Assembly (NCBI RefSeq): GCF_000150955.2
Contig: NC_011671.1
Span: forward strand, 992,001-1,056,000
DNA: 64,000 nt
Reading direction: 5' to 3'
Origin: Phaeodactylum tricornutum CCAP 1055/1
Taxonomy: Eukaryota > Bacillariophyta > Bacillariophyceae > Surirellales > Neidiaceae
The translations under genes and the position numbers were made by a program. The notes under the pieces are model-generated. The model made no database searches and was not told the DNA's origin. It worked only from the letters and a program-made list of their open reading frames with translations. Shown here one piece after another: positions 1 through 64,000 of this stretch (position 1 is the first letter of the stretch; each line of letters opens with the position of its first letter).

Positions 1-633
1 GCTGATCCATGGTACAACATCTTCACCAAAGGAGACATCGAGTACAATGCGTACATGGCAACCGAATGGGGTTTTGAAAAGCGAGGAGATAATCTCCTGT
101 TTGAAAATCTTTCCCTAGAAGGAGCGCAGTCTGGCTTGTCTTGGCTGACAATCTTGCGAAAGCGGGAGGCGTACCGCCGTGTATCCATGGCTTTGAGATA
201 AACAAGGTGGCCAATATGACACCGAGTGATGTAGATGCGATTGTTCAAACTACCGGCGAGCCCCGTGACTTGGTGGTGCGACACCGGGGCAAAATTGAAG
301 CAGTCATTAACAATGCGCAAAAGATTATCCAATTGAGGGAATCCGAGGGTGATGGTGCCTTCGATAAATTCATCTGGTCGTTTGTGGCCTGCCGATAAAC
401 CTATTTTGAATCAATGGAAAGGGAACTTGGCCGATGCGACCACCAAGACAAAGGAAAGCGAAGCACTCAGCAAGGCTTTGAAAAATAGAGGTTTCAAGTT
501 TGTTGGCCCGACCACTTGCTACGCAATGATGCAGAGCTGCGGTTTGGTTGTTGATCATCCAGTCAATAGCCCGGAGTGGAAGGAAGCTTACCGTCGTCTC
601 ACGGGGCGCCCTGGGGGATACCAGCTAGCATAG
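1..633 (+). CDS. DNA-3-methyladenine glycosylase I (Tag family), 5' partial, two apparent frame changes
   Basis: Base-excision repair enzyme that removes 3-methyladenine from DNA. The start lies before the window. Visible Tag features are the WYNIFTKGD-like stretch, the LEGAQSGLSW segment holding the family's catalytic Glu, the VRHRGKI motif, FIWSFV, and a C-terminal ALKNRGFKFVG followed by a CYAMMQSCGLVVDH block. Similarity runs across three frames: frame 1 to about 180, frame 3 from about 180 to 393, then frame 1 again to the TAG at 631-633. The first junction behaves as one missing base and the second as one extra base, so the shifts compensate. No other stop interrupts the similarity. The gene is either a recent pseudogene or carries two sequence errors. 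There is no room for introns because the family similarity is continuous across both points. Confidence 0.8.
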
Positions 634-1126
634 CATTCTCTGATGTCACGAAACGACCAGAGAAGTGCCTAAAGGAAGAGCAAGCTATAGAGAGATAGTT
701 TTATAAGCTCATCAATTTCATTACAGGAGAGCTCAGTTTTATATTAATATTGCATTTACTGTTAGGCACTCATCTAGGCATCTAGACAAGGGTCGGAGAT
801 CCCAGAAATACCTCAGCACCCTTTTCAACAGTACAATCAGTGCATATATAGAGAGCGTTATAACGGGAAAATCTATTCCCTTTATGCTGACCGCGACTGT
901 TAGAGGTACACTAGGTACTGGTTTTCGGAAGGATTCCAGTGTTGTAGACCACTGACGTCACAAAAAGGTGGCGGGGAGAGTTTCCCGCCCTAATAGAGGA
1001 GTGAGCGACGGCGAGGACGCGAGAAAGATACGGACGGGCATAGATTTCGTGGCCTTTCTTCGATCACATTCTCTTCCAAACTTCCTTTCGTACCGTCTAC
1101 CATTTGCACAACACAAGCAATCCGGG
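634..1126. other. Intergenic region between Tag and SDR genes
   Basis: AT-rich spacer between two plus-strand genes. The only distinctive element I see is a perfect cAMP-response-type palindrome at 953-960. An open frame runs from 968 into the SDR gene, but its first part lacks any recognisable domain and is more likely 5' UTR. Confidence 0.6.
953..960. promoter_or_regulatory. CRE-like palindrome TGACGTCA upstream of SDR
   Basis: Perfect 8-bp palindrome 167 bp before the SDR start codon. TGACGT/ACGTCA cores are known from CO2/cAMP-responsive promoters of P. tricornutum (carbonic anhydrase PtCA1), where bZIP factors bind. A role here is inference. Confidence 0.35.
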
Positions 1127-2172
1127 ATGGTCCACTTTCGCATCGCCACTTATCTTTTCGCATCAGTTTCGACCACCACGCTTGCGTTTGCCCCCTCTTC
1201 TCGCACTGCTTTCGTTCGTCCCTTCCTGGCCACCTCTGCTGTACACAATCAATTTACACTCAGCATGTCTGACTCGGATCGCTATTCCATGCCAGATCAG
1301 CAGGCTCGCTTCGCTCGAGCCAAAAAAGAGAGCAACGAACGCTATCTTGACATTACCACGGTATACGACCCAGCCTTTCTCAAGGGCAAGCGTGTTGCCG
1401 TAACGGGAGCCAACCGAGGCATCGGTCTGGCCTTGGCCAAGGAATTGACTGAAGCTGGAGCCAAACTCGTCGCCATAGTTCGTTCAACTTCGGATGAACT
1501 CGAAAAACTAAATCCTGACGAGCTCATTAAGGGTGTAGACCAGACCAGCAATGAGCTGTGTGTGGACCTCGAACATGCCATAAAAGGTGGCCCCATCGAT
1601 ATTGTGAGTTGGGTGAAGCTTGTGCACTGTCAGGTCTATAGTTGTTTTCTTACGCAGCCATTCTCCTGTTTTTTTAGCTTATCAATAACGCGGGCTATTT
1701 TATGCGCGAAGAAGAAACCTTGGATAATCTAGACTTCAATGAGCAGCTCAAGACGATCGACATCTGCGCCATTGGACCGCTTCGAGTAACTTCCGCGCTT
1801 CTTCGCGCAGGGGCGCTTCTGGACGGGTCCAAGGTGGTCATGATTACCTCCCAGGGCGGTTCTGTCACATGGAGAACTACCCAGAATCCTGACGGTCACG
1901 ATTATGGACACCACATGTCCAAGGCGGCGGCCAACATGATGGCGGCGCTGTTGGCACAAGAAGTCAAAAGCAAAGGTATCGCTGTTGGTATTTTTCATCC
2001 GGGTTTCAATAAGACGGGCATGACCGAAAAGTATAAACAAATTTGGGAAGTAGAAGGTGCTGTTGATGCCGCAGTTGGTGCCAAGCGCATCATGCACGAA
2101 GCTGGGAAACTTTCTATGGAAACGAGCGGCAAGTTTATTAATTGCGAAGATGGACTCGAAATTCCATTCTAA
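1127..2172 (+). CDS. Short-chain dehydrogenase/reductase, probably plastid-targeted (2 exons)
   Basis: Exons 1127-1603 and 1678-2172 give 323 aa; the 74-nt intron begins GTGAGT and ends TTTTTAG. The N-terminus is a hydrophobic signal followed by LAFAP at residues 19-23, matching the diatom plastid ASAFAP rule. The Rossmann motif TGANRGIG is at 93-100 and NNAG follows right after the splice junction. The active-site block is odd. Lys241 is present in an MSKAAAN context, but position K-4, where the family has its catalytic Tyr, is His237; a Tyr sits at K-6 (235). It resembles the CsgA/C-factor-type SDRs (inference). A shorter start at 1265 would drop the targeting sequence. The substrate is unknown. 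Confidence 0.85.
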
Positions 2173-3221
2173 TTCGTACTCTGATGGATTACAAATGCTG
2201 TGAATCAAGCTAAGAACCAATCTACCTACATTTTCTACTGTGTTCGTATTCGTCTTTCTGTCACCCTAGCTGTTAATGGTTGTGGCGATGCTGGAAGACA
2301 GGGCGTACCCACGCTGATGGTAAAGTTTGCCAAACGATTGCCATGAGCTTGCCGAATTCCCTATTCTTTTGTGCTGCTAAATTTTGCTGGACAGGGTTGT
2401 CATCAGGTCTTTGGGGCAGTCTGCCAAGCTGTAGCCGATGCAACTAACAACAATCAACTCCCTTTGTACTCGGACTTGCTCCTAGCTGTAACAAAAGCAA
2501 CTGTAGAGCTATTTTGGATGACACACATTCGGTTCAGAAACGTAATATGCCACATTAAAATTGCGAGTAGTTAATAGTTTTCATCTATCCTGATCACGTA
2601 CGACTTACCGCGGTCTATGGCCCCCAGCATAAACCAGGACATAGAATGTGCTGAGAAAGTGCGTCTCAAGATAAGATTTGCTTTTCAAGCAGAATCTTTG
2701 TCTTTAACTGTGAATGCGAATCGGAGCGTGAGAAGGTATTACGCGTCAAGCTCGTTGTTTTATGTAGGCAAAAGCTATGACAACATACCTATTGCAAACC
2801 GCCTCTGACTGTGGACAAGGCCTGATATGGATGCCGAAAACCTACTCACGTGACTCACTGTAGCTATCAAGTTTTTTTTCAGTTAAAGAACGGTTCGAGT
2901 CATGATTGACTGGGAATTTGCACTCGTACGGCGTTCCAGCGCAGAATAGCTAGGAAGTATATTTTGCTACACGCATATTTTTGGCAGCGCAGCCGACAAT
3001 TTGGACCGCTTGTCTACTTGCGTATATCCCTTTTTCCTTCGTCTGTCTCTACCCTTCTCATTCATCGTTTCTTCTGACGCCTTCCTACGCACTGACTGTG
3101 AAACCTTCGACTTCCACTCTGAGTGACTGCGAATGCGGAAACTATAAGCGCATATGTTGTGAAGCTCCCTAAACCCACCAGACCTTGCGAATATTGAAAC
3201 GACACAGTAGGAAGCAGCGGA
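2173..3221. other. Intergenic region, no gene recognised
   Basis: About 1 kb between two plus-strand genes. Short open frames (2371-2574, 2617-2808, 2981-3172) lack domains, and I see no tRNA cloverleaf. A TSACWGTSA-type palindrome lies at 3093-3101, about 120 bp before the ABC transporter start. Confidence 0.55.
3093..3101. promoter_or_regulatory. TSACWGTSA palindrome upstream of ABCC gene
   Basis: TGACTGTGA, one of at least 14 matches to a degenerate palindrome found between genes in this window. It lies about 120 bp before the first ATG of the transporter. Function is inferred only from recurrence. Confidence 0.35.
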
Positions 3222-6200
3222 ATGTTTCCTTTGTTGTCGTCGACTTCTCCTAGACGCTCTAGATGTAAAACGATAACAACCACATCGTTGCAAACGCCGT
3301 TCTTGATTCGTATGGGGTTTCTCTTTTTATTGACCCTAGTGGTGCTGCCTCGGGCGGCTCCTTTTGCTTCGGGGTCGACGGCGGGGGCGGCTTCCCAAAG
3401 CATGCATCGTTCGCCGCCGCGACAATCACAAATTCCTGCAACACAGCAGACACCTGCTGCATACCCGACATCACGGCAGCATTCAGTTGGAATGGCGGCA
3501 ATCACCTCTGTCGAAACAAAACCTCATTCGTTGCGAGATTTTTTTCGTCGAGGCGGCAAACAACCGAACCACAATCGCTACGACTTGCCGAGCGACCAAT
3601 CCAAGGGAGGGGAAGAGAAAGCTTCTTTTGCTTCCCAACTGTTTTTTCAATACGCTTCGCCCCTCATTCACAAGGCTTCGGAACGTCGATTGGAAGCTGA
3701 AGATTCATTTGAAATCTCCGAGTCACAGAAAATGGATCACGCTGTCTCGGGTCTGGCGTCAGTTTATCGGGAGCTGAGGACTCGATCGAAGACTCGTCAA
3801 GAGCAGAAAAATGTGGACAAAGCCGATCATGGGACGGAATCACAATCACTGACATTGACCAAAGCCTTGCTGTTGCATCAAAGACGAAATCTAATTGTGA
3901 CAGGGCTGTTGCGCCTTCTGAATACGTCCATTCAGGCATTTCCGGCTGTTCTGGTCTCTCGTCTCCTCAAACTTATCGAAGCCGGTGACACACACGCGCC
4001 TGCCAAGGCCCTCCAAGCTGCCGTCACTCTTGTCGCGGTACTTAGCATCAAAATGCTTGTGGAGAACCAGTACTTCCACAAGGTTGTTAAATGCTCAACG
4101 CAAGTGCGCGGCTCATTGGCGGGGCTGATCTTTGACAAGAGTCTGCGACTGCCTGGTGGGGGCAGCGGTGTCACGCACAAGGATGGCAACGGCGAAACGT
4201 CCGCTCTTGGTTCCGGAGGTGTCCTCAATTTGATGCAATCCGACGCAAGTTTGATTGAAAGTGCCGCCTTACAGTTTCATACCACATGGGATGGCCCGCT
4301 GCAAATTGCCATTTACACATACTTGCTGTACCAGTATTTGGGGTCGTCTGTTTTCTGGGGGATCAGTGTCTTATTGGCCACAATTCCGATCAATAGTGTC
4401 ACATTACGCATCCTTAATCGACTCGCCAAATTTGAGAATGAAGCCAAAGATAGGCGCACCAAACGTACGGCCGAGTCTATCAGCAACATGAAGCTACTTA
4501 AACTTCAAGGCTGGGAGCAACGCTTTGCGGATGACATTCGTATACATCGGAAGGAAGAACTTTCCCGACACGTTTCCCGTGGTATCGTTCGAGCTGTGAA
4601 TACGGCTGTTTCCAACGCTGTTCCAGCCTTGGTGTTGGTCGTAACGTTGACTGCCTACGCCAAGACTGGACGTCCAATCGTGGCGAGTACCATTTTTACA
4701 GCCATTTCACTTTTCAATCAACTACGATTTCCACTATTTTTTTATCCAATGCTCATTGACTCTCTCGCGAATGGCAAAAACGCAATGCGACGCATTTCGA
4801 CGTATTTGTCATCCGAAGAAATTACACCATACGTGAATTTTTTCCCGACTGTCGACGGTACGGGTGGCTCAATTGAAATGACAAATGGTAACTTTCTGTG
4901 GTCGTCGACAAGGTCCATAGATGGAAATACTACGTCAATTTCTCCAGCCTTGTCCAACGTCAAACTAAAGGTATACCCTGGAGAAGTAGTTGCAGTGGTT
5001 GGAACCGTTGGAAGCGGTAAAAGCGCACTCATTAGGGGCTTACTTGGCGAACTGAATCCAGTGCCGCGAACAATCATACAAGAAGCGTTGAAGTCCGAGG
5101 GGCAGGAGTCAGTCGGAGACGGCGTTCTTGACCGAGCAACAGTGATTACGCACGGGAACGTCGCTTATTGTTCGCAAGAAGCATGGCTTCCGAAAGGCAC
5201 GCTACGGGATGCGATTGTGTTTGGACGGGAGTATGACAAAGATCGATACCGAGCTGCAATTTATGATGCAGGGTTGGATAAGGATATTGTGAATGATGCC
5301 AGCCTCGCGGATTCGACGGAAGGTATTTTGAGCCATGACACCGATGTAGGCGAAGGTGGATCCTCTCTCTCCGGTGGACAGCGAGCGCGAGTGGCTCTGG
5401 CTCGGGCCTTGTACGCCGGTGACGATACCAAGGTATTTCTATTGGACGATTGCTTGTCAGCTTTGGACGCAAGTGTTGGCTCGATGGTATTTGAACGAAT
5501 CACTGCTCGATTGCGAAAAACAAACGCCGCGACCGTTCTAGTCACCAATGATCCGTCATTGCCAAGACGTTGTGATAGAGTGTACTTAATGGGCAAGATT
5601 TCGAGTTTTGGCTCATGCTCAACAATAGTGGACAATGGAAGCTACGATGATCTTCTATCTCGCGGCCACAACCTGAGAAGTATCTCAACTGTCGAATCAA
5701 ATTTTGGAATTGACAAAAAAATTGATTCACAGTCAGGCAGTCGTGTTCATTCTGATGCGGGAAGCGCTGTCGATAATATGATTGCTGCTCAACCGACAAG
5801 GGAGGAGAGGAGAACTCACGTAACCGGTGTTTTGGAGGAACCCACAAACGCAACAGATATTAAACAATGGCGCCATGCCGATCCAGAGTGTCAAATAACG
5901 ATGGAAAATTGCCCAGATTATATTGCTGATCAAAGTGCCGATCGCACAACGTCTGGACAATATCAAAGCAGAGATGAGCTGACTGATGGCGAAAGAGAGA
6001 AAGTATTCCCTGTATTCGCCGCAAAAGGTTCTATCGTTGGACCGGGTCATTTCAAGGATACCAGCGCTCTCGCAGACGACGAGCGTCCCTTGATGTCCTC
6101 TAGTGTCACGAAGTTAACATCAGCGGATGATTTCATGTCAGCAGGAGCAGTTCCACGATCCACATATGTAGCTTACTTCAAATCGGTGAGGAAACCAATT

Positions 6201-8075
6201 CTTGTTTTTGCTATGATTGCTTCCTATTTAATGGCAAATGGCGCACAGTTTTACCAGCAATATACGGTTGCGAAATGGACTGAGCTTTCTCATGCCGATG
6301 CCATGGCGGCTGCTCTCGGAGCCAAGTATCTGCGTTCCCTTGTGAATGCTGCGGGCGTCGTTTCTGTCTTCTTATGGTTCCGAAGCGTTTTTACTATGCA
6401 AGTTGGTGTCCGTGCATCAGATTTCTTTCACTCTCGCATGCTGTCGTCGGTTTTTTCGGCCCCAATGTCGTTCTTTGACGCAACCCCTTCGGGTCAGATT
6501 TTGTCCAGATTTGGAAAAGAAATTGAGACTGTGGATCGAGGAGTGCCAGATAGCATTGGGTCAGTTCTTTTCTGTTTCCTACAAATCTTTATGTCAATTG
6601 GTGCGCTATCTGCTATCATAACGCCTGGAATGCTTGGTCCTCTAGGTATTGTTACATATATGTATATCAAGACTATGGCGAAATTCCGCCCGGCAGCTCG
6701 AGACATGAAACGAGCCGAAACAAAGACTCGGTCGCCAATTTACACGCAATTTGGCGAGGCACTTCGAGGTACAGAGACGATCCGTTCTATTCCAGGCGCG
6801 AAGCAGACTTGGTCCTCGAAGCATCGCTCATTGTCTGATCAAAACCTTGGAGTATTTTACACGGTGAAATCCTTCGATCGTTGGCTTTCAACCCGGTTGG
6901 AATCACTTGGCAATACAGTCGTCTTTACGGCAGCAGTTGCCTCAGTCTTCTTAACTCGCGCTGGCCGGATGGAAGCTGGATCAGCAGGCTGGGGTCTCAC
7001 GCAGGCTCTTGCAATTACCGGTCTACTGACATGGGCGGTCCGCTGCTTGACAGATCTAGAGACTAGTATGATGAGTGTCATGAGAGTCAAAGAGCTGACA
7101 GATTTGGACAGAGACGAAGTTGATGTACCCGGGCAAACGTCGAAACGCATGCCAGTCGAACCTTCCAATGCTGGTGACGCACTGATGCCGCTTCTTCCAG
7201 AATCTGTACACTTCAACTCAACACTGGCCCCGTTGGATAGCAATGTCCTCTTGAAAGATGGATGGCCCTGGAAGGGCAATGTTATTTTTCGAAATGTTTC
7301 AATGAAGTACAATCCGTCATCGCCACTTGTTCTTCGTTCTGTAACGGTCGCAATACCGGCAGGAACGACACTCGGGGTGGTCGGACGAACGGGATCAGGA
7401 AAGAGTTCCCTTCTTTTAACTTTGTTCCGACTAGCTGAGATAGAGAGTAACGGCTCAATTGAAATTGATGGTGTGGATATTCGATCAGTCAGTTTGGAAA
7501 CGCTGCGAAGTTCGCTTGCGATAATTCCTCAGGATCCTGTTCTATTTGCTGGTAGTATATCATATAATCTGGATGCCAGTGGTAACGCAGAGCCGTCAGA
7601 AATGTGGAATGCCTTAAAGGCTGCCTCGCCAAGTCTCGCACGCCAATTTATGTCGACAGGTGGTCTCGAGTCCCCAATTTCAGAAGGTGGAAAAAATTTA
7701 AGCCTAGGACAACGACAGCTCATCTGCCTAGCACGGGCCTTGCTCCGGCAAAGTAAGATTCTCGTCTTGGACGAGGCTACCAGCAGCGTGGATTCGAAAA
7801 CAGACCAAGACGTCCAGGAGACCATCCGTCGAGAATTCGTTGAGAAGGGCGTGACAGTAATCACCGTAGCTCATCGTTTGGATACGGTGCTGGGTTACGA
7901 CAAGATTGCTGTACTTGGAGCGGGAAGAATGCTAGAATATGGAGCACCAAACGAGCTTTTGCAGAAAACCAGCGGCGAGCTTCGACGCTTGGTCGATGCT
8001 GATAGACTCAGCAAAGAAAAAGGTTCCAAGCAACAAGCATCAACTAACAATAAGGTCCCGGCGGGGCTTATGTAA
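3222..8075 (+). CDS. ABC transporter, subfamily C (MRP-like), full transporter
   Basis: 1617 aa, intron-free, with order TMD1-NBD1-TMD2-NBD2. ABCC proteins export conjugated organic anions or drugs. NBD1 has Walker A GTVGSGKS near residue 594, signature LSGGQ near 715 and Walker B ending LLDDC near 740. NBD2 has Walker A GRTGSGKS near 1388, signature LSLGQ near 1494, Walker B LVLDEA near 1515 and the switch His in VAHRLD. NBD1 looks catalytically degenerate: the Walker B Glu is Asp, usual for ABCC, and its H-loop reads VTND with Asn instead of His. A linker of about 150 residues, unusually long, separates NBD1 from TMD2. A second possible start (ATG at 3312) would begin with a strongly hydrophobic signal-like stretch; which start is used is unclear. 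Confidence 0.9.
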   Translation: MFPLLSSTSPRRSRCKTITTTSLQTPFLIRMGFLFLLTLVVLPRAAPFASGSTAGAASQSMHRSPPRQSQIPATQQTPAAYPTSRQHSVGMAAITSVETKPHSLRDFFRRGGKQPNHNRYDLPSDQSKGGEEKASFASQLFFQYASPLIHKASERRLEAEDSFEISESQKMDHAVSGLASVYRELRTRSKTRQEQKNVDKADHGTESQSLTLTKALLLHQRRNLIVTGLLRLLNTSIQAFPAVLVSRLLKLIEAGDTHAPAKALQAAVTLVAVLSIKMLVENQYFHKVVKCSTQVRGSLAGLIFDKSLRLPGGGSGVTHKDGNGETSALGSGGVLNLMQSDASLIESAALQFHTTWDGPLQIAIYTYLLYQYLGSSVFWGISVLLATIPINSVTLRILNRLAKFENEAKDRRTKRTAESISNMKLLKLQGWEQRFADDIRIHRKEELSRHVSRGIVRAVNTAVSNAVPALVLVVTLTAYAKTGRPIVASTIFTAISLFNQLRFPLFFYPMLIDSLANGKNAMRRISTYLSSEEITPYVNFFPTVDGTGGSIEMTNGNFLWSSTRSIDGNTTSISPALSNVKLKVYPGEVVAVVGTVGSGKSALIRGLLGELNPVPRTIIQEALKSEGQESVGDGVLDRATVITHGNVAYCSQEAWLPKGTLRDAIVFGREYDKDRYRAAIYDAGLDKDIVNDASLADSTEGILSHDTDVGEGGSSLSGGQRARVALARALYAGDDTKVFLLDDCLSALDASVGSMVFERITARLRKTNAATVLVTNDPSLPRRCDRVYLMGKISSFGSCSTIVDNGSYDDLLSRGHNLRSISTVESNFGIDKKIDSQSGSRVHSDAGSAVDNMIAAQPTREERRTHVTGVLEEPTNATDIKQWRHADPECQITMENCPDYIADQSADRTTSGQYQSRDELTDGEREKVFPVFAAKGSIVGPGHFKDTSALADDERPLMSSSVTKLTSADDFMSAGAVPRSTYVAYFKSVRKPILVFAMIASYLMANGAQFYQQYTVAKWTELSHADAMAAALGAKYLRSLVNAAGVVSVFLWFRSVFTMQVGVRASDFFHSRMLSSVFSAPMSFFDATPSGQILSRFGKEIETVDRGVPDSIGSVLFCFLQIFMSIGALSAIITPGMLGPLGIVTYMYIKTMAKFRPAARDMKRAETKTRSPIYTQFGEALRGTETIRSIPGAKQTWSSKHRSLSDQNLGVFYTVKSFDRWLSTRLESLGNTVVFTAAVASVFLTRAGRMEAGSAGWGLTQALAITGLLTWAVRCLTDLETSMMSVMRVKELTDLDRDEVDVPGQTSKRMPVEPSNAGDALMPLLPESVHFNSTLAPLDSNVLLKDGWPWKGNVIFRNVSMKYNPSSPLVLRSVTVAIPAGTTLGVVGRTGSGKSSLLLTLFRLAEIESNGSIEIDGVDIRSVSLETLRSSLAIIPQDPVLFAGSISYNLDASGNAEPSEMWNALKAASPSLARQFMSTGGLESPISEGGKNLSLGQRQLICLARALLRQSKILVLDEATSSVDSKTDQDVQETIRREFVEKGVTVITVAHRLDTVLGYDKIAVLGAGRMLEYGAPNELLQKTSGELRRLVDADRLSKEKGSKQQASTNNKVPAGLM

Positions 8076-8196
8076 AGGGAGATAATACAAAAAAATTTCG
8101 AAATACAAATGTATATTTACAATTGGTCGACCCGCTTTTGGACCGCCAATTGGAAAATGAACGGAAAGCGCGAGCAGAGTAGCTCCAGTAGTCGAA

Positions 8197-9793
8197 TCAA
8201 TCGTAAATGGGGTCCCATGTCCACAAGTTGATCAACCATTTTTCTCCATCCGTGACAGGTTTCGCCGCATGGTGGGAGAGCTGGAAGGAGTGGATAACGA
8301 AAACAGTGAGAACAAAGCGAACAGAGGACACGCTGCAGTCTTTTCATTTACTGACTTACATCATCAAGATTACCGTCAGGAAGTTGGCTGTAAAACAAGA
8401 CCGCTTTGCCGACTTCGGGTTTGATGGATAGTTCATGAAATGTTTCTGCATTCGACCATCGTGGAAAGCTCGTTTCTCCTCCTGTCATGCCCTCATTCAA
8501 GTACAAAAGTAAAGTTCCAAAGCGGGCCCCTTGAAACTGATCATCGATGCGCGAGAAGCCGAAGTCATGATGGGCCGTGTACTCTTGGCCGGGTCCATAG
8601 TGAACCAGTTGTAGCTGTTCTGCCAAAGGCTTGGTAGAAGTCAAGTTGGTCCATTCGGTATGGTCGCTACGATGACGGAGGAGAGCTTCATCAATGCGCA
8701 TGACGTCGGCAGCCCGCCGGTAAATTGCGTCGATGATCGGTGACTTTTCGCGCGGTACCCAAGAGTTATAGGAAGTTCGTGTGCGTCGGGAGTCTGTCTG
8801 TAATTCTTTGGGTGTTTCCTTGTGACCAGTTATGTCACCGGTAGACGAGAGTTTGAGATCAACACCCGAAGCAAGTTGCACAATATGCTCAACTTCCTGT
8901 CGAGATAGGAAGTTTTCGATTTCGAAGGCCCTAGGTGCGCAGGACAAGACTTTCAAAGTCAGATTCATCGTCGAAGCACCATCGCGATACTCATGCAACA
9001 TACGAGGTTCCGAGTCTTTCAATGCACGTTTAGATCCGTGTGAGAGGATAGGCTCCAGAAGAGACTTGTCTTCCGGAACTGTCTTGAAATGAGTCTCACG
9101 AGTTTCGACCCAATGAGTTTGTCCAAAATAGTCAGCTCTCCACATAAAATGCATCGGTGGATCTCGCAAGTAATTAGCTAAGTAGGATCGACCTGTAAAG
9201 TTACGATACTGTTCATGGAACGACAATGTCTTGCGCCAATGTTCGTACTTCGCACGATCGTCACTACTCAATACCTCCAGGTTTGCCGCTGTCTGCTGCG
9301 GATCGCCTTCCACTATGTAAGGATCGTACACGTATAAGTTTTCAGGGTAGCTTTTCACAATCAATCGAGTCAGAATTTTTTCTTTGTCATCGATTGGAGT
9401 GAAGACGAACGAATGTCCCGGAAAGGTGGCTGTCCCTGAAGCTGTGAACCCTTGATGACGCCGCATGATGTGCTTCGTACCACCAAGAGTTGCTTCCCAC
9501 CATAGATCGACCGTATCTCTTCCCAAATTAATAAACTTTCCTTGAAAGCCTTTGAATACCGGTGTTACCTTGGTATTCGCCGGGGCATCTCCTTGGTAAA
9601 AGCTCGTTATGTCGGGCTCAACGTACACCCACGTCTCTTGCGGTCCGTCACCCACATCGTACTTCATCAGCTCCAGAGCGGGATCGCGTTCGTCATCTTC
9701 CGTCCAGGAGCATGTCAAGGGCTTTTGGGAACGTACACTCTTCCAAAGACCAAAGACCACGCACAATATGTGGAGATTTCGACGGGCAACCAT
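8197..9793 (-). CDS. Prolyl 4-hydroxylase-like 2-oxoglutarate/Fe(II) oxygenase (2 exons)
   Basis: Minus strand, exons 9793-8360 and 8280-8197, intron 8281-8359 (79 nt, GTAAGT...CCAG); 505 aa. The N-terminus is signal-peptide-like, so the protein enters the secretory pathway. The C-terminal catalytic domain shows the HxD iron ligands at His408 and Asp410 (in YTAHHDFGF). After the splice, the third ligand His482 is followed ten residues later by the 2-oxoglutarate-binding Lys492, as in collagen-type prolyl 4-hydroxylases. Without the intron the frame would stop just before this second half-site, so splicing is needed for activity. The first 300 residues are unassigned but include a tryptophan-rich stretch. 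Probable role: hydroxylation of prolines in secreted or cell-wall proteins. Confidence 0.85.
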
Positions 9794-10101
9794 GGTAAAA
9801 TATTCAGAACTCTCTCCTCGGCCAGCCCATACCTATACTATTCGGATTTTTGCAACAAGCACGGATCATTCTACGCCTCTACGGCGGTCATTTCATTCGG
9901 AAAAACCCGGAAACTATGACAGCACAAGACATTTGAAGAAAACCTTCCAAGCTATCAGTTGCACAAGTTATGCAAGATCTGAAAGTAGAAATCGGCCAAA
10001 TCAAACATCTGCTTTTCGCATTGTGAAATAAACCTGCCAGCTAGTATACATTTATCACTAATGGAAGTACTGGAAAGGCACCTTTCTTTTCAAACGAGTT
10101 G
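9794..10101. other. Intergenic region, minus-strand neighbours
   Basis: 308 bp between the amine oxidase stop and the oxygenase start. I see no gene or clear motif in it. Confidence 0.5.
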
Positions 10102-11835
10102 CTACCAATTGAGTTTCGACGGCTTTAGGAATCCAATCTTATCAGCCGCATCATCTAGCTGAGAGCAACATAATTTCGCTTCTACGAGTGTACAATATTC
10201 GTTGACTTTCTCGGCAGAATTGCGTCCGCTAAAGAGCGCCGCATGTACGCTGCCTGCAAACTCTGTGACTGTAGCTTCCCCAGAGAATATGAGGCGTCCT
10301 TCCCATTCCGGATTTCTCAATTCTTCCACGTGCCGATTCAACGCTCCAAGTGACATCGATGAATACGCGCCTCGACTATAAGGGTCTTCTTCCCAGCGGG
10401 TGACTTGACAGTCTTGACAATATGACGAAATTTCGTCAGCGATACCCATGGCATCCTTCATAAATGAAAGAACGTGGTCTCGAATAATCTCGTCGTTTTT
10501 TCCGACGGCCCAGCTTCCGGCAGATCCAGACAGGACAGCTTCAATGCAAGGAATATCATTTCGCGCCCATAAATTGTCGAAAAGCATGCAGTTACCAGGC
10601 GGCTCATCTGACGTCTGGAAAGAGCTTTTACGGATCATCCCCAGAAACGCCTCTTCCTTCGGCCAGAATATACGATCAAAAGTTAAGAAAACTTTTTTGT
10701 AGCTGCCCATGCTCATGTGACTGATTGCTTCAAGCTTGCTCGCGCTCATTGCAGGTTCAAAGAATTTGTACCTACCTTCAGTCTCTTTCAAACAACCAGC
10801 TGGGAGGGTTAGTACGCACGCATTCGCCCTGATTTGCGTCCCTAAGACCGTGTTTAGAAGGACGGTGTTAGTCTCGTTGGATATCTTAATGACTTCCTCT
10901 TTCAATCGTATCCGCTTGTTCACGCCATCTCGTAGTAAAGGTTCCAAAATCGAACTCATACCCTTCTTCAAGGTACAGTGTGGTCCATAAAAGTCGCCCT
11001 CCGCAGTGTATGTCTCATCGGCGTTATCGTCATTCAGTTTGTCATCGACAAACTCGCAGAGCTGTAAATCCGAAGTCTCCTTTCCGTACCAGCACTCGAT
11101 CATGTGCAGATAAAAAGGGGTTAAAGCAAGTACCTGTTCCATGTCATCCTCGGACAAACGTTCTAGTTCCGATCGAAAATTTGGCTCGTCTTGAATCTTT
11201 GAAATTGTTTCTTTCACGCTTTGAATTGTCGTCTCCATGCCTTCTCCTTGTTCAAACATGGTGTTACCAACATCCGAAACACGGTCCAAAAGAGCGTAAT
11301 GGCGTTTAAGCGCTAACGAGATCAATGGTGAATCTTTAGCGAGCTCTTGTCCATTTACATACAAAACGATCTGATTGGCGCCGTGCGCTATACTTTGGGG
11401 TCGCATCCAAGGATTGCCTAGAAAGATCGGGTTCAAATGCCTTTCATATACGGACTCGCCTGAAGGTGTAGCTTTTTCCAAGAGCGCCATCATGGGATTC
11501 CTCATAGGGAAGGAGCGATCTTCTTTACTCAGTGGAGCTTCCCAATCGAGGCCAGTTCCGTGTACCCATGCCGCACCGTGATCCATGGCAAAATGCAACG
11601 AAGTTCCATCCAGGCCTCTTCTTGTTTCCATCGTGGTGTAAAGGCGACCTCCTACTCTTTCACGCGCTTCCAAAATTACAATATCGGACGGGGCGAAGCC
11701 AAAGTCTCGAATTAATGTGTGAGCACACTGCAGCCCAGAAGCTCCCGCTCCAACGATGGCCACTTTTACAAACTCTACAGCGTTCACATCGTTTGTGTCA
11801 CAATTTTCCCGAGCGGTTAACGATGTACTAGACAT
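10102..11835 (-). CDS. Flavin-containing amine oxidase (polyamine oxidase/LSD1-type fold)
   Basis: 577 aa from the ATG at 11835; an upstream in-frame ATG at 11928 would add 31 residues. The N-terminal FAD-binding motif GAGASG is at 29-34, followed by LEARERVGGRL and a DHGAAWVHG block typical of polyamine oxidases. The C-terminus has the flavin-contacting IFSGEATVTEFAGSVHAA block. There is no SWIRM domain, so a histone demethylase role is less likely than oxidation of a polyamine or similar amine. I prefer the downstream start because a TSACWGTSA palindrome, found just upstream of several starts here, lies 23 bp before it, and the extra residues resemble no domain or clear targeting signal. 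The gene is intron-free. Confidence 0.85.
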   Translation of the reverse strand: MSSTSLTARENCDTNDVNAVEFVKVAIVGAGASGLQCAHTLIRDFGFAPSDIVILEARERVGGRLYTTMETRRGLDGTSLHFAMDHGAAWVHGTGLDWEAPLSKEDRSFPMRNPMMALLEKATPSGESVYERHLNPIFLGNPWMRPQSIAHGANQIVLYVNGQELAKDSPLISLALKRHYALLDRVSDVGNTMFEQGEGMETTIQSVKETISKIQDEPNFRSELERLSEDDMEQVLALTPFYLHMIECWYGKETSDLQLCEFVDDKLNDDNADETYTAEGDFYGPHCTLKKGMSSILEPLLRDGVNKRIRLKEEVIKISNETNTVLLNTVLGTQIRANACVLTLPAGCLKETEGRYKFFEPAMSASKLEAISHMSMGSYKKVFLTFDRIFWPKEEAFLGMIRKSSFQTSDEPPGNCMLFDNLWARNDIPCIEAVLSGSAGSWAVGKNDEIIRDHVLSFMKDAMGIADEISSYCQDCQVTRWEEDPYSRGAYSSMSLGALNRHVEELRNPEWEGRLIFSGEATVTEFAGSVHAALFSGRNSAEKVNEYCTLVEAKLCCSQLDDAADKIGFLKPSKLNW

Positions 11836-11857
11836 TCGATTCTGTGGATATATCGAT

Positions 11858-11866
11858 TGACAGTGA
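11858..11866. promoter_or_regulatory. TSACWGTSA palindrome just upstream of amine oxidase start
   Basis: TGACAGTGA, 23 bp before the preferred ATG at 11835; a second copy lies at 12086-12094. Compare similar spacing at the TFB4, TPR and 410-aa genes. Function is inferred. Confidence 0.35.
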
Positions 11867-11928
11867 GGCGTTTCTGCGGTCGCAGCAGGCAGCTTCCTAC
11901 CAAAAGTATCTATATCTACTAGATACAC

Positions 11929-12305
11929 TCAGGCATGGACACAATTAACACTTTGTACGTGTTGGTAATCCGGCAATGTATCGTCTCTCTAGAAGCTGAT
12001 TTGCATCGTACAAACTAGCGGGTCTGAAACTGATAGTGACAACGAATTGACACTAGTCAGTCTCATGGTAACGACATCGTCGCTCTCACAGTCAATGCAA
12101 TTGACCGTAAAAAATTCCTAGCGATCACGAAGAAAAGGGTAGGGTTTTATGTTAATATATTTTTTCTCTGTAATGCAAGTTGATAAACAGCAACGAGATT
12201 CAACTCATTTCGTCTGACTGGGTGTGAATTGCTAGGATGGAACTACACGAAATGCAAGTCGGGCAACTAGAGATCCCTTCCTCTCACAAAAGCGCCTTCG
12301 GCCAC
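11929..12305. other. Intergenic region upstream of amine oxidase
   Basis: 377 bp between minus-strand genes. It holds a TSACWGTSA palindrome (TCACAGTCA) at 12086-12094; nothing else is recognised. Confidence 0.5.
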
Positions 12306-13307
12306 TCATCCTTGCTCCGGCCAAGCCGTGTTTAGAACTTGGAGAAGCAAATCCTTGAACTTGCCTCCAACTTCGGAGCGGACACGATCATGGATAGTCT
12401 TTCCGTGTTTTTCGATGTGTGCCGACATCACTTCCGACATGATGGGCTGGTAACGAATCAAAAGAGTCGTCAAAAGAAGCTCATCTGTACCGAAGCCCAC
12501 ACAGGCCGAGCGAATCAAATCTCCAATTGTTTCGTACGGCTTTTGCTTCATACCAAGCATGAAGATGGTACCCTCTTTCACGTTGCCTCCCATTTCCTTT
12601 TCCATTGCCTTCATCAAAGTGAATCCGTACTTGTCAGCATAGGCCTTGTTCATGTTCTCAATGTGCTCCGGGGGAGCCTTGCATAACAGCTTAAAAATAC
12701 CACGCCCATCCGTTCCCCATCGCCCTTGACCCTTGCTGTGAATTTCTTCCGCTTCTTCAATAGCCTTTTCCGCTGTATGGAACTGTGGATCGTATACATC
12801 TTCGGCTCCTTGAAGGCAATTAAAGACGAGACGCTCCATATCGCCATGCAACTCACTGGCCAGGAGTTTACCAAGATCCTTGTTGTACATGGTAAAATAG
12901 GTCTTCTTGAGTCGATCCATTTCTTCGTTTGTTCGTCCGCAAACAATGGACCAAACCACGTTCACTTGCGCTCCAATACCTTTACACGCCTTTCGAATCA
13001 TAGCGCACTCGGCCTTGTCCGAAGGCAAAGAGAGAAATTCTAGAGCGACGCCAAAATCTCCAGAGAATTCCTTTTTCATGACATCGACAAGCTCGCGTTC
13101 AAACAGTTCCTTGTAGCGGATGGCCATTTTGCATCGAGTGGTTATGTTTTGCGTCGCAATTGCGTCAATCACCTTTTGCTTGTTGGCGCCCCAGCCCTTA
13201 GTGGCATCTCTAATTTGTTGACATAAGTCATCAATCTCGGAGCCAAACCCTTGATCGGGAGAAAGATCATTTTCCTTCACAATGCCAGGATAGATTGGAA
13301 TCGTCAT
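12306..13307 (-). CDS. Annexin (copy 1)
   Basis: 333 aa from the ATG at 13307; an in-frame ATG 18 bp upstream is possible. Annexins bind acidic phospholipids with calcium. Four annexin repeats are visible, starting near ATKGWGA, CKGIGA, GRWGT and CVGFGT. Repeats 1 and 2 have GxGA in place of the canonical GxGT of the type II calcium loop, so calcium binding there may be weakened; repeats 3 and 4 keep GT. The shared N-terminus (IYPGIV, then a DLSPD segment) closely matches the plus-strand annexin at 15325, so the two are paralogues arising by a local duplication, now separated by TFB4 and on opposite strands. No signal peptide is seen, so it is probably cytosolic. Confidence 0.93.
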   Translation of the reverse strand: MTIPIYPGIVKENDLSPDQGFGSEIDDLCQQIRDATKGWGANKQKVIDAIATQNITTRCKMAIRYKELFERELVDVMKKEFSGDFGVALEFLSLPSDKAECAMIRKACKGIGAQVNVVWSIVCGRTNEEMDRLKKTYFTMYNKDLGKLLASELHGDMERLVFNCLQGAEDVYDPQFHTAEKAIEEAEEIHSKGQGRWGTDGRGIFKLLCKAPPEHIENMNKAYADKYGFTLMKAMEKEMGGNVKEGTIFMLGMKQKPYETIGDLIRSACVGFGTDELLLTTLLIRYQPIMSEVMSAHIEKHGKTIHDRVRSEVGGKFKDLLLQVLNTAWPEQG

Positions 13308-13775
13308 GGTGTAATTGTAAAACAAATTAGCTGAGGTAGTTCGGGTCTCTATGGACGTTGCGAATTATGGAATCAGCGAGCGCATCTTTGAACAGAAACT
13401 CCCTGGCTGTTGTTTCCGTTGATCTCTGCTTCCGATTTCGCCAAATTAGTCTTGTTCGTGCTTGTCATTTAGTCTGTCTGTCGCTCAGTTTTGGTATTTT
13501 GGAGTACGCCCGCCGAATGTTTTTACTCCGGAAGACAGCGTCCTATTCAATATGTTACACCATCATGGTTGTACTCTATGTGGAGTACAAAAACATTAAT
13601 ATGGCTTTCAACTGTAAGTGAATGAACATGCTCCCTTTGGCGAAGATAAACTCATGTTGAGCTCCAGTTGACGACAACTATAGCAAAAATGATTTGGCTA
13701 GACGACAAACGGAAGACTCGCCGAATGGTTAGGGTTTCTACTCACAGTCAAACAGCCAGTGGACAACTCCGGTTT
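13308..13775. other. Intergenic region between annexin copy 1 and TFB4
   Basis: 468 bp without a recognised gene. A TSACWGTSA palindrome (TCACAGTCA) is at 13742-13750, close to the TFB4 stop and far (435 bp) from the annexin start. Confidence 0.5.
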
Positions 13776-14852
13776 TCAAATTTCAGTTGTTCCAACCCGC
13801 TTTGAGTCGACCACGATTTTAGCCTGGCAAGTCGGGCAGTAGTTTTTTGGTTGCTTTCGAAAAATGGACAAACATTGATTACAAACGTATGCCAAGTCAA
13901 CAAGTTCTGCAGTCTCAAAACATCGGGCACGGAAATCGACCTTGTTAATTGCCGGTAGATTTAAAAGGCATCGAGAAGGCACATCCGCCAAAAATACGCT
14001 GTGTAGAACTTCTGTTAGTGCCCCTCCGACTTGAGCTGTTCCAGATGGACTCAAAAAGACGCCACCCGTTAAGTCACATGCCTGCTCCAAAAATGCCGAC
14101 GACGAGTGATTTCCTTTTGCCGAGAGAAAACACCCATCCACAACTATGCTCTGTTTAACAGCTGCAAACGCGCAGTTCATGAAGGCATTGTAGTCTCTTG
14201 ATCGATCATCCGAGGCCTGTATGAGGAAAATTCGGGGCGACCAACCGGACAACTTTTTACTCGCTGGTTTCGATTTGGCCTTGCCATCCATTAGTGCTAT
14301 CACTCCCTGATCATCGTTGCGGTTCAAATGTGTTTCATTCCGCAACGCACTGACTCCACCCACTCGAGCGGCTACTAAAAATCGATTGATTATACATAGG
14401 GCATTGGAGAACGCTGCTGCCATGGCGGCTTGGCGGGAAGAGGCATCCGAAAGGTACTGCGCTTTGGAAGCCGCTCGAAGCAGCAATTCGTGCACTCCAA
14501 CTGTTAAATGTTCTTTCATTTTGCGTATGTCTGGCAGATATGTTTCCGGATGGAGCATCCATTCGGAAATATCGTTTGATCGCGGATATACAACGGCTGT
14601 CTCATTGTCGGCCACCGCAATAAGGACCAAGCCGGCGTCGTGTTCGATGCTGCAAAAGGCACTGGCAAAGGCCTCGGTCGCTTCCAAAGCTTCCTCGAGA
14701 ACAGCGGGTCCAACACTGCGTTTCCCTAGTGCGACCCTCGATTTATCCTGAGCTGTTCGCTGAATGTCGCGTTCGCCCCACGCTAGTGGTGATACGTCTA
14801 GCACCAGGATTAGAAGAGAGTTGGCGTCAGTATTCCTTTTATTTTTGACCAT
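13776..14852 (-). CDS. TFB4: General transcription factor TFIIH subunit TFB4/p34
   Basis: 358 aa, intron-free. TFB4 (human GTF2H3) is a core TFIIH subunit that pairs with p44 in transcription initiation and nucleotide-excision repair. The N-terminal vWA-like fold starts LLILVLDVSPLAWG, and the middle contains the FMNCAFAAVKQ and LSPSG segments. The C-terminus carries the family's C4 zinc motif: VDFRARCF, then CNQC and CPTC about 15 residues apart. Length fits the family (about 300-340) with a short Ser-rich insertion. It is transcribed head-to-head with annexin copy 2 from a 472-bp shared region containing two TSACWGTSA palindromes, one of them 56 bp before this start codon. Confidence 0.92.
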   Translation of the reverse strand: MVKNKRNTDANSLLILVLDVSPLAWGERDIQRTAQDKSRVALGKRSVGPAVLEEALEATEAFASAFCSIEHDAGLVLIAVADNETAVVYPRSNDISEWMLHPETYLPDIRKMKEHLTVGVHELLLRAASKAQYLSDASSRQAAMAAAFSNALCIINRFLVAARVGGVSALRNETHLNRNDDQGVIALMDGKAKSKPASKKLSGWSPRIFLIQASDDRSRDYNAFMNCAFAAVKQSIVVDGCFLSAKGNHSSSAFLEQACDLTGGVFLSPSGTAQVGGALTEVLHSVFLADVPSRCLLNLPAINKVDFRARCFETAELVDLAYVCNQCLSIFRKQPKNYCPTCQAKIVVDSKRVGTTEI

Positions 14853-15324
14853 TTTAAATGTGCTCGTCCCGGTACCAGTGGGTATATCTGCAAGGGAACA
14901 ACAGAATTGACTGTGATCTCGGCGAGCGAGTCGATGCCTGTGACAGGGAGTATTTCATTGCTCGATACACACTCACAGTCAGCGTAAAATTTTCCCGATA
15001 TTGTGTACTTCTCCGGGGATCCCCTAAAACCTACCGTCTCAGACGCATCGGAGGGTTCTCAGAGGAGACTTTTATAACCCAATGCAACCTGGACGTAAAT
15101 GTCTTCCAGATGAGAATACGGGATTGTAAGATTCACTTACGGATGAATCGTGGGACGAACTTATGGTCAGAGGAAAACGGTTGACAATCGAGGTTGTGGG
15201 GATCTTGTGCTTTTGGATCTTGAGAACCGGTTGGAAATAGCAAGCGGCACCGTGATGATTTCATAAATTGCGCTGCCGCAGCGTTCTTACAGTCAACGAG
15301 CCAGGCTCTTTGTATCCAACTATT
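14853..15324. other. Divergent intergenic region TFB4 / annexin copy 2
   Basis: 472-bp region between head-to-head genes. It contains TGACTGTGA at 14908-14916, TCACAGTCA at 14973-14981 and a one-off match TTACAGTCA near 15287, the last about 35 bp before the annexin ATG. Probably a bidirectional promoter region. Confidence 0.5.
14908..14916. promoter_or_regulatory. TSACWGTSA palindrome 56 bp before TFB4 start
   Basis: TGACTGTGA. Its distance to the start codon matches the copies before the TPR gene (46 bp) and the 410-aa gene (45 bp), consistent with a site near the transcription start. Inference only. Confidence 0.4.
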
Positions 15325-16399
15325 ATGAGCATCGATCTGTATCCTGCCATCATTCACGAAGGAGACCTTTCTCCTGACTCCTTTGGGCCAGAAGTCGACG
15401 AAATTTGCAATGAAAGTAAGTTTGAATCCGGCCCTCTTTTTGTAGTTTAGGTAACTTTAATCCGTGTTCTCATGTGGCGTTCTTCTCCGCCGCGAAGTTG
15501 ATGCTTCTTGCAAGGGTTTTGGAACCAACGAGAAGCGCCTGCTTAAGGCTATGGGATCCCAGTCTCCCGAGACGCGCTGCAAGGTGCCACTCCGCTACAA
15601 AGAACTTCGTGGCAAGGAGCTTAAGAACGTAATGAAGTCCGAATGCGGCAAGCGCAATTTCGGGACCGCGTTGCAATTCTTGGCCGTTTCGCCCATTGAA
15701 GCAGACTGCGACATGATCAAGGCCGCTTGCAAGGGTGTGGGTACGAATGAGCTCTTGCTGTTTACCATCTTGTGCGGTCGCTCCAACACGGAGGTCGAAC
15801 TACTCAAGAAGAAGTATTTTGAAATTCACACGGCGGATCTTGGTCGTGTTCTCGATGGAGAATTGGGCGGTGATTTAGAAAAGATGATTTTCAATACCTT
15901 GCAGGCTGCAGAAGAAATATTTGATTCGGACTACCATACAGAGGCGCTCATGAAAGAGGACGCTGCGAAATTGTACGAGATGGGACAAGGCAAGCGATTC
16001 GGAACGAACGAAGCAGGACTTTTCAAGATCCTCTGCGCCCGCCCGCCTGAGTATTTGAAACAGATGAACCTCGTCTACGCGGAGAAGTACGGCTTCACTC
16101 TTCCCAAGGCATTGGAGACCGAGCTAAACGGGCATGTCAAGGATGCAGCATTGTACATGATCGGTATGAAACTCAAACCCTACGAAACGGTGGCCAACTT
16201 GATTCACCGCGCTTGCAAGGGTTTCGGTACAAATGAACTTCTTTTGACGTCGGCTCTGATTCGCTACCAACCCATAATGAAGAATGTTATGGAAGCATAC
16301 ATCGAACTCTATGGCGAGACGATTGAGGACCGTATCAAGTCTGAATGTGGTGGCGACTACGAACGTATTTTGTTGGAAGTGTTGGGCGCCGCTGAATGA
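15325..16399 (+). CDS. Annexin (copy 2, 2 exons)
   Basis: Exons 15325-15415 and 15498-16399, intron 15416-15497 (82 nt, GTAAGT...GAAG); 330 aa. The splice restores the NEIDASCKGFGT start of repeat 1. All four repeats keep the calcium-loop GT: GFGT, GVGT, RFGT and GFGT. This contrasts with copy 1, where repeats 1 and 2 have GxGA. The N-terminus (MSIDLYPAI, then GDLSPDSFGPEVDEIC) is clearly related to copy 1. Copy 1 appears to lack the intron, so the intron was lost from copy 1 or gained here after duplication. The gene converges on SMC5, with 137 bp between the two stop codons. Confidence 0.93.
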
Positions 16400-16536
16400 T
16401 TTTAACGTGTTCTGGCCCGTTTGTTTTTATGTCCGGTGTTTTAGCCCTTGTTAAACTATTTAATGAAAAAGTGTGTAGGGTGATCTCCAGTCACTTGATG
16501 CAGAAGAAAAGGACTTAATGGATTTATGCTTTGAGG

Positions 16537-19500
16537 CTAGCTCCTATCAGCAACACCTCTGCTCTTTTTTGAGGGGCTGGGAACCAATGCATTCCCACTA
16601 TTTTCTTCCTCGTCCTCGGTCAGGATTCCGCGCTTATGCCTACCAAGACGAATAAAGTGCTCAATATCCCAATCGGCGCAAGATTTAAAGTTGTAAGGTC
16701 CTAAACAAGAGGACAAAGTGTGAGATGAGACAATTCATAAAAAAATATACTCTGGTGCATTCCCTCACCATTAAAAACAAAAAGAATCGTGACGCCTTCC
16801 TCTTCCATATCCACAAGATTCGGCAAAAGTTTCGGCGTGATGAGAAAATATTGTCCAACGTGCTCGAACGGCTCGCCCTTCGGCGGACGGGTTGAGTTCT
16901 CAACAATGCGACGAAAGACAAGCCGCTCGTTCCGATCGTCAAGGCCTTGGTTGATTTCGTCAACGCATCGGAATGGGGCTACCATCATGTCTTGTAGAGC
17001 CATTAAATACATGATTGTACTGACCGAACGCTCACCTCCAGACTGGACCTGTGCTGATAAAATTTGCGCCTTCGTACCTTCCCGAAAACTCACCAGAATT
17101 TCGATACCCCAGTCCTTGAAGTTGCCTATCTGATTTTCATCATCTTCATCGATTTTACCCCTTTTTAGACGAATTTCGCCGGTGCATTCCATTTCCTGCA
17201 TGTACTCGCTGAAGAGTTTGTCCACCTTGCTTACATAGTTCTCCAACGCAGCCTGCCACGGATTGCTCTTATTTCGGATTTCCTGCAGCTTGGCATCTTT
17301 CGAGCTCGTCAAATCGTCCAGCTTCGTCTGAACTTCTTCGATCTCTGCCTTTGTTCGCTCATATTGCCGTAGGGCGTCCGGGTTGTCCGCGTATTCATCT
17401 GCTTTGCTGACTGCTTCGTCGAGGGCGGCTTCGCAGTCATGCAAAGTCGTAACCTCGAGTTCCTGGAGCTGATCAAATAGCTCTGTTTTGTTGCCGTTTT
17501 CGTCTTCCAAAGGCGCAACTCGCTCAGCTTCCGTCTTCAGCTTCGCGTATTCTTTTTTCACATTCATGAAGTCTGTCTGAATCTTCACCGCTCGAGTCTC
17601 AAGTCCCTTAAAGCTAGTGTTCTTCTCGAGGACAAGTTCTCTGAGATGCGAATCAAAGATTAGTTAGGGACGCGAACACAACAATCGACGGCTAGCAATG
17701 ACACATACGTACTTCGCTCTACGCTCGGCTACTGAAAAATCGTTGCGAGAAATTTGAAGACCGGCATTCTCCATTGTTGCTAGCAGCATTTGCTCATGTT
17801 GTTGAGCATGGACTTCCAGGGCCGACACCCCATGAGCAACTCGATTCATTAGAGATTGTACCAGCGCCTTCTTTTCCTTTTCGTCATCGCTTTCCAAATC
17901 GCGCCGAGCATCATCAAGTTTATTGCGAGCGTTCTCCAGTTTCTGCTGAAACTTCTTCAGACTTTCCAAAGACTGCTTTGATGACTGTAATTTGGCCTTC
18001 ACTTCTTGGGCTGCAAGTTCAGTTTTATTTTTTTCTTTCTGGGAGTCTTCAATCGCTGGCCTCAGTTCATTCATTTCGGCATTGGCCTCTGCAATTCTGT
18101 CCTCGGCCTCTTTTTTTACGCGAGGATTGACACCCGGCGCCAGAAGGCGAGCTTGACTGATATCATCCTGTCGCGATGAGATTTCCTTACTGTATCTTGA
18201 GACAACGTTGCTGAACTTAAGCGCTTTGCCATTATCAGAACAGAATAGGACCGAAGGCTGCTTGTCGGTCTGACCTAGGGAGATATCCGGCTCCGAAATG
18301 AAGTCCGTCAGTTTTGTAAGCTTTTGATTCGTTTCTTCTCCTCCCATTAGAACTTTGTGCACCGCTGCTTGCTTGCGAAGTACTAGCATAATCTGGTCAG
18401 GAGCTGTAAAATAATGATCAAGATACCCTGCTATCGCGTACTCCTTTTGAAGGATCGACATTTTCTCTTCCGAGTACGGCCGTTGCGGATCCGAAAGTCG
18501 CTGGCCATCCGTATTCACAATATTGATCGGAATTTTACGACGTTCACGAATCTCGCTAAACAAAAAATCATAGTCTTCTTTGTTTTCGACGACAAAGGAT
18601 TTCAATACCCAATTTGGAACGTGTTGCTCCAAAGCAGCCGCAGTATTCTGATCTTTGGTTGCCACTTCGCAGGCCACCGGACCCCAGACAGGGCGACGAA
18701 ACTTATCCCGGTTACTTTCCAGCCATTCGAAAATCTGCCCGAGATTCCTTTCTTGTCGAAATATTCGTTCCTTTCGCCGGGCACCTTCGTCGTTCATCTT
18801 CGCAAGCTTCATCTGCGCCTCTTTACCCTTTTCTTTCAGTAGGTGAGCTTTTTCGAGATGTCTGGCAAGCTCGCGTTTAGCTGATTCGTATGCGCGCGAC
18901 GCAACACGAGCCGCCTCCCTGGCTTCGTTATACTGGTCTGTCATTTCTTCTTCAGTGGTCGCAAAACTAGAGAGCTGCTCTTCCAAAGTCGCGACGCGTT
19001 CTTCCTGAGAGCGGTAACGAGCTTGTACTTCTTCATGCTTGGTGTCCAGCTCGCGTAGCATAGCGAGCGCCTCCTCGATACCATCGTCATGATTCTCGTA
19101 CTTCTTCAGCTGTTTTTCCATTTCTTTGTTACATTTCTGCTTATTCATTTCGAGAACCTTCAACTGCAGATCGGCTTCCTTCCAAGCCTTTGCAAGACGT
19201 TGCTGCTCCTCTTGCAAAGGAGCGAGCTCTGCATGAGCGGCCTTGAGGCGGTCCTTGACTTCCGTCTTCGCTTCTTTTAACGAGACGGCTTCTTCGCGCA
19301 ACACATCGACTTGCAGCCAAATTCTTTTCTTCTCCAAAACTTCGGCTTGTACTAGAGCTTCTTCGCGTTCTTCCACACGCATTTTTTCTTGCTCGAGCTG
19401 TTTGTTCTCGTGCTCTAGTTTTTTTAATTTGGATTTTATTGTATCGACGTTGACGACTCCCGACTGTAGCTCAGCCTCGGCTTGGATCAGATCCATATGT

Positions 19501-20195
19501 AGCCTGTACAAGTGCTGCGACGTGGAGAGCGTTTTCTCCGTCTCTTGCAAAAGCTGTTTCGAATCAAAGCCCGAGAAGCTCCCCACCTTGTCTTGTGGCA
19601 GAAAGGTACAGAGGTTATCAATGGCAATATTATAGTCCTCCGACACAATTTCCCGAATCACGTTGGGGTGTACCTTTTCGTCATTGACAAAGTACTGCGA
19701 CGCCCCCCGACCTTTGCCTTTCTCTGACCCCTTATGACGATCAATGGTACGTCGAAACACGTGAGTACCCTTGCCGGGTAGCGGCGCCAACTCGATTTCA
19801 ATTTCGGCGTGGTCCTTGCCGTGTGCGATGAATGCACGGGCGTCGTCTGCCCGACCGAGTAATTTGGGCTCCCCTCCCAGTCCGAAACAAATGGCGTTCA
19901 GAATCGACGACTTTCCCGTCCCGTTAGGACCAATGACCATATTGAGACTTTTGCACAAAAACAATACGCAACAGAGTTGAGAACGCGTGACTTTTCCGCG
20001 TTTTCAGAAAACCGTGCAATGGCTGGATGCATTCGAGCGCGGCGTGGACAATACGGATACGTACCGCGGCCCGGGACGAAATTCGACATCGGAATAAGTC
20101 AGAAAGTTGTGTAGCTTAATCCTTGTAATAGAACCCGCCTTGTGCGTACCCACACGTCGGATGTAGGCCTCTTCACTGTCCGAGTCACTCGTCAT
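16537..20195 (-). CDS. SMC5: Structural maintenance of chromosomes protein 5 (SMC5), 4 exons
   Basis: Minus strand, exons 20195-20065, 19947-17713, 17640-16769 and 16700-16537; introns of 117, 72 and 68 nt (GTACGT, GTACGT and GTGAGG donors). The protein is 1133 aa. SMC5 pairs with SMC6 in the SMC5/6 complex for recombination repair and replication-fork resolution. Walker A GPNGTGKSS is formed just after the first splice. Two long coiled-coil arms rich in Glu, Lys and Gln flank a hinge region near residues 430-560. The C-terminal half has the signature VQSGGERSVSTI and Walker B FRCVDEINQGLD, and the last splice joins FVFNG to a short basic/acidic tail. Start chosen at MTSDSDSEE; an in-frame ATG at 20336 precedes it but adds no recognisable sequence. 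Confidence 0.95.
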
Positions 20196-20573
20196 GGTGC
20201 ACTTTGGATGCAGGTTTGGTCTTCCTTGGTTGTTAGCGAAAGACTGAACGGGTGCCGTGGTGTCGAATGAAGAGCGGCAGTCTCGGAGGGAAAATACGGA
20301 AGGCGCGCAATTTAAAAGTATGCCATCTACTACCACACATACGACGTCCTATCGACATGAAAAATAGCGCCTGTCGTGATCCTACCTAACTGCAAAGTGG
20401 TCTTGGAATCGGGACTTACTGTTACCTTGGAGTTTGTAGAAAACCGTCTTTTTCACCATCTCCCATGCCAAGAAACCTAGCATTCCTGACTGTCAATTCC
20501 ACACACCATAATTGCGTCATTTCGTTGTTCCTATAGCGTACTACTCAATCATATCATTGGAAGGGGCAGCCCG
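20196..20573. other. Intergenic region SMC5 / MATE 1
   Basis: 378 bp between minus-strand genes. It contains TGACTGTCA at 20487-20495, 292 bp upstream of the SMC5 start; nothing else is recognised. Confidence 0.5.
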
Positions 20574-22494
20574 TCACAGTCGACCTGAAGTCTGGGCTTC
20601 TTTTCCTCGCCGATTCGTTTGCCTTTGCAGCCAAGCAACCCGACTGACCCACGTCGCAATGCGGAACAGTTGGTAGGCAAGAAACAAATTCCAGACGGAA
20701 GCCAATCCGACGGGAGCGCCACGTAATGCTGCTGCTTTTACGCGTAGCATGAGGGTCGGAACGACCACGAAAAACAAAGCGTACATGCACCCCAAAAAGC
20801 CCAAATCCCTCTGCCCCAACAGCACGCCTTCCGCACCGCAAAAGACGCCATGCAGCGAAAAAATGACCACCAAGATAGGAACCAACTCTTGGACGAGACT
20901 TACAACAGCCTCGTCAGCAGTAAACAAGGTCAACCCAGCGGGAATACAAGCGACAACTGCGGCAAGAAACAATCCGCATATACCGGCCACCTTCGAGAGA
21001 TTGAGGATTGTTTGCTGCAGGGCACCAGCCTTCATTGGCCCGTCGGGTTGAGTTGAGATACGCGGCAGAAACGTTTGTGCTGTTAAACTCAAGGAATCGG
21101 CAACAGGGATGAGTGTGTAGAAGATAGACGTAACAATTTGGTTTGCGGCCATGGGGACAATGCCAAGCGAGGAGGACACAACGTGCCCCATAGCCACATA
21201 TGTGGAGCACCGGCCAACCTGCGTTGTTGTTACAGGAACAACGTAAGGCTGGAAGCCTTTTTTTACATCAGATTCGGGTTGTTTCCAAAAAGCGCTTCGA
21301 TTGATCCGGCCCGACAAAAATCCACGAGTTGAAAACGAGTTAGGATGCTGAAGTTGCCTCTTAGAAGCTTTCAAAGACTCTTCAAAATCCATTTTTGCTA
21401 CATCTCTTGCAGGCTTTCTGCCAAGCCATTGCAAAAATAAGCCCGCTGCGGTCCATTGCGCGACCAGTGTTGCCCACGCAGCTCCGGCCGCGCCGCCGAT
21501 CCACGGTTGAGGCAAACCGACCAAACACAAATCAAGCACAAGGTTTACAACAGATGCCACTAAAATAACATTCAGAGGGCTTTTCACATCTTTCATACCC
21601 AAACAAGCAGCTTGTGCAGTACCAATCAGGGCTGCAGCTGGCATTCCGAGTGCACGAATCCGCACATACTTCATCGAAGCACTAAATATAGCAGGATCCA
21701 TCACATCGTTGCCAATGATACCTCGCAGCATAGGCCGTGCAAATGCAATCACAGCTACTCCCAATGCTGCTCCCGTCCATAGCGATAAATGCAAGGCACC
21801 AAGAAACGCTCTGGCTGTTGTCGGCCTCCCATTGAAACATCGGTCTCTTTCCTGTGCCACAGCAATAATGTTGGTGGTCCCTGTATACAAAAAGCTCTTT
21901 AAGTACGACGACACCGTGTCCGTCAGAAAGTGTTAATTCATTCTTTCATAAAAAGAATTATGCGATGAATCATCTTACCATTGTTCGGGCTGAATAGTCA
22001 GTTACAGCTACGGCAGGGTTCAACGCGGCTTGCTGCACGGTGCCAGCAAAGAGGCCTACGGTGCTGGTGTCAATCATAGACAATAGAGGTGAGCACAACC
22101 AGACACCAATGGCCGGAACCGCAAAAGATAGGATCGTCCTGACGCTTGGAACTTCTATACCCGCGTCTGCAACAGCATCTTTATTGGGCAAAGCGCGGTG
22201 GTCAGCGTCTTCCGTTTTCTGCCTACCCACGAACGGAACTGTTCGTCCAACTTCTTTCGTCACGTTTTGACCTCCTTCATTGTCTAATGACGCGTCGTGC
22301 CGATTCGTTAAATCAAACAGCATACACTGATGCCGGGAGAACTGGTTTTGTCGATGCCGAGACGAGTGGCCTCTGGTATTTGCCTGTTCTCGGCGCCTGC
22401 CCACACGATTCAAGAATGCATGCGTCCGAGAAGCACTGAGAGCTACCAACGCGAAATCGAGAATCCTAGATTTTCGCTTTGCTAGTATTTTCAT
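20574..22494 (-). CDS. MATE-family transporter 1, probably plastid envelope (2 exons)
   Basis: Exons 22494-21979 and 21896-20574, intron 21897-21978 (82 nt, GTAAGA donor, TTAAAG acceptor); 612 aa. MATE proteins exchange small organic molecules for H+ or Na+. The N-terminus has a hydrophobic signal then THAFLN, fitting the diatom ASAF-type plastid signal with Phe after Ala. The first membrane segment VPSVRTILSFAVPAIGVWLC and the following QQAALNPAVAVTDY are almost identical to those of the neighbouring MATE 2. The acceptor was chosen because joining there aligns DYSARTM-SFLYTGTTN with MATE 2 without gaps; no other AG fits. The closest family I can name is the plastid EDS5-like MATE group (inference). 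Confidence 0.88.
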
Positions 22495-22961
22495 GACGCT
22501 TCAGTTTCCCTCTTGGCAATTTTTTTTTGTTTCACATCGATGCCCGGAGCGTTTCAAAAGGAGAGACCAGTATCCGTGACACAAAACCGGTCCTCCGTAT
22601 GAGTTCATCAGAACGTGGTCTGGAATGTTTGCAAAATCAGATCTATTCAAATCCATAATTAACTTTTGAATGTTCACGTTCAGCCCAGTCTGAATTTTTC
22701 ACCCTTGGCTATTCCCATTTCATTGCCATCAGAGCAAAACAATAATGCAATGTAAGATATGTTTGCACTATGATGTCTCTAGAATCCTGACATAAGATGA
22801 AGGAATGCCACGTATAGCCCAAGAAAAAAGATGATTGTGAAAAACAACGGAGTAACTTTTCTATACGTATACATTAACTGTAATGCGCAAGAGGAATGCT
22901 GCGCATACATGTACATGCATGTGTAGAAGTGGTATGTACAAAGTTTAGGAAATGCTTTCAG
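22495..22961. other. Intergenic region between the two MATE genes
   Basis: 467 bp. A dense run of near-palindromic ACATGTACATGCATGT sequence lies at about 22908-22923, just beyond the MATE 2 stop. No gene is recognised. Confidence 0.5.
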
Positions 22962-25235
22962 CTACATAAAGCCGGCTGATTCTCGCTCAGTTCTTCGCTG
23001 AATTGTGACCACTCGAGACATCCACATCATCCATCGGAAAAGTTGGTAGCCTAAGAACACCTTCCAGACAGAACTCAAATTAGTTCCTGGTACGCCGCGC
23101 GCAGCCGCACGTTTCACCCGCAGCATAAAAAAAGGAACAACTGCAAAAAAGCCGGCGTACATTTTGCCCAAGAACCCCAGATCCTTTTGCCCCAACAAGA
23201 GACCTTCAGATGCGCAAACAATACCATGCACGGCAAACACGCCCACAAGCAACGGGGCAATGGACGCTACCATGGAACTGACAACAGGATCAGCGGTAAA
23301 AAATTGCGACAAGAATGGAATGCAGAGAACAGCGCTGACCATCACAGAGCCGAAAATTGAGCCGGCCTTAAAAAAGTTTCTCGTCGTCTTTCGTAATGCA
23401 TTGGTTCGTTCTTTCGAAACCTTCTTTTCGGCAATCGCTGGCACAAAGGACTGCGCTGTTAAACTAAGTGAATCCGCAATGGGGCAGAGGCAGTAGAAAA
23501 GGCTGACAATTACTTGCTGAGCCGCCATGCTGACGGTACCGAGTGAACTGGCAACAACGTGCGCCATAGCAACATAACCTGAAACCCGACCAACCTGTGT
23601 GCTGGTAACCGGCAACATATATGGATAAAATTCTTTGATAATGCTTTTGGACGGAAGCCTGACAAGCTCCCGCCTCTGGATTTTGCTCTCGAGGAATCCG
23701 CGCACTGAAAAAGATTTCTCCTTCGATGATGGCTTGTTTTTTTTGGTCCATTTGGATCGACGTGTCTTTGTCGTAGCGTGTCCTGTTCTGCTTGGAACTG
23801 CTATCGACTTCTCTTCTGATAAATTCGCTCGGAACGACTGCAAAGTGTCTATGAAGCGCCGCCTTCGGTTTTCACCGGCGCTATCCGACTTTCCAGTCAG
23901 TTCCAAAATAGCTCGAGACACGTTGACCACCTGTTTACGCTCTTTCGTTTGCGGTTTGTGACAAAGCCAGTGCACAAATAAACCAACGGCCGCAAATTGA
24001 CTGAATACGGTAGCCCAAGCGGCTCCGGCCGCTCCACCAAGCCAAGGGTTGGTACTCCCGACGAAAAGCATGTCTCCGATAAAATTGACAACAGCCGCCG
24101 CCAATAGAACATAGAGAGGACTGCGGATATCTTGCATGCCAAGGCAAGCAGCTTGAGTACTCCCAATTACGGCAGCTGCCGGCATTCCAAGCGCCCGGAT
24201 GCGAACGTACTTCATTGCGGCGGCAAATACGGCAGGACTCATGGCGTCATTTCCAATTAAAGCTTGCAGCAAGGGTCGGGCGAAGACAAATAAAACGGCG
24301 CCCAAGCCAGCGCCGACATAAGTCGAAAGTTGTATGGCTCCTTTCAGGGTACTTGTGCTCCGGGGTGATCCTTCTACTCCACGATCAGACTCCAAGGCTG
24401 ACGCCATGAGATTCGTCGTCCCCGTAAACAAAAATGCAATAAGCAAGGCAGCGTAGTCAGTGACAGCAACCGCGGGATTCAGAGCAGCCTGCTGGACCGT
24501 TCCGGACAGAATGCCTACAGAGCTCGTGTCAATCAACGACAAGAGAGGCCCACAGAGCCACACCCCGGTGGCAGGTAACGCGAATTTAAGAATTTTTCCA
24601 ACCGACGGTGCGGCTATTTTTGGTGCCACTGAGGGATCCCCAACGATCTGCGACGCCGGAAGGATCTCAGGGATTCTGTTAACTTCCACCGTAGCATTTT
24701 TAAAGCCGGGTGTGGAATAATTAAAAATGTCTTCATCCGAGAGGGTTGCTTCCGCAGCATCAGCGGCTTCTTGCGAAGCAGCGAGAATGGCACTCACAAC
24801 ATCAGATGCTACTTCGGCAGATGTCTCTGATACGGATGCAAATTCTGCAGACATCTCTGATGAGGATATTACGTTGGCACTCTCTTCTGTGAAGCTCTCT
24901 AATACGACGCCGAAAGTCTCGACTTCATTTTCGGAACCAAGTGTTTCCACCTCCGCTTGCAACGCCTCGTCTACCGCCTCTTCTACCGTAGCCAAAAACA
25001 ATTCCTCGCCAGGGTCAACCACTTTATCCGTATCTGAGACTAGTAGGATAGGCTCAAGCTTGAGAACCTCCGTTTGGGTTTGATCCGTCTGCTCGTAGAT
25101 CTTCGTTAAGCGGCTAAAGGGGGCATGGCGTAAAGTCAAAGAAGCGGCGCTACTCCGCACCAGCGATCGTTGGGAAGGACGAAACGCAACAGTAACCGCG
25201 ACCAAAGAAAGAACCGTGATACACAGAATTTGCAT
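22962..25235 (-). CDS. MATE-family transporter 2, probably plastid envelope
   Basis: 757 aa, intron-free. It starts with a hydrophobic signal ending VTVAFRPS, matching the ASAFAP-like rule. A long acidic Ser/Glu/Ala-rich region with loosely repeated SAE-type motifs (about residues 60-180) precedes the MATE core, which starts near SVGKILKFALPATGVWLCGP. A second insertion of about 80 basic residues splits the core between the two six-helix halves. The core has the same motif order as MATE 1 (QQAALNPAVAVTDY, RIRALGMPAAAVIG, LGGAAGAAWAT, TQVGR, GLLLGQKDLGFLG). The two are tandem paralogues in the same orientation. This copy lacks the intron found in MATE 1 and is 145 residues longer, mostly from the two insertions. 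The substrate is unknown. Confidence 0.9.
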   Translation of the reverse strand: MQILCITVLSLVAVTVAFRPSQRSLVRSSAASLTLRHAPFSRLTKIYEQTDQTQTEVLKLEPILLVSDTDKVVDPGEELFLATVEEAVDEALQAEVETLGSENEVETFGVVLESFTEESANVISSSEMSAEFASVSETSAEVASDVVSAILAASQEAADAAEATLSDEDIFNYSTPGFKNATVEVNRIPEILPASQIVGDPSVAPKIAAPSVGKILKFALPATGVWLCGPLLSLIDTSSVGILSGTVQQAALNPAVAVTDYAALLIAFLFTGTTNLMASALESDRGVEGSPRSTSTLKGAIQLSTYVGAGLGAVLFVFARPLLQALIGNDAMSPAVFAAAMKYVRIRALGMPAAAVIGSTQAACLGMQDIRSPLYVLLAAAVVNFIGDMLFVGSTNPWLGGAAGAAWATVFSQFAAVGLFVHWLCHKPQTKERKQVVNVSRAILELTGKSDSAGENRRRRFIDTLQSFRANLSEEKSIAVPSRTGHATTKTRRSKWTKKNKPSSKEKSFSVRGFLESKIQRRELVRLPSKSIIKEFYPYMLPVTSTQVGRVSGYVAMAHVVASSLGTVSMAAQQVIVSLFYCLCPIADSLSLTAQSFVPAIAEKKVSKERTNALRKTTRNFFKAGSIFGSVMVSAVLCIPFLSQFFTADPVVSSMVASIAPLLVGVFAVHGIVCASEGLLLGQKDLGFLGKMYAGFFAVVPFFMLRVKRAAARGVPGTNLSSVWKVFLGYQLFRWMMWMSRVVTIQRRTERESAGFM

Positions 25236-26290
25236 AATGATGTTTTCGGTGACTCAAAACGTCTTTTTCAGGGTTCCAGTGGATCTTACAGTGTTCAACA
25301 AAGGCAGAAAGCCAAGTGAAGGACAAATGAATAACAAGCTGCAACGGCACAACGAGGGGGAAAAGGAGTGCAAAATGTGAGTGAACGACTTGAACTTTGG
25401 TGTGCCCAGCATTTCTGCCTTACGCGTGTTCCATGTTAGAGAAATAATTTTCTCGTAGAATTCACTCCGTCAAGATGATGTCAAGTCAACGTCATAGTAC
25501 CAGCGTCTGGGTCAGAACTTTCATTTGCTTTGGTGTGTCCAGATCATCGTCATACCTTCTTTGGCGCAGACAACACGAATCAAAATTGCATGAACATGGA
25601 ACCCGGTCCATCGATATCGGACAAACGAGCCTATTCACAAACAGCGTCAAAATCGGCACGAACTTGTCGTTGGGACCGCCCTATAAAAGCGTCGTTCCCA
25701 AATGCAAACGCATCGCGATTCTCACCTTCCCAACGATTAAAAACCTTTCCGAAGCGAATAGTTGGTTTTACGGGCAAAACGTTTCCAATCTATTTTCACA
25801 CCAGGTTGTGACTGTCGAAGGCGAAGGTCAGCCAAGATCGACCTCTGTCTAGCCTCATCCTTAAATAGGAAAATTTCTCGTTATTCTGCGAAAGTTCATT
25901 CCCAGTCAACGAGCTCCGAAAATCGCGAGGTCGCTCTTTAAAATGCTTCCGACGTTCCCACACGATCCAATACGAATCACTCGACTGCTACGATTCGTTT
26001 GATTCAAAACAGCACTTCTTGAGAGAGTAGTCCGGCACTCCTTCACTGCCAATGTGTCACAATGGACTGTCGTTGGCCCAAAAATTTTCGAGACCAATCA
26101 CAAGTTTGTAATTCTGAAGGGGAGTCATTTCTTTTACATCAGTCATTGACTGTTTCAATTGGCTTGTTCACAAGATGCCACAAACTGTAAACTGGCTACC
26201 TTTCTTGTTTTTAAGGCGATACGTTCAGTGCGTTGCATAAAGTATTCGAACCAACTTTACGTATTAGGAGGGAGACGATCAACACTTGCA
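25236..26290. other. Intergenic region, no gene recognised
   Basis: About 1 kb between divergent genes (MATE 2 leftwards, 385-aa protein rightwards). A 125-codon open frame at 25475-25852 has no domain, no signal and no start context that I recognise. A partial TGACTGT match lies near 26147. Confidence 0.5.
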
Positions 26291-27556
26291 ATGTCCGACG
26301 GAGACTATAGTGAACAATCGTACTACGAAGAGGAGTACGAAGAGGACGAGCTGATCGAGGAAGAGGTTTACGAAGAACCGGCTCCTCCCTCACCATCACG
26401 TCCGGTCCATCCACTCTTTGCCGGTGGCAATGCAAAGAATGCCCTAGCTGCGGCGGCGAGTAATATGACAGCAAGTCGATCAGAAGAGGGTGAGCCCAAA
26501 AGCCAGCCGGCTCCTACTCAATCTTCGTCGTCTACTCGTCCCACCCATCCCCTCTTCGGAGGTGGCGGAATAGGCGGAGGCGAAAAGGCTGACTTGAACG
26601 CCCAAATTGCCGCCATGGCAGCCAAACGCAACAAACGAGTCAAGACCGACGGTCCAACAACACCGACACCTAAGCAAACGCTAGCGACGTCATCTATTTC
26701 CAACGGGCCACCGACAGGATCCTTGGCAGAACAAGTTGCTCAGCTAGCAGCTCGCCGACAAGCCCGATTAGACAGTGGTGAACCTCTTCCGTTGTCGAAT
26801 AACGATCAAGCCGAAAAACGAATAGCGGTCACGTCGATGCCTCCATCCAAACCAGCGTCAAAGCCGAAGGCGATGGGAGCGAGTAAACCGCTCAAGGCGG
26901 TCCAAAAAGGCAAAGCCGTTGAGGCGAAGAAGCAAGGAGGATGGTTTGGGAAACCGAGCAACTCAAAAAAGGGCGCTACCGCAGCGGAACCCAAACAGGT
27001 CAAGAAAATCGTGTACAAAGTACCGGCCAAGCAAAACTTACCTCCGTCCGCCTCTGAAACCAAACAGGAACCAGCATTTGTCTCGGCACGTTTGAAGAGT
27101 ACGACTCCACTTGCCGCGGCATCGTCATCGGTGACGCCACAATCAAGATCACCCACCACTGTAGCACATAGCCCAGATCCTATTTTTCGCAACGCGAAAT
27201 TGCGAACAACGGGAATCGACACCATGGCGCCACCCAAACAACTTGCCGGGGAACGCCCACCGTCTCCCGAGCCGACACTGGCGTCACAACCGAGATCTCA
27301 ACCCATGGAGACGGCACCTCTCACCGAAACAAGACAACGACAACGACCACCACTGTCACGAAGAAGATCGTCAGGCACGATCCCGAATACGGTAAGCTCA
27401 AGAGTTCGCATTCCTGATTTCCATCCGACCTGTTGGCAATAGTAATTTTGTATTGAAATTACTACCTTTCTCACAAATTCAAATTGTTCTGCTTTTTAGA
27501 AACCGTTGACTATAAAGTTGGATGTCTGTGTACGATCATGTAATCATCATTTGTGA
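26291..27556 (+). CDS. Proline/alanine-rich low-complexity protein with repeated RPxHPLF motif (2 exons, second tentative)
   Basis: I do not recognise the family. Exon 1 26291-27391; a GT-AG intron 27392-27499 with a good pyrimidine tract then joins 57 nt ending at 27556, giving 385 aa. If unspliced the frame stops at 27442. The N-terminal 30 residues are very acidic and Tyr-rich. RPVHPLFAGG (37-46) and RPTHPLFGGG (83-92) are a clear internal repeat. Two basic amphipathic helices follow (about 101-117 LNAQIAAMAAKR and 145-160 LAEQVAQLAARR) and look related; they recall WH2-like or VASP-type actin-binding helices, but this is weak. The rest is Lys/Pro/Ser-rich. Possibly a cytoskeleton or scaffold protein. 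Confidence 0.65.
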
Positions 27557-28791
27557 GAACCATGAGCCAGGTGCGGCCCTAGACTAGCACATTCGTCTTT
27601 TTTTGTGAGTAGTCGCCAAACTCATACGGTAGGCATCTTCCACCGCAGCGACCATCCTTTCATACTTTCTCGGTTTTGTAGAAAAAAATCTTGAAGGCAA
27701 AGGTACTGCTATACCATCGTGTTGCTTGCCGGCGTAACGAAGATGGTTTGTCCGCAATAGACCCATGATGTTGATTAAAGGGGAGGGCTGCACAGAATAT
27801 AGAATGCGATCAGTGTGTTTCAAATTGCTTTTCTATCTTCGACGACCACCATAAATTGGGTAGGACTATTTACGTGACCTTTACCAGTTTGCTTTGTCGC
27901 GAATATGCGCCTGGTCGACTCTCGTGACAAATCATTGTAGAAATGTAACAGGAAGATTCTCTCTACTCTAGTAGAGCGCAAAGAGTAGAACATAGCCTGC
28001 ACCGTGCGGTTGTGGAAAATGTCAACTAATGTAAGAGAGCAGTCGACGAAAGCGAATAACCGTAAACATATGTGTTCGTGCAGGTCGTGCAACGGAGTAG
28101 AGAAGGGGTTCGGAAATATCGGCAGGCGTGTGGCTGTGCGGGCGCGCGAGCGCACGTATACGAGCTTGCCCGGCAACGGTAGGCGCTTCGTGGGATCCAG
28201 GAGTCGGCGGGTACCATACGCTGCCAGCGGCATCAGCAGCTATAGTCGCGGCAGTCCGCAAGCGTGAGAGGAGTCCTGACTCTGTAGCAGATACCTTTTG
28301 CGTACCTGGAGTAAAAGATTTTGCTTGTGTGGTTGTTTGCACTCACAGTCAGTAGATTGGTGGTAGTCAGATACACGCAGCTTCCCTTACAAAACGAATT
28401 CCCAGGATTGAAGCTAGCCGGGCCCTTTTTGTGTCCTTCGAGTGGTCGTCTACCGAAAAGATTCCGATCCCGAATGAAAAAATCGGCCTTCGTACATCTC
28501 TCGAGCATCATATTCTACGGCTTTTTCTGCTTCGTTTGATCGACTGGAATTTGCAGCTGGTGTTTTTTTCTAGTCAGGAGAGAGCTGGAAAAAGGGCAGA
28601 TACATCCTTCAGGGGTACGAAGAAGGAGACAACCACAAAATTTCCCATACCGATATCCGTGCTCACAGTGAGTGCGGCTCATGACATAGCCTCCCTTGTT
28701 GTCTTTGTCCCGTGAGAGTTACATCTCCGTCAGCACCGCCAATTCAACCACCACGACTAGTATTACAACCACAATAACGCCGTCATCAATC
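27557..28791. other. Intergenic region upstream of TBC gene
   Basis: 1.2 kb with no domain-bearing frame. It has a GC-rich stretch near 28130-28160 and two TSACWGTSA palindromes, TCACAGTCA at 28343-28351 and TCACAGTGA at 28663-28671, the latter about 120 bp before the TBC start. A minus-strand open frame 27820-28233 has no recognisable features. Confidence 0.5.
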
Positions 28792-30321
28792 ATGGGAAGT
28801 CCCACTACGAAAGGTCCGAGAGATCTCCCTCCGACAATGGACACCGACAATTCGCTGCGACGGGTGAATTCCTCCCCGTCCCGGGGTTTTGAGACCGTCA
28901 TGACGGATATGACTTTACGTCCCTCACAATCACTCGGGGCCGACAGGGAAACGCCGATGAAGCATAAACTCGATCGATTTGGCTTCATTCTGAACATGGA
29001 CTCACACGGCAATGTTCACGAGCACGACGAGCCGGAGCCCATACGGACCTTTGCTGCACAAAAGCGCGTCGACGTCCGCACGCGCAAATGGAACGTTATG
29101 CTATTCGGGACCGGAAGTAACTCAACCAAGACCAGCAATAGGAAATTTATGGGTTCTTTGCATCATCGTAAGCTCAAGTCCCGATTACGGAAGGGCGTCC
29201 CCGATACCCAACGAGCCGCCGTATGGTGTCGGCTCGCCGGTGTGGCGGAAAAAATTAAGACGCATCCCGGAACGTACAAACGATTGGTCCAGCAGTCTGT
29301 ACTTCAAAATCCTCGTTACCATTTCGTCGTTGGTTCCGGCATGCCGAGCAGTACCTCTCCAACCCCCACAAAAACATCGTTTCGGAATATCCAGGAAACC
29401 ATTGAACGGGACATTCACCGCACCTTTCCTCGGCATTCTATGTTTTTTGAACGTGTTCAGGAAGAAGCAGAAGAAGATGAGAACGATCCGGAACGGTCCC
29501 CAACCGACATCTGTGGGACCACCGAGATTTCGGACATGATTCGGGAGTTGGAGCGCTCGCAGAGGCTTCTCGACACCCCTCAGGAACCATCGGCGCATCC
29601 AGATCACGTGCCGGCCTCGCGCGTTTTAGAAGGTCGAGGCGGACAAGCAAGTTTACGCCGTGTCTTGAAAGCCTACAGTCTATACGATCGGGAAATTGGG
29701 TACTGTCAAGGGATGAACTTCATTGCGGGGATGTTTCTGACTCTAATGACGGAAGAGGAAGCGTTTTGGTTACTTGTTGGTCCGTACAAATGCTGAGATT
29801 GTTGATTCTGTTTACATCAACCTGATGTTGCTTACGTGCATTCTATTGTTTTTCTTACAGCGGTGATGAATGACAAACCGTGCTGCATGCGTGGATTATT
29901 TGGGGAAGGCATGCGGGAGACTCACCAGGTACTCTATGTGGCCGAGAAGCTGATCCACCAGTTTTTACCCAAACTTGCCCGACATTTTGACAAGGAGCAT
30001 TTGCACATAACAATGTTTGCAACGCAATGGCTCTTGACTCAATTCACCAGCTCCTTTCCTTTTGAATTGGTCACTCGTGTATGGGATTGTTTCCTACAGG
30101 AAGGCTGGAAGATCACGTACCGCGTCATGCTTGCGCTCTTATCAACGAATCAATCGAACATTTTGCAACATGGGTTCGAAGAAATTTTAGCGCTCTTTCG
30201 GGAGTTGCCAGACCGCGTCGAGGGCAGCATTGTCCTAGAAGCGGCATTGAAAATACCATTGCGATCGAGCCAGATTCTTAAGTACGAGCAGGAATGGCAG
30301 CAATCACATCCGTTATCGTAG
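28792..30321 (+). CDS. TBC-domain Rab GTPase-activating protein (2 exons)
   Basis: Exons 28792-29779 and 29861-30321, intron 29780-29860 (81 nt, GTCCGT donor, TTACAG acceptor); 482 aa. TBC proteins stimulate GTP hydrolysis by Rab GTPases in membrane traffic. The domain starts at [13 protein letters not shown]. The arginine finger IERDIHR and the glutamine finger YCQGMNF are both present, so the protein should be catalytically active. The splice joins FWLLV to AVMND and restores the C-terminal half, including [15 protein letters not shown]. The first 110 residues are Ser/Thr-rich and not conserved. The open frame extends upstream without an ATG, so the start at 28792 is the first Met and an extra 5' exon cannot be ruled out. 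Confidence 0.92.
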
Positions 30322-31423
30322 TTCATAAAGGATGTGACGCACTTTACCTTATTTGAAAGGGGGAATTGGATAATGAACGGTAAGGAGACCATAAAGGAAC
30401 ATTCACCCCGTTTCCTAAATTTGCATGACGATGAGATTTTGCTGTTGTGATCCTTTCTGAAATACAACAAACACATTGTCTTGATTCGGTGTTGAAGACA
30501 ATGATACCTTGACTTGGGCCTATGAAAACTTGTAATACTTTGACTGCAAAAACTCTCCACGTGACACACTGTTTGTCTCGTTGCTGCTTGTCATGCTAAA
30601 CCTGTGGAACGCATTGTAAGCTTTAAAGTAACATCGAATCAGCCTTTTTGGGCTGACCACGGCTCTCAATAAAAACATTTTTTAAAGGGACAGCATACTG
30701 GTCGGCAAATTCTTCCTAATTTGACTGCTGAGTTCCTTTCTTGGACCGGCAAGGCAGTACAGTTGAGAGTCCATCAATGACTTTCTTGGTCTCTCAGAGC
30801 TCGTAGACGCATGGTTGTTCCATACATAGCAACAATTATGCTTGTAAGGGATAGGATCTAAGAGATTGGGTGATTCAGGTTGGTCAATGCAAAACGGTCC
30901 TTTGCCTCACGCCTCGGTGGTTGCACAGCCTCGAATATTAAGGTTGGCAAAGATAAGTCAACAGTACCACTTTGTTGTGCTCCTCACATCACAACGCAGG
31001 AACAAGTTCAAAAGCAAATTATAGAAGGTGGCCATTGCCATGGTCGCCAATCAAACATCATTGATAACAGTATCAGCGTTCTTGACACTAATAACAAAGG
31101 CTAGTGTGTAACGTGAAGCGACTCACAGTGAACAACTTATTTTGACATGGAATGCATACCCTACGGATGCGAAGATATCTGTCCAGATCTTTCGGGCAGC
31201 GTCTCAAAGGAAATCGTACTTATCACCAAAAACCACTCGGAAAAAGTGCCGTATTCCAAAATACCATTTTTCTGTTATGTTCAAAGGACCTTTCAGATTT
31301 CGGAAGCGAAAGGGTTCCAGCCGTTTCTGCTATTGCAACGTCTCATTCTTTGTCTTATTGGCACTGTACACTGCACAATCTCTTCGAAAATCAATAAAAT
31401 TTATTTCCCAGCAAGTTAACAGA
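30322..31423. other. Intergenic region, no gene recognised
   Basis: 1.1 kb. An open frame at 30880-31104 has no domain. TCACAGTGA (TSACWGTSA) lies at 31123-31131, 293 bp before the reductase start. An open frame joins the reductase frame from 31142, but its residues before Met 31424 look non-coding. Confidence 0.5.
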
Positions 31424-32674
31424 ATGAGAACATCAAGCGTCCAGCTGGCCACAAGGCAAATTTCCTCAACTTATCGCACACACGCCCAGCAAGTCAAAGG
31501 CTACCATGAGGTTTCCTACTTGGAAAAGGGCGAACCATTGAATGTGCTACAGCTTTCCACGCATGACGACGCAAAGACCAGTCCATTTTCAATGGACTGG
31601 TCAGCACTACCTTCAACATCGTGGGTTTGTGTCGAGATGAAAGCTGTGCCTTGGAATCCGGCTGACATGAATTCCGTGCAAGGAACATACGCGAGTCCTT
31701 ACGATTCGACTGAAGCAGCCGAGGCTTCCGCAGTATTATCGCAAAGTCATTTCAGTCCAAAACGTACAGTCGCTGGCTCGAGCGGTATTGGTGTCGTATC
31801 AGAGATGACTGCATCGAAAGACAACCGTTTTGCAGTGGGGGATTGGGTCACTGTTGCTCAACCAGGACTCGGAACAATGCGAAGCTCGGTTTGGGCCCCT
31901 GCCAGTAGTTGGATCAAAATATCTCGTGGTTCCGAGCTTTTCGAGAAACACGGAGACGGGATTTCCACGATTTTCCAACTCGGTGGTACTGCTTTACGAA
32001 TGCTGAGAGACTTCCAAGTCTTGCGACCCGGAGACTGCGTTATTCAAAACGCGGGCAATTCAGGTGTTGGTTGGATGGCAAGCCAACTAGCTGCCGCTCA
32101 CGACGTGTCCATGGTGAGCCTTGTACGACGAGGGACCCGCTCAGCCGAGAGTTTCAACACGCTTGTAGATCACCTGAAAACGAAAGGTCGGAATACGCGA
32201 GTGATCGCAGAGGAAGATTTATGTGATCAGGCCTCATTGCAGGATTTTCGAAGGGAGCTACAACTGGTGTCTCATCGACCACGGGTTCTGGCATTGAATG
32301 CTGTCGGAGGCGACAGCGCAGGAAAACTTGTAAAGCTACTTGACAGGCACGGGACGCTGGTCACTTATGGCGGTATGTCGATGAAACCGTTGTCAATCAG
32401 TGCAGGTCATCTAATTTTTCAAGACATTAAAGTCGTTGGGTATTGGAATAGCCGCTGGATGCTGCAGCATTCGCTCAGCCAGCAACAGGCGATGACAGAT
32501 GAATTGGTTGACCTTGTATTGAGTAAAGAGATAGTTGGCCCACCCGTGAGAGTTTTTCCTCTTTCCGATTTTCAACAAGGCATCAAGAATGATTTGCAAC
32601 AAGGAAAAGAAACGATTCGCAACAAAGTTGTCTTTGATGTGGCCATTTCGGGACACCAAAAATCCATAGTATAA
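31424..32674 (+). CDS. MECR: Mitochondrial trans-2-enoyl-CoA/ACP reductase (MECR/ETR1)
   Basis: 416 aa, intron-free. It catalyses the last reduction of mitochondrial type II fatty-acid synthesis, which supplies lipoic acid. The start at 31424 gives a presequence rich in Arg, Ser and Thr with no acidic residues, typical of mitochondrial import; the in-frame upstream extension lacks such character. Family motifs are the VPWNPADMNSVQGTY block, the nucleotide-binding NAGNSGVGWMASQLA, a GDWV loop, LNAVGGDSAGKLVKLL and the substrate-site VVGYWNSRWM. It belongs to the zinc-free medium-chain dehydrogenase branch. It ends 67 bp before the convergent TPR gene. Confidence 0.92.
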   Translation: MRTSSVQLATRQISSTYRTHAQQVKGYHEVSYLEKGEPLNVLQLSTHDDAKTSPFSMDWSALPSTSWVCVEMKAVPWNPADMNSVQGTYASPYDSTEAAEASAVLSQSHFSPKRTVAGSSGIGVVSEMTASKDNRFAVGDWVTVAQPGLGTMRSSVWAPASSWIKISRGSELFEKHGDGISTIFQLGGTALRMLRDFQVLRPGDCVIQNAGNSGVGWMASQLAAAHDVSMVSLVRRGTRSAESFNTLVDHLKTKGRNTRVIAEEDLCDQASLQDFRRELQLVSHRPRVLALNAVGGDSAGKLVKLLDRHGTLVTYGGMSMKPLSISAGHLIFQDIKVVGYWNSRWMLQHSLSQQQAMTDELVDLVLSKEIVGPPVRVFPLSDFQQGIKNDLQQGKETIRNKVVFDVAISGHQKSIV

Positions 32675-32741
32675 CATTTTTATGTTTATACGTAATTTGC
32701 TTACAACTTATCCTGAGATCCGAACACGGTACTAAGTTGAC

Positions 32742-35015
32742 TTAGCACTCGAACGAATTTCCTTTTCCCAACGCAATAGCGCCATCAATATCGGCAGCAT
32801 CTCGGTAAGCATCAACGACCCATTCGTCTTCTTCTGATAACTTATTCAATCGATAAACAAGAATGGAACGGGAAATAAATGAACTGGCATGGTGAAATTC
32901 TTCTTTTTTAGCAGAAAGTTTGCCAAGCTTGTGCAGCAGCCTCGCAACTTCTAATGAATGCCGTCCAAGAGCTGTAGTTTTGATACGAATTGCTTCTTCG
33001 AAACATTCGATTGCTTGCTTTATGTCCCCAACACGCTCATAAACGTCTCCCATGCATGCGGACGTTACCGAAACAGCATGATTATCTTCTCCGAACAATG
33101 TTCGCTGCAAATTGATCACCTGTTTGTACAAGGCCAACGCGTGTTCGTTGTTTCCACGAGCAGCGTCTATGGTCGCGATATTGTGGAGGGTAACAACGAC
33201 ATCTGGATGACTCAAACCAAGACGATACGATTCAATGCCTAACACCTGCTGATATGTTTCGAACGCTGCATCCATGTCACCCATTTCCTTCTGCAGATTT
33301 CCCATGTTGCCAAGAATCGCAGCGGCATTAGGATGTTTTTCCCCCAACGCGTATTGCATACCTCGCAAGGCCACTGTATAGGCAGAGAGAGCCATATCGT
33401 ATTCACCTTCTGCCCGATGTAGTTGTCCTACTTGGTGAAGCGTCAATGCAACATTGACATCGGCGAAATCTCCGCGGTGTTCCTCCGATTCTGTTCTGCT
33501 TCTCATATTTGCTTGTACCACATCCTCTACGACAGGAGGAAAGAACCTGTCATATTCACTCATGGTTTTTGCACTACTCTTCTGTTGACCTGTTTCGTGC
33601 ACGTCTCCTGAGCCAATATGAAGTTCCAAACTGCAGTTGTCCTCTTCGTTATCTTCAAATGCTTCTATAATTGATTTTTCAGACAGCTGCATATCTTTTG
33701 TGTCCGGGTTTTGGTCTCTCGTTGAGCGTTGCAAACGGTGGACGTTCTCATTCTCGTGTGCATGGTCCGCGATGACTACTCCTTTATATTGGGCGACACA
33801 GTCAAGGCTTTCGTGATACTTTTTAAGAGCCTGCACATTTTTCCCCCAACGTTCGAAAATAGTACCCATCTCGCGAAAGGTGACGCTACGAGCAAGTAAG
33901 TTGTCCGGTTTTGCATGAAGTTCTTCCTTGGCTCCCTCCAGTTCAAGGGTTGGCGGAGTTTCTCTGAGCGCAAGCTCATAGATTTGCATCGCCTCTTCAA
34001 GCTCACCACGTTTGATTTGAATGGTTCCGAGCATATTCAATAAAACTACCAAGCTGGGGTGCGCCCGGCTCAGAGTATCTCGACGGATTCGGTACGCAAT
34101 GGTATACATTTTTAAAGCACGAACAAGCTCCCCGGCGTCCTCGTATTTGATTCCCATTTTGACAATGTTTGCCGAGTTTTTGTATGAATTCACGGCGTGA
34201 TGAGCATGATTAAGCGAAACCATCGTCTTTACCACCATCGGGTGGTCGTCTGGATATTTTGCAGCCTTCAGGAGTTCTAAGGCGTTGACGTAGCACTTCA
34301 CAGCGTACTCAAAACGAAAGTGTACGACTTGCGCACGCCGTGCCTTGTTTGTGAGTTTGATGACATTTGCCCGTGTTTCCTGATCTTCCCAAAAGGAGAG
34401 CAAGGTAGCTTCTTGTTGCTTCCCTGGGAACAATAGATCTGAACTTAAAGAAGCATTGTCATTTTCCCATACTAGACCGGAATCCTTTTTTGCAGTTTCA
34501 ATTTCTTTACGCAACTCGATATCGAAAACTTCGTTTTCTTCGCTCATCTTGCTGCCTTTGGAGAACAGGGCTCCTTTCATGAATTTTTTTATACTGGAAG
34601 ACGGACTCGAACTGACCGCAGAACTTGTGGGGGTGTTAGTCCCGCCCAGATTCTCTTTTTTGGTAAAGCGGCGCGACTCTTTTGGATCTTCGAACGAAAA
34701 GCGAACACGTTGTGTGGAACGAGCCTCGAACAGCAACATAACAGGATCGTCGTCAGAATTATTGCCGTTGCCGTCGTCGGCAACTCCTTTTTTTTGGGAC
34801 CCCTTACGAATGGCGCGAAAACCAAACGGTCGAGATTGCTTCGGAGCATTTTTCGCATGTGTCGGCATCTTCTTAGTCCTCCTGATGCTGATCCTCGCTC
34901 GGCGTAGCGCTGAGGGACGCTCGGATTCAAGATTGTGTTGTTTCGTGATAAAAATCCCTTCGTCACTTTCCATTTGAGGGTCATCAAACGCTCTGAAAGC
35001 CACCTTTGCTGCCAT
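32742..35015 (-). CDS. Tetratricopeptide-repeat protein, kinesin-light-chain-like
   Basis: 757 aa, intron-free. At least eight TPR units of about 42 residues occur from about residue 250 to the end (for example the GDMDAAFETYQQVL, GNNEHALALYKQVI and GDIKQAIECFEEAI helices), of the long kinesin-light-chain type common in diatoms. The first 180 residues are basic and disordered. They include TQRVRFSFED, which fits the RVxF docking motif for protein phosphatase 1, followed by a Ser-rich stretch. An acidic insertion splits the TPR array at about residues 420-500. No catalytic domain is seen, so it is probably a scaffold; partner and process are unknown. A TSACWGTSA palindrome lies 46 bp before the start. 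Confidence 0.85.
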   Translation of the reverse strand: MAAKVAFRAFDDPQMESDEGIFITKQHNLESERPSALRRARISIRRTKKMPTHAKNAPKQSRPFGFRAIRKGSQKKGVADDGNGNNSDDDPVMLLFEARSTQRVRFSFEDPKESRRFTKKENLGGTNTPTSSAVSSSPSSSIKKFMKGALFSKGSKMSEENEVFDIELRKEIETAKKDSGLVWENDNASLSSDLLFPGKQQEATLLSFWEDQETRANVIKLTNKARRAQVVHFRFEYAVKCYVNALELLKAAKYPDDHPMVVKTMVSLNHAHHAVNSYKNSANIVKMGIKYEDAGELVRALKMYTIAYRIRRDTLSRAHPSLVVLLNMLGTIQIKRGELEEAMQIYELALRETPPTLELEGAKEELHAKPDNLLARSVTFREMGTIFERWGKNVQALKKYHESLDCVAQYKGVVIADHAHENENVHRLQRSTRDQNPDTKDMQLSEKSIIEAFEDNEEDNCSLELHIGSGDVHETGQQKSSAKTMSEYDRFFPPVVEDVVQANMRSRTESEEHRGDFADVNVALTLHQVGQLHRAEGEYDMALSAYTVALRGMQYALGEKHPNAAAILGNMGNLQKEMGDMDAAFETYQQVLGIESYRLGLSHPDVVVTLHNIATIDAARGNNEHALALYKQVINLQRTLFGEDNHAVSVTSACMGDVYERVGDIKQAIECFEEAIRIKTTALGRHSLEVARLLHKLGKLSAKKEEFHHASSFISRSILVYRLNKLSEEDEWVVDAYRDAADIDGAIALGKGNSFEC

Positions 35016-35060
35016 GCTAGCAGTACTTCCTTCGATAGTCTCTGGGGATCCCTGTAAAAT

Positions 35061-35069
35061 TCACTGTCA
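35061..35069. promoter_or_regulatory. TSACWGTSA palindrome 46 bp before TPR gene start
   Basis: TCACTGTCA, upstream of the minus-strand TPR gene. Spacing resembles the TFB4 and 410-aa gene copies. Function inferred from recurrence. Confidence 0.4.
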
Positions 35070-35525
35070 AGAGGAAGAAATCTGACTGACTGAGGCCGTA
35101 AGATTGGATGCGTGTAGGAAGTCTCGTTGTGTATGTGTATCACCTTGCTTTTTTAAGCTGATACGAATTGGGCTGTGATGTGCCACCCAATGATGGCCAG
35201 TATTTCCATGTCTTTTGCTTTTGGCTTAAAGAATCCCGATCGACACACACTTATATCATAATCCGTTTGTACCAAAAATGATACTTTTGAAATTTCGTAG
35301 GAACCATTCAACTGCCTACAGGCTTCTCTGCTTTACAAGACTAATGTCGTTTTGGTAACATTCAACGGCAATGATTTTCCCATTGACGAAATTGATTGTA
35401 CATAATAGAAGTGCTAACGTCTTCATTATAAGTATAAACACTAGAATATTTTCTTAGTTATTGTGTGAGACAGCAAGTAAACGAAGAGGAGGCTCTAGGT
35501 ATGCTGGAAGACGTTCTATCCACTC

Positions 35526-35533
35526 TGACGTCA
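35526..35533. promoter_or_regulatory. CRE-like palindrome TGACGTCA
   Basis: Second perfect CRE-type site in the window, 511 bp upstream of the TPR gene start. A bZIP site is possible; the target gene is unclear. Confidence 0.25.
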
Positions 35534-35729
35534 TTTTTCTATGCGCGAAACTGTCAAAGGAATCCACACTTTACAATTCCGTTGCTACCTCCTTTGCAGT
35601 AGATGAAGGATCTACACTTTCAATTTGCATTTATCAGTAAAAGGAATCAAAAGGGGTTGTCCGATTTCATATAGTAATGGTGCTTAAATTGAAAAAAATC
35701 TACTACCCGGACCACTCTAACGTTAAAAA

Positions 35730-37328
35730 CTAATCAAACTTGGTCCCTTTCACGTTAGGTTCACTTGCGCCATAGAGATGCCAACAAGAAGCGAGCCATG
35801 CCAACGAACAAAACGCGCAACCAGCGATACTCCACAATACAGAGAAGACATCCGGTAAGTGGGGCGGAATCGTCACACCCAATTCCGTAAAGTGCAAAAG
35901 CAGCATCACCAATCCAGAAAAATGCGGAACCCATCGCAATAGTGGTAAATGTTCCAAGAATCCCGATGTAGATGCTGTCGATCCTTGTTGTAGCGAGTGT
36001 AGCAATCGCTGTAACATAATGAAAATAATCATAATACAGGTGTATGCGACTTGCAGACGATCAACAACCAACAATGGCCATAGTGTCCATGCTGCAATGA
36101 CGGAGAACCATTGCACAAAGGTCGCATCGTCAAAAAACAACAGAGAAGCGGGGCCCAGAGCCAAAAGCAAACTCTTTTCATGCACTTGAAAGCTTGCGAG
36201 GAAGAATGCGAGAGCGCTACTAGTGGCTCCGTATAGAATCAGTTTCCCCTGATGCTGTTCATTGTCCTGCTGTTGCTTCTGTCCTAGTCGAAAGAGTCGA
36301 TAGCAGGCAGGTGCCGCGAATATCAACGTTAGGAGTAGGGCCGCAAGCGGCTGCAGCTGTGAGGGTATGAGTTTGCGGATCCGGATTGGCTTGAGCGAGA
36401 GGACACACCACAGATTGGACACTTTGCCTTCAAACAGACCCCGTTGTAAGGGAATAATACGCCGAAAGACGTGCGCAGCTCTTTCGATGTGAGATGTGCC
36501 TTCCGGACCAAACGCAACAAAGGGCCACCACAAGGCAAATGTCGTAGCAACAACGGTCATCCCTAAAAGATAGAAGCGCTGTACCAGGAAACGACCGCGG
36601 GTTGTGAAACACCGTCCAAGCAGGTAAAAAAATACGGCTGGGGCGTAGTAGAGCGTCATTTGTTTAAAGGAAAGCGCTGCACAAAACATGAATGAGCCAA
36701 TCATGCAATAAAAAAAGTCTGGCAACGTCATGAAATAAAATGCCCATAGTGATAGTCCCAGTGCTGTTGTATTGTATTGGAAGTGGCCGTGGTCGATGAG
36801 TAGAATTGCCGGTTGCGACATGGCGAGAGCAAATCTCCACAATCGCGTCGAGTCGGGAAGATTGCGGTCGTATTGGCGATGCATTGTCCAAAACCAGACA
36901 GCCGTCCCGTAAACGAGAAGATCCAGCACGATCACCGTTGACCGCATGAATGCCTTGTGCGTCGGATTTTCGAAACCTCGAGAAGTTTCTAAAGCTACAG
37001 ATTCCGGGCCGACGAGCCGATGCGAAAGCCAGCCACAAATCCACGAAACGTAAGCTGATATCGGAGGATAGTCCAACCCCCAGTAGCTGAGATCGTACCA
37101 GTACCATTCTCCAACCGGGAGATGAAGTGTGAGCTCCATCCAATGCCGCTGGGCCTCAAAGTCTCCTCCATAGGCCGAGTGCAAGCCATGGTAATTGTCC
37201 TGTCCCGAGTGAGGGTGGTATCCAACCAAAACGCGAAGCAACACCAGCCCCGCAACGACTGCAACAATCAAGCTGGAAGATGTCCCCCCGCCGGTATCTC
37301 TGACGCTATTAAGAGATGATCGACTCAT
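35730..37328 (-). CDS. ALG6: Dolichyl-P-Glc:Man9GlcNAc2-PP-dolichol alpha-1,3-glucosyltransferase ALG6
   Basis: 532 aa from ATG 37328. ALG6 adds the first glucose to the lipid-linked oligosaccharide in the ER lumen during N-glycosylation. Hallmarks are GDFEAQRHWMELTLHLP in the first luminal loop (the Asp and the EAQRHW block are typical of ALG6/ALG8), YWGLDYPPISAY, ILIDHGHFQYN, SFKQMTLYYAP and LASFQVHEKSLLL. About 11 hydrophobic segments fit the multi-spanning family. An in-frame ATG exists at 37457, but it lies inside the terminal repeat of the adjacent transposon, so the downstream start is the native one. The transposon end is only 94 bp from this start and may have replaced or altered the promoter. 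Confidence 0.93.
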   Translation of the reverse strand: MSRSSLNSVRDTGGGTSSSLIVAVVAGLVLLRVLVGYHPHSGQDNYHGLHSAYGGDFEAQRHWMELTLHLPVGEWYWYDLSYWGLDYPPISAYVSWICGWLSHRLVGPESVALETSRGFENPTHKAFMRSTVIVLDLLVYGTAVWFWTMHRQYDRNLPDSTRLWRFALAMSQPAILLIDHGHFQYNTTALGLSLWAFYFMTLPDFFYCMIGSFMFCAALSFKQMTLYYAPAVFFYLLGRCFTTRGRFLVQRFYLLGMTVVATTFALWWPFVAFGPEGTSHIERAAHVFRRIIPLQRGLFEGKVSNLWCVLSLKPIRIRKLIPSQLQPLAALLLTLIFAAPACYRLFRLGQKQQQDNEQHQGKLILYGATSSALAFFLASFQVHEKSLLLALGPASLLFFDDATFVQWFSVIAAWTLWPLLVVDRLQVAYTCIMIIFIMLQRLLHSLQQGSTASTSGFLEHLPLLRWVPHFSGLVMLLLHFTELGVTIPPHLPDVFSVLWSIAGCAFCSLAWLASCWHLYGASEPNVKGTKFD

Positions 37329-37421
37329 ACTGGCTTTGCTGCATCGCCCGGTGTCGTTTTTTACAGTGTTTACCAACACAAAGCATTCTACTAGTGTGCT
37401 TCTCCGATACTGTTTAGGGAG

Positions 37422-37472
37422 ACCAGGGAAATCCCCGTGACGTAGGGTAAGTGACACAAGTAATCACAAATA
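37422..37472 (+). repeat. Left outer terminal inverted repeat of the MULE
   Basis: 51 bp beginning ACCAGGGAAATCC, matching the complement of 43924-43974 with one difference at 37435. It contains the TGACGT core. A degenerate direct copy follows at about 37473-37511 (39 bp, sharing CGTGACGTAGG and GGTGACACA-type blocks). Confidence 0.85.
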
Positions 37473-37511
37473 TTTGTGAAATCTCCGTGACGTAGGATAG
37501 GTGACACATAC

Positions 37512-37647
37512 GGGGAACATTGTATGGCCAGAAATCATAAGAATCAAATCCTTTCATGGGACTCCTAAAACGTCGTTGAGGAAACGTTCTTTTACCCGTT
37601 TCTTTCTCAAGTCTGTTCACTGCCGAGCAGGCACAGCCGTTGCACAA
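37512..37647 (+). repeat. Left inner inverted repeat of the MULE (136 bp)
   Basis: Matches the complement of 42411-42546 at 135 of 136 positions (T/C difference in TATGG versus TACGG). The transposase ATG follows 46 bp after its inner end. Confidence 0.9.
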
Positions 37648-37693
37648 TAGGCCGTGTGCTAGCTGTGCACTGCTTAATGTAGCATTGTGAATC

Positions 37694-40600
37694 ATGGCTG
37701 AGACCAAAAATAGAATTGCCGCAGCTTTGGCTTTTCCTTTCAATAAGACAATAATGGATGGTATTCTAAAGGACGTACTAGACCAATGCATTGCAGACAA
37801 GAAAAGGTGGAATACAGTCAGCATTCCTTTTCCAACGCAAAACGGAGAAGTAAATTTATGTGACTACATTGGTTTTGATTGCAGGCTCCTTGGGGAGTGT
37901 TTTGTCTTTCCAGATCAATACAACTCAAGTTCAAAAGAAACCAGAGCTAGGTTGGCTAAAGCTCTAAAGATTGCTGCAGCTGAGGGTAAATTTCCCCTTG
38001 TTGAGCAAGGATGGGATGAAAAGAAGAAACAAATCCGTTTTGAGTGCTTTCGAAGCCAATCACACAGTGAGAGAACATATCAGAAAAGACAAGGGACAAG
38101 CTTCCCCAGAGAAGACGCGAATGCATGTAGTACTTCCTCTAAGCGGCCGGACAAAGGGAAAGAATGCCCATTTCACTTTTATCTCTACTGGGTTCAAGAG
38201 GAGAGGCATTGGTGTCTTTTTGGTGGCACAAGGGGGAACTGTAACTCTCACTCTCATCATTTGCCAATGGAGCCTCATGAAGTAAAAAAGAGTATTGCCT
38301 ACATCAATGGCCACAAAGTCCAAATTGCGCTGGATGCAGCCACAAGCAGTGCACCACCTAGTGTTATTGGAAAAATGCTCCAGTTACAAACTGGCAACAT
38401 CTTGTTGGACTCTTCTTTGCAACACATAAGGATGCGGTTGGGAAAAGAGCAAGAAACAGTGTTGCTCAAGGATGAAGAATTCATGATGCAGGCAGACAAG
38501 CTTTTGTCCTATCTTGAGAACACTCCCGAGATCAGCTTTTGTGCTATATACAATGACCCAGATTCACCTCTCTTCACAGTTTACAAGCAGAGAGCAAAAA
38601 AAGACCACAGGCGTCTACACACAAGTATTAGAGTTAACTCCGGGGTATCTGCTGTGTCACGATATACACCACTGTACACCGTGGGACAAAATGCTGTTAG
38701 AAACAGAGGATGGTAAGACTTGTGGGCGTTATTACGAATGACCTGCAATACACCTAAGCGGGCTTAGGGACTGTAAAACTCTACTTGCTGGCGACGCTCC
38801 CCTCGGGTTAGGCAGCGGATACGAGGACCTATGCAACAAAGGCAGTACGGATCAAAGAACTCAAAAAACAATGATAGAAGATTAGATTCTACAAACTAGT
38901 GCCTTTTGTCAGATCATATCCAAACTTGACTGCAGTCCTGGCAACTTCACCAACTAAACCTGAATCTTCCATGCTCACCATAGTATCCATATAATGCAAA
39001 ATCCGTTCCTGCATACTTATCAAGGAATTGTAAGTATCTCTTGTAACACACATGGTATGAAAATTGGGTCTTGTCAATTTGCATCTGTTTCCCTTGTGTT
39101 TCCATCCAAATGACTCTTTCCGTTGAATCCAATTGATTCCTTGGAGTTTTGGTGCAACTCAAGTCTCCATACTAACCAAGAGCCTTCTCAAAGTAAGTAG
39201 GGAATACTGCAAATCTTTGCCCATGTATCTTCTCACTATGCCATAATTACATAGGAATGCATATAATAAGGCCAATTCCACTGACATGTACACAACTTGC
39301 AGTAAACATGTATACACTTGATTTCTGCTTGTGACACACTTGTTTTGAGATAAATGTCTCAAAGACACACAGGACGGGTATATACCGTGAGATGCTGAAA
39401 CGGGAATTCTTGACAACACTACACTAGATGCAATGGATCCCAATGGAGAACTTGATGACTATGTTGACCGCACACGTTGCGCATTCAAGCTCCTTGGCTC
39501 ACAAAACATGCTGTTAGGAGTTGCCTGGACAAATAATGAGAGCAGAAATGTATTCTCTCGTTTTTCGGAGATAATGGTAGCAGATGTGACGGAAGGCACA
39601 AGCAACGCCAAGCGACCGCTATTTCTATTCTCTGGGAAGATGTCAAACCAAAACACTTTCACAGCACTGTGGGCTTTTTTACCACAGCAGGCTTGTTGGG
39701 CCTTCCATTGGGTGTGGACTTGATGCATACCGCAACTACTCCCAAAGCAAGGAATTCAACATGCACCTGACAATAACAGATGGAGATCCAAAAGAGTACA
39801 GGACCTTTGTAGATGCAATACCAACTTTCTACCCTCTTTGCGAACACAAGCTTTGTCACTGGCATCTACTGTATCGCAGTAATCTCATGAAGGTGCAGAC
39901 TGGAAAATGTGGAGTTAAAGCTACTATTCTATTCCGCGTAGTTGTTCTTTGGATTGAGAGCTGGATGACCAAAATTGAGACACAAGAGGAATACGAACTT
40001 TCTAAAAGGCTCTTGGCTGATTGGCTTGCAACCCCCGAAGCTATTGATGTCAAATTGGGTGGTATGGGGCAAACTATTGTATCGCAAATTAATGCGTACA
40101 TGACACTGTCACTTTTTCCTCATGAACAGCGCTGGGCTAGATATCGCTATTTATACACACAAGCATTCAACACATCTGCAAGCTTGTATGCCGAGGCAGA
40201 AAATAGTGCTTTAAAACGATGGGGCGACGGGGTCAGGCCAAGCTTTTCCGTACCAAAAGCAACTCAGGTTATAAACGAAGGGACACAACCTAGGTCAAAG
40301 AAGAGGCATCAAAAAGCTGTTTACAATTTAAATGCTGCCAAGACGAGAAAGCCTGCCTACTATGCAAACATTGGGGATTTAGTGGATTACATTCAAGATT
40401 CTCTTTCCAAAGATTTTGAAGCAGCTGCTTCATTTGTGCTCTTCCGTCCAAATGCAGACCAGTTTTGGGTCAAGCAAGCCACTTGCAAAAGCAAAAACAC
40501 GGACATTCGGAAAATCAACAACAGTAGCTATTACAAGTACATGATTCCGCAGTTTGAACGCACACGAATTGTGGAGCTTGTTAATATTGATGGTACATTC

Positions 40601-41392
40601 TATTTGGTGTGTAGCTGCGGAAAATTTCAGCGACAAGCTTCCCCATGTGCCCATCTTTACAAGGTTCTTGGTCAATCACCCACGTCAACCGATGTCTCTG
40701 TACGCTGGACAAAGCACTGGGATGTGTATTTGCACCGAAGTGGCCACAGTGACCTGTCAAAGCATTTGGAAGACCTGTACAAACAGGAGCGACCAGGTCC
40801 AGTATTTGTTGATAGTGGTCAGTGGGTGATCGGAAAAGGTGAAAAAGGGTCAAATTTTTTCGAAACTTCGCTTCCGTACAAGCCCCCTGTCATACGAGAT
40901 TTTAATCGATGGGCAGTGTCTTCGCAAACAACTGGAGCTGATTTGAGTGGGACCAAAAATACCACAAATATGTATTTTTCGAGTGGAATGGTGCAAGAAT
41001 CAACAAGCCTGTCCAGAGAGCATGCATTCCAGGATTCATTGCATTAAACTTCCACAAATTCGCAAAATTCGGATTGTTTTGATGATACACAGGCAGTGAC
41101 AACGGAAAGCGTATCTTCTACGAAAAGAATGTTTGGCTCAAGTGCTTTTGTGCACAATTTCCATTTCTACCAGGAAATGTCCAAGCTGGCAGGATTTGAT
41201 ATGGAAGCTGCTGAGTCGATGAATATAGCTATGCAAGAAGCATTGGAAAAGGTACAAGCCAATGTTGCAAAAAGGGCTGGGAAGATGGATTACACTATAG
41301 GACCAGCCATTACAAAGGACCGTGTAGGTCTAGGATTGAAGCCAAGCTACAGTCCAAAGAAGAGGAGGAAACCAAACTTACAAAGGAAATGA
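37694..41392 (+). pseudogene. MULE transposase, frame-disrupted
   Basis: First part 37694-38712: a CPFHFYLYW...HSH zinc-finger region (FAR1/Mutator-type) and a helical segment with the DPDSPLF block; the frame seems to change once before a GTAAGA donor at 38713. A presumed 714-nt intron ends at 39426. Next, 39427-39723 carries the first DDE block (ADVTEGTSNAKRPLFLFSGK). A frame change between about 39680 and 39755 leads to 39761-41392 with ITDGDPKEY, the C/H block CEHKLCHWH and a SWIM finger CSCx9CAH at about 40612-40653. An in-frame TAA at 41045-41047 interrupts the C-terminal tail, after which the same frame stays open to 41392. About three defects mean this copy is unlikely to make full transposase. 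Plain DNA transposon, not a retroelement. Confidence 0.8.
38889..39162 (-). other. Antisense coding-like fragment inside presumed transposase intron
   Basis: Two overlapping minus-strand open frames rich in Tyr, Phe and Trp (38947-39162 and 38889-39077), which look protein-like and related by a frame shift. I do not recognise the family. It may be a small piece of another gene or element within the intron. Confidence 0.25.
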
Positions 41393-41593
41393 AATAATTT
41401 TACTTACAATTACTGATTTACATTAAACAATACAGGCGTTCTTCACTAGTCTGTAAGCCGTGATCATACCACCAACAAAACTCCCCGCACAATATATCTG
41501 CCAGGCCAAGGCAACTTGCCAATACACTATTACAGCCATGCCGTCCACACCACCAAATCTCTACTGGAACATGTGTCGGAACCAAGGGAACAA

Positions 41594-42409
41594 CTATACA
41601 AAGCCTTGCCTCCGTGGCCATTGGTTGAAGGGAAACCATTCTTGTGTACAATTCCAAGCGTAGCCTAAGGTATTGTCCAACAAGCATTGCACCGGTAGAT
41701 TGTCGCTTTTCTGTATTTTTTTGTTGATACACGCCAGCAAAACCTGTGTGTCCTTTACCATGTTTGGTATACTTGCGTTGTCGGTTTGATTGACCGACGG
41801 AATTCGATTCGTTGCCAAGGCTCGGGCCAAGACAAAGTCGGCGTCCAATGAGTATTGCGCATTGATCTTGGTTGGTGCGTACACCATGGCGGCGCGGCAA
41901 GCGTGTGGAGCCATCCCGTGTAACGTGTCGCAGAAAAATTCTTCAATCAGACTGCGTTTCTCCGTCGGCACGTGAAAGTTGACCATGGTAACGTTGGAGT
42001 CCGTAGGGCTTGGTAACGTTGACGTACCACATGACTGTACTGGAACAGTGAGAAATTGCTTTAAACACTTGTTCCACTTCTTTGGCGTGGGCATTGGGTA
42101 CCTGAGTGGGGTGCAACTTCTGCAGAGCATCCAACCGCAAGGCCGTACTCAACGATCAAATGGACGGTTGACGACTTCGGTGATATGGTAAGGGCCAAGG
42201 ATAATGGAAAATATTGACTGCAATTACAGACTCCGGGGCCCGCGCTCGCCTTTCGGCACGAAAGACCAAGCGGCACACTACAGGACCGTATGTTGTCAAC
42301 GCAAAGTAAACAGAGGCGATCACAAGATACAAACACATCAGTCCTTGCACCAAAACTGCATCGTACGAAAAGTAAGCAACACCAGCATGTACTTGATCAT
42401 GATAAATGC
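41594..42409 (-). pseudogene. Second MULE reading frame, convergent with transposase, decayed
   Basis: Minus-strand coding-like sequence begins just inside the right inner repeat and runs towards the transposase 3' end. Pieces in different frames (42482-42156, 42152-41943, 42130-41594) read as one protein if frame changes are allowed: a hydrophobic segment near the start, then a soluble region with Cys and His. No known family is recognised. Two genes starting inside opposite ends and converging is the MuDR layout (mudrA and mudrB), so this could be the equivalent accessory gene or unrelated captured DNA. Confidence 0.4.
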
Positions 42410-42410
42410 T

Positions 42411-42546
42411 TTGTGCAACGGCTGTGCCTGCTCGGCAGTGAACAGACTTGAGAAAGAAACGGGTAAAAGAACGTTTCCTCAACGACGTTTTAGGAGTCCC
42501 ATGAAAGGATTTGATTCTTATGATTTCTGGCCGTACAATGTTCCCC
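42411..42546 (-). repeat. Right inner inverted repeat of the MULE (136 bp)
   Basis: Inverse partner of 37512-37647 with one mismatch. Unlike the left side, where only 39 bp separate inner and outer repeats, 1377 bp separate it from the right outer repeat. Confidence 0.9.
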
Positions 42547-42894
42547 TATTTGCAGTTATTTTTGCGTTTTGTATCTGTAAATGCTGTCTGACGTGCAGGC
42601 TTTTCGATTCAAACAAAAAACGATTATTTTCATGCCCAATTGCCGAGCGCCCCTTGCACATTTTATTGATGAGCTCTACAAACGCAAGAACGCGAATGAT
42701 GGAAATCGATGAACTAATAAGAATTATGAGTCGATTGAGAATAGCTATTTTGTTTGTATGGCTCGGAGACACTCTCAATGACTGGTTTGAATGGCAATGA
42801 CATGTTTGAAATGTCAGCGGGAAGACTAATATGCCCGGTTGGCGTTCTTGTCTTCTAAGTACTTGTGATTTGAATCGGGATTCTATCAGTAGAG

Positions 42895-42939
42895 CCGTAA
42901 CTGATAGGGTAACTGTCATCAGTACCGTAACTGATAGGG
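42895..42939. repeat. Short tandem repeat, 30-bp period
   Basis: CCGTAACTGATAGGG occurs at 42895-42909 and again at 42925-42939, 30 bp apart, with a looser related CTATCAGT before it. It lies in the extra DNA between inner and outer right repeats. Confidence 0.6.
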
Positions 42940-43035
42940 ATAGGATGATTGGGCTCGATATTCATATCAACACATTTGTACATTCTATTTTTCAGGAAAA
43001 GTAGTCAGCCATTACCAGTCTCCTCTTTCAATCTG

Positions 43036-43560
43036 ATGAGGCATCTTTTCGGCATTAATCCATGACATTGACGACAATTGGAGTTCCTGACGACACATTG
43101 GAGTTCCCAACGCACAGCTGGTGAAGGAAAGCAGGAAAATTGCCACGTTCTACCAGGGGAAGAGTGTCGCTGAGCAGAACACCGTGGATCTGCTGTTTGC
43201 AAGACGACAGCTTCAAAGGCCTGCAAACCGCCACTTTTCCACGGACGTGGAGAATGCCCAGTTCCGACATTTAGTGGTCAAATCAGTCATGGCAACGGAC
43301 ATGATGAATCCGGATCTTGAAGCCGTTCGTAACATACGCTGGGAGAAGGCCGTCACAGCCTTCACGGCAGACCCAATTGTACAGGAAGACTTGTAAAGGC
43401 ATGACAAGCCGCAATGCTACAATTGTGATCTATCACCTGATCCAGGTCTCTGATGTCGCATATGCAATGCATCACTGGCACATTTCCTGGAAATAGAATA
43501 AGTGACTGTTCCTGGAGATCTACCAGGTGTACATAGCGGGTCAAGCGGAAAAGAGATGAC
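43036..43560 (+). pseudogene. 3',5'-cyclic nucleotide phosphodiesterase fragment inside the MULE
   Basis: Decayed piece of a PDEase_I catalytic domain. The order of family blocks is kept: FSALIHDID (metal-binding HD motif) near 43048-43074, IGVPNAQLVKE and then YQGKSVAEQNTVDLL around 43093-43198, FRHLVVKSVMATDMM with the RNIRWEKA block around 43262-43356, and after a frame change ATIVIYHLIQVSDV and MHHWHI from about 43413 to 43485. Stops and frame changes follow. A 20-bp near-duplication (GACGACAATTGGAGTTCC, then TGACGACACATTGGAGTTCC) splits the HD motif from the next block. It is a host gene fragment, so its position within the transposon ends implies capture. Confidence 0.75.
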
Positions 43561-43923
43561 AGCTTCAATGACCTGCAAGTTGCTTGTCTAATAAAAGAAG
43601 TGCAGGTCAATTGCAAGGGGGAAGTTCTGGCCTGGCCTATCTTCAAAGCTGTGTCACATTTGTTTGTAGTCAATATTACTGGCATCATGGGTAAAAAACT
43701 TGCATTGTTAATGCTGCCATGTCATACATACAATTCTATAAAAAAACATTTCATACATACACAACTACATCACCTAATTTCGACCAGGAGATTATGGGCC
43801 TTTCCTCAGCAAGGTTAAACCTTTTGTTCTGCTAGATTGTAAAAGGGTTTATTGTTATTGTACCTTATGTTACACGCCGATTTGATCTTGTCACATCTCG
43901 AAAAATTCATCGTTTCGTTGCGT

Positions 43924-43974
43924 TATTTGTGATTACTTGTGTCACTTACCCTACGTCACGTGGATTTCCCTGGT
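43924..43974 (-). repeat. Right outer terminal inverted repeat of the MULE
   Basis: Inverse of 37422-37472, 50 of 51 positions identical. It defines the right end of the element. Confidence 0.85.
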
Positions 43975-44635
43975 GTACATATTTGAATCTTGAGACAATC
44001 GCTGCGGGTAGGATATGGCCAAATGTAAAAGAAAGTCAAGATCAGTCCGAGAAAGGAGAACAGATGACGCAATGATGTCGTAGGACAGTTTGCAAGACTT
44101 CGATCATTCAAACTAGAGAGGGTCGTTCGATCCTTTCCATCGCGTATTTTATCAATGTAAGATCACGCATATCCAAGGACAAAATGGCAAATCAACAGAT
44201 TGACGTTTCGAAAAGGCAGTGTGTTTGCTTTTGGAAAAGAGATCATCTACAGCGACAGGATCAACTCCTTGTGCAAAGAAACAAAAACTTTTGTCGAGGG
44301 CGTCTCTTTTGCCTATGTTTTTTTCGTACTGCCAAGAATAAGAGCTCTCCGTGCTCTAGCTAGCTAGAGTTTTCCCCAGTGACAGTTTTCGTCTAACAAT
44401 AAGTTGACAATTTTATACTGCGTCCGTTAAGGAATATCCTAACTCATACGAGGTCGACTCTTTCAAAGTGTGTACCGGTATCAATTCTTTTAGTATGCAT
44501 GGCATTCCTGCTGAAGGAAAAAGGCAACCTCGAGCTATGAGACCTGACTGCCCGGGCGACACAAGCCACTTCTGAGGACCTTTCCTCTTGTATTTGGCAT
44601 CGCTCACCATCTGACCTTACCGTCTCTTCGGAACT
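43975..44635. other. Intergenic region right of the MULE
   Basis: 661 bp before the DMT transporter. A perfect 16-bp palindrome CTCTAGCTAGCTAGAG lies at 44354-44369 and a partial TGACAGT match near 44378. No gene is recognised. Confidence 0.5.
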
Positions 44636-45944
44636 ATGCAGAACGATGTCGTTACACCTCGGTTCTTGTTGGGTAGTGTCGACCAGTTTCCGGTATGCCG
44701 TCACTTTCGGGGAAGATACGCGCTCGGACTTCTGTTTATTGTTCTGGTATCCATTGTTTGGACGGTATCTTCTGTATTGACGCAATTCCTCTATAGCGTT
44801 GAATCATTCGATTCCCCCTTTCTCATGACCTACCTGGGAGTTTGCTTGTTTTCGCTTCTATTACCGCTCAAGATGCTTACTGACCACGCCGGTTACACTG
44901 AAGACCCTTGCTGCTTAGCCACATTCGACAAGTTTGACGATGAAGAGGTACACCCCACAAGATACACAGAGTTTGGCGATGGCTCTTCCATCCGCACAAG
45001 TGGTTATCAGGCTTCTACAATGAATGAGCAGTATTGGAGTCGTACAAAACATATCGAAGCTGCTATGCACATAGCTCCTGTACTTTTCATTGCTAACTGG
45101 GCTTTCAATGCCGCACTGGGTTCCACTTCGGTTGCTTCTAGCACTGTATTGGTGTCAACCTCCAATGTGTTTGTCTTTGTCCTTGCAGTCTTGCTCAAAG
45201 ACGAACAGTTTAGTATCTGGAAGCTTGCTGGAGTCATCCTGGGCGTGATGGGGACGTGCCTGACAACTCTCCATGACTTTCAGAACCACGATCCGGATGA
45301 TTTGGCCGATGATTGCGCCGTGGACGGGTGTGACCACGTTGTTTGGGGTGATACTTTGTCGCTGGTGGCTGCAGTGGCCTATGGGGCCTATGCAGTTCAA
45401 GTGCGCGTCCTGTGTCCAGAGAACGAGGACCTGTACAGTATGCAACTTCTCTTGGGGTATATTGGTCTCATCACCTTGTTGCCGCTGCTTCCCTTTGCCG
45501 TGTACTTTTGGCTCCAAGTAGATATGACAACCTCTGTCTTGAGTCTAATAGTTGTGAAAGGTGAGCTGCCATACGACTGCCGGAATTGAATGCACATGTG
45601 TTTTTTACCTTACAGATTGTGGCTTATTGATATGGACAGGAGTGTTTGACTTTGTAATCAGTGAGTGGTTACACTTTCGTGCAGTAGTATTAACAAATGC
45701 TACCACTGCGACTGTTGGTTTAGGATTGTCAATCCCCTTGGCTTTTTTCGCTGACTGGGTAGTCGGTAAGGCAAATATCGCTTCACCGCTTTCTCTCATT
45801 GGAGCTGGTGCAGTCACGATCGGATTTCTAATGGTAAATTTAGGCAACAAAATGGAGATGCAAGAAATAGAAGTACCTGCGCCCACCACGAATGATATTG
45901 ATGTTTCACAGATAAGGCCAAAAGAGCTGCCATCCATAGACTAG
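44636..45944 (+). CDS. DMT-superfamily transporter, SLC35F5-like (2 exons)
   Basis: Exons 44636-45560 and 45616-45944, intron 45561-45615 (55 nt, the shortest here, GTGAGC...TTACAG); 417 aa. About ten hydrophobic helices in two EamA-like halves, with a hydrophilic insertion of about 60 residues after the second helix. The conserved WAFNAALGSTSVASSTVLVSTSN segment and LAGVILGVMG match the SLC35F3/F4/F5 group, vacuolar or Golgi-type carriers of uncertain substrate. The splice restores VKDCGLLIW and the second half's FADWVVGKA. It does not look like a triose-phosphate or nucleotide-sugar translocator of the core TPT family. Confidence 0.87.
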
Positions 45945-46014
45945 AGGTCCGGCACTATACATACATATAGAACATTAACTAGAATACCAGCGTGTACGTG
46001 CTGTTTTATTCGAG

Positions 46015-46995
46015 TCAAAGCAGCAAATCGAGGGTTTCTCTGCCAGCAACTTCTCGAACTAAGGCTTGATGAAGTTCTTGCGGAAACTGAGCCGATAGGC
46101 TTAGCCATATTCCGTTTCTCTCTTTTATTTCGTCGATGGCTAGTTGTTTGTTCGGAATAGCATAGGGCATAGACATGGAATATAATTCCAAATAAATGAA
46201 AGTGTCCTCGTACTCATTGGTGTATGCTGACAATCCTACTATGGCTTGTAATGGTGCAAACAATTCAGAGACAAGGTCTATCAATAGCTGTCTTTTCTGC
46301 TTATGAGCAGCCGCCACGGTCAATGGTGGTGTTTCCGAATGACGTACCAGCCACATGACTGACGCCCACAGCACTTTCCTAGCGGTTATTGCATAGAGGT
46401 CATGCCAAGAGTCAATCACCTTAACAAAGACACCCTCCTTTTGAGAGATAGTACAGACGGCATCAGTGTGTTTGCCATAAACATAGGTAGGGGGCGAAGA
46501 AATAGACGTCACCGGAGATTCGCCTACTTGGAGTACTCCAAAGTGAGGTACAACAACGGTAGATCTTTCAAATGCTGGCAATGGCAATCCATTTCCAACC
46601 CAGACAAGATCTGTACGCCTTGCCGGCTTCGAGTATGTATATACGTCCCTCCAAGAATGTGCTGGAGTGGCGACGAAGATCGGATTACCGTCATCCGAGT
46701 TCCAACCAGCGCTTCGACCTCGAGGTACAGGGATGGCGGCATGCCTAAGAAAGAGTGACCCAATTCTGCCGTAACATCCGATCACTTCAGCTGAGACGTT
46801 GGCATCACTGGAATTGGATAATGTTCCTGCCAGATGAGCGTGGGAATGCAAAACCTTGCAAATGCGTGCAGTTCCCAGCTGTGCTAGTCGCTTCTTGCTC
46901 ATTGTCAAAGATGCGGCAGGTTTTGCTGCAAATAAGAGCCAGACAAGAATTGGCGCAAGACCGCCCCCGCACTTCTTCCGTACTACCTTTGCCAT
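46015..46995 (-). CDS. Conserved-looking protein of unknown function with N-terminal signal
   Basis: 326 aa from ATG 46995; an in-frame ATG at 47142 is possible but its residues look like 5' UTR. The N-terminus is basic then hydrophobic (GLAPILVWLLFAAKPAASLT), a probable signal peptide, without a clear ASAF motif. A segment reading AEVIGCYGRIGSLFLRH followed by a VATP and DLVWVGNG block suggests a Rossmann-like nucleotide fold, but I cannot assign a family. The C-terminal half is helical. It ends 70 bp from the DMT transporter stop (convergent). Confidence 0.6.
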   Translation of the reverse strand: MAKVVRKKCGGGLAPILVWLLFAAKPAASLTMSKKRLAQLGTARICKVLHSHAHLAGTLSNSSDANVSAEVIGCYGRIGSLFLRHAAIPVPRGRSAGWNSDDGNPIFVATPAHSWRDVYTYSKPARRTDLVWVGNGLPLPAFERSTVVVPHFGVLQVGESPVTSISSPPTYVYGKHTDAVCTISQKEGVFVKVIDSWHDLYAITARKVLWASVMWLVRHSETPPLTVAAAHKQKRQLLIDLVSELFAPLQAIVGLSAYTNEYEDTFIYLELYSMSMPYAIPNKQLAIDEIKERNGIWLSLSAQFPQELHQALVREVAGRETLDLLL

Positions 46996-47702
46996 GAGTA
47001 CTAGAAGTGCAGAGGTATGTTGGAGATGTACTTGTCTGTTAGCATTCTGTGATGATCTCGGAACGAAGTCTTTCTTGGTACAAACCTGTCTGTTTCCTTT
47101 TATTTCCTCGGCGCAATCACTGTAAAAAAATCTGATTTTCAACTTCTTAATTTGAATTGTTGAAGCTCTCCTCTAGTAGCTACCGGTAGTGGTTATTTGT
47201 GGAAAAGCTCTCGGTAAGTCTTACATTCTTTGCTTAGGTTTTTTCGCTTTCCCATTTTGAAATGTTTAATGTAAGCTCTCTTATGGAAAGTCGTTTATTG
47301 CCTGTGCCTTTACTGCGAAAACAAACTGTGACGATGAACATTGTTGCCAAGCTTCTAGCTTTTGGCAGCCCAAATATCGACCATTTCCAGGCTGGTAAAT
47401 TGGCTTTACATTGACGGAGGATGGCCGTATCGATTAGCTGAGTCTTGCTAGTCATTGACTCATTTATTTTCTTCCAAATGAATTTACAGTTAGTAAAAAA
47501 ACGCAGCCGCCCTCTTCTTTCTAACCGCCAAAGCAACAATCAGATCCCGCTTTCATCACGTGGATTGCAGATCAAAAGAGGAAGCAGACAATGCATGGAC
47601 TGAGCGGTATAGGTCCATGGATGATCCATTGAGCAAAAGATCGTTCAGAACTACGAGAATTTCTACTCGAATGCGGCACTCACTGCTTACGGCTTGTTGG
47701 AG
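46996..47702. other. Intergenic region, no gene recognised
   Basis: 707 bp between minus-strand genes. A short minus open frame at 47234-47539 has no domain. A one-off TSACWGTSA match (TCACTGTAA) lies near 47117. Confidence 0.5.
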
Positions 47703-48935
47703 CTAGGGATGGAACCAACCTTCCTTACGGACAACAATCATATCGGTCTCGTGAGGTCCTTCGTAGCAAGAGCGTCCAGCCATAGCCGATGCTCCCAGTG
47801 GCTCGGCCCATGTTTTCTGGCATTTAACACAATAGTATCGTGATTGGCCGTCTCGCTCACCTAGACGCTCCATACTATCTGTGGGGTGACTCATTGTGCA
47901 GAAATCGCTCTCATCATGTCGGTTGAAGTCTTTGTGACATCTTTGACACCGTTCCACAGTCTTTGCTGGATAGTCGCCAGGTGGAAATATATCGATCAAA
48001 ACACCAAGCCCAGAGACGGTGTGGATCCCTTTTTTTAACTCACGTACGATACGCATCGGGTCGGTCGAGCTCAGCATACGTAGCATGCGTTCAAATTCTC
48101 CAGGGAAAGCCTTTTCTAACGAGTCACGGCTATCGGATGTCTCTCCATGTTCCCATGTCAGATCTGCATTCTTCGACGTCCAGTGTTCCTTCTCCTGGGT
48201 GCTTTTATACTGGGATTCAGGATCAGCCAATGTTGTCATAACAGCAAAACCGTGTTCGCACCAGCCATCCTTTAAGCAGCTACAAAAATGTTTCACACTC
48301 GACATAAAAGCCTGCCCATCGAGAAGACGACACGACACCGTTGTTGCATCATTCACGGCAGAATACTTCAACAGTCGTTTTGGAATATTCAACTGAACAG
48401 TCCAGTCTTGGTCGTGCCATGTTCCCGTAACATAAAACTCTTCATCTTGAACAGAAATGAATTGCACCAAGCTGGCGCCAAAGGGCAAACTAAGTTCACT
48501 TGCTGTTGTGCGTACCATATAAGTTGTCAGTCCACGGAGGATTGGAGGTACGGCATCGGGTACAGGAGCAAGGCGCGGATACTTTAGGGACTCTTTGACC
48601 GCTTTTGTCTTCAAGAAATTCTCAAAGTGGTTTTTGATGACGGACTGTTTCCGCTCTGGGTACGGAATCACATCGATGTCGTTGGACTGGCAAGCCTCCC
48701 AACACTCCGCTTCGCATCGAGCGAAAATTTTCTCATACGAGCTCACTGTATTTGGAGCGAATGTGTCTTTCACATACGCAAGAAAGGAATCTCTCATCTC
48801 TTCCCGACTCTGAAGAAGCAGGGTAAAAGGTGGAGGGTGGGTTTTGCCCATAGATAGCGGGGGTTCAGGCATGCTTTGCTTTTCTGACTCTACTCTACGA
48901 GCTCTTTTCGATACTGGCTCTTCTTGCCCCATCAT
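47703..48935 (-). CDS. Cys/His-rich protein of unknown function (SWIM-like and CxxC motifs)
   Basis: 410 aa from ATG 48935 (adjacent ATG at 48932). I do not recognise the family as a whole. After a basic nuclear-localisation-like SKRARR stretch, the region reading FAPNTVSSYEKIF through FENFLK loosely recalls the core-binding helices of tyrosine recombinases; this is weak. In the middle, CSCLKDGWCEH is close to a SWIM zinc finger (CxC, five residues, CxH). The C-terminus has CQRCH...CTMSH...CVKC...CYEGPH, a probable double zinc-binding module. It may bind nucleic acid. A TSACWGTSA palindrome lies 45 bp before the start. Confidence 0.6.
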   Translation of the reverse strand: MMGQEEPVSKRARRVESEKQSMPEPPLSMGKTHPPPFTLLLQSREEMRDSFLAYVKDTFAPNTVSSYEKIFARCEAECWEACQSNDIDVIPYPERKQSVIKNHFENFLKTKAVKESLKYPRLAPVPDAVPPILRGLTTYMVRTTASELSLPFGASLVQFISVQDEEFYVTGTWHDQDWTVQLNIPKRLLKYSAVNDATTVSCRLLDGQAFMSSVKHFCSCLKDGWCEHGFAVMTTLADPESQYKSTQEKEHWTSKNADLTWEHGETSDSRDSLEKAFPGEFERMLRMLSSTDPMRIVRELKKGIHTVSGLGVLIDIFPPGDYPAKTVERCQRCHKDFNRHDESDFCTMSHPTDSMERLGERDGQSRYYCVKCQKTWAEPLGASAMAGRSCYEGPHETDMIVVRKEGWFHP

Positions 48936-49887
48936 TTCCTTTCCTATTGACAAAGAATTTCTGAGCTGGAATATATCCTTCACTGTCAGTTGCGTTATCA
49001 ATCAAGTATTCAGGCGAATCGAAGAAGAAATGTATAGGTTCGACTACTCGATACGAGCTGATATTACTCGTCTTAGCATCCGGACCGACACAAGTTTATG
49101 TCGCGCAGCTCGCAAACACTTCACTATCATTTCGGAAAAGTACATACCGGTTTACTGGCATGGGCCTCGCTTATCACTACTAGCAAATTGGAATATCAGC
49201 TATCCACAGATGAGGAAGCAGCGTTCAATGCCTCCTTTTGTTATTTGATGGGAAAGACCACATATAATTTGAGAAAGAAATTTGTTCTTTGTTATGTCAG
49301 GCAATAGTATCTGCAGAAGAATCCATTATAAATAAGCAAAAACATTCTTTTGTGATGTTGCCTTGCAGTCCTCATCTCCCGTTTTCCGCACACTCTTATT
49401 ATGTGCTGCCTTTTATTTAACTCTTAGCACGAGCAAATTTCACTTGGATCGACATTTTCACTTACTCCTATTTTATTGTAAATCGTCTTACAATACTTTG
49501 ATCAACGGGAGTGAAGTAATTCACAGTGAGTTCTTGTATCTTTGATAAAAGAACGAGTAATGTAAGACAGAGAAGTCCTGATTCACACACAAAAATGGTC
49601 CATTTTTCAAACGGTCTTTGCATCCCTTGCACCATTCAATTTTAAATTAGAAAAAATCACTCGTCAAGGATCCAGCCAAAACCAGTAAGAAATGAGGCAC
49701 GGCTTGTATACAGTTAATGATTTCCGACAGCCTGCCCGTAGTTCGTGTCCGAGCCAACCGCAAAAGCACCACAATGCAGTCTCGAGCCCTGATTAACAGT
49801 AAAACATCAACACAAATTGATAGTGCAGTAGAAAGTCTTCATTACCCAAAAAGTAGAGATATTCAGCGGCATACATTTCTGAATACC
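48936..49887. other. Divergent intergenic region, 410-aa gene / EFG1
   Basis: About 950 bp between head-to-head genes. It contains TCACTGTCA at 48980-48988 and TCACAGTGA at 49521-49529. Short open frames have no domains. Confidence 0.5.
48980..48988. promoter_or_regulatory. TSACWGTSA palindrome 45 bp before the 410-aa gene
   Basis: TCACTGTCA, upstream of the minus-strand gene starting at 48935. It supports choosing that start over the in-frame ATG at 49001, which would place the motif inside the coding region. Confidence 0.4.
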
Positions 49888-51120
49888 ATGGTGAGAGCTC
49901 CAACAGCTCATGGACTGGACCGAAAATTTAAGCCTTGGCGGAAGGGCAAATCCGAAAACGCCAAATCGAAACGGGGCACGTTCAAGAAGCAGCTTCGGGG
50001 ACAGCAGCGGCTACTCCTAAAGACCACGGATGAAGCCCACAAGCAGATGATTAAAGCGAAAATTAAAGAATTGGAAGCATATATTGTGCAGAACGAACGC
50101 GTTAGTACAGAGCGAGAAAACGCGAAAAAATCTCACGGCGTTCGCTTTTTGGAGCGCCAACGTTTGACACGTTTGGAGAAGAGTATTCGCAAGAATCCCA
50201 ACATCTCTAGTGAAACGAGACAGCAGGAACTGTTTAAAATTGCACTAGACATGGTTTATGTTGCGCACCACCCTCATGATGTCAAGTACATGCCCCTATT
50301 TCGGCAGAAAAAGCGGATGGTCGATGCGAGGCGGCCCTTGTATAAACGATGTCGAACGCGAGAGCGCGTGTTGAAGACTCTGCAGGACGGTAGGCAGTCC
50401 AGAATTTCTTGGGTAGCGAACGAATTGTACGATATGCTTCCAAGCGGCTGGTCACTGACGCAAGAAGAACAGATTTTTGGAGTGGAGGAGAAGAAATACA
50501 AGACAGCAAAGTCAGAAAATGAGGACAAACGATTTACCGCAGCATCGGAGCAGACCGCCATGATGAAAGCTGCAGAAAAGGTGGACGCTATCATCGAGAA
50601 AGAAATTCCTATTGGTGACACAAGAGCCATGGAAAGCGAAGGCGACAATGACAGCAGCTCAGAAGAGGCGACGAGCAGTGACGAAAACGCCGGTAATGAT
50701 CCTACAAGCGAAAAAACCTTTTCTAATGTTAGTGAGGGACATACCCTTGGTGCCGTTCAATCACAAGATTGCAGTGATGAAGATAGCGATGATTCATCAT
50801 TGAGCAAACGACATCACTCGAAGATTTCCGAGAGATATGGCGAAAGGTCAAGTAGTGACAGTTCTTCTGAAAGTAGCAGTGAGAGTGATGACGACAAAGA
50901 ACCAATTCCCGATATAAAGCCATCAAGGATGCAGAAAACCGAATCGAGCGACGAATCGTCGGATGACTTCTTAGTCGCAGTTGATTTAGACTCATCAATC
51001 TCCTTTGCAAGTGCCAAAAAAGACAGATCTGCGGACGAAGCCAAGGGAGATAAAAGCAAAGGTTGGGCTACGCAGCGCCAACGCCCTGGCCAGTACAAGA
51101 AACCACGGATAAGACGCTAG
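49888..51120 (+). CDS. EFG1: rRNA-processing protein EFG1
   Basis: 410 aa, intron-free, from ATG 49888 (in-frame ATG at 49717 adds 57 unrecognised residues). Efg1 acts in the nucleolus in early 18S rRNA processing. The family domain lies in the first 150 residues: FKKQLRGQQRLLL, then KIKELEAYI, a basic linker and HGVRFLERQRLTRLEKSIRK, which fits the YHMVRFFERQKA motif. The rest is a long Ser/Asp/Glu-rich tail (many SSDSSSES runs) with a basic end, typical of nucleolar proteins and likely casein kinase 2 sites. The stop codon is 49 bp from that of the convergent DNAJC11-like gene. Confidence 0.87.
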   Translation: MVRAPTAHGLDRKFKPWRKGKSENAKSKRGTFKKQLRGQQRLLLKTTDEAHKQMIKAKIKELEAYIVQNERVSTERENAKKSHGVRFLERQRLTRLEKSIRKNPNISSETRQQELFKIALDMVYVAHHPHDVKYMPLFRQKKRMVDARRPLYKRCRTRERVLKTLQDGRQSRISWVANELYDMLPSGWSLTQEEQIFGVEEKKYKTAKSENEDKRFTAASEQTAMMKAAEKVDAIIEKEIPIGDTRAMESEGDNDSSSEEATSSDENAGNDPTSEKTFSNVSEGHTLGAVQSQDCSDEDSDDSSLSKRHHSKISERYGERSSSDSSSESSSESDDDKEPIPDIKPSRMQKTESSDESSDDFLVAVDLDSSISFASAKKDRSADEAKGDKSKGWATQRQRPGQYKKPRIRR

Positions 51121-51169
51121 CAAATCACTTGTTCTATCCTTACAAACATAGCTAAAGCTCAGCCCCATA

Positions 51170-52777
51170 TTACTTTGCTCCAGCTTTGGTAAGGGGTTCT
51201 GCATTGTCATGCGGTAAGGACAACGTCTCATCGTCGTTTACTGAGATCTCGTATACCTCTGACCGATATATGTATTTTACCAAAAGGCGAGGCTGTGCTT
51301 TCTGAGTAGATGTCACTTCCCTAGGTCTTCTCCATAAGCCTGCAAGCCAGGTTGAACATCCCTCGTCAACAGCTTCTTTCTCGGTTTGTCCGGGAAACTC
51401 CAAGGGGCAAAATCCCAGCAGATTCTTCTTGGATACATCTGCCAATTTAATTGAGGATTCGGACACCCAGAACTGCATTGGAACAGTTACATCGAAGCTA
51501 TCACCACCCGAAATATAGTAAATAGCCTTTTGGATCACCAGTCCATTCTCCTTTGTTTCTTGTCGGACGCGGGCGACCGCTCGTGATTCCATTAGCTTCT
51601 GCTGCTGTATCGCCTGGGCCCGCGATTTCATCCCTGTTTGTCCTCGCTTTACATCTCTACCTGCAGTGGTTTGATTTCCATTGAGTTCATTAAAGACACG
51701 ACTAATGGTTTCTTGTAAAGCGTGGCTTAAGACAATGGCGTAAAAGGCTTCCATGGTAGTGAACCATGGATTGATGTGTCCAGCATCCAAAATGATCGGT
51801 ATGCGCACTGTCAAGTCAGCATCGGACCAGACCAACGTCCATGTCAATCCCTTGAATGTGCGTAGAATACCCATACTGATACATATCGCCCGTTGCAGTT
51901 TTTGCGACAGCGAAAAACCTACGTTCAATCCGGATCCTCCCGACCATCGAGTCGATAAATTGAATGAGCGCTTTGCTGACGTTCGTGGCGAAACCGAGAA
52001 CGACAAGAACGGAAAGCAGGTTTTGCTCCAGCCTGCCGAAAGCCTCCAAGGGTGCTGGGTATGTGCATTTATCGTGACGCCTGTAGATACAGCAGCGGAA
52101 GAACATAACCTCTGGTCCAAAGATACAGTTCCTTTGAGCGTATAGGACTCACTCAGTTTTCGACTAATGGAAACGTCGGCTTTGCATGTAGGCTGCTGAT
52201 TCATTGGAGTACTAATGTCGATACTGGAGAAAGTGGATTTTGAAAAGCCAATATCAGTCGATCCTCCTATCTTAATTTCCTTGTGGTCGCCCACTGTAGA
52301 AATCCCACTCTCCACAAAACCCAAATTGTTGGAGAACTGATACCGACCAGCCAAAGTTCCTGTCAAAAATCCGGTACTGCCTTTTGCGACGGAGCTTGCC
52401 CCAATAGACCCACTCCAGTTACCTCTACCGTTTCCAAGTACTGGACCGAAAATTAACGGGAAACGGGAATCCAGTGACATGCGCTGCCCTTTGACAGTTT
52501 GGAAGCCCTTTTCGTTGGAGAGGCGCAAAGGATACTCGATCAACGCAGAACGCGTCACAGCCACGGATGTAGGATTTCGGGCCTTGTTATTATTGTCGGA
52601 TGTAAAAGACCTAGCCGACAGTCGGGAAGGGTCCTTGGCACTGCTCGTACCGAGATTTGTAGAGAGACTGAGATCGAAAGGGTCAGAGGAAAGTCTTAAG
52701 TCTGGCTGTCGAATTGTAGCCGCATAATCGTCAAAATGACCTATGAAATGTTCTGCTTCCTCCAGTGACGAGGGCAT
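51170..52777 (-). CDS. DNAJC11-like protein lacking a J domain
   Basis: 535 aa, intron-free. The C-terminal 150 residues match the DUF3395 end of DNAJC11: a helical ESRAVARVRQETKENGLVIQKA segment, DVTVPMQFWV, KKNLLGFCPLEF and LLVKYIYRSEVYEISV. The middle (about 90-330) is rich in alternating hydrophobic/polar strands like the DNAJC11 beta-barrel-like region. DNAJC11 sits at the mitochondrial outer membrane with the MICOS/MIB complex that shapes cristae. The N-terminal J domain with its HPD motif is missing: the protein begins MPSSLEEAEHFIGHFDDYA, and the 350 bp upstream show no HPD-bearing frame or exon. This looks like a natural J-less form. Confidence 0.8.
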   Translation of the reverse strand: MPSSLEEAEHFIGHFDDYAATIRQPDLRLSSDPFDLSLSTNLGTSSAKDPSRLSARSFTSDNNNKARNPTSVAVTRSALIEYPLRLSNEKGFQTVKGQRMSLDSRFPLIFGPVLGNGRGNWSGSIGASSVAKGSTGFLTGTLAGRYQFSNNLGFVESGISTVGDHKEIKIGGSTDIGFSKSTFSSIDISTPMNQQPTCKADVSISRKLSESYTLKGTVSLDQRLCSSAAVSTGVTINAHTQHPWRLSAGWSKTCFPFLSFSVSPRTSAKRSFNLSTRWSGGSGLNVGFSLSQKLQRAICISMGILRTFKGLTWTLVWSDADLTVRIPIILDAGHINPWFTTMEAFYAIVLSHALQETISRVFNELNGNQTTAGRDVKRGQTGMKSRAQAIQQQKLMESRAVARVRQETKENGLVIQKAIYYISGGDSFDVTVPMQFWVSESSIKLADVSKKNLLGFCPLEFPGQTEKEAVDEGCSTWLAGLWRRPREVTSTQKAQPRLLVKYIYRSEVYEISVNDDETLSLPHDNAEPLTKAGAK

Positions 52778-53175
52778 TGTATCTTGCTCCTCTTTTGAAG
52801 TTTAAGAGCAAAGAGGAGCACGCTTGCGAAATACAGAACGTTCATATCGGAGTCATCTCATCATTTCACGACAGTCGGATCAATTTCATTCTGCTCCTGT
52901 TTTGGAAAAATGATACGCGTCTTTGGACGGAGAACAGACGGCGATATTTCGACAACGTCTACCCTCTTTTCCCCTCTCGAAACAAATACCGTCGCAATTT
53001 ACGAAAACGTAATAAATTTTATCCTCCGGAAATGCTGCTGATGTCGATGGCGTTAATGTAAGCAATTTGGAGATCTCATGATACAGCATTTTGTATAGTC
53101 ATTTCAATCGCCGCTAGCCTGAATACATCAGTGGTATTCTATCGACCTAAAATTCGGGCGCTTGTCGAAAGACAC
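52778..53175. other. Divergent intergenic region, DNAJC11-like / lumen protein
   Basis: About 400 bp between head-to-head genes. I looked here for a missing J-domain exon and found none. No motif stands out. Confidence 0.5.
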
Positions 53176-54204
53176 ATGACAATCACGCTGTTAACAATGT
53201 GCGTCAAAGTGTACACGATGGTTTTATCATTGATCATCGTCACGCTAATTGCAAGTGCTGGCGGGTACGTGCTTCCGCAACAACTTTGCTTTGCTCCGTC
53301 GATTTCTTACCGCAGAATGGCATCGGTCAGAACGGAATCGGGTCTATATGTCTACGTTGAGCCGAAAGAAAGATGGGTTTCTCGACGCACTGTTTTTCAA
53401 TCCACAATAGCTGCTAGTGTTTCGATTGTCTCGATGTCGGGACAGTTCGTGCTGGCCGACGAGGTTGAAGAATCTTCCGTTCTGCCTCAAACGACGACCC
53501 GCCCTTACGCACCGACTGAATTTCTAATGCCTGCAGTTCGAGTCCAACACGTGATCGAACGAGCTTACGACTTGGCCACATCGCTCCAAGTACCAAGTTC
53601 GCCTGATCCGCAAGCAGCTTTGACCGAACTCGAATTTCTGTTGTTGACACCCCAAAACTACACCAGCTCTGTTCTAAACACCATTGCAATTCAACCCGCT
53701 CCGCAATACATCGAAAGCTATAAACGAAAGCGACAAGAACTTTCGTTGCTGGAACAGCCGGGAGCGGCCATGGTACAGAATGGAGAGATTGACACCTGGA
53801 AACGCCTCAAAAGACAAGAGCGGGCTCGAGAAAACACGGATGAAATCAGGGCAGCCCTCAACGTTTATACAGCCAACCTAAATTTCAATGCCGACTCATA
53901 TATTTTCAACGAATCCAAGGCACTCAAATCGAAACTCATTCGGGAAGACAAACTTCCCGACGTCAAGACTGTTATCGCATCCGATATGGGGATGCGTTAT
54001 CTGTACCGCAATCAAGTCTTGACGGCAATGGATGAAGCGCGAGCAGAATTGCGCTACCAGTTGACGCTGTCTTCAAATGCGATGGATGTGGCTGATTTGG
54101 TGGAGTTGCTAGAAAAGGCACGGAACGCGTTGGACACTTGGCTTTCACTTATTGATCCTCCTGACCTTCGTGAAGCACAACATGCACTAGCGATGGCTAC
54201 ATAA
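53176..54204 (+). CDS. Probable thylakoid lumen protein with Tat-type signal, unknown function
   Basis: 342 aa from ATG 53176 (in-frame ATG at 53131 is possible). It has three targeting layers. A hydrophobic signal peptide (about 14-28) is followed by CFAPS near 38-42, a plastid-type cleavage region. Then a twin-arginine motif SRR at 69-71, a hydrophobic stretch and ALADE-like FVLADE at 91-96 form a lumen-targeting Tat signal. The mature part is helical, rich in Gln, Arg and Glu, without cysteine pairs or cofactor motifs that I recognise; it could be PsbQ-like in shape, but the similarity is not compelling. It ends 87 bp from the convergent UBX gene. Confidence 0.7.
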   Translation: MTITLLTMCVKVYTMVLSLIIVTLIASAGGYVLPQQLCFAPSISYRRMASVRTESGLYVYVEPKERWVSRRTVFQSTIAASVSIVSMSGQFVLADEVEESSVLPQTTTRPYAPTEFLMPAVRVQHVIERAYDLATSLQVPSSPDPQAALTELEFLLLTPQNYTSSVLNTIAIQPAPQYIESYKRKRQELSLLEQPGAAMVQNGEIDTWKRLKRQERARENTDEIRAALNVYTANLNFNADSYIFNESKALKSKLIREDKLPDVKTVIASDMGMRYLYRNQVLTAMDEARAELRYQLTLSSNAMDVADLVELLEKARNALDTWLSLIDPPDLREAQHALAMAT

Positions 54205-54291
54205 TGCCTCTTTGGGCAATTAGAAGTGATGCGTCGACTCAAAGGACTGCAGCACGCAAACAATTTAGCAATTTCTAGATAAGAAGGGTTT

Positions 54292-55887
54292 TCAATCTTC
54301 GTCGCCTTTGGAATCCAACGTGATTCGGGACACACGAAGCCCGATCATTTTGGAGAGTCCAGCCTCGGCTAGTGTCATTTCGCTGACATCGTATGTAAAT
54401 GAATTTTGGCCGTTCATGGTGGTAAGTACCACCGTTTCCCGTTCTAAGTCGAACATGGCATCAACCCAGTCAAAAATAGTTCCTAGCGCCTCGCTCGACG
54501 CGAAACGCCTTCGCCCGGACCGGCCATCGGAAAACCGTAACGCGACAGTTTTGGCATCCGCAACTTCAGATCCGGGCTCATTGGGCAGCGACTCCAGCAA
54601 CATTTGCCGTCGTTCCTGTACCGCAGCTTGCCGTTTCTTTTCTGCGTTCTCTCGAGCAAGACGCTCTTCTCTTTTTTGAAGCTCCCGTTCCTGACGACCA
54701 ATATCACTTTGTACACTACCTTTGTAGCCCTCAACACGTTCCTTGTGCAAGCCCAGTTCTCGCAGTTCTGTATGCATCATAGTATACTGTTTGGCGTGTC
54801 GCTTACGAAGGGCATTGAGCCATGCTACCATCATTTCGGCTGAGGGAGGTGGGCTGCAGTGATGTTGGGCCAAGAGTCGAGGTACCATTCTAGAGATGCC
54901 CTGCTTGTCAATGACCTGTGCTAGGTACGCGACGACAAGAATTGGTCTCTTTTGACCTTTGCTGCCTGTGGGTTGCGCTTTTAAGCGTTTAATTGCGGCG
55001 ATAGCTTCAGGAGATCCTGCCTTGGCACTCCAAAGCGTGAAGGAGCCGGTCGTTTGGCCCTTACGGGCCTTCTTTTCCGCGACGCTGGATACTTCGGCAC
55101 TAAGGAAGGCCTCAATCACTCCGGTATCGGCCTGTAGCTCTCCAGGTTTTGAAGCGGGAATCAATACTAATAACAGGCGACCGTTGGCTCGAGATGCCTT
55201 GAGTGCATCAACTATGTTGCCGCCCAATACTGGAGACGGCCGCTCCACCTCGGCTCGAGAGCTATTAACTCGGTACGACGACGAGAGAAACTCTCCAAAG
55301 TCCGAGTTGCGAGTCCGAGTTTTAGCGACTACCGATTTCGCTCCTTTTGGAGATGATTTCTTTGCTTTCTCTGCTGCCTCGTCTTTGTCTTCTGCATCGT
55401 CCTTCGCAGTACCAGGAGAATTCCAGGCAGCCGACACCATCCTCTTGAGTCCTCGAAAGATCTGAGTTGCGATACCCAATTCGACGTCTTCCCCTTCGTC
55501 GCTACCTTGAAAAGCTGCCTGTAGGCCCCGGCCAAGTGCTTTAATCGATCCCAAGGTGACCTTTCCGAAAAAGACAGCCACTTTTTTGGGAAGATTCAGG
55601 ACAGTTCTTCCATTCGAAGCAAGTGCGACGCCGTCATCGTCGTCGCTGCTGGCTGCGTCAGAAAATTCATCGTCGCTACCTCCTCTCGGCAGGTGTAGAC
55701 TTCTCGTTTGCTGCAGCTCCCAGGTCTTCCTCCGGTACAGAATGGGACCAGGTTCGAAACGAGACGCCCTGGCGGAACCTTCTTGGCGGATCACTCCATC
55801 AACGGAAGTTGGGATGCCGGCAACCACCAAGACCAAGACGGCAAAAGCGAGTAATGCTTGTACCGCCGGCGTTTTCCGCTCGGACAT
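54292..55887 (-). CDS. UBX-domain protein with signal peptide, candidate SELMA component (sUBX-like)
   Basis: 531 aa from ATG 55887. It begins MSERKTPAVQALL with a clear signal peptide ending near SVDG. UBX proteins recruit the p97/CDC48 ATPase and normally act in the cytosol, so a signal peptide is unusual. Diatoms use a duplicated, ERAD-derived translocator (SELMA) in the second outermost plastid membrane, with its own CDC48 and a UBX protein; the absence of Phe after the cleavage site fits retention in the periplastidal space. Domain order: acidic region, UAS-like domain (about 215-330, LLLVLIPAS, RPILVVAYLA), coiled coil (400-440) and UBX domain (about 445-525, VALRFSDGRSGRRRF). This is the FAF2/UBXD8 layout. 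Confidence 0.85.
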   Translation of the reverse strand: MSERKTPAVQALLAFAVLVLVVAGIPTSVDGVIRQEGSARASRFEPGPILYRRKTWELQQTRSLHLPRGGSDDEFSDAASSDDDDGVALASNGRTVLNLPKKVAVFFGKVTLGSIKALGRGLQAAFQGSDEGEDVELGIATQIFRGLKRMVSAAWNSPGTAKDDAEDKDEAAEKAKKSSPKGAKSVVAKTRTRNSDFGEFLSSSYRVNSSRAEVERPSPVLGGNIVDALKASRANGRLLLVLIPASKPGELQADTGVIEAFLSAEVSSVAEKKARKGQTTGSFTLWSAKAGSPEAIAAIKRLKAQPTGSKGQKRPILVVAYLAQVIDKQGISRMVPRLLAQHHCSPPPSAEMMVAWLNALRKRHAKQYTMMHTELRELGLHKERVEGYKGSVQSDIGRQERELQKREERLARENAEKKRQAAVQERRQMLLESLPNEPGSEVADAKTVALRFSDGRSGRRRFASSEALGTIFDWVDAMFDLERETVVLTTMNGQNSFTYDVSEMTLAEAGLSKMIGLRVSRITLDSKGDED

Positions 55888-56336
55888 TATCCCGTGATCT
55901 ACCTTTTCGATTGAGGTTTTCCCTGTGATGACTTGATCAAACAAACGAATCCGTTTGTTTGCTTGATTTTCTCCCTCGCTTCGTTTGGCGCAGAATTTTG
56001 GTGAGCCGATACGGACACAGTTGTCGTTGGATGCTAGAGTAGCTAGTAGTAGTAGGGAATGGTCGAACCCCAAACCTGCTTCCAGGTGGCGCCCTATGCT
56101 GGTTGGTATTCGGAAACAAGTATAGGGTATAGGGGTGTGTCGCTCTATGGTATCTGATCAAACAATCCGAGTACAACTACTGTAACACGGGAATTTATTG
56201 AGTCTTAGCGGTACTTGCTGCATTGCTCCGTAAGTATGCGGACGCATTAACGACTATGCAACTACCAGAATAAAACGGAAACAAGGCATTTTCTACTAGA
56301 AGGTAAACTAGGTAGGTCTCTCCAGCGGGTTGTGCT
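55888..56336. other. Intergenic region PRK / UBX gene
   Basis: 449 bp between minus-strand genes. An open frame extends upstream from the UBX gene to 56073 without coding character. No motif found. Confidence 0.5.
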
Positions 56337-57527
56337 TTAGGCGGCGGCCGCAGAAACACCGGCCTTGGCCTTGGCGGCGGCCGTCTTCTTTTCGTAAATG
56401 TCCCGGATAGCAAAGGCGGCGAGCGTTTGCATAAGACCGGTACCATTGTTGGATCCGGGGGCGGTAGCCAGGGCGAGCATGGCCTGGGTCATTTCTCCGT
56501 AAAACTTGGTCTTGGTGTTGCTCAAGGCGGATTCCACGTAGACAAGCTCCTGGATGTTGTCAAAGTTTCCGTCCATTTCGAGGACCTGAGCGTCCTTGCC
56601 GAAGAATTCTTCGGGGTAGTATGCGAGCTTGATTCCGGGGGCGGGGCTGGAGAGTTTGGTGGGAGCGGGGGTCCATTCGATCGAGGATCCCTCGTCAAAG
56701 AGGAAGCAGGGGTCGAAGTTTTCCACGCCTTCCTTCTGGATGCACCGGACACGGAGAGTCTTCTTGTCGTCCTGGTCGAGTCGAGTGGGGAGAACTTCAA
56801 TGATAAGGTCGGCGAGCTGCTTCTGGGGGTCAATGTATGCGTCGAAATCGGGCTTGCGGGCTTCGATGGAGGCCAAGATCGATTCCATGGAGTGACCACG
56901 CTCTTCCATGTCACGCTGCACCTTCCAGTTGAGCTTGACATCGTCGGAAATATCGAGGTAGAGAGAGAAGTCGAGCAAATCGAGGACACGCTTGTCGTGC
57001 ATGGGGTGTAGACCCTCAAAGATGATGATGGGAGTCGGTTCGATTGTTTCGGGTGTATCGAGGGTACCGTTGACGTGATTGTAGATGGGCTTTTCGACCG
57101 TCTTGCCGTCCTTGAGTGCCTTGACCTGTTCGTACATGAGGTCAAAGTTGTTTTCTTCCGGGTCGAGGGCAGTTCGCATGGTAACCTTCCGTCCGGCGCG
57201 GTCGTTGAGATGGTAGTCGTCTAGACAGATGACGGTCGTCAAGTCCGAGACGAGCGTGTTGGTTTCCCAGCTACCCTTGTCGAATCCACCGCCGAGGGGG
57301 CCGACGACGTCCCCGCCAAAGATGTTGGTTAGACGACGCATGAAAGTGGACTTTCCGCAGCCCGAATCGGCCGCTACACCGATAATGATGGGTGTCTGTC
57401 CCTCCTTGAGAGCCATGTTCAGGCTACTCGCGGACGGGGCCACACCGCGCAGGTTCGACGGCACGAACGCTGTCGGTGCAAAGGCAGCCGCTGTTGCGGT
57501 GAGAGAGGCAAAGACAGCAAACTTCAT
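56337..57527 (-). CDS. PRK: Phosphoribulokinase, plastid
   Basis: 396 aa from ATG 57527; an in-frame ATG at 57569 is less likely because MKFAVFASLT starts a perfect signal peptide ending AAFAPTAF, the ASAFAP plastid signal. PRK makes ribulose-1,5-bisphosphate in the Calvin cycle. The P-loop GVAADSGCGKS carries Cys57, and Cys101 lies in TTVICLDDYH; these match the redox pair of plant PRK, but the loop between them is about five residues longer (GPLGGG insertion). Another Cys pair occurs at RVRCIQKEG/FDPCF. IFEGLHPMHD is the Walker B region. Diatom PRK is reported to be little affected by redox, which the altered spacing might explain (inference). A Lys/Ala-rich tail ends the protein. Confidence 0.96.
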   Translation of the reverse strand: MKFAVFASLTATAAAFAPTAFVPSNLRGVAPSASSLNMALKEGQTPIIIGVAADSGCGKSTFMRRLTNIFGGDVVGPLGGGFDKGSWETNTLVSDLTTVICLDDYHLNDRAGRKVTMRTALDPEENNFDLMYEQVKALKDGKTVEKPIYNHVNGTLDTPETIEPTPIIIFEGLHPMHDKRVLDLLDFSLYLDISDDVKLNWKVQRDMEERGHSMESILASIEARKPDFDAYIDPQKQLADLIIEVLPTRLDQDDKKTLRVRCIQKEGVENFDPCFLFDEGSSIEWTPAPTKLSSPAPGIKLAYYPEEFFGKDAQVLEMDGNFDNIQELVYVESALSNTKTKFYGEMTQAMLALATAPGSNNGTGLMQTLAAFAIRDIYEKKTAAAKAKAGVSAAAA

Positions 57528-58451
57528 GTTTGGGATCAGAAGTAATGGAAGTGAGGACGAGTAGTACAATCTAAAACAATATTAATAAGACAGACTTGTG
57601 AGAGGGATTGTGTCGAGACGGGAGGCAACGAGAAAGGTTTCCCTTCTCGCTCGTGGGCTCACGTATCTTCGAGAAAACGTACGTCGTCCAAGCCTGGCGT
57701 ACCGTACGAACGCTAGCTAGCTCTAGCTACAGAGAGAGCTTAGCCAGCAGCGTACTGCCTCCGGTCGAGCCAATCCCTGGATCGGAAAACCTCGTGGTTT
57801 GGGGCTGGCGCACCACCACAACAACAAGTACGTGCGTGTATACTCTCTATCTATCGATGGTATCTGGTCTCTGTCGGTCGGTTCGGTTTCCGCGTACGTC
57901 CTCGTGTGCGTGAGTACAAGGGGTACGACGTGGCGCGCCGCGACCACGAAAATGGATTCTCCACCAATCCGATGCTTGCGTGACATCACTCCGACGTGGG
58001 TAACCGTGAATCGATCCTCCGGAATGGGATTGGTATTGGGGGGTAACAGTGGCTGTGATTCACAGTCTAATGTAAAATTGTCGTCAACTTTGGATTCGGA
58101 ATACAGGACAGACCCTGCTGGAAGCAGACAGACGATTATTCCAAATTGGTTTGTTCGGGGGGAGAAAAACACGCGCGCACCAAGCGGGCATAGGCGGGAG
58201 AATGGAATCGGTGACGACGGCAACAATGCGAATCACCGAGAGAGCGAAAGTCACCGCGGAATATACCTCACCTGTTTGCCTACCCGTCCAACTACCTCCA
58301 TGCCGGCATGCCTACCGCCTAGCAGAGTTAGCTGTCCATTTCAATTTCACAGACGGAACAATTTTCCTACGTCCTCTGGCCAGTGGAGAGGCACACACAT
58401 TCCCGTAGAGCAATTGGGCAATACCAACAACACAAGGATCAAGGAGTCGTC
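57528..58451. other. Divergent intergenic region PRK / membrane protein
   Basis: 924 bp between head-to-head genes, likely a shared promoter region. GCTAGCTAGCTC repeats occur near 57713-57726. A plus-strand open frame at 57799-58467 has no domain and looks like chance. A one-off TSACWGTSA match (TCACAGTCT) lies near 58057. Confidence 0.5.
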
Positions 58452-59871
58452 ATGTCCGTCGGTTTGACGCAACGAAAGAAGGGCGGCACCGAAGTCGTCG
58501 ACGATGAGGCAACGTCGTCGAGTTCCAACCCACCGTCCCACCAATCGTCCACGGACGATTTGAAAGGCATGCAAAAGCCGTCGACAGTCCCGCGCAAGTC
58601 GCTCAAGGAGCGCTCTCAGATTCCTTACAGTATGTACGTTATCTACGGCACCATATTTGCGCTTGAATTCTACGGTGGTGTCTATCGCGTCGAGACGTTG
58701 CAAAGCTGGTGGCGGTCCATGGCGACCTCGGCTAGCACGTGCGTTGCACTCTTGGGTTACACGCGCGACTTGACCAAGACTGCCGTTGACGGGGAATATC
58801 AGGATTGGCAGGAATATGCACAAACGGGTGTCATCTTTTCGCTGGTCTTGTCGCTCCTCTACGTGTTCTTCGTCGCACCGTTTCGGGCCGGATTATGGAC
58901 CGGAACCAGAGCCCGTCGGCACAAGATCCATCGATACATGGGGCTCATGTATCTCGTACAGTACACATTTGCTTGGGTCGAATATTTTACCGATTACGAC
59001 AACGCTGCCAAAAGCTTTTTACCCCATTTCATTGCCCTCAATGGTACGTACGCATCGTATTGCCGCTTTCGGTTTCAGTCCGTGTGTTGTGAGTTGCCGT
59101 TCGGTTTCTTCTCACACGCTCTTCTTCTCCGCCTAATCAGGGATTATCCAAGGAACATCGGCCTACTTTTCGTTCAAGGTTCTACCCGATCTCATCGATG
59201 CTGGATACTACTCCGACAAAGCTGTGCTGTCACGTAACTTTGTTCACGAAAATCTCTTCTTTTCGCTCATGTCCGTATGGGGATCCATCTACTACAATAC
59301 CCCTGTCCGATCTATTATGCAGACACACTTGGGAGGTAAGCTGGTGGAAGGAATATATCTCTTCTTTCCCTACATTCTCGTGAGGACATGGTTTCCCGTG
59401 ACACGCTTCTCCAACACTGGTACAACCTACAAGGGTCGCTCCGAGAGCAACAAACGCTTCTACGAAATTGGGACCTTTACAGTCAAGATTTTCTTTCTCT
59501 GGGCCAAGTACTTTTGTGGATTCTTCATCAACTGGCTCGTCTACCTCGATCTCGTTACTACTGAACAGTGGAAATTCCTGCATGGTCTATTCTTGCTCAA
59601 CCTTGGCACCGTCAGTTTGGCGGTGTTCTTACACACGCTGCGGTTCAAAAAGGTGCTTCCGGCCAAATTTACCTTTTCGTTGTACTTGGTGCAAATATAT
59701 TTGACCTTCACTGCCATTCCGCTGGCTTACGACATGTTTGCCTCCCATCCGAACCTTTGCGCACTCTGTGCCTCGGGAATTCTGTGCAACATGACACGAA
59801 GCCGCAAGATTCACGGCTTGTGGTGTCTAGCCTCCCTATACCTCTTGACACAAACCGATATTTCGTGGTAG
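58452..59871 (+). CDS. Multi-spanning membrane protein of unknown function (2 exons)
   Basis: Exons 58452-59043 and 59141-59871, intron 59044-59140 (97 nt, GTACGT...AATCAG); 440 aa. I do not recognise the family. The N-terminal 55 residues are hydrophilic, followed by about eight hydrophobic helices with conserved-looking loops (HKIHRYMGLMYLVQYTFAWVEYFTDYD; NKRFYEIGTFTVK). The charged histidines and Tyr/Trp-rich helices might bind a lipid or cofactor, but nothing diagnostic is seen. No plastid or mitochondrial presequence is seen. It is divergently paired with PRK across 924 bp, so co-regulation is possible. Confidence 0.75.
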
Positions 59872-60634
59872 TGGCGTCGCCGCCACTATAATCGGCAGGG
59901 GAGAAGACACATATTTTTTTCGTCGTAGTTTGTTGTCACATAAGTGATATGCCTTTCGCTTACATTCACAGTAACTGCAAACCCCCCTTAACGTGTCCTG
60001 CACGCAAACGGTAGCTTTTCGTTTTGATTGTCAGTATGGACTTTCTGACTGTGAAATCAAAGATATCGTACGCCTGTCGGACCGGACGAGTTTCGTGAGG
60101 GCGGGTCCGTAAATCGTTGTTTTTCTTGGATGGATTAACGGTAGTAGTGTAAGTAGGCATTTCCGCATGACTGTAGTTCGCCATTTTATTGGTATCTAAA
60201 GACGGGAGCCAAAATTCTATTTAATAGCCACATTTAGATACAATTGCCCCCGACGAATTTTCGCGCTGCCTGCAATAAGTTTTGGAGTTTTAGGAGGCCG
60301 TCTAAAAACCAGCGAATCAAAACAAAGATCGAAAAAGGTCACGAGCCGTGAGGCCGCTTACCCGCGAAACTCGCAGAGTGATTTTGACTCGGATTGGTAA
60401 TTTGCTCTCGTTACAGTCGATTCGCTCATGCCAATCCACCTTTGTTGCCGTGGCCATAGAACGAACCTCTGCCATTGGGCTTGGTTGTAACATACTCTAC
60501 CATTGATGTTCGTTTGAAGACGTATATATCACGTCCACAAACTGCGCCTCGTTCGCAACTACCGTTGGGGCCAACTGTAAGTCAAGTGACAGAATCGATA
60601 AAGACCTCGAAAAAATCCAATCCAGTCTTGCCAG
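59872..60634. other. Intergenic region, no gene recognised
   Basis: 763 bp between plus-strand genes. It holds TGACTGTGA at 60046-60054 and one-off matches near 59965 and 60412. No gene is recognised. Confidence 0.5.
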
Positions 60635-61723
60635 ATGGAAACTGCTCTAAAGCACCTTCCGCTCGTGCCCGACGTTATCTTGTCATCGGACGGATCAGCA
60701 GATACAGACGACACGGAACCCGCAAAAGAGTCGTCTTTGCGTCTCGGAGAGACTTCGCTGAGCGCCACTCGCGCGAACCGCAAAATGTCTTCTGCTGTTG
60801 TGACCCGCTCCAACTCGAATCGCGACTTGCTTGAAAATCGTCCCAAAATAGTAGTTCCAGGCTTGGAACGCGAACACTCGAAAGTCGGCTTTTTCCCGAA
60901 AAGGAATCCTCCGGCAGCGATGCGAAGATCGAGTACAGTCACTTTGGACCCCGCCATTTCCGATTTTGTAGTACACCCTCCCCCACTACGGTTGGACGCC
61001 TGGTCCGAAACCCCGGCAGCTAAATTCAAGGTTCGCGGTACTAAATATTTACAGGACCGCATTAAAGTGCCGTCCGAAGCCTCTGCGTTTCATTTGCTAT
61101 GTGTTGATCTCGTGAAAGTGAATCAGCCGATTTTCACAGGACTGTGTTCACATCCGAACGAACGCATTCAAAGAGCCCTCGCAAAGGAGCGCGAAACTGG
61201 ATTACGGATCTTGCCAGATTTTGTATTTGCCGTGAATTTGTGCGTTCCGGGAAAATCTTACTACCACTGGGTGGCCTATTTTGGGGTAGATGATATACAA
61301 ATGATCAAAACTCAAGAAACACCCTTGGGGCGAGTGGCGAATCCGTTTTTCTTTGGCCCGTCAGACGAGTTTCGCAGCAAGGTTTTCAAGCTTATACCTC
61401 GAATTGTAGAAGGGAACTTTGTGGTCAAGAAAGCCGTAGGTTCTAAACCGTCTATTCTGGGTCGCAAGCTGAAGCAATACTACATCCAGAACGAGCGCTT
61501 CATGGAGCTAATTGTGGATATTGGATCGGACTGTATGGCACAGCGAATCGTCAAGCTGGCGCTGGGGTATGCCAAGACGTTGGAAGTTGACATGATGTTT
61601 TTATTAGAAGGGGTGCATCCGTCGATGCTACCCGAGCGGATTTTAGGAGGAGTTCGGATGATCAATATTGATTTTAAAGAGAAAGACGGCCAGCGTGTAT
61701 GTCCTCCTCCTCACAAAACATAG
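60635..61723 (+). CDS. EDR2 C-terminal (DUF1336) domain protein
   Basis: 362 aa, intron-free. The C-terminal 230 residues are the domain found at the end of plant ENHANCED DISEASE RESISTANCE 2: FKVRGTKYLQDRIKVPSEAS, LPDFVFAVNLCVPGKSYYHWVAYF, GPSDEFRSKVFKLIPRIVEGNFVVKKAVGSKPSILG and the VDMMFLLEG block. In plant EDR2 the domain follows PH and START lipid-binding domains; both are absent here, and the first 130 residues are Ser/Arg-rich and disordered. A lipid-binding or membrane-associated role is inferred from the family; no specific function is known to me. No signal peptide. Confidence 0.87.
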   Translation: METALKHLPLVPDVILSSDGSADTDDTEPAKESSLRLGETSLSATRANRKMSSAVVTRSNSNRDLLENRPKIVVPGLEREHSKVGFFPKRNPPAAMRRSSTVTLDPAISDFVVHPPPLRLDAWSETPAAKFKVRGTKYLQDRIKVPSEASAFHLLCVDLVKVNQPIFTGLCSHPNERIQRALAKERETGLRILPDFVFAVNLCVPGKSYYHWVAYFGVDDIQMIKTQETPLGRVANPFFFGPSDEFRSKVFKLIPRIVEGNFVVKKAVGSKPSILGRKLKQYYIQNERFMELIVDIGSDCMAQRIVKLALGYAKTLEVDMMFLLEGVHPSMLPERILGGVRMINIDFKEKDGQRVCPPPHKT

Positions 61724-62038
61724 GTTTTGCTGTTGCGGAAGTAAAGATCGAGAGTTGTCTTTGCACCTCTTGATCAATGCTATAAAGAGTGTTTCAATTG
61801 ACTGTTCGATTCCCTCTTGCTCTCGATGGAAAAATATGTAGATGATTGGATACTGTAGCGATATTGACAAAGAAGTTTGGATTCTACTGTCTCCAGAAGG
61901 ACTACTCGGGACTACCACTACTTCTGTTTTAAGTTCCGCATTCCTCCTCCACGTGTCGAACCCATTTTTTCGTATCGCCTCACATTTTCACCACCCCACC
62001 TGTCACCTGCTGATTTTACAATCACAAATTTATGCACC
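61724..62038. other. Intergenic region EDR2-C / Tic22
   Basis: 315 bp between plus-strand genes; nothing recognised. Confidence 0.5.
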
Positions 62039-63163
62039 ATGAAGCCTTTTAGCCTTTCCACTGTTGTACTCATTCTAAGCAGCCTCTCACTATCGGCTTC
62101 TGCCGGCGTGTCTTTTTCCCAGAGTCTTGGAGTATCCCGGAGCGGCAGTGTTTTCGGGATCCCGCGTGGCGGCGGTTTGTTTGGAGGAAAAGATGAATCC
62201 AAAAAGTACGTACTGAACTTGATTCTATCTGATATGAAATGGAGAACGCATAACTGACAATTTTTACAAAACCCGTGTCAAAGGGAAACTACTGTAGATG
62301 AGGAGACAAAAAAGTATGCCGCCATGACACAAGAAGAGATTGAAGAATGGTTGGAGCATGTTCCTGTCTTCGCGGTTACCGATTCGAACGGAGCGGGTGT
62401 TGTTCTCAAGCCCGAAAACGACACAAGTGTGTTCTATTTTTTCTTGAATCCTATGCAAGCTAATGCTACCTTGACGCAGCTCAAAGGTGCCAATGACGAA
62501 ATGGATCTGAAGGTATCCGCTTTTTCTCTCGGAAAAATTTGGTTCAACCTTTTGAATGGCGACCCCGAACGGGAAGTCAAGCTCACCTCGCCTGGTGCCG
62601 AGGACGGAGAAGGTGAGACCACAAAGGGAGTTGAGTACCGACTAGTACCTGATACCCGTGATTTGCTTGGAGCTCGAATGCTTCTTACCATGACGCCCGA
62701 GGATGGAGAAGCTATGAAAGAGAGCGGAGGAATGACACCTGAGATGGCTCAGGCCGCTATTAAGAAGGCCATGGAAGACTCACCGAAATTTAAGTCGACA
62801 TACAACGAAATCCCTGTTTTTACGATTGCGCAGATGCGTATGCAAAAACAGCCGTCTGAAGGTGAAGAAAGTGAGCCGATCACCCTCCTGCCCATGTATT
62901 TTAGTATGCAAAACATGGTAGGAACCTGGCAGGAGTTCATGAAGCAAGCCCCTACGGATGTCCAGGGTGTGGAACCGGCCATCAACCTAATGTCGCTCAA
63001 AGATTTGGTAGAAATGATGCAAAAGGAGTCCGAAATTGATTGGCGCCATGTTGTGTTGGTCCCTCCAGCCCCTGTCGGTGCCGACAGCGAAACATCTGCA
63101 TCTACCGCCACAGTGGCAGATCCTATGGCCCAAATGGGCGGTGCCACCCTCGGCGACGAATAA
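62039..63163 (+). CDS. TIC22: Tic22-family plastid import protein (2 exons)
   Basis: Exons 62039-62205 and 62284-63163, intron 62206-62283 (78 nt, GTACGT...CAAAG); 348 aa. Tic22 is a soluble intermembrane-space chaperone-like factor of the plastid import machinery; in diatoms it is nucleus-encoded. The start gives a strong signal peptide (MKPFSLSTVVLILSSLSLSA). The Tic22 core begins with LEHVPVFAVTDSNG and VVLKPEN, continues with FFLNPMQANATL and repeats a related half with YNEIPVFTIAQMRM, then LPMYFSM. The EVPVF-type repeat in both halves is characteristic. The cleavage region has no clear Phe, so its compartment (between plastid membranes or periplastidal) cannot be settled from sequence. 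Confidence 0.85.
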
Positions 63164-63220
63164 TGAAGCATAGATAGGACGATTCATTAATGTAAGGTTA
63201 CTCGATCAACAATTTGATTT

Positions 63221-64000
63221 TCAGTCGATCAATGCTGAGCGAAGAGCATCGCAGCTGTCTTTGGCGTCGCCGAGAAGAACATCGACATTGTCCTTGAATA
63301 GGATCGGATTCTGCATACCGGCATACCCAGTGTTGCCAATAGACCGCTTCAGGACAAAAACATGGCCACTCTTCCAAACTCGAAGGACGGGCATGCCATA
63401 GATGCTGCATTTGGGATCGTCCTCGGCGGCACTACTAACGGTATCCGAAGCGCCGATCACAAGAGTTACATCCGTTTCCGCAAATTCTTCATTGATGTCT
63501 TCCATTTCAAAAACCATATCGTACGGAACACCAGCTTCAGCAAGCAAAACATTCAATTGGCCAGGCATACGGCCGGCGACCGGGTGAATACCAAAACGCA
63601 CATTCTTTCCTTCTTCCTTCAATTTTTTGGCGATTTCAGCAATCGAAAACTGTGCACGAGCTACAGCAAGACCGTATCCAGGCGTGATCATAATGGTCCT
63701 TGCCTCTTTGAGAGCGTCAGCAACGTTGTCGATTGTGGTCGTAGTAATTTCACCTTCGAATGCAGTTGTTTCTGTAGATTCCGAGCTCGTAGCAGTTCCT
63801 GCTCCACCTAGTACAACGGATACAACATTTCTTCCCATGGCCTGTCAAAAGACACCACTTTGTAAGTCGAAATACTACAATATCAACTTTTAGAGAGAAG
63901 TCTAGTTGACATACCTCGCACATGATCCAAGTCACTGCCAATCAAATCAAAAACAAGAGGTTCGTAAGATTCAGAGTAGATCGGCGACGCCACCTAGCTT
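63221..64000 (-). CDS. NAD(P) transhydrogenase, beta (NADP-binding) part, 5' partial with probable microexon
   Basis: The start lies beyond the window. Reading leftwards: the exon end 64000-63994, a 59-nt intron (63993-63935), a 20-nt microexon 63934-63915, a 73-nt intron (63914-63842) and the last exon 63841-63221. Joined, the exons read KLVTWIMCEAMGRN, closely matching the TYIMCKAMNR segment of bacterial PntB between membrane domain and domain III. Domain III follows with the NADP site [41 protein letters not shown] and [13 protein letters not shown]. The enzyme couples proton flow to NADPH formation. The 20-nt exon is the only solution I find that keeps the frame, because the direct upstream frame contains a stop. 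Confidence 0.85.

Follow-up and report, generated by a model that had tools for sequence, protein, structure and literature searches.

Contig C3 of the diatom Phaeodactylum tricornutum contains a decayed phosphodiesterase (PDE) fragment that was captured by a short transposable element with terminal inverted repeats (TIRs). This carrier is a Pack-MULE-like element: the mechanism is ordinary and the host is unusual. The window that we analyzed is 64,000 nucleotides long (C3:992001-1056000, from a genome of 27.45 Mb in 88 contigs). The direct evidence comprises the fragment itself, a 5' edge that its copies share, the TIRs, flanks that are unrelated from copy to copy, the clade that the copies form, the parental genes, decay that looks neutral, and later insertions. 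We consider it highly probable that the fragment was captured once and that the carrier was then copied in trans, most likely by a family of the type that we found on contig C4.

The PDE model PF00233 matches the forward strand of the window at 42971-43306 (E = 2.2e-9; 40.9 bits, with a cut-off of 24.8 bits), and three TGA codons lie within this match. The same model had matches in 0 of 14 control genomes. On the basis of the PF00233 search, we rejected chance PDE-like words as the source of the signal. The original prediction described an ordered but decayed series of PDEase_I blocks, and the alignment contains all six of them in sequence, from FSALIHDID to MHHWHI. In the alignment, likeness to the parental genes spans approximately 43041 to 43555. 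The first 70 bases of the PF00233 match, 5' of 43041, are probably alignment spill, since that region does not convincingly resemble any PDE locus among the 18 compared: the best tblastx hit has E = 0.016 over 12 residues, and the parental residues that precede the 5' edge had no tblastn match at E = 10. At the DNA level, 43094-43555 has 79–80% identity to four open-frame PDE genes (on C29 and C54) and 72% identity to a PDE gene on C14.

At its 3' end, the fragment is fused to a short second PDE-like piece, and this join is common to the window copy and the copies on C12 and C13. The second piece in C13 corresponds to parent positions 1802–1849. For C3 and C12, a 25-nt repeat and the alignment suggest that the same piece is present. 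As had been predicted, the repeat coordinates place the fragment between the right inverted repeats of the inner and outer elements. The near-identical 51-bp outer repeats are real as well: 58 nt match at 93% and 51 nt at 98%.

Table 1. Features of the nested elements and the captured fragment, in window coordinates.
Feature	Position	Strand	Remarks
Outer PDE-carrying non-autonomous TIR element	37417..43974		About 1.2 kb minus later insertions
Outer element, left TIR	37417..37472	+	Inverted repeat; match to C12 element
Second, subterminal copy of TIR core	37478..37508	+	Repeat comparison in window
Inner MULE, inserted in outer element, not the carrier	37512..42546		136-bp TIRs, 99% alike
Inner MULE, left TIR	37512..37647	+	Inverted repeat
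Inner MULE, transposase region, first part	37694..38716	+	Broken by repeat from 38655
738-bp solo-LTR-like repeat within inner MULE	38655..39392	+	TGCTG on both sides
Inner MULE, transposase region, later part with SWIM zinc finger	39761..41047	+	PF04434, 22.1 bits (cut-off 19.6)
Inner MULE, right TIR	42411..42546	-	Inverted repeat
Solo-LTR-like repeat (307 bp) inserted in outer element	42664..42970	+	C12 copy lacks the repeat
Captured decayed PDEase_I fragment	43041..43555	+	Frameshifts, stops, 21-bp tandem duplication
Short second PDE-like piece, fused to fragment 3' end	43554..43578	+	25-nt repeat, 88%
Outer element, right TIR	43924..43974	-	Last 5 bases unrecognizable

The carrier is in three pieces in the window (37417-37511, 42549-42663, and 42971-43974), which match a 1,224-bp element on C12 (C12:464467-465690). 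The C12 element includes the fragment and a TIR at each end, with neither the inner MULE nor the 307-bp repeat. The longest stop-to-stop frame in this copy is 119 residues, so the carrier has no transposase of its own. The window copy has lost its right tip and is probably immobile. With its reading frame also broken, it appears to be inert now.

The inner element belongs to the MULE superfamily: it has the transposase domain, the SWIM zinc finger, and long TIRs. In the copy on C9, where the corresponding frame is not interrupted by the 738-bp repeat, PF10551 scores 30.9 bits (cut-off 27.6). This copy and two others, on C1 and C25, are about 4.3 kb long and 97–99% identical to the window copy, and all three lack the 738-bp repeat, which has many copies in the genome, some of them as direct pairs. 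The C1 and C25 copies have an identical right flank of 421 bp; the left flank is not common to them. The 307-bp repeat has 34 matches. In 10 of them, including the window, 267 bp or more of the 307 bp are aligned with an identity of 96% or above (96–98% at the nine places other than the window). Direct pairs of this repeat lie 5.3–5.4 kb apart on C1 and C24, which is a spacing like that of LTRs.

The original prediction placed the fragment inside a single MULE that moves with it. Capture by a TIR element held up, and the transposase-bearing MULE as the carrier did not. If the inner MULE had captured the fragment, then the outer repeats would be its extended ends, which would fit where the fragment is located, with the right inner repeat on one side of it and the right outer repeat on the other. 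But the copy on C12 has the fragment and the outer TIRs with no inner MULE; the inner copies on C9, C1, and C25 have neither an outer TIR nor the fragment within 1.5-kb flanks; and the sequences of the inner and outer TIRs differ. We rejected the inner MULE as the carrier because of the C12 copy, and we give this explanation almost no weight. The prediction had also named, as an outcome that would speak against capture, that the outer repeats might belong to a different element. This is literally true, yet capture stands because the fragment is part of that outer element.

It had been suggested that we look for other copies of the element, and these exist: the fragment is found between the same ends at four loci, namely the C3 window, C12, C13, and C8, and the C12 copy is free of both inserts. 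The copies on C12 and C8 are bounded by TIRs at both ends, as is the C3 copy, whose right tip is lost. The third copy, on C13, has one clear end and a degraded left TIR. The fourth copy, on C8, is 2.9 kb long, with 234-bp arms and about 2 kb of extra interior. According to blastn, the 5' edge of the fragment is at parent position 1679 in C12, C13, and C8. The blastn match for C3 starts at parent position 1711 because this copy has a 21-bp tandem duplication that displaces it; the aligned edge is the same as in the others. We compared 1 kb of flanking sequence to the left and right of each copy and found no mutual homology. With four copies that have the same junction and unrelated flanks, the fragment has moved with the element. 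Separately, a solitary carrier end, roughly 200 bp in length, lies at C13:712133 (extracted-locus positions 1477–1714), between 21-bp direct repeats that are much longer than the usual target duplication.

A different origin for the fragment would be a tandem or segmental duplication of a PDE gene that was later hit by transposons. The genome has numerous PDE-domain genes, several of them clustered (on C54, C55, C56, and C17, with three near-identical genes on C54); a repeat that is also present in the inner MULE lies between the PDE genes on C54; and there are short pieces next to the C12 copy that resemble sequence 3' of the C29 gene. These points speak for duplication, but the four loci have a common edge, common TIRs, and a common order, with no flank homology, and they form one clade. 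Also, neither blastn nor tblastn found the cyclase part of the parental genes in 15 kb of the window or in 10 kb each at C12, C13, and C8, and blastn found no match to the portion of the PDE domain before the edge in these same regions. We tested the upstream tails of the tblastn matches at C12, C8, and the window, and they were unsupported. The prediction had raised the possibility that the fragment is joined to a larger PDE gene outside the element, and these searches found no cyclase remains near the copies. Given the lack of flank homology and of cyclase remains, we rejected segmental duplication, which we view as very unlikely.

The short pieces beside the C12 element (extracted-locus positions 6015–6068, 6331–6420, and 8326–8408) correspond to sequence immediately 3' of the C29 gene, and not to that of C54a. 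There are three of these matches, with 54–93 bp aligned at 74–83% identity, in both orientations, and 0.3–2.7 kb outside the element. They are perhaps a small dispersed repeat.

To return to capture by the carrier, the parental genes are in the genome. PF00233 has 31 matches in the genome, of which 29 exceed the cut-off. The parental gene on C29 encodes Guanylate_cyc and PDEase_I domains in one long uninterrupted frame. Among the 60 listed of the 92 solved sequences that match its product, those that match the first domain are adenylate or guanylate cyclases, and those that match the second are PDE4. Of the 3,202 proteins that match the C29 product, the 120 with the best matches include some from Epithemia, Seminavis, Fistulifera, and Mayamaea, which are diatoms. 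The prediction was that an intact multi-exon PDE gene in the host genome would be the donor. There are indeed parental genes in the genome, but instead of a stand-alone multi-exon PDE, the donor is the C-terminal domain of a cyclase-PDE fusion.

The phylogenetic tree has 22 rows: the four carriers and 18 PDE domains. Thirteen of the 31 PDE model matches were left out, namely nine that are partial or broken, three that are copies in the transposable element, and one without a locus. The three transposon copies are represented in the tree via other loci, and some of the partial matches may be intron-bearing genes. The C8 copy is outside the 31 model matches and was added via its DNA match. The four carrier fragments form one clade (100/99), including the C13 row (TE_C13), which occupies 45% of the columns. 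This clade is sister to the four intact cyclase-phosphodiesterase fusion genes, which are the C29 gene and three C54 genes (100/98), and the C14 gene is next (97/93). The topology implies that the capture occurred after the split from the C14 gene and that the captured sequence came from the progenitor of the C29/C54 genes or from a sister gene that has since been lost. The single clade and the shared 5' edge suggest one capture followed by spread. The claim that a fragment of a host PDE gene was captured is borne out by the four copies with the same junction, their unrelated flanks, the single clade, and the identified parental genes.

The copies differ in how far they extend at the 3' end: C8 reaches parent position 2247, while C3 and C12 reach 2171. 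Judging from this longer 3' part, the original capture was probably longer than the fragment in C3 and C12, and C3, C12, and C13 have a later rearrangement in common. The extra interior of the C8 copy (extracted-locus positions 3020–5060) is made up of a high-copy repeat of about 0.8 kb and another 1.2 kb or so with a relative on C27. C27:166461-167694 is the only relative that we found for this part (82–84% identity), and a Pfam search with eight frames from the C8 interior gave no family above the cut-off. It is possible that the 1.2-kb part is a second captured sequence.

With about 80% identity to the parents, the capture is old. To describe its decay, we consider how differences are distributed across codon positions. 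In all six carrier pairs, the differences are spread evenly across the three codon positions (p = 0.52–0.81), while differences between the C29 and C14 genes are strongly biased towards the third position (p = 2e-11). Third-position bias is also seen between genes and carriers (C29 and C12, p = 0.003; C29 and C13, p = 0.014; C14 and C12, p = 3e-5). C29 versus the C8 carrier is flat (p = 0.61), and C29 and C54a have just nine differences (p = 0.10). From this pattern, the fragment has been pseudogene-like since before the copies split. Could the captured fragment be functional today, for instance as a source of small RNAs that target the cyclase-PDE parents? A review describes the sequences captured by maize Helitrons, Pack-MULEs, and Sireviruses as siRNA reservoirs (PMC13317346), but the identity to the parents of about 80%, the broken frames, and the neutral-looking differences make a present function highly improbable for this fragment.

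We then considered what might have moved the carrier. A pattern for the carrier tip has nine sites in the genome with three or fewer mismatches, and the reversed pattern, as a control, has none. Six of the nine sites belong to the carriers or to the lone end at C13:712133, two are on C4, and one is on C16; the search missed the right end of the C3 copy and both ends of the C13 copy. The C4 sites are an inverted pair 7.1 kb apart (C4:1043060-1050171) that match 27 and 25 of the 28 fixed positions, and the C16 site matches 26 of 28. Alignments of the C4 and C16 tips to the carriers have scores of 43–58, as compared to 26 or less in 1000 shuffles for each of nine aligned pairs. The likeness of the C4 TIRs to the carrier is limited to the outer 30–40 bp or so.

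The C4 ends enclose an open frame of 850 residues with a MULE domain at 24.6 bits, which is below the cut-off of 27.6. A 233-residue piece of this frame matches MULE at 23.2 bits and ZSWIM1-3_RNaseH-like at 23.4 bits, both below the cut-off. Against the inner MULE, the same piece has 40% identity over 94 residues and 30% over 118 residues (E = 7e-29 for the linked pair). The C4 element is known from 701 bp and two 181-bp tips.

A target site duplication of 8–11 bp is one textbook mark of a Pack-MULE. We found no exact 8–11-bp duplication at C12, C8, or C4 (the right tip of the C3 copy is lost). The C12 carrier has an exact 6-bp duplication, AAGACT. For the inner MULE, none of the four copies (C9, C1, C25, and C3) has an exact 8–11-bp target duplication. 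The C9 copy has an imperfect 11-bp match (8/11), which is unlikely to be a target duplication in such a young copy. Because this mark was not found for the carrier, its safe name is "Pack-MULE-like". The missing duplication does agree with the table row for "MULE-Diatoms" in PMC6446971, which reads "No TSD and not indicated".

The carrier might instead come from a non-MULE superfamily of TIR elements, with the likeness to the C4 tips being due to chance or exchange. The lack of the canonical MULE duplication, the 6-bp duplication at C12, and the restriction of the C4 match to the tips are all compatible with this idea. On the other hand, the tip match is far above the shuffles for both C4 ends and for one C16 end, the C4 ends enclose a MULE-like frame, and the "MULE-Diatoms" row of PMC6446971 has the entry "No TSD". 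So we think that a non-MULE origin is unlikely.

Our preferred explanation remains a Pack-MULE-like carrier. In a single event, a short TIR element without a transposase would have taken up a portion of the PDE domain from a cyclase-PDE fusion gene, which was either ancestral to the C29/C54 genes or a sister of theirs that no longer exists. The capture would have occurred at the DNA level, by template switching or by gap filling during repair. The parental frame is unbroken across the captured part, and introns cannot separate the DNA and RNA routes. A MULE transposase acting in trans, most likely from the family of C4:1043060-1050171, would then have spread the element to four or more sites. 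Another MULE and LTR-like repeats inserted later into the window copy. Five points count against this explanation: no exact 8–11-bp duplication was found, the C4 likeness is confined to the tips, the C4 frame scores below the MULE cut-off, the C8 copy has an odd structure, and short matches to the C29 3' region lie outside the C12 element.

Gene capture of this kind is best known from land plants. Like the plant Pack-MULEs covered in PMC6446971, the carrier is bounded by TIRs, lacks a transposase, contains a host fragment whose parental gene is elsewhere, and has several copies and a putative transposase-bearing relative in the genome. It differs from them in its diatom host, in that an exact 8–11-bp duplication was not found, in the old age of the capture, and in that the window copy is broken. 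The animal Pack-TIR elements of PMC8277862 are also similar in that a captured fragment is present in multiple copies and was spread by transposition, and an origin by fork stalling and template switching has been proposed for them. That study reports no Pack-MULEs in its animal reference genomes, while the carrier ends described here are MULE-like.

Within the table of PMC6446971, MULE-Diatoms (group 37) has a stramenopile host, SWIM, and TIRs of 123–124 bp, which resembles the inner MULE with its SWIM and 136-bp TIRs. The row does not list a host-derived insert. A precedent outside the land plants is MULE-Cc (group 36, in the Jittery sub-group), whose row mentions "various inserts, potentially host derived". 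MULE-Cc differs in that these are red-algal elements and the row does not name a parental gene. Two distinct Mutator-like families were reported for the P. tricornutum genome (PMC2806351), and the words capture and TIR are absent from the main text of that paper. We found no earlier report of a diatom Pack-MULE in the open-licence literature. Our searches there turned up nothing to contradict the view that MULE capture was undescribed in diatoms.

As for the genomic setting, the left neighbor of the nested elements is an ALG6/ALG8-type gene (35730-37457, minus strand) whose open frame enters the left TIR, and the right neighbor is an EamA-type transporter frame (44636-45589). The nested elements are probably in the upstream region of the ALG6/ALG8-type gene.

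The carrier provides a traceable stramenopile case in which a MULE-type transposon captured part of a host gene, with the parents, the junction, and four copies, so gene shuffling by MULE capture is open to diatoms. It is also a test case for how MULEs that lack the usual target duplication capture and insert. More tentatively, diatoms may harbor a MULE lineage whose insertion leaves no classical target duplication and which nevertheless picks up and amplifies host coding sequence. Capture would then be a property of the MULE superfamily as a whole rather than a specialty of plants, and the C8 copy may be a chimera of two captures.
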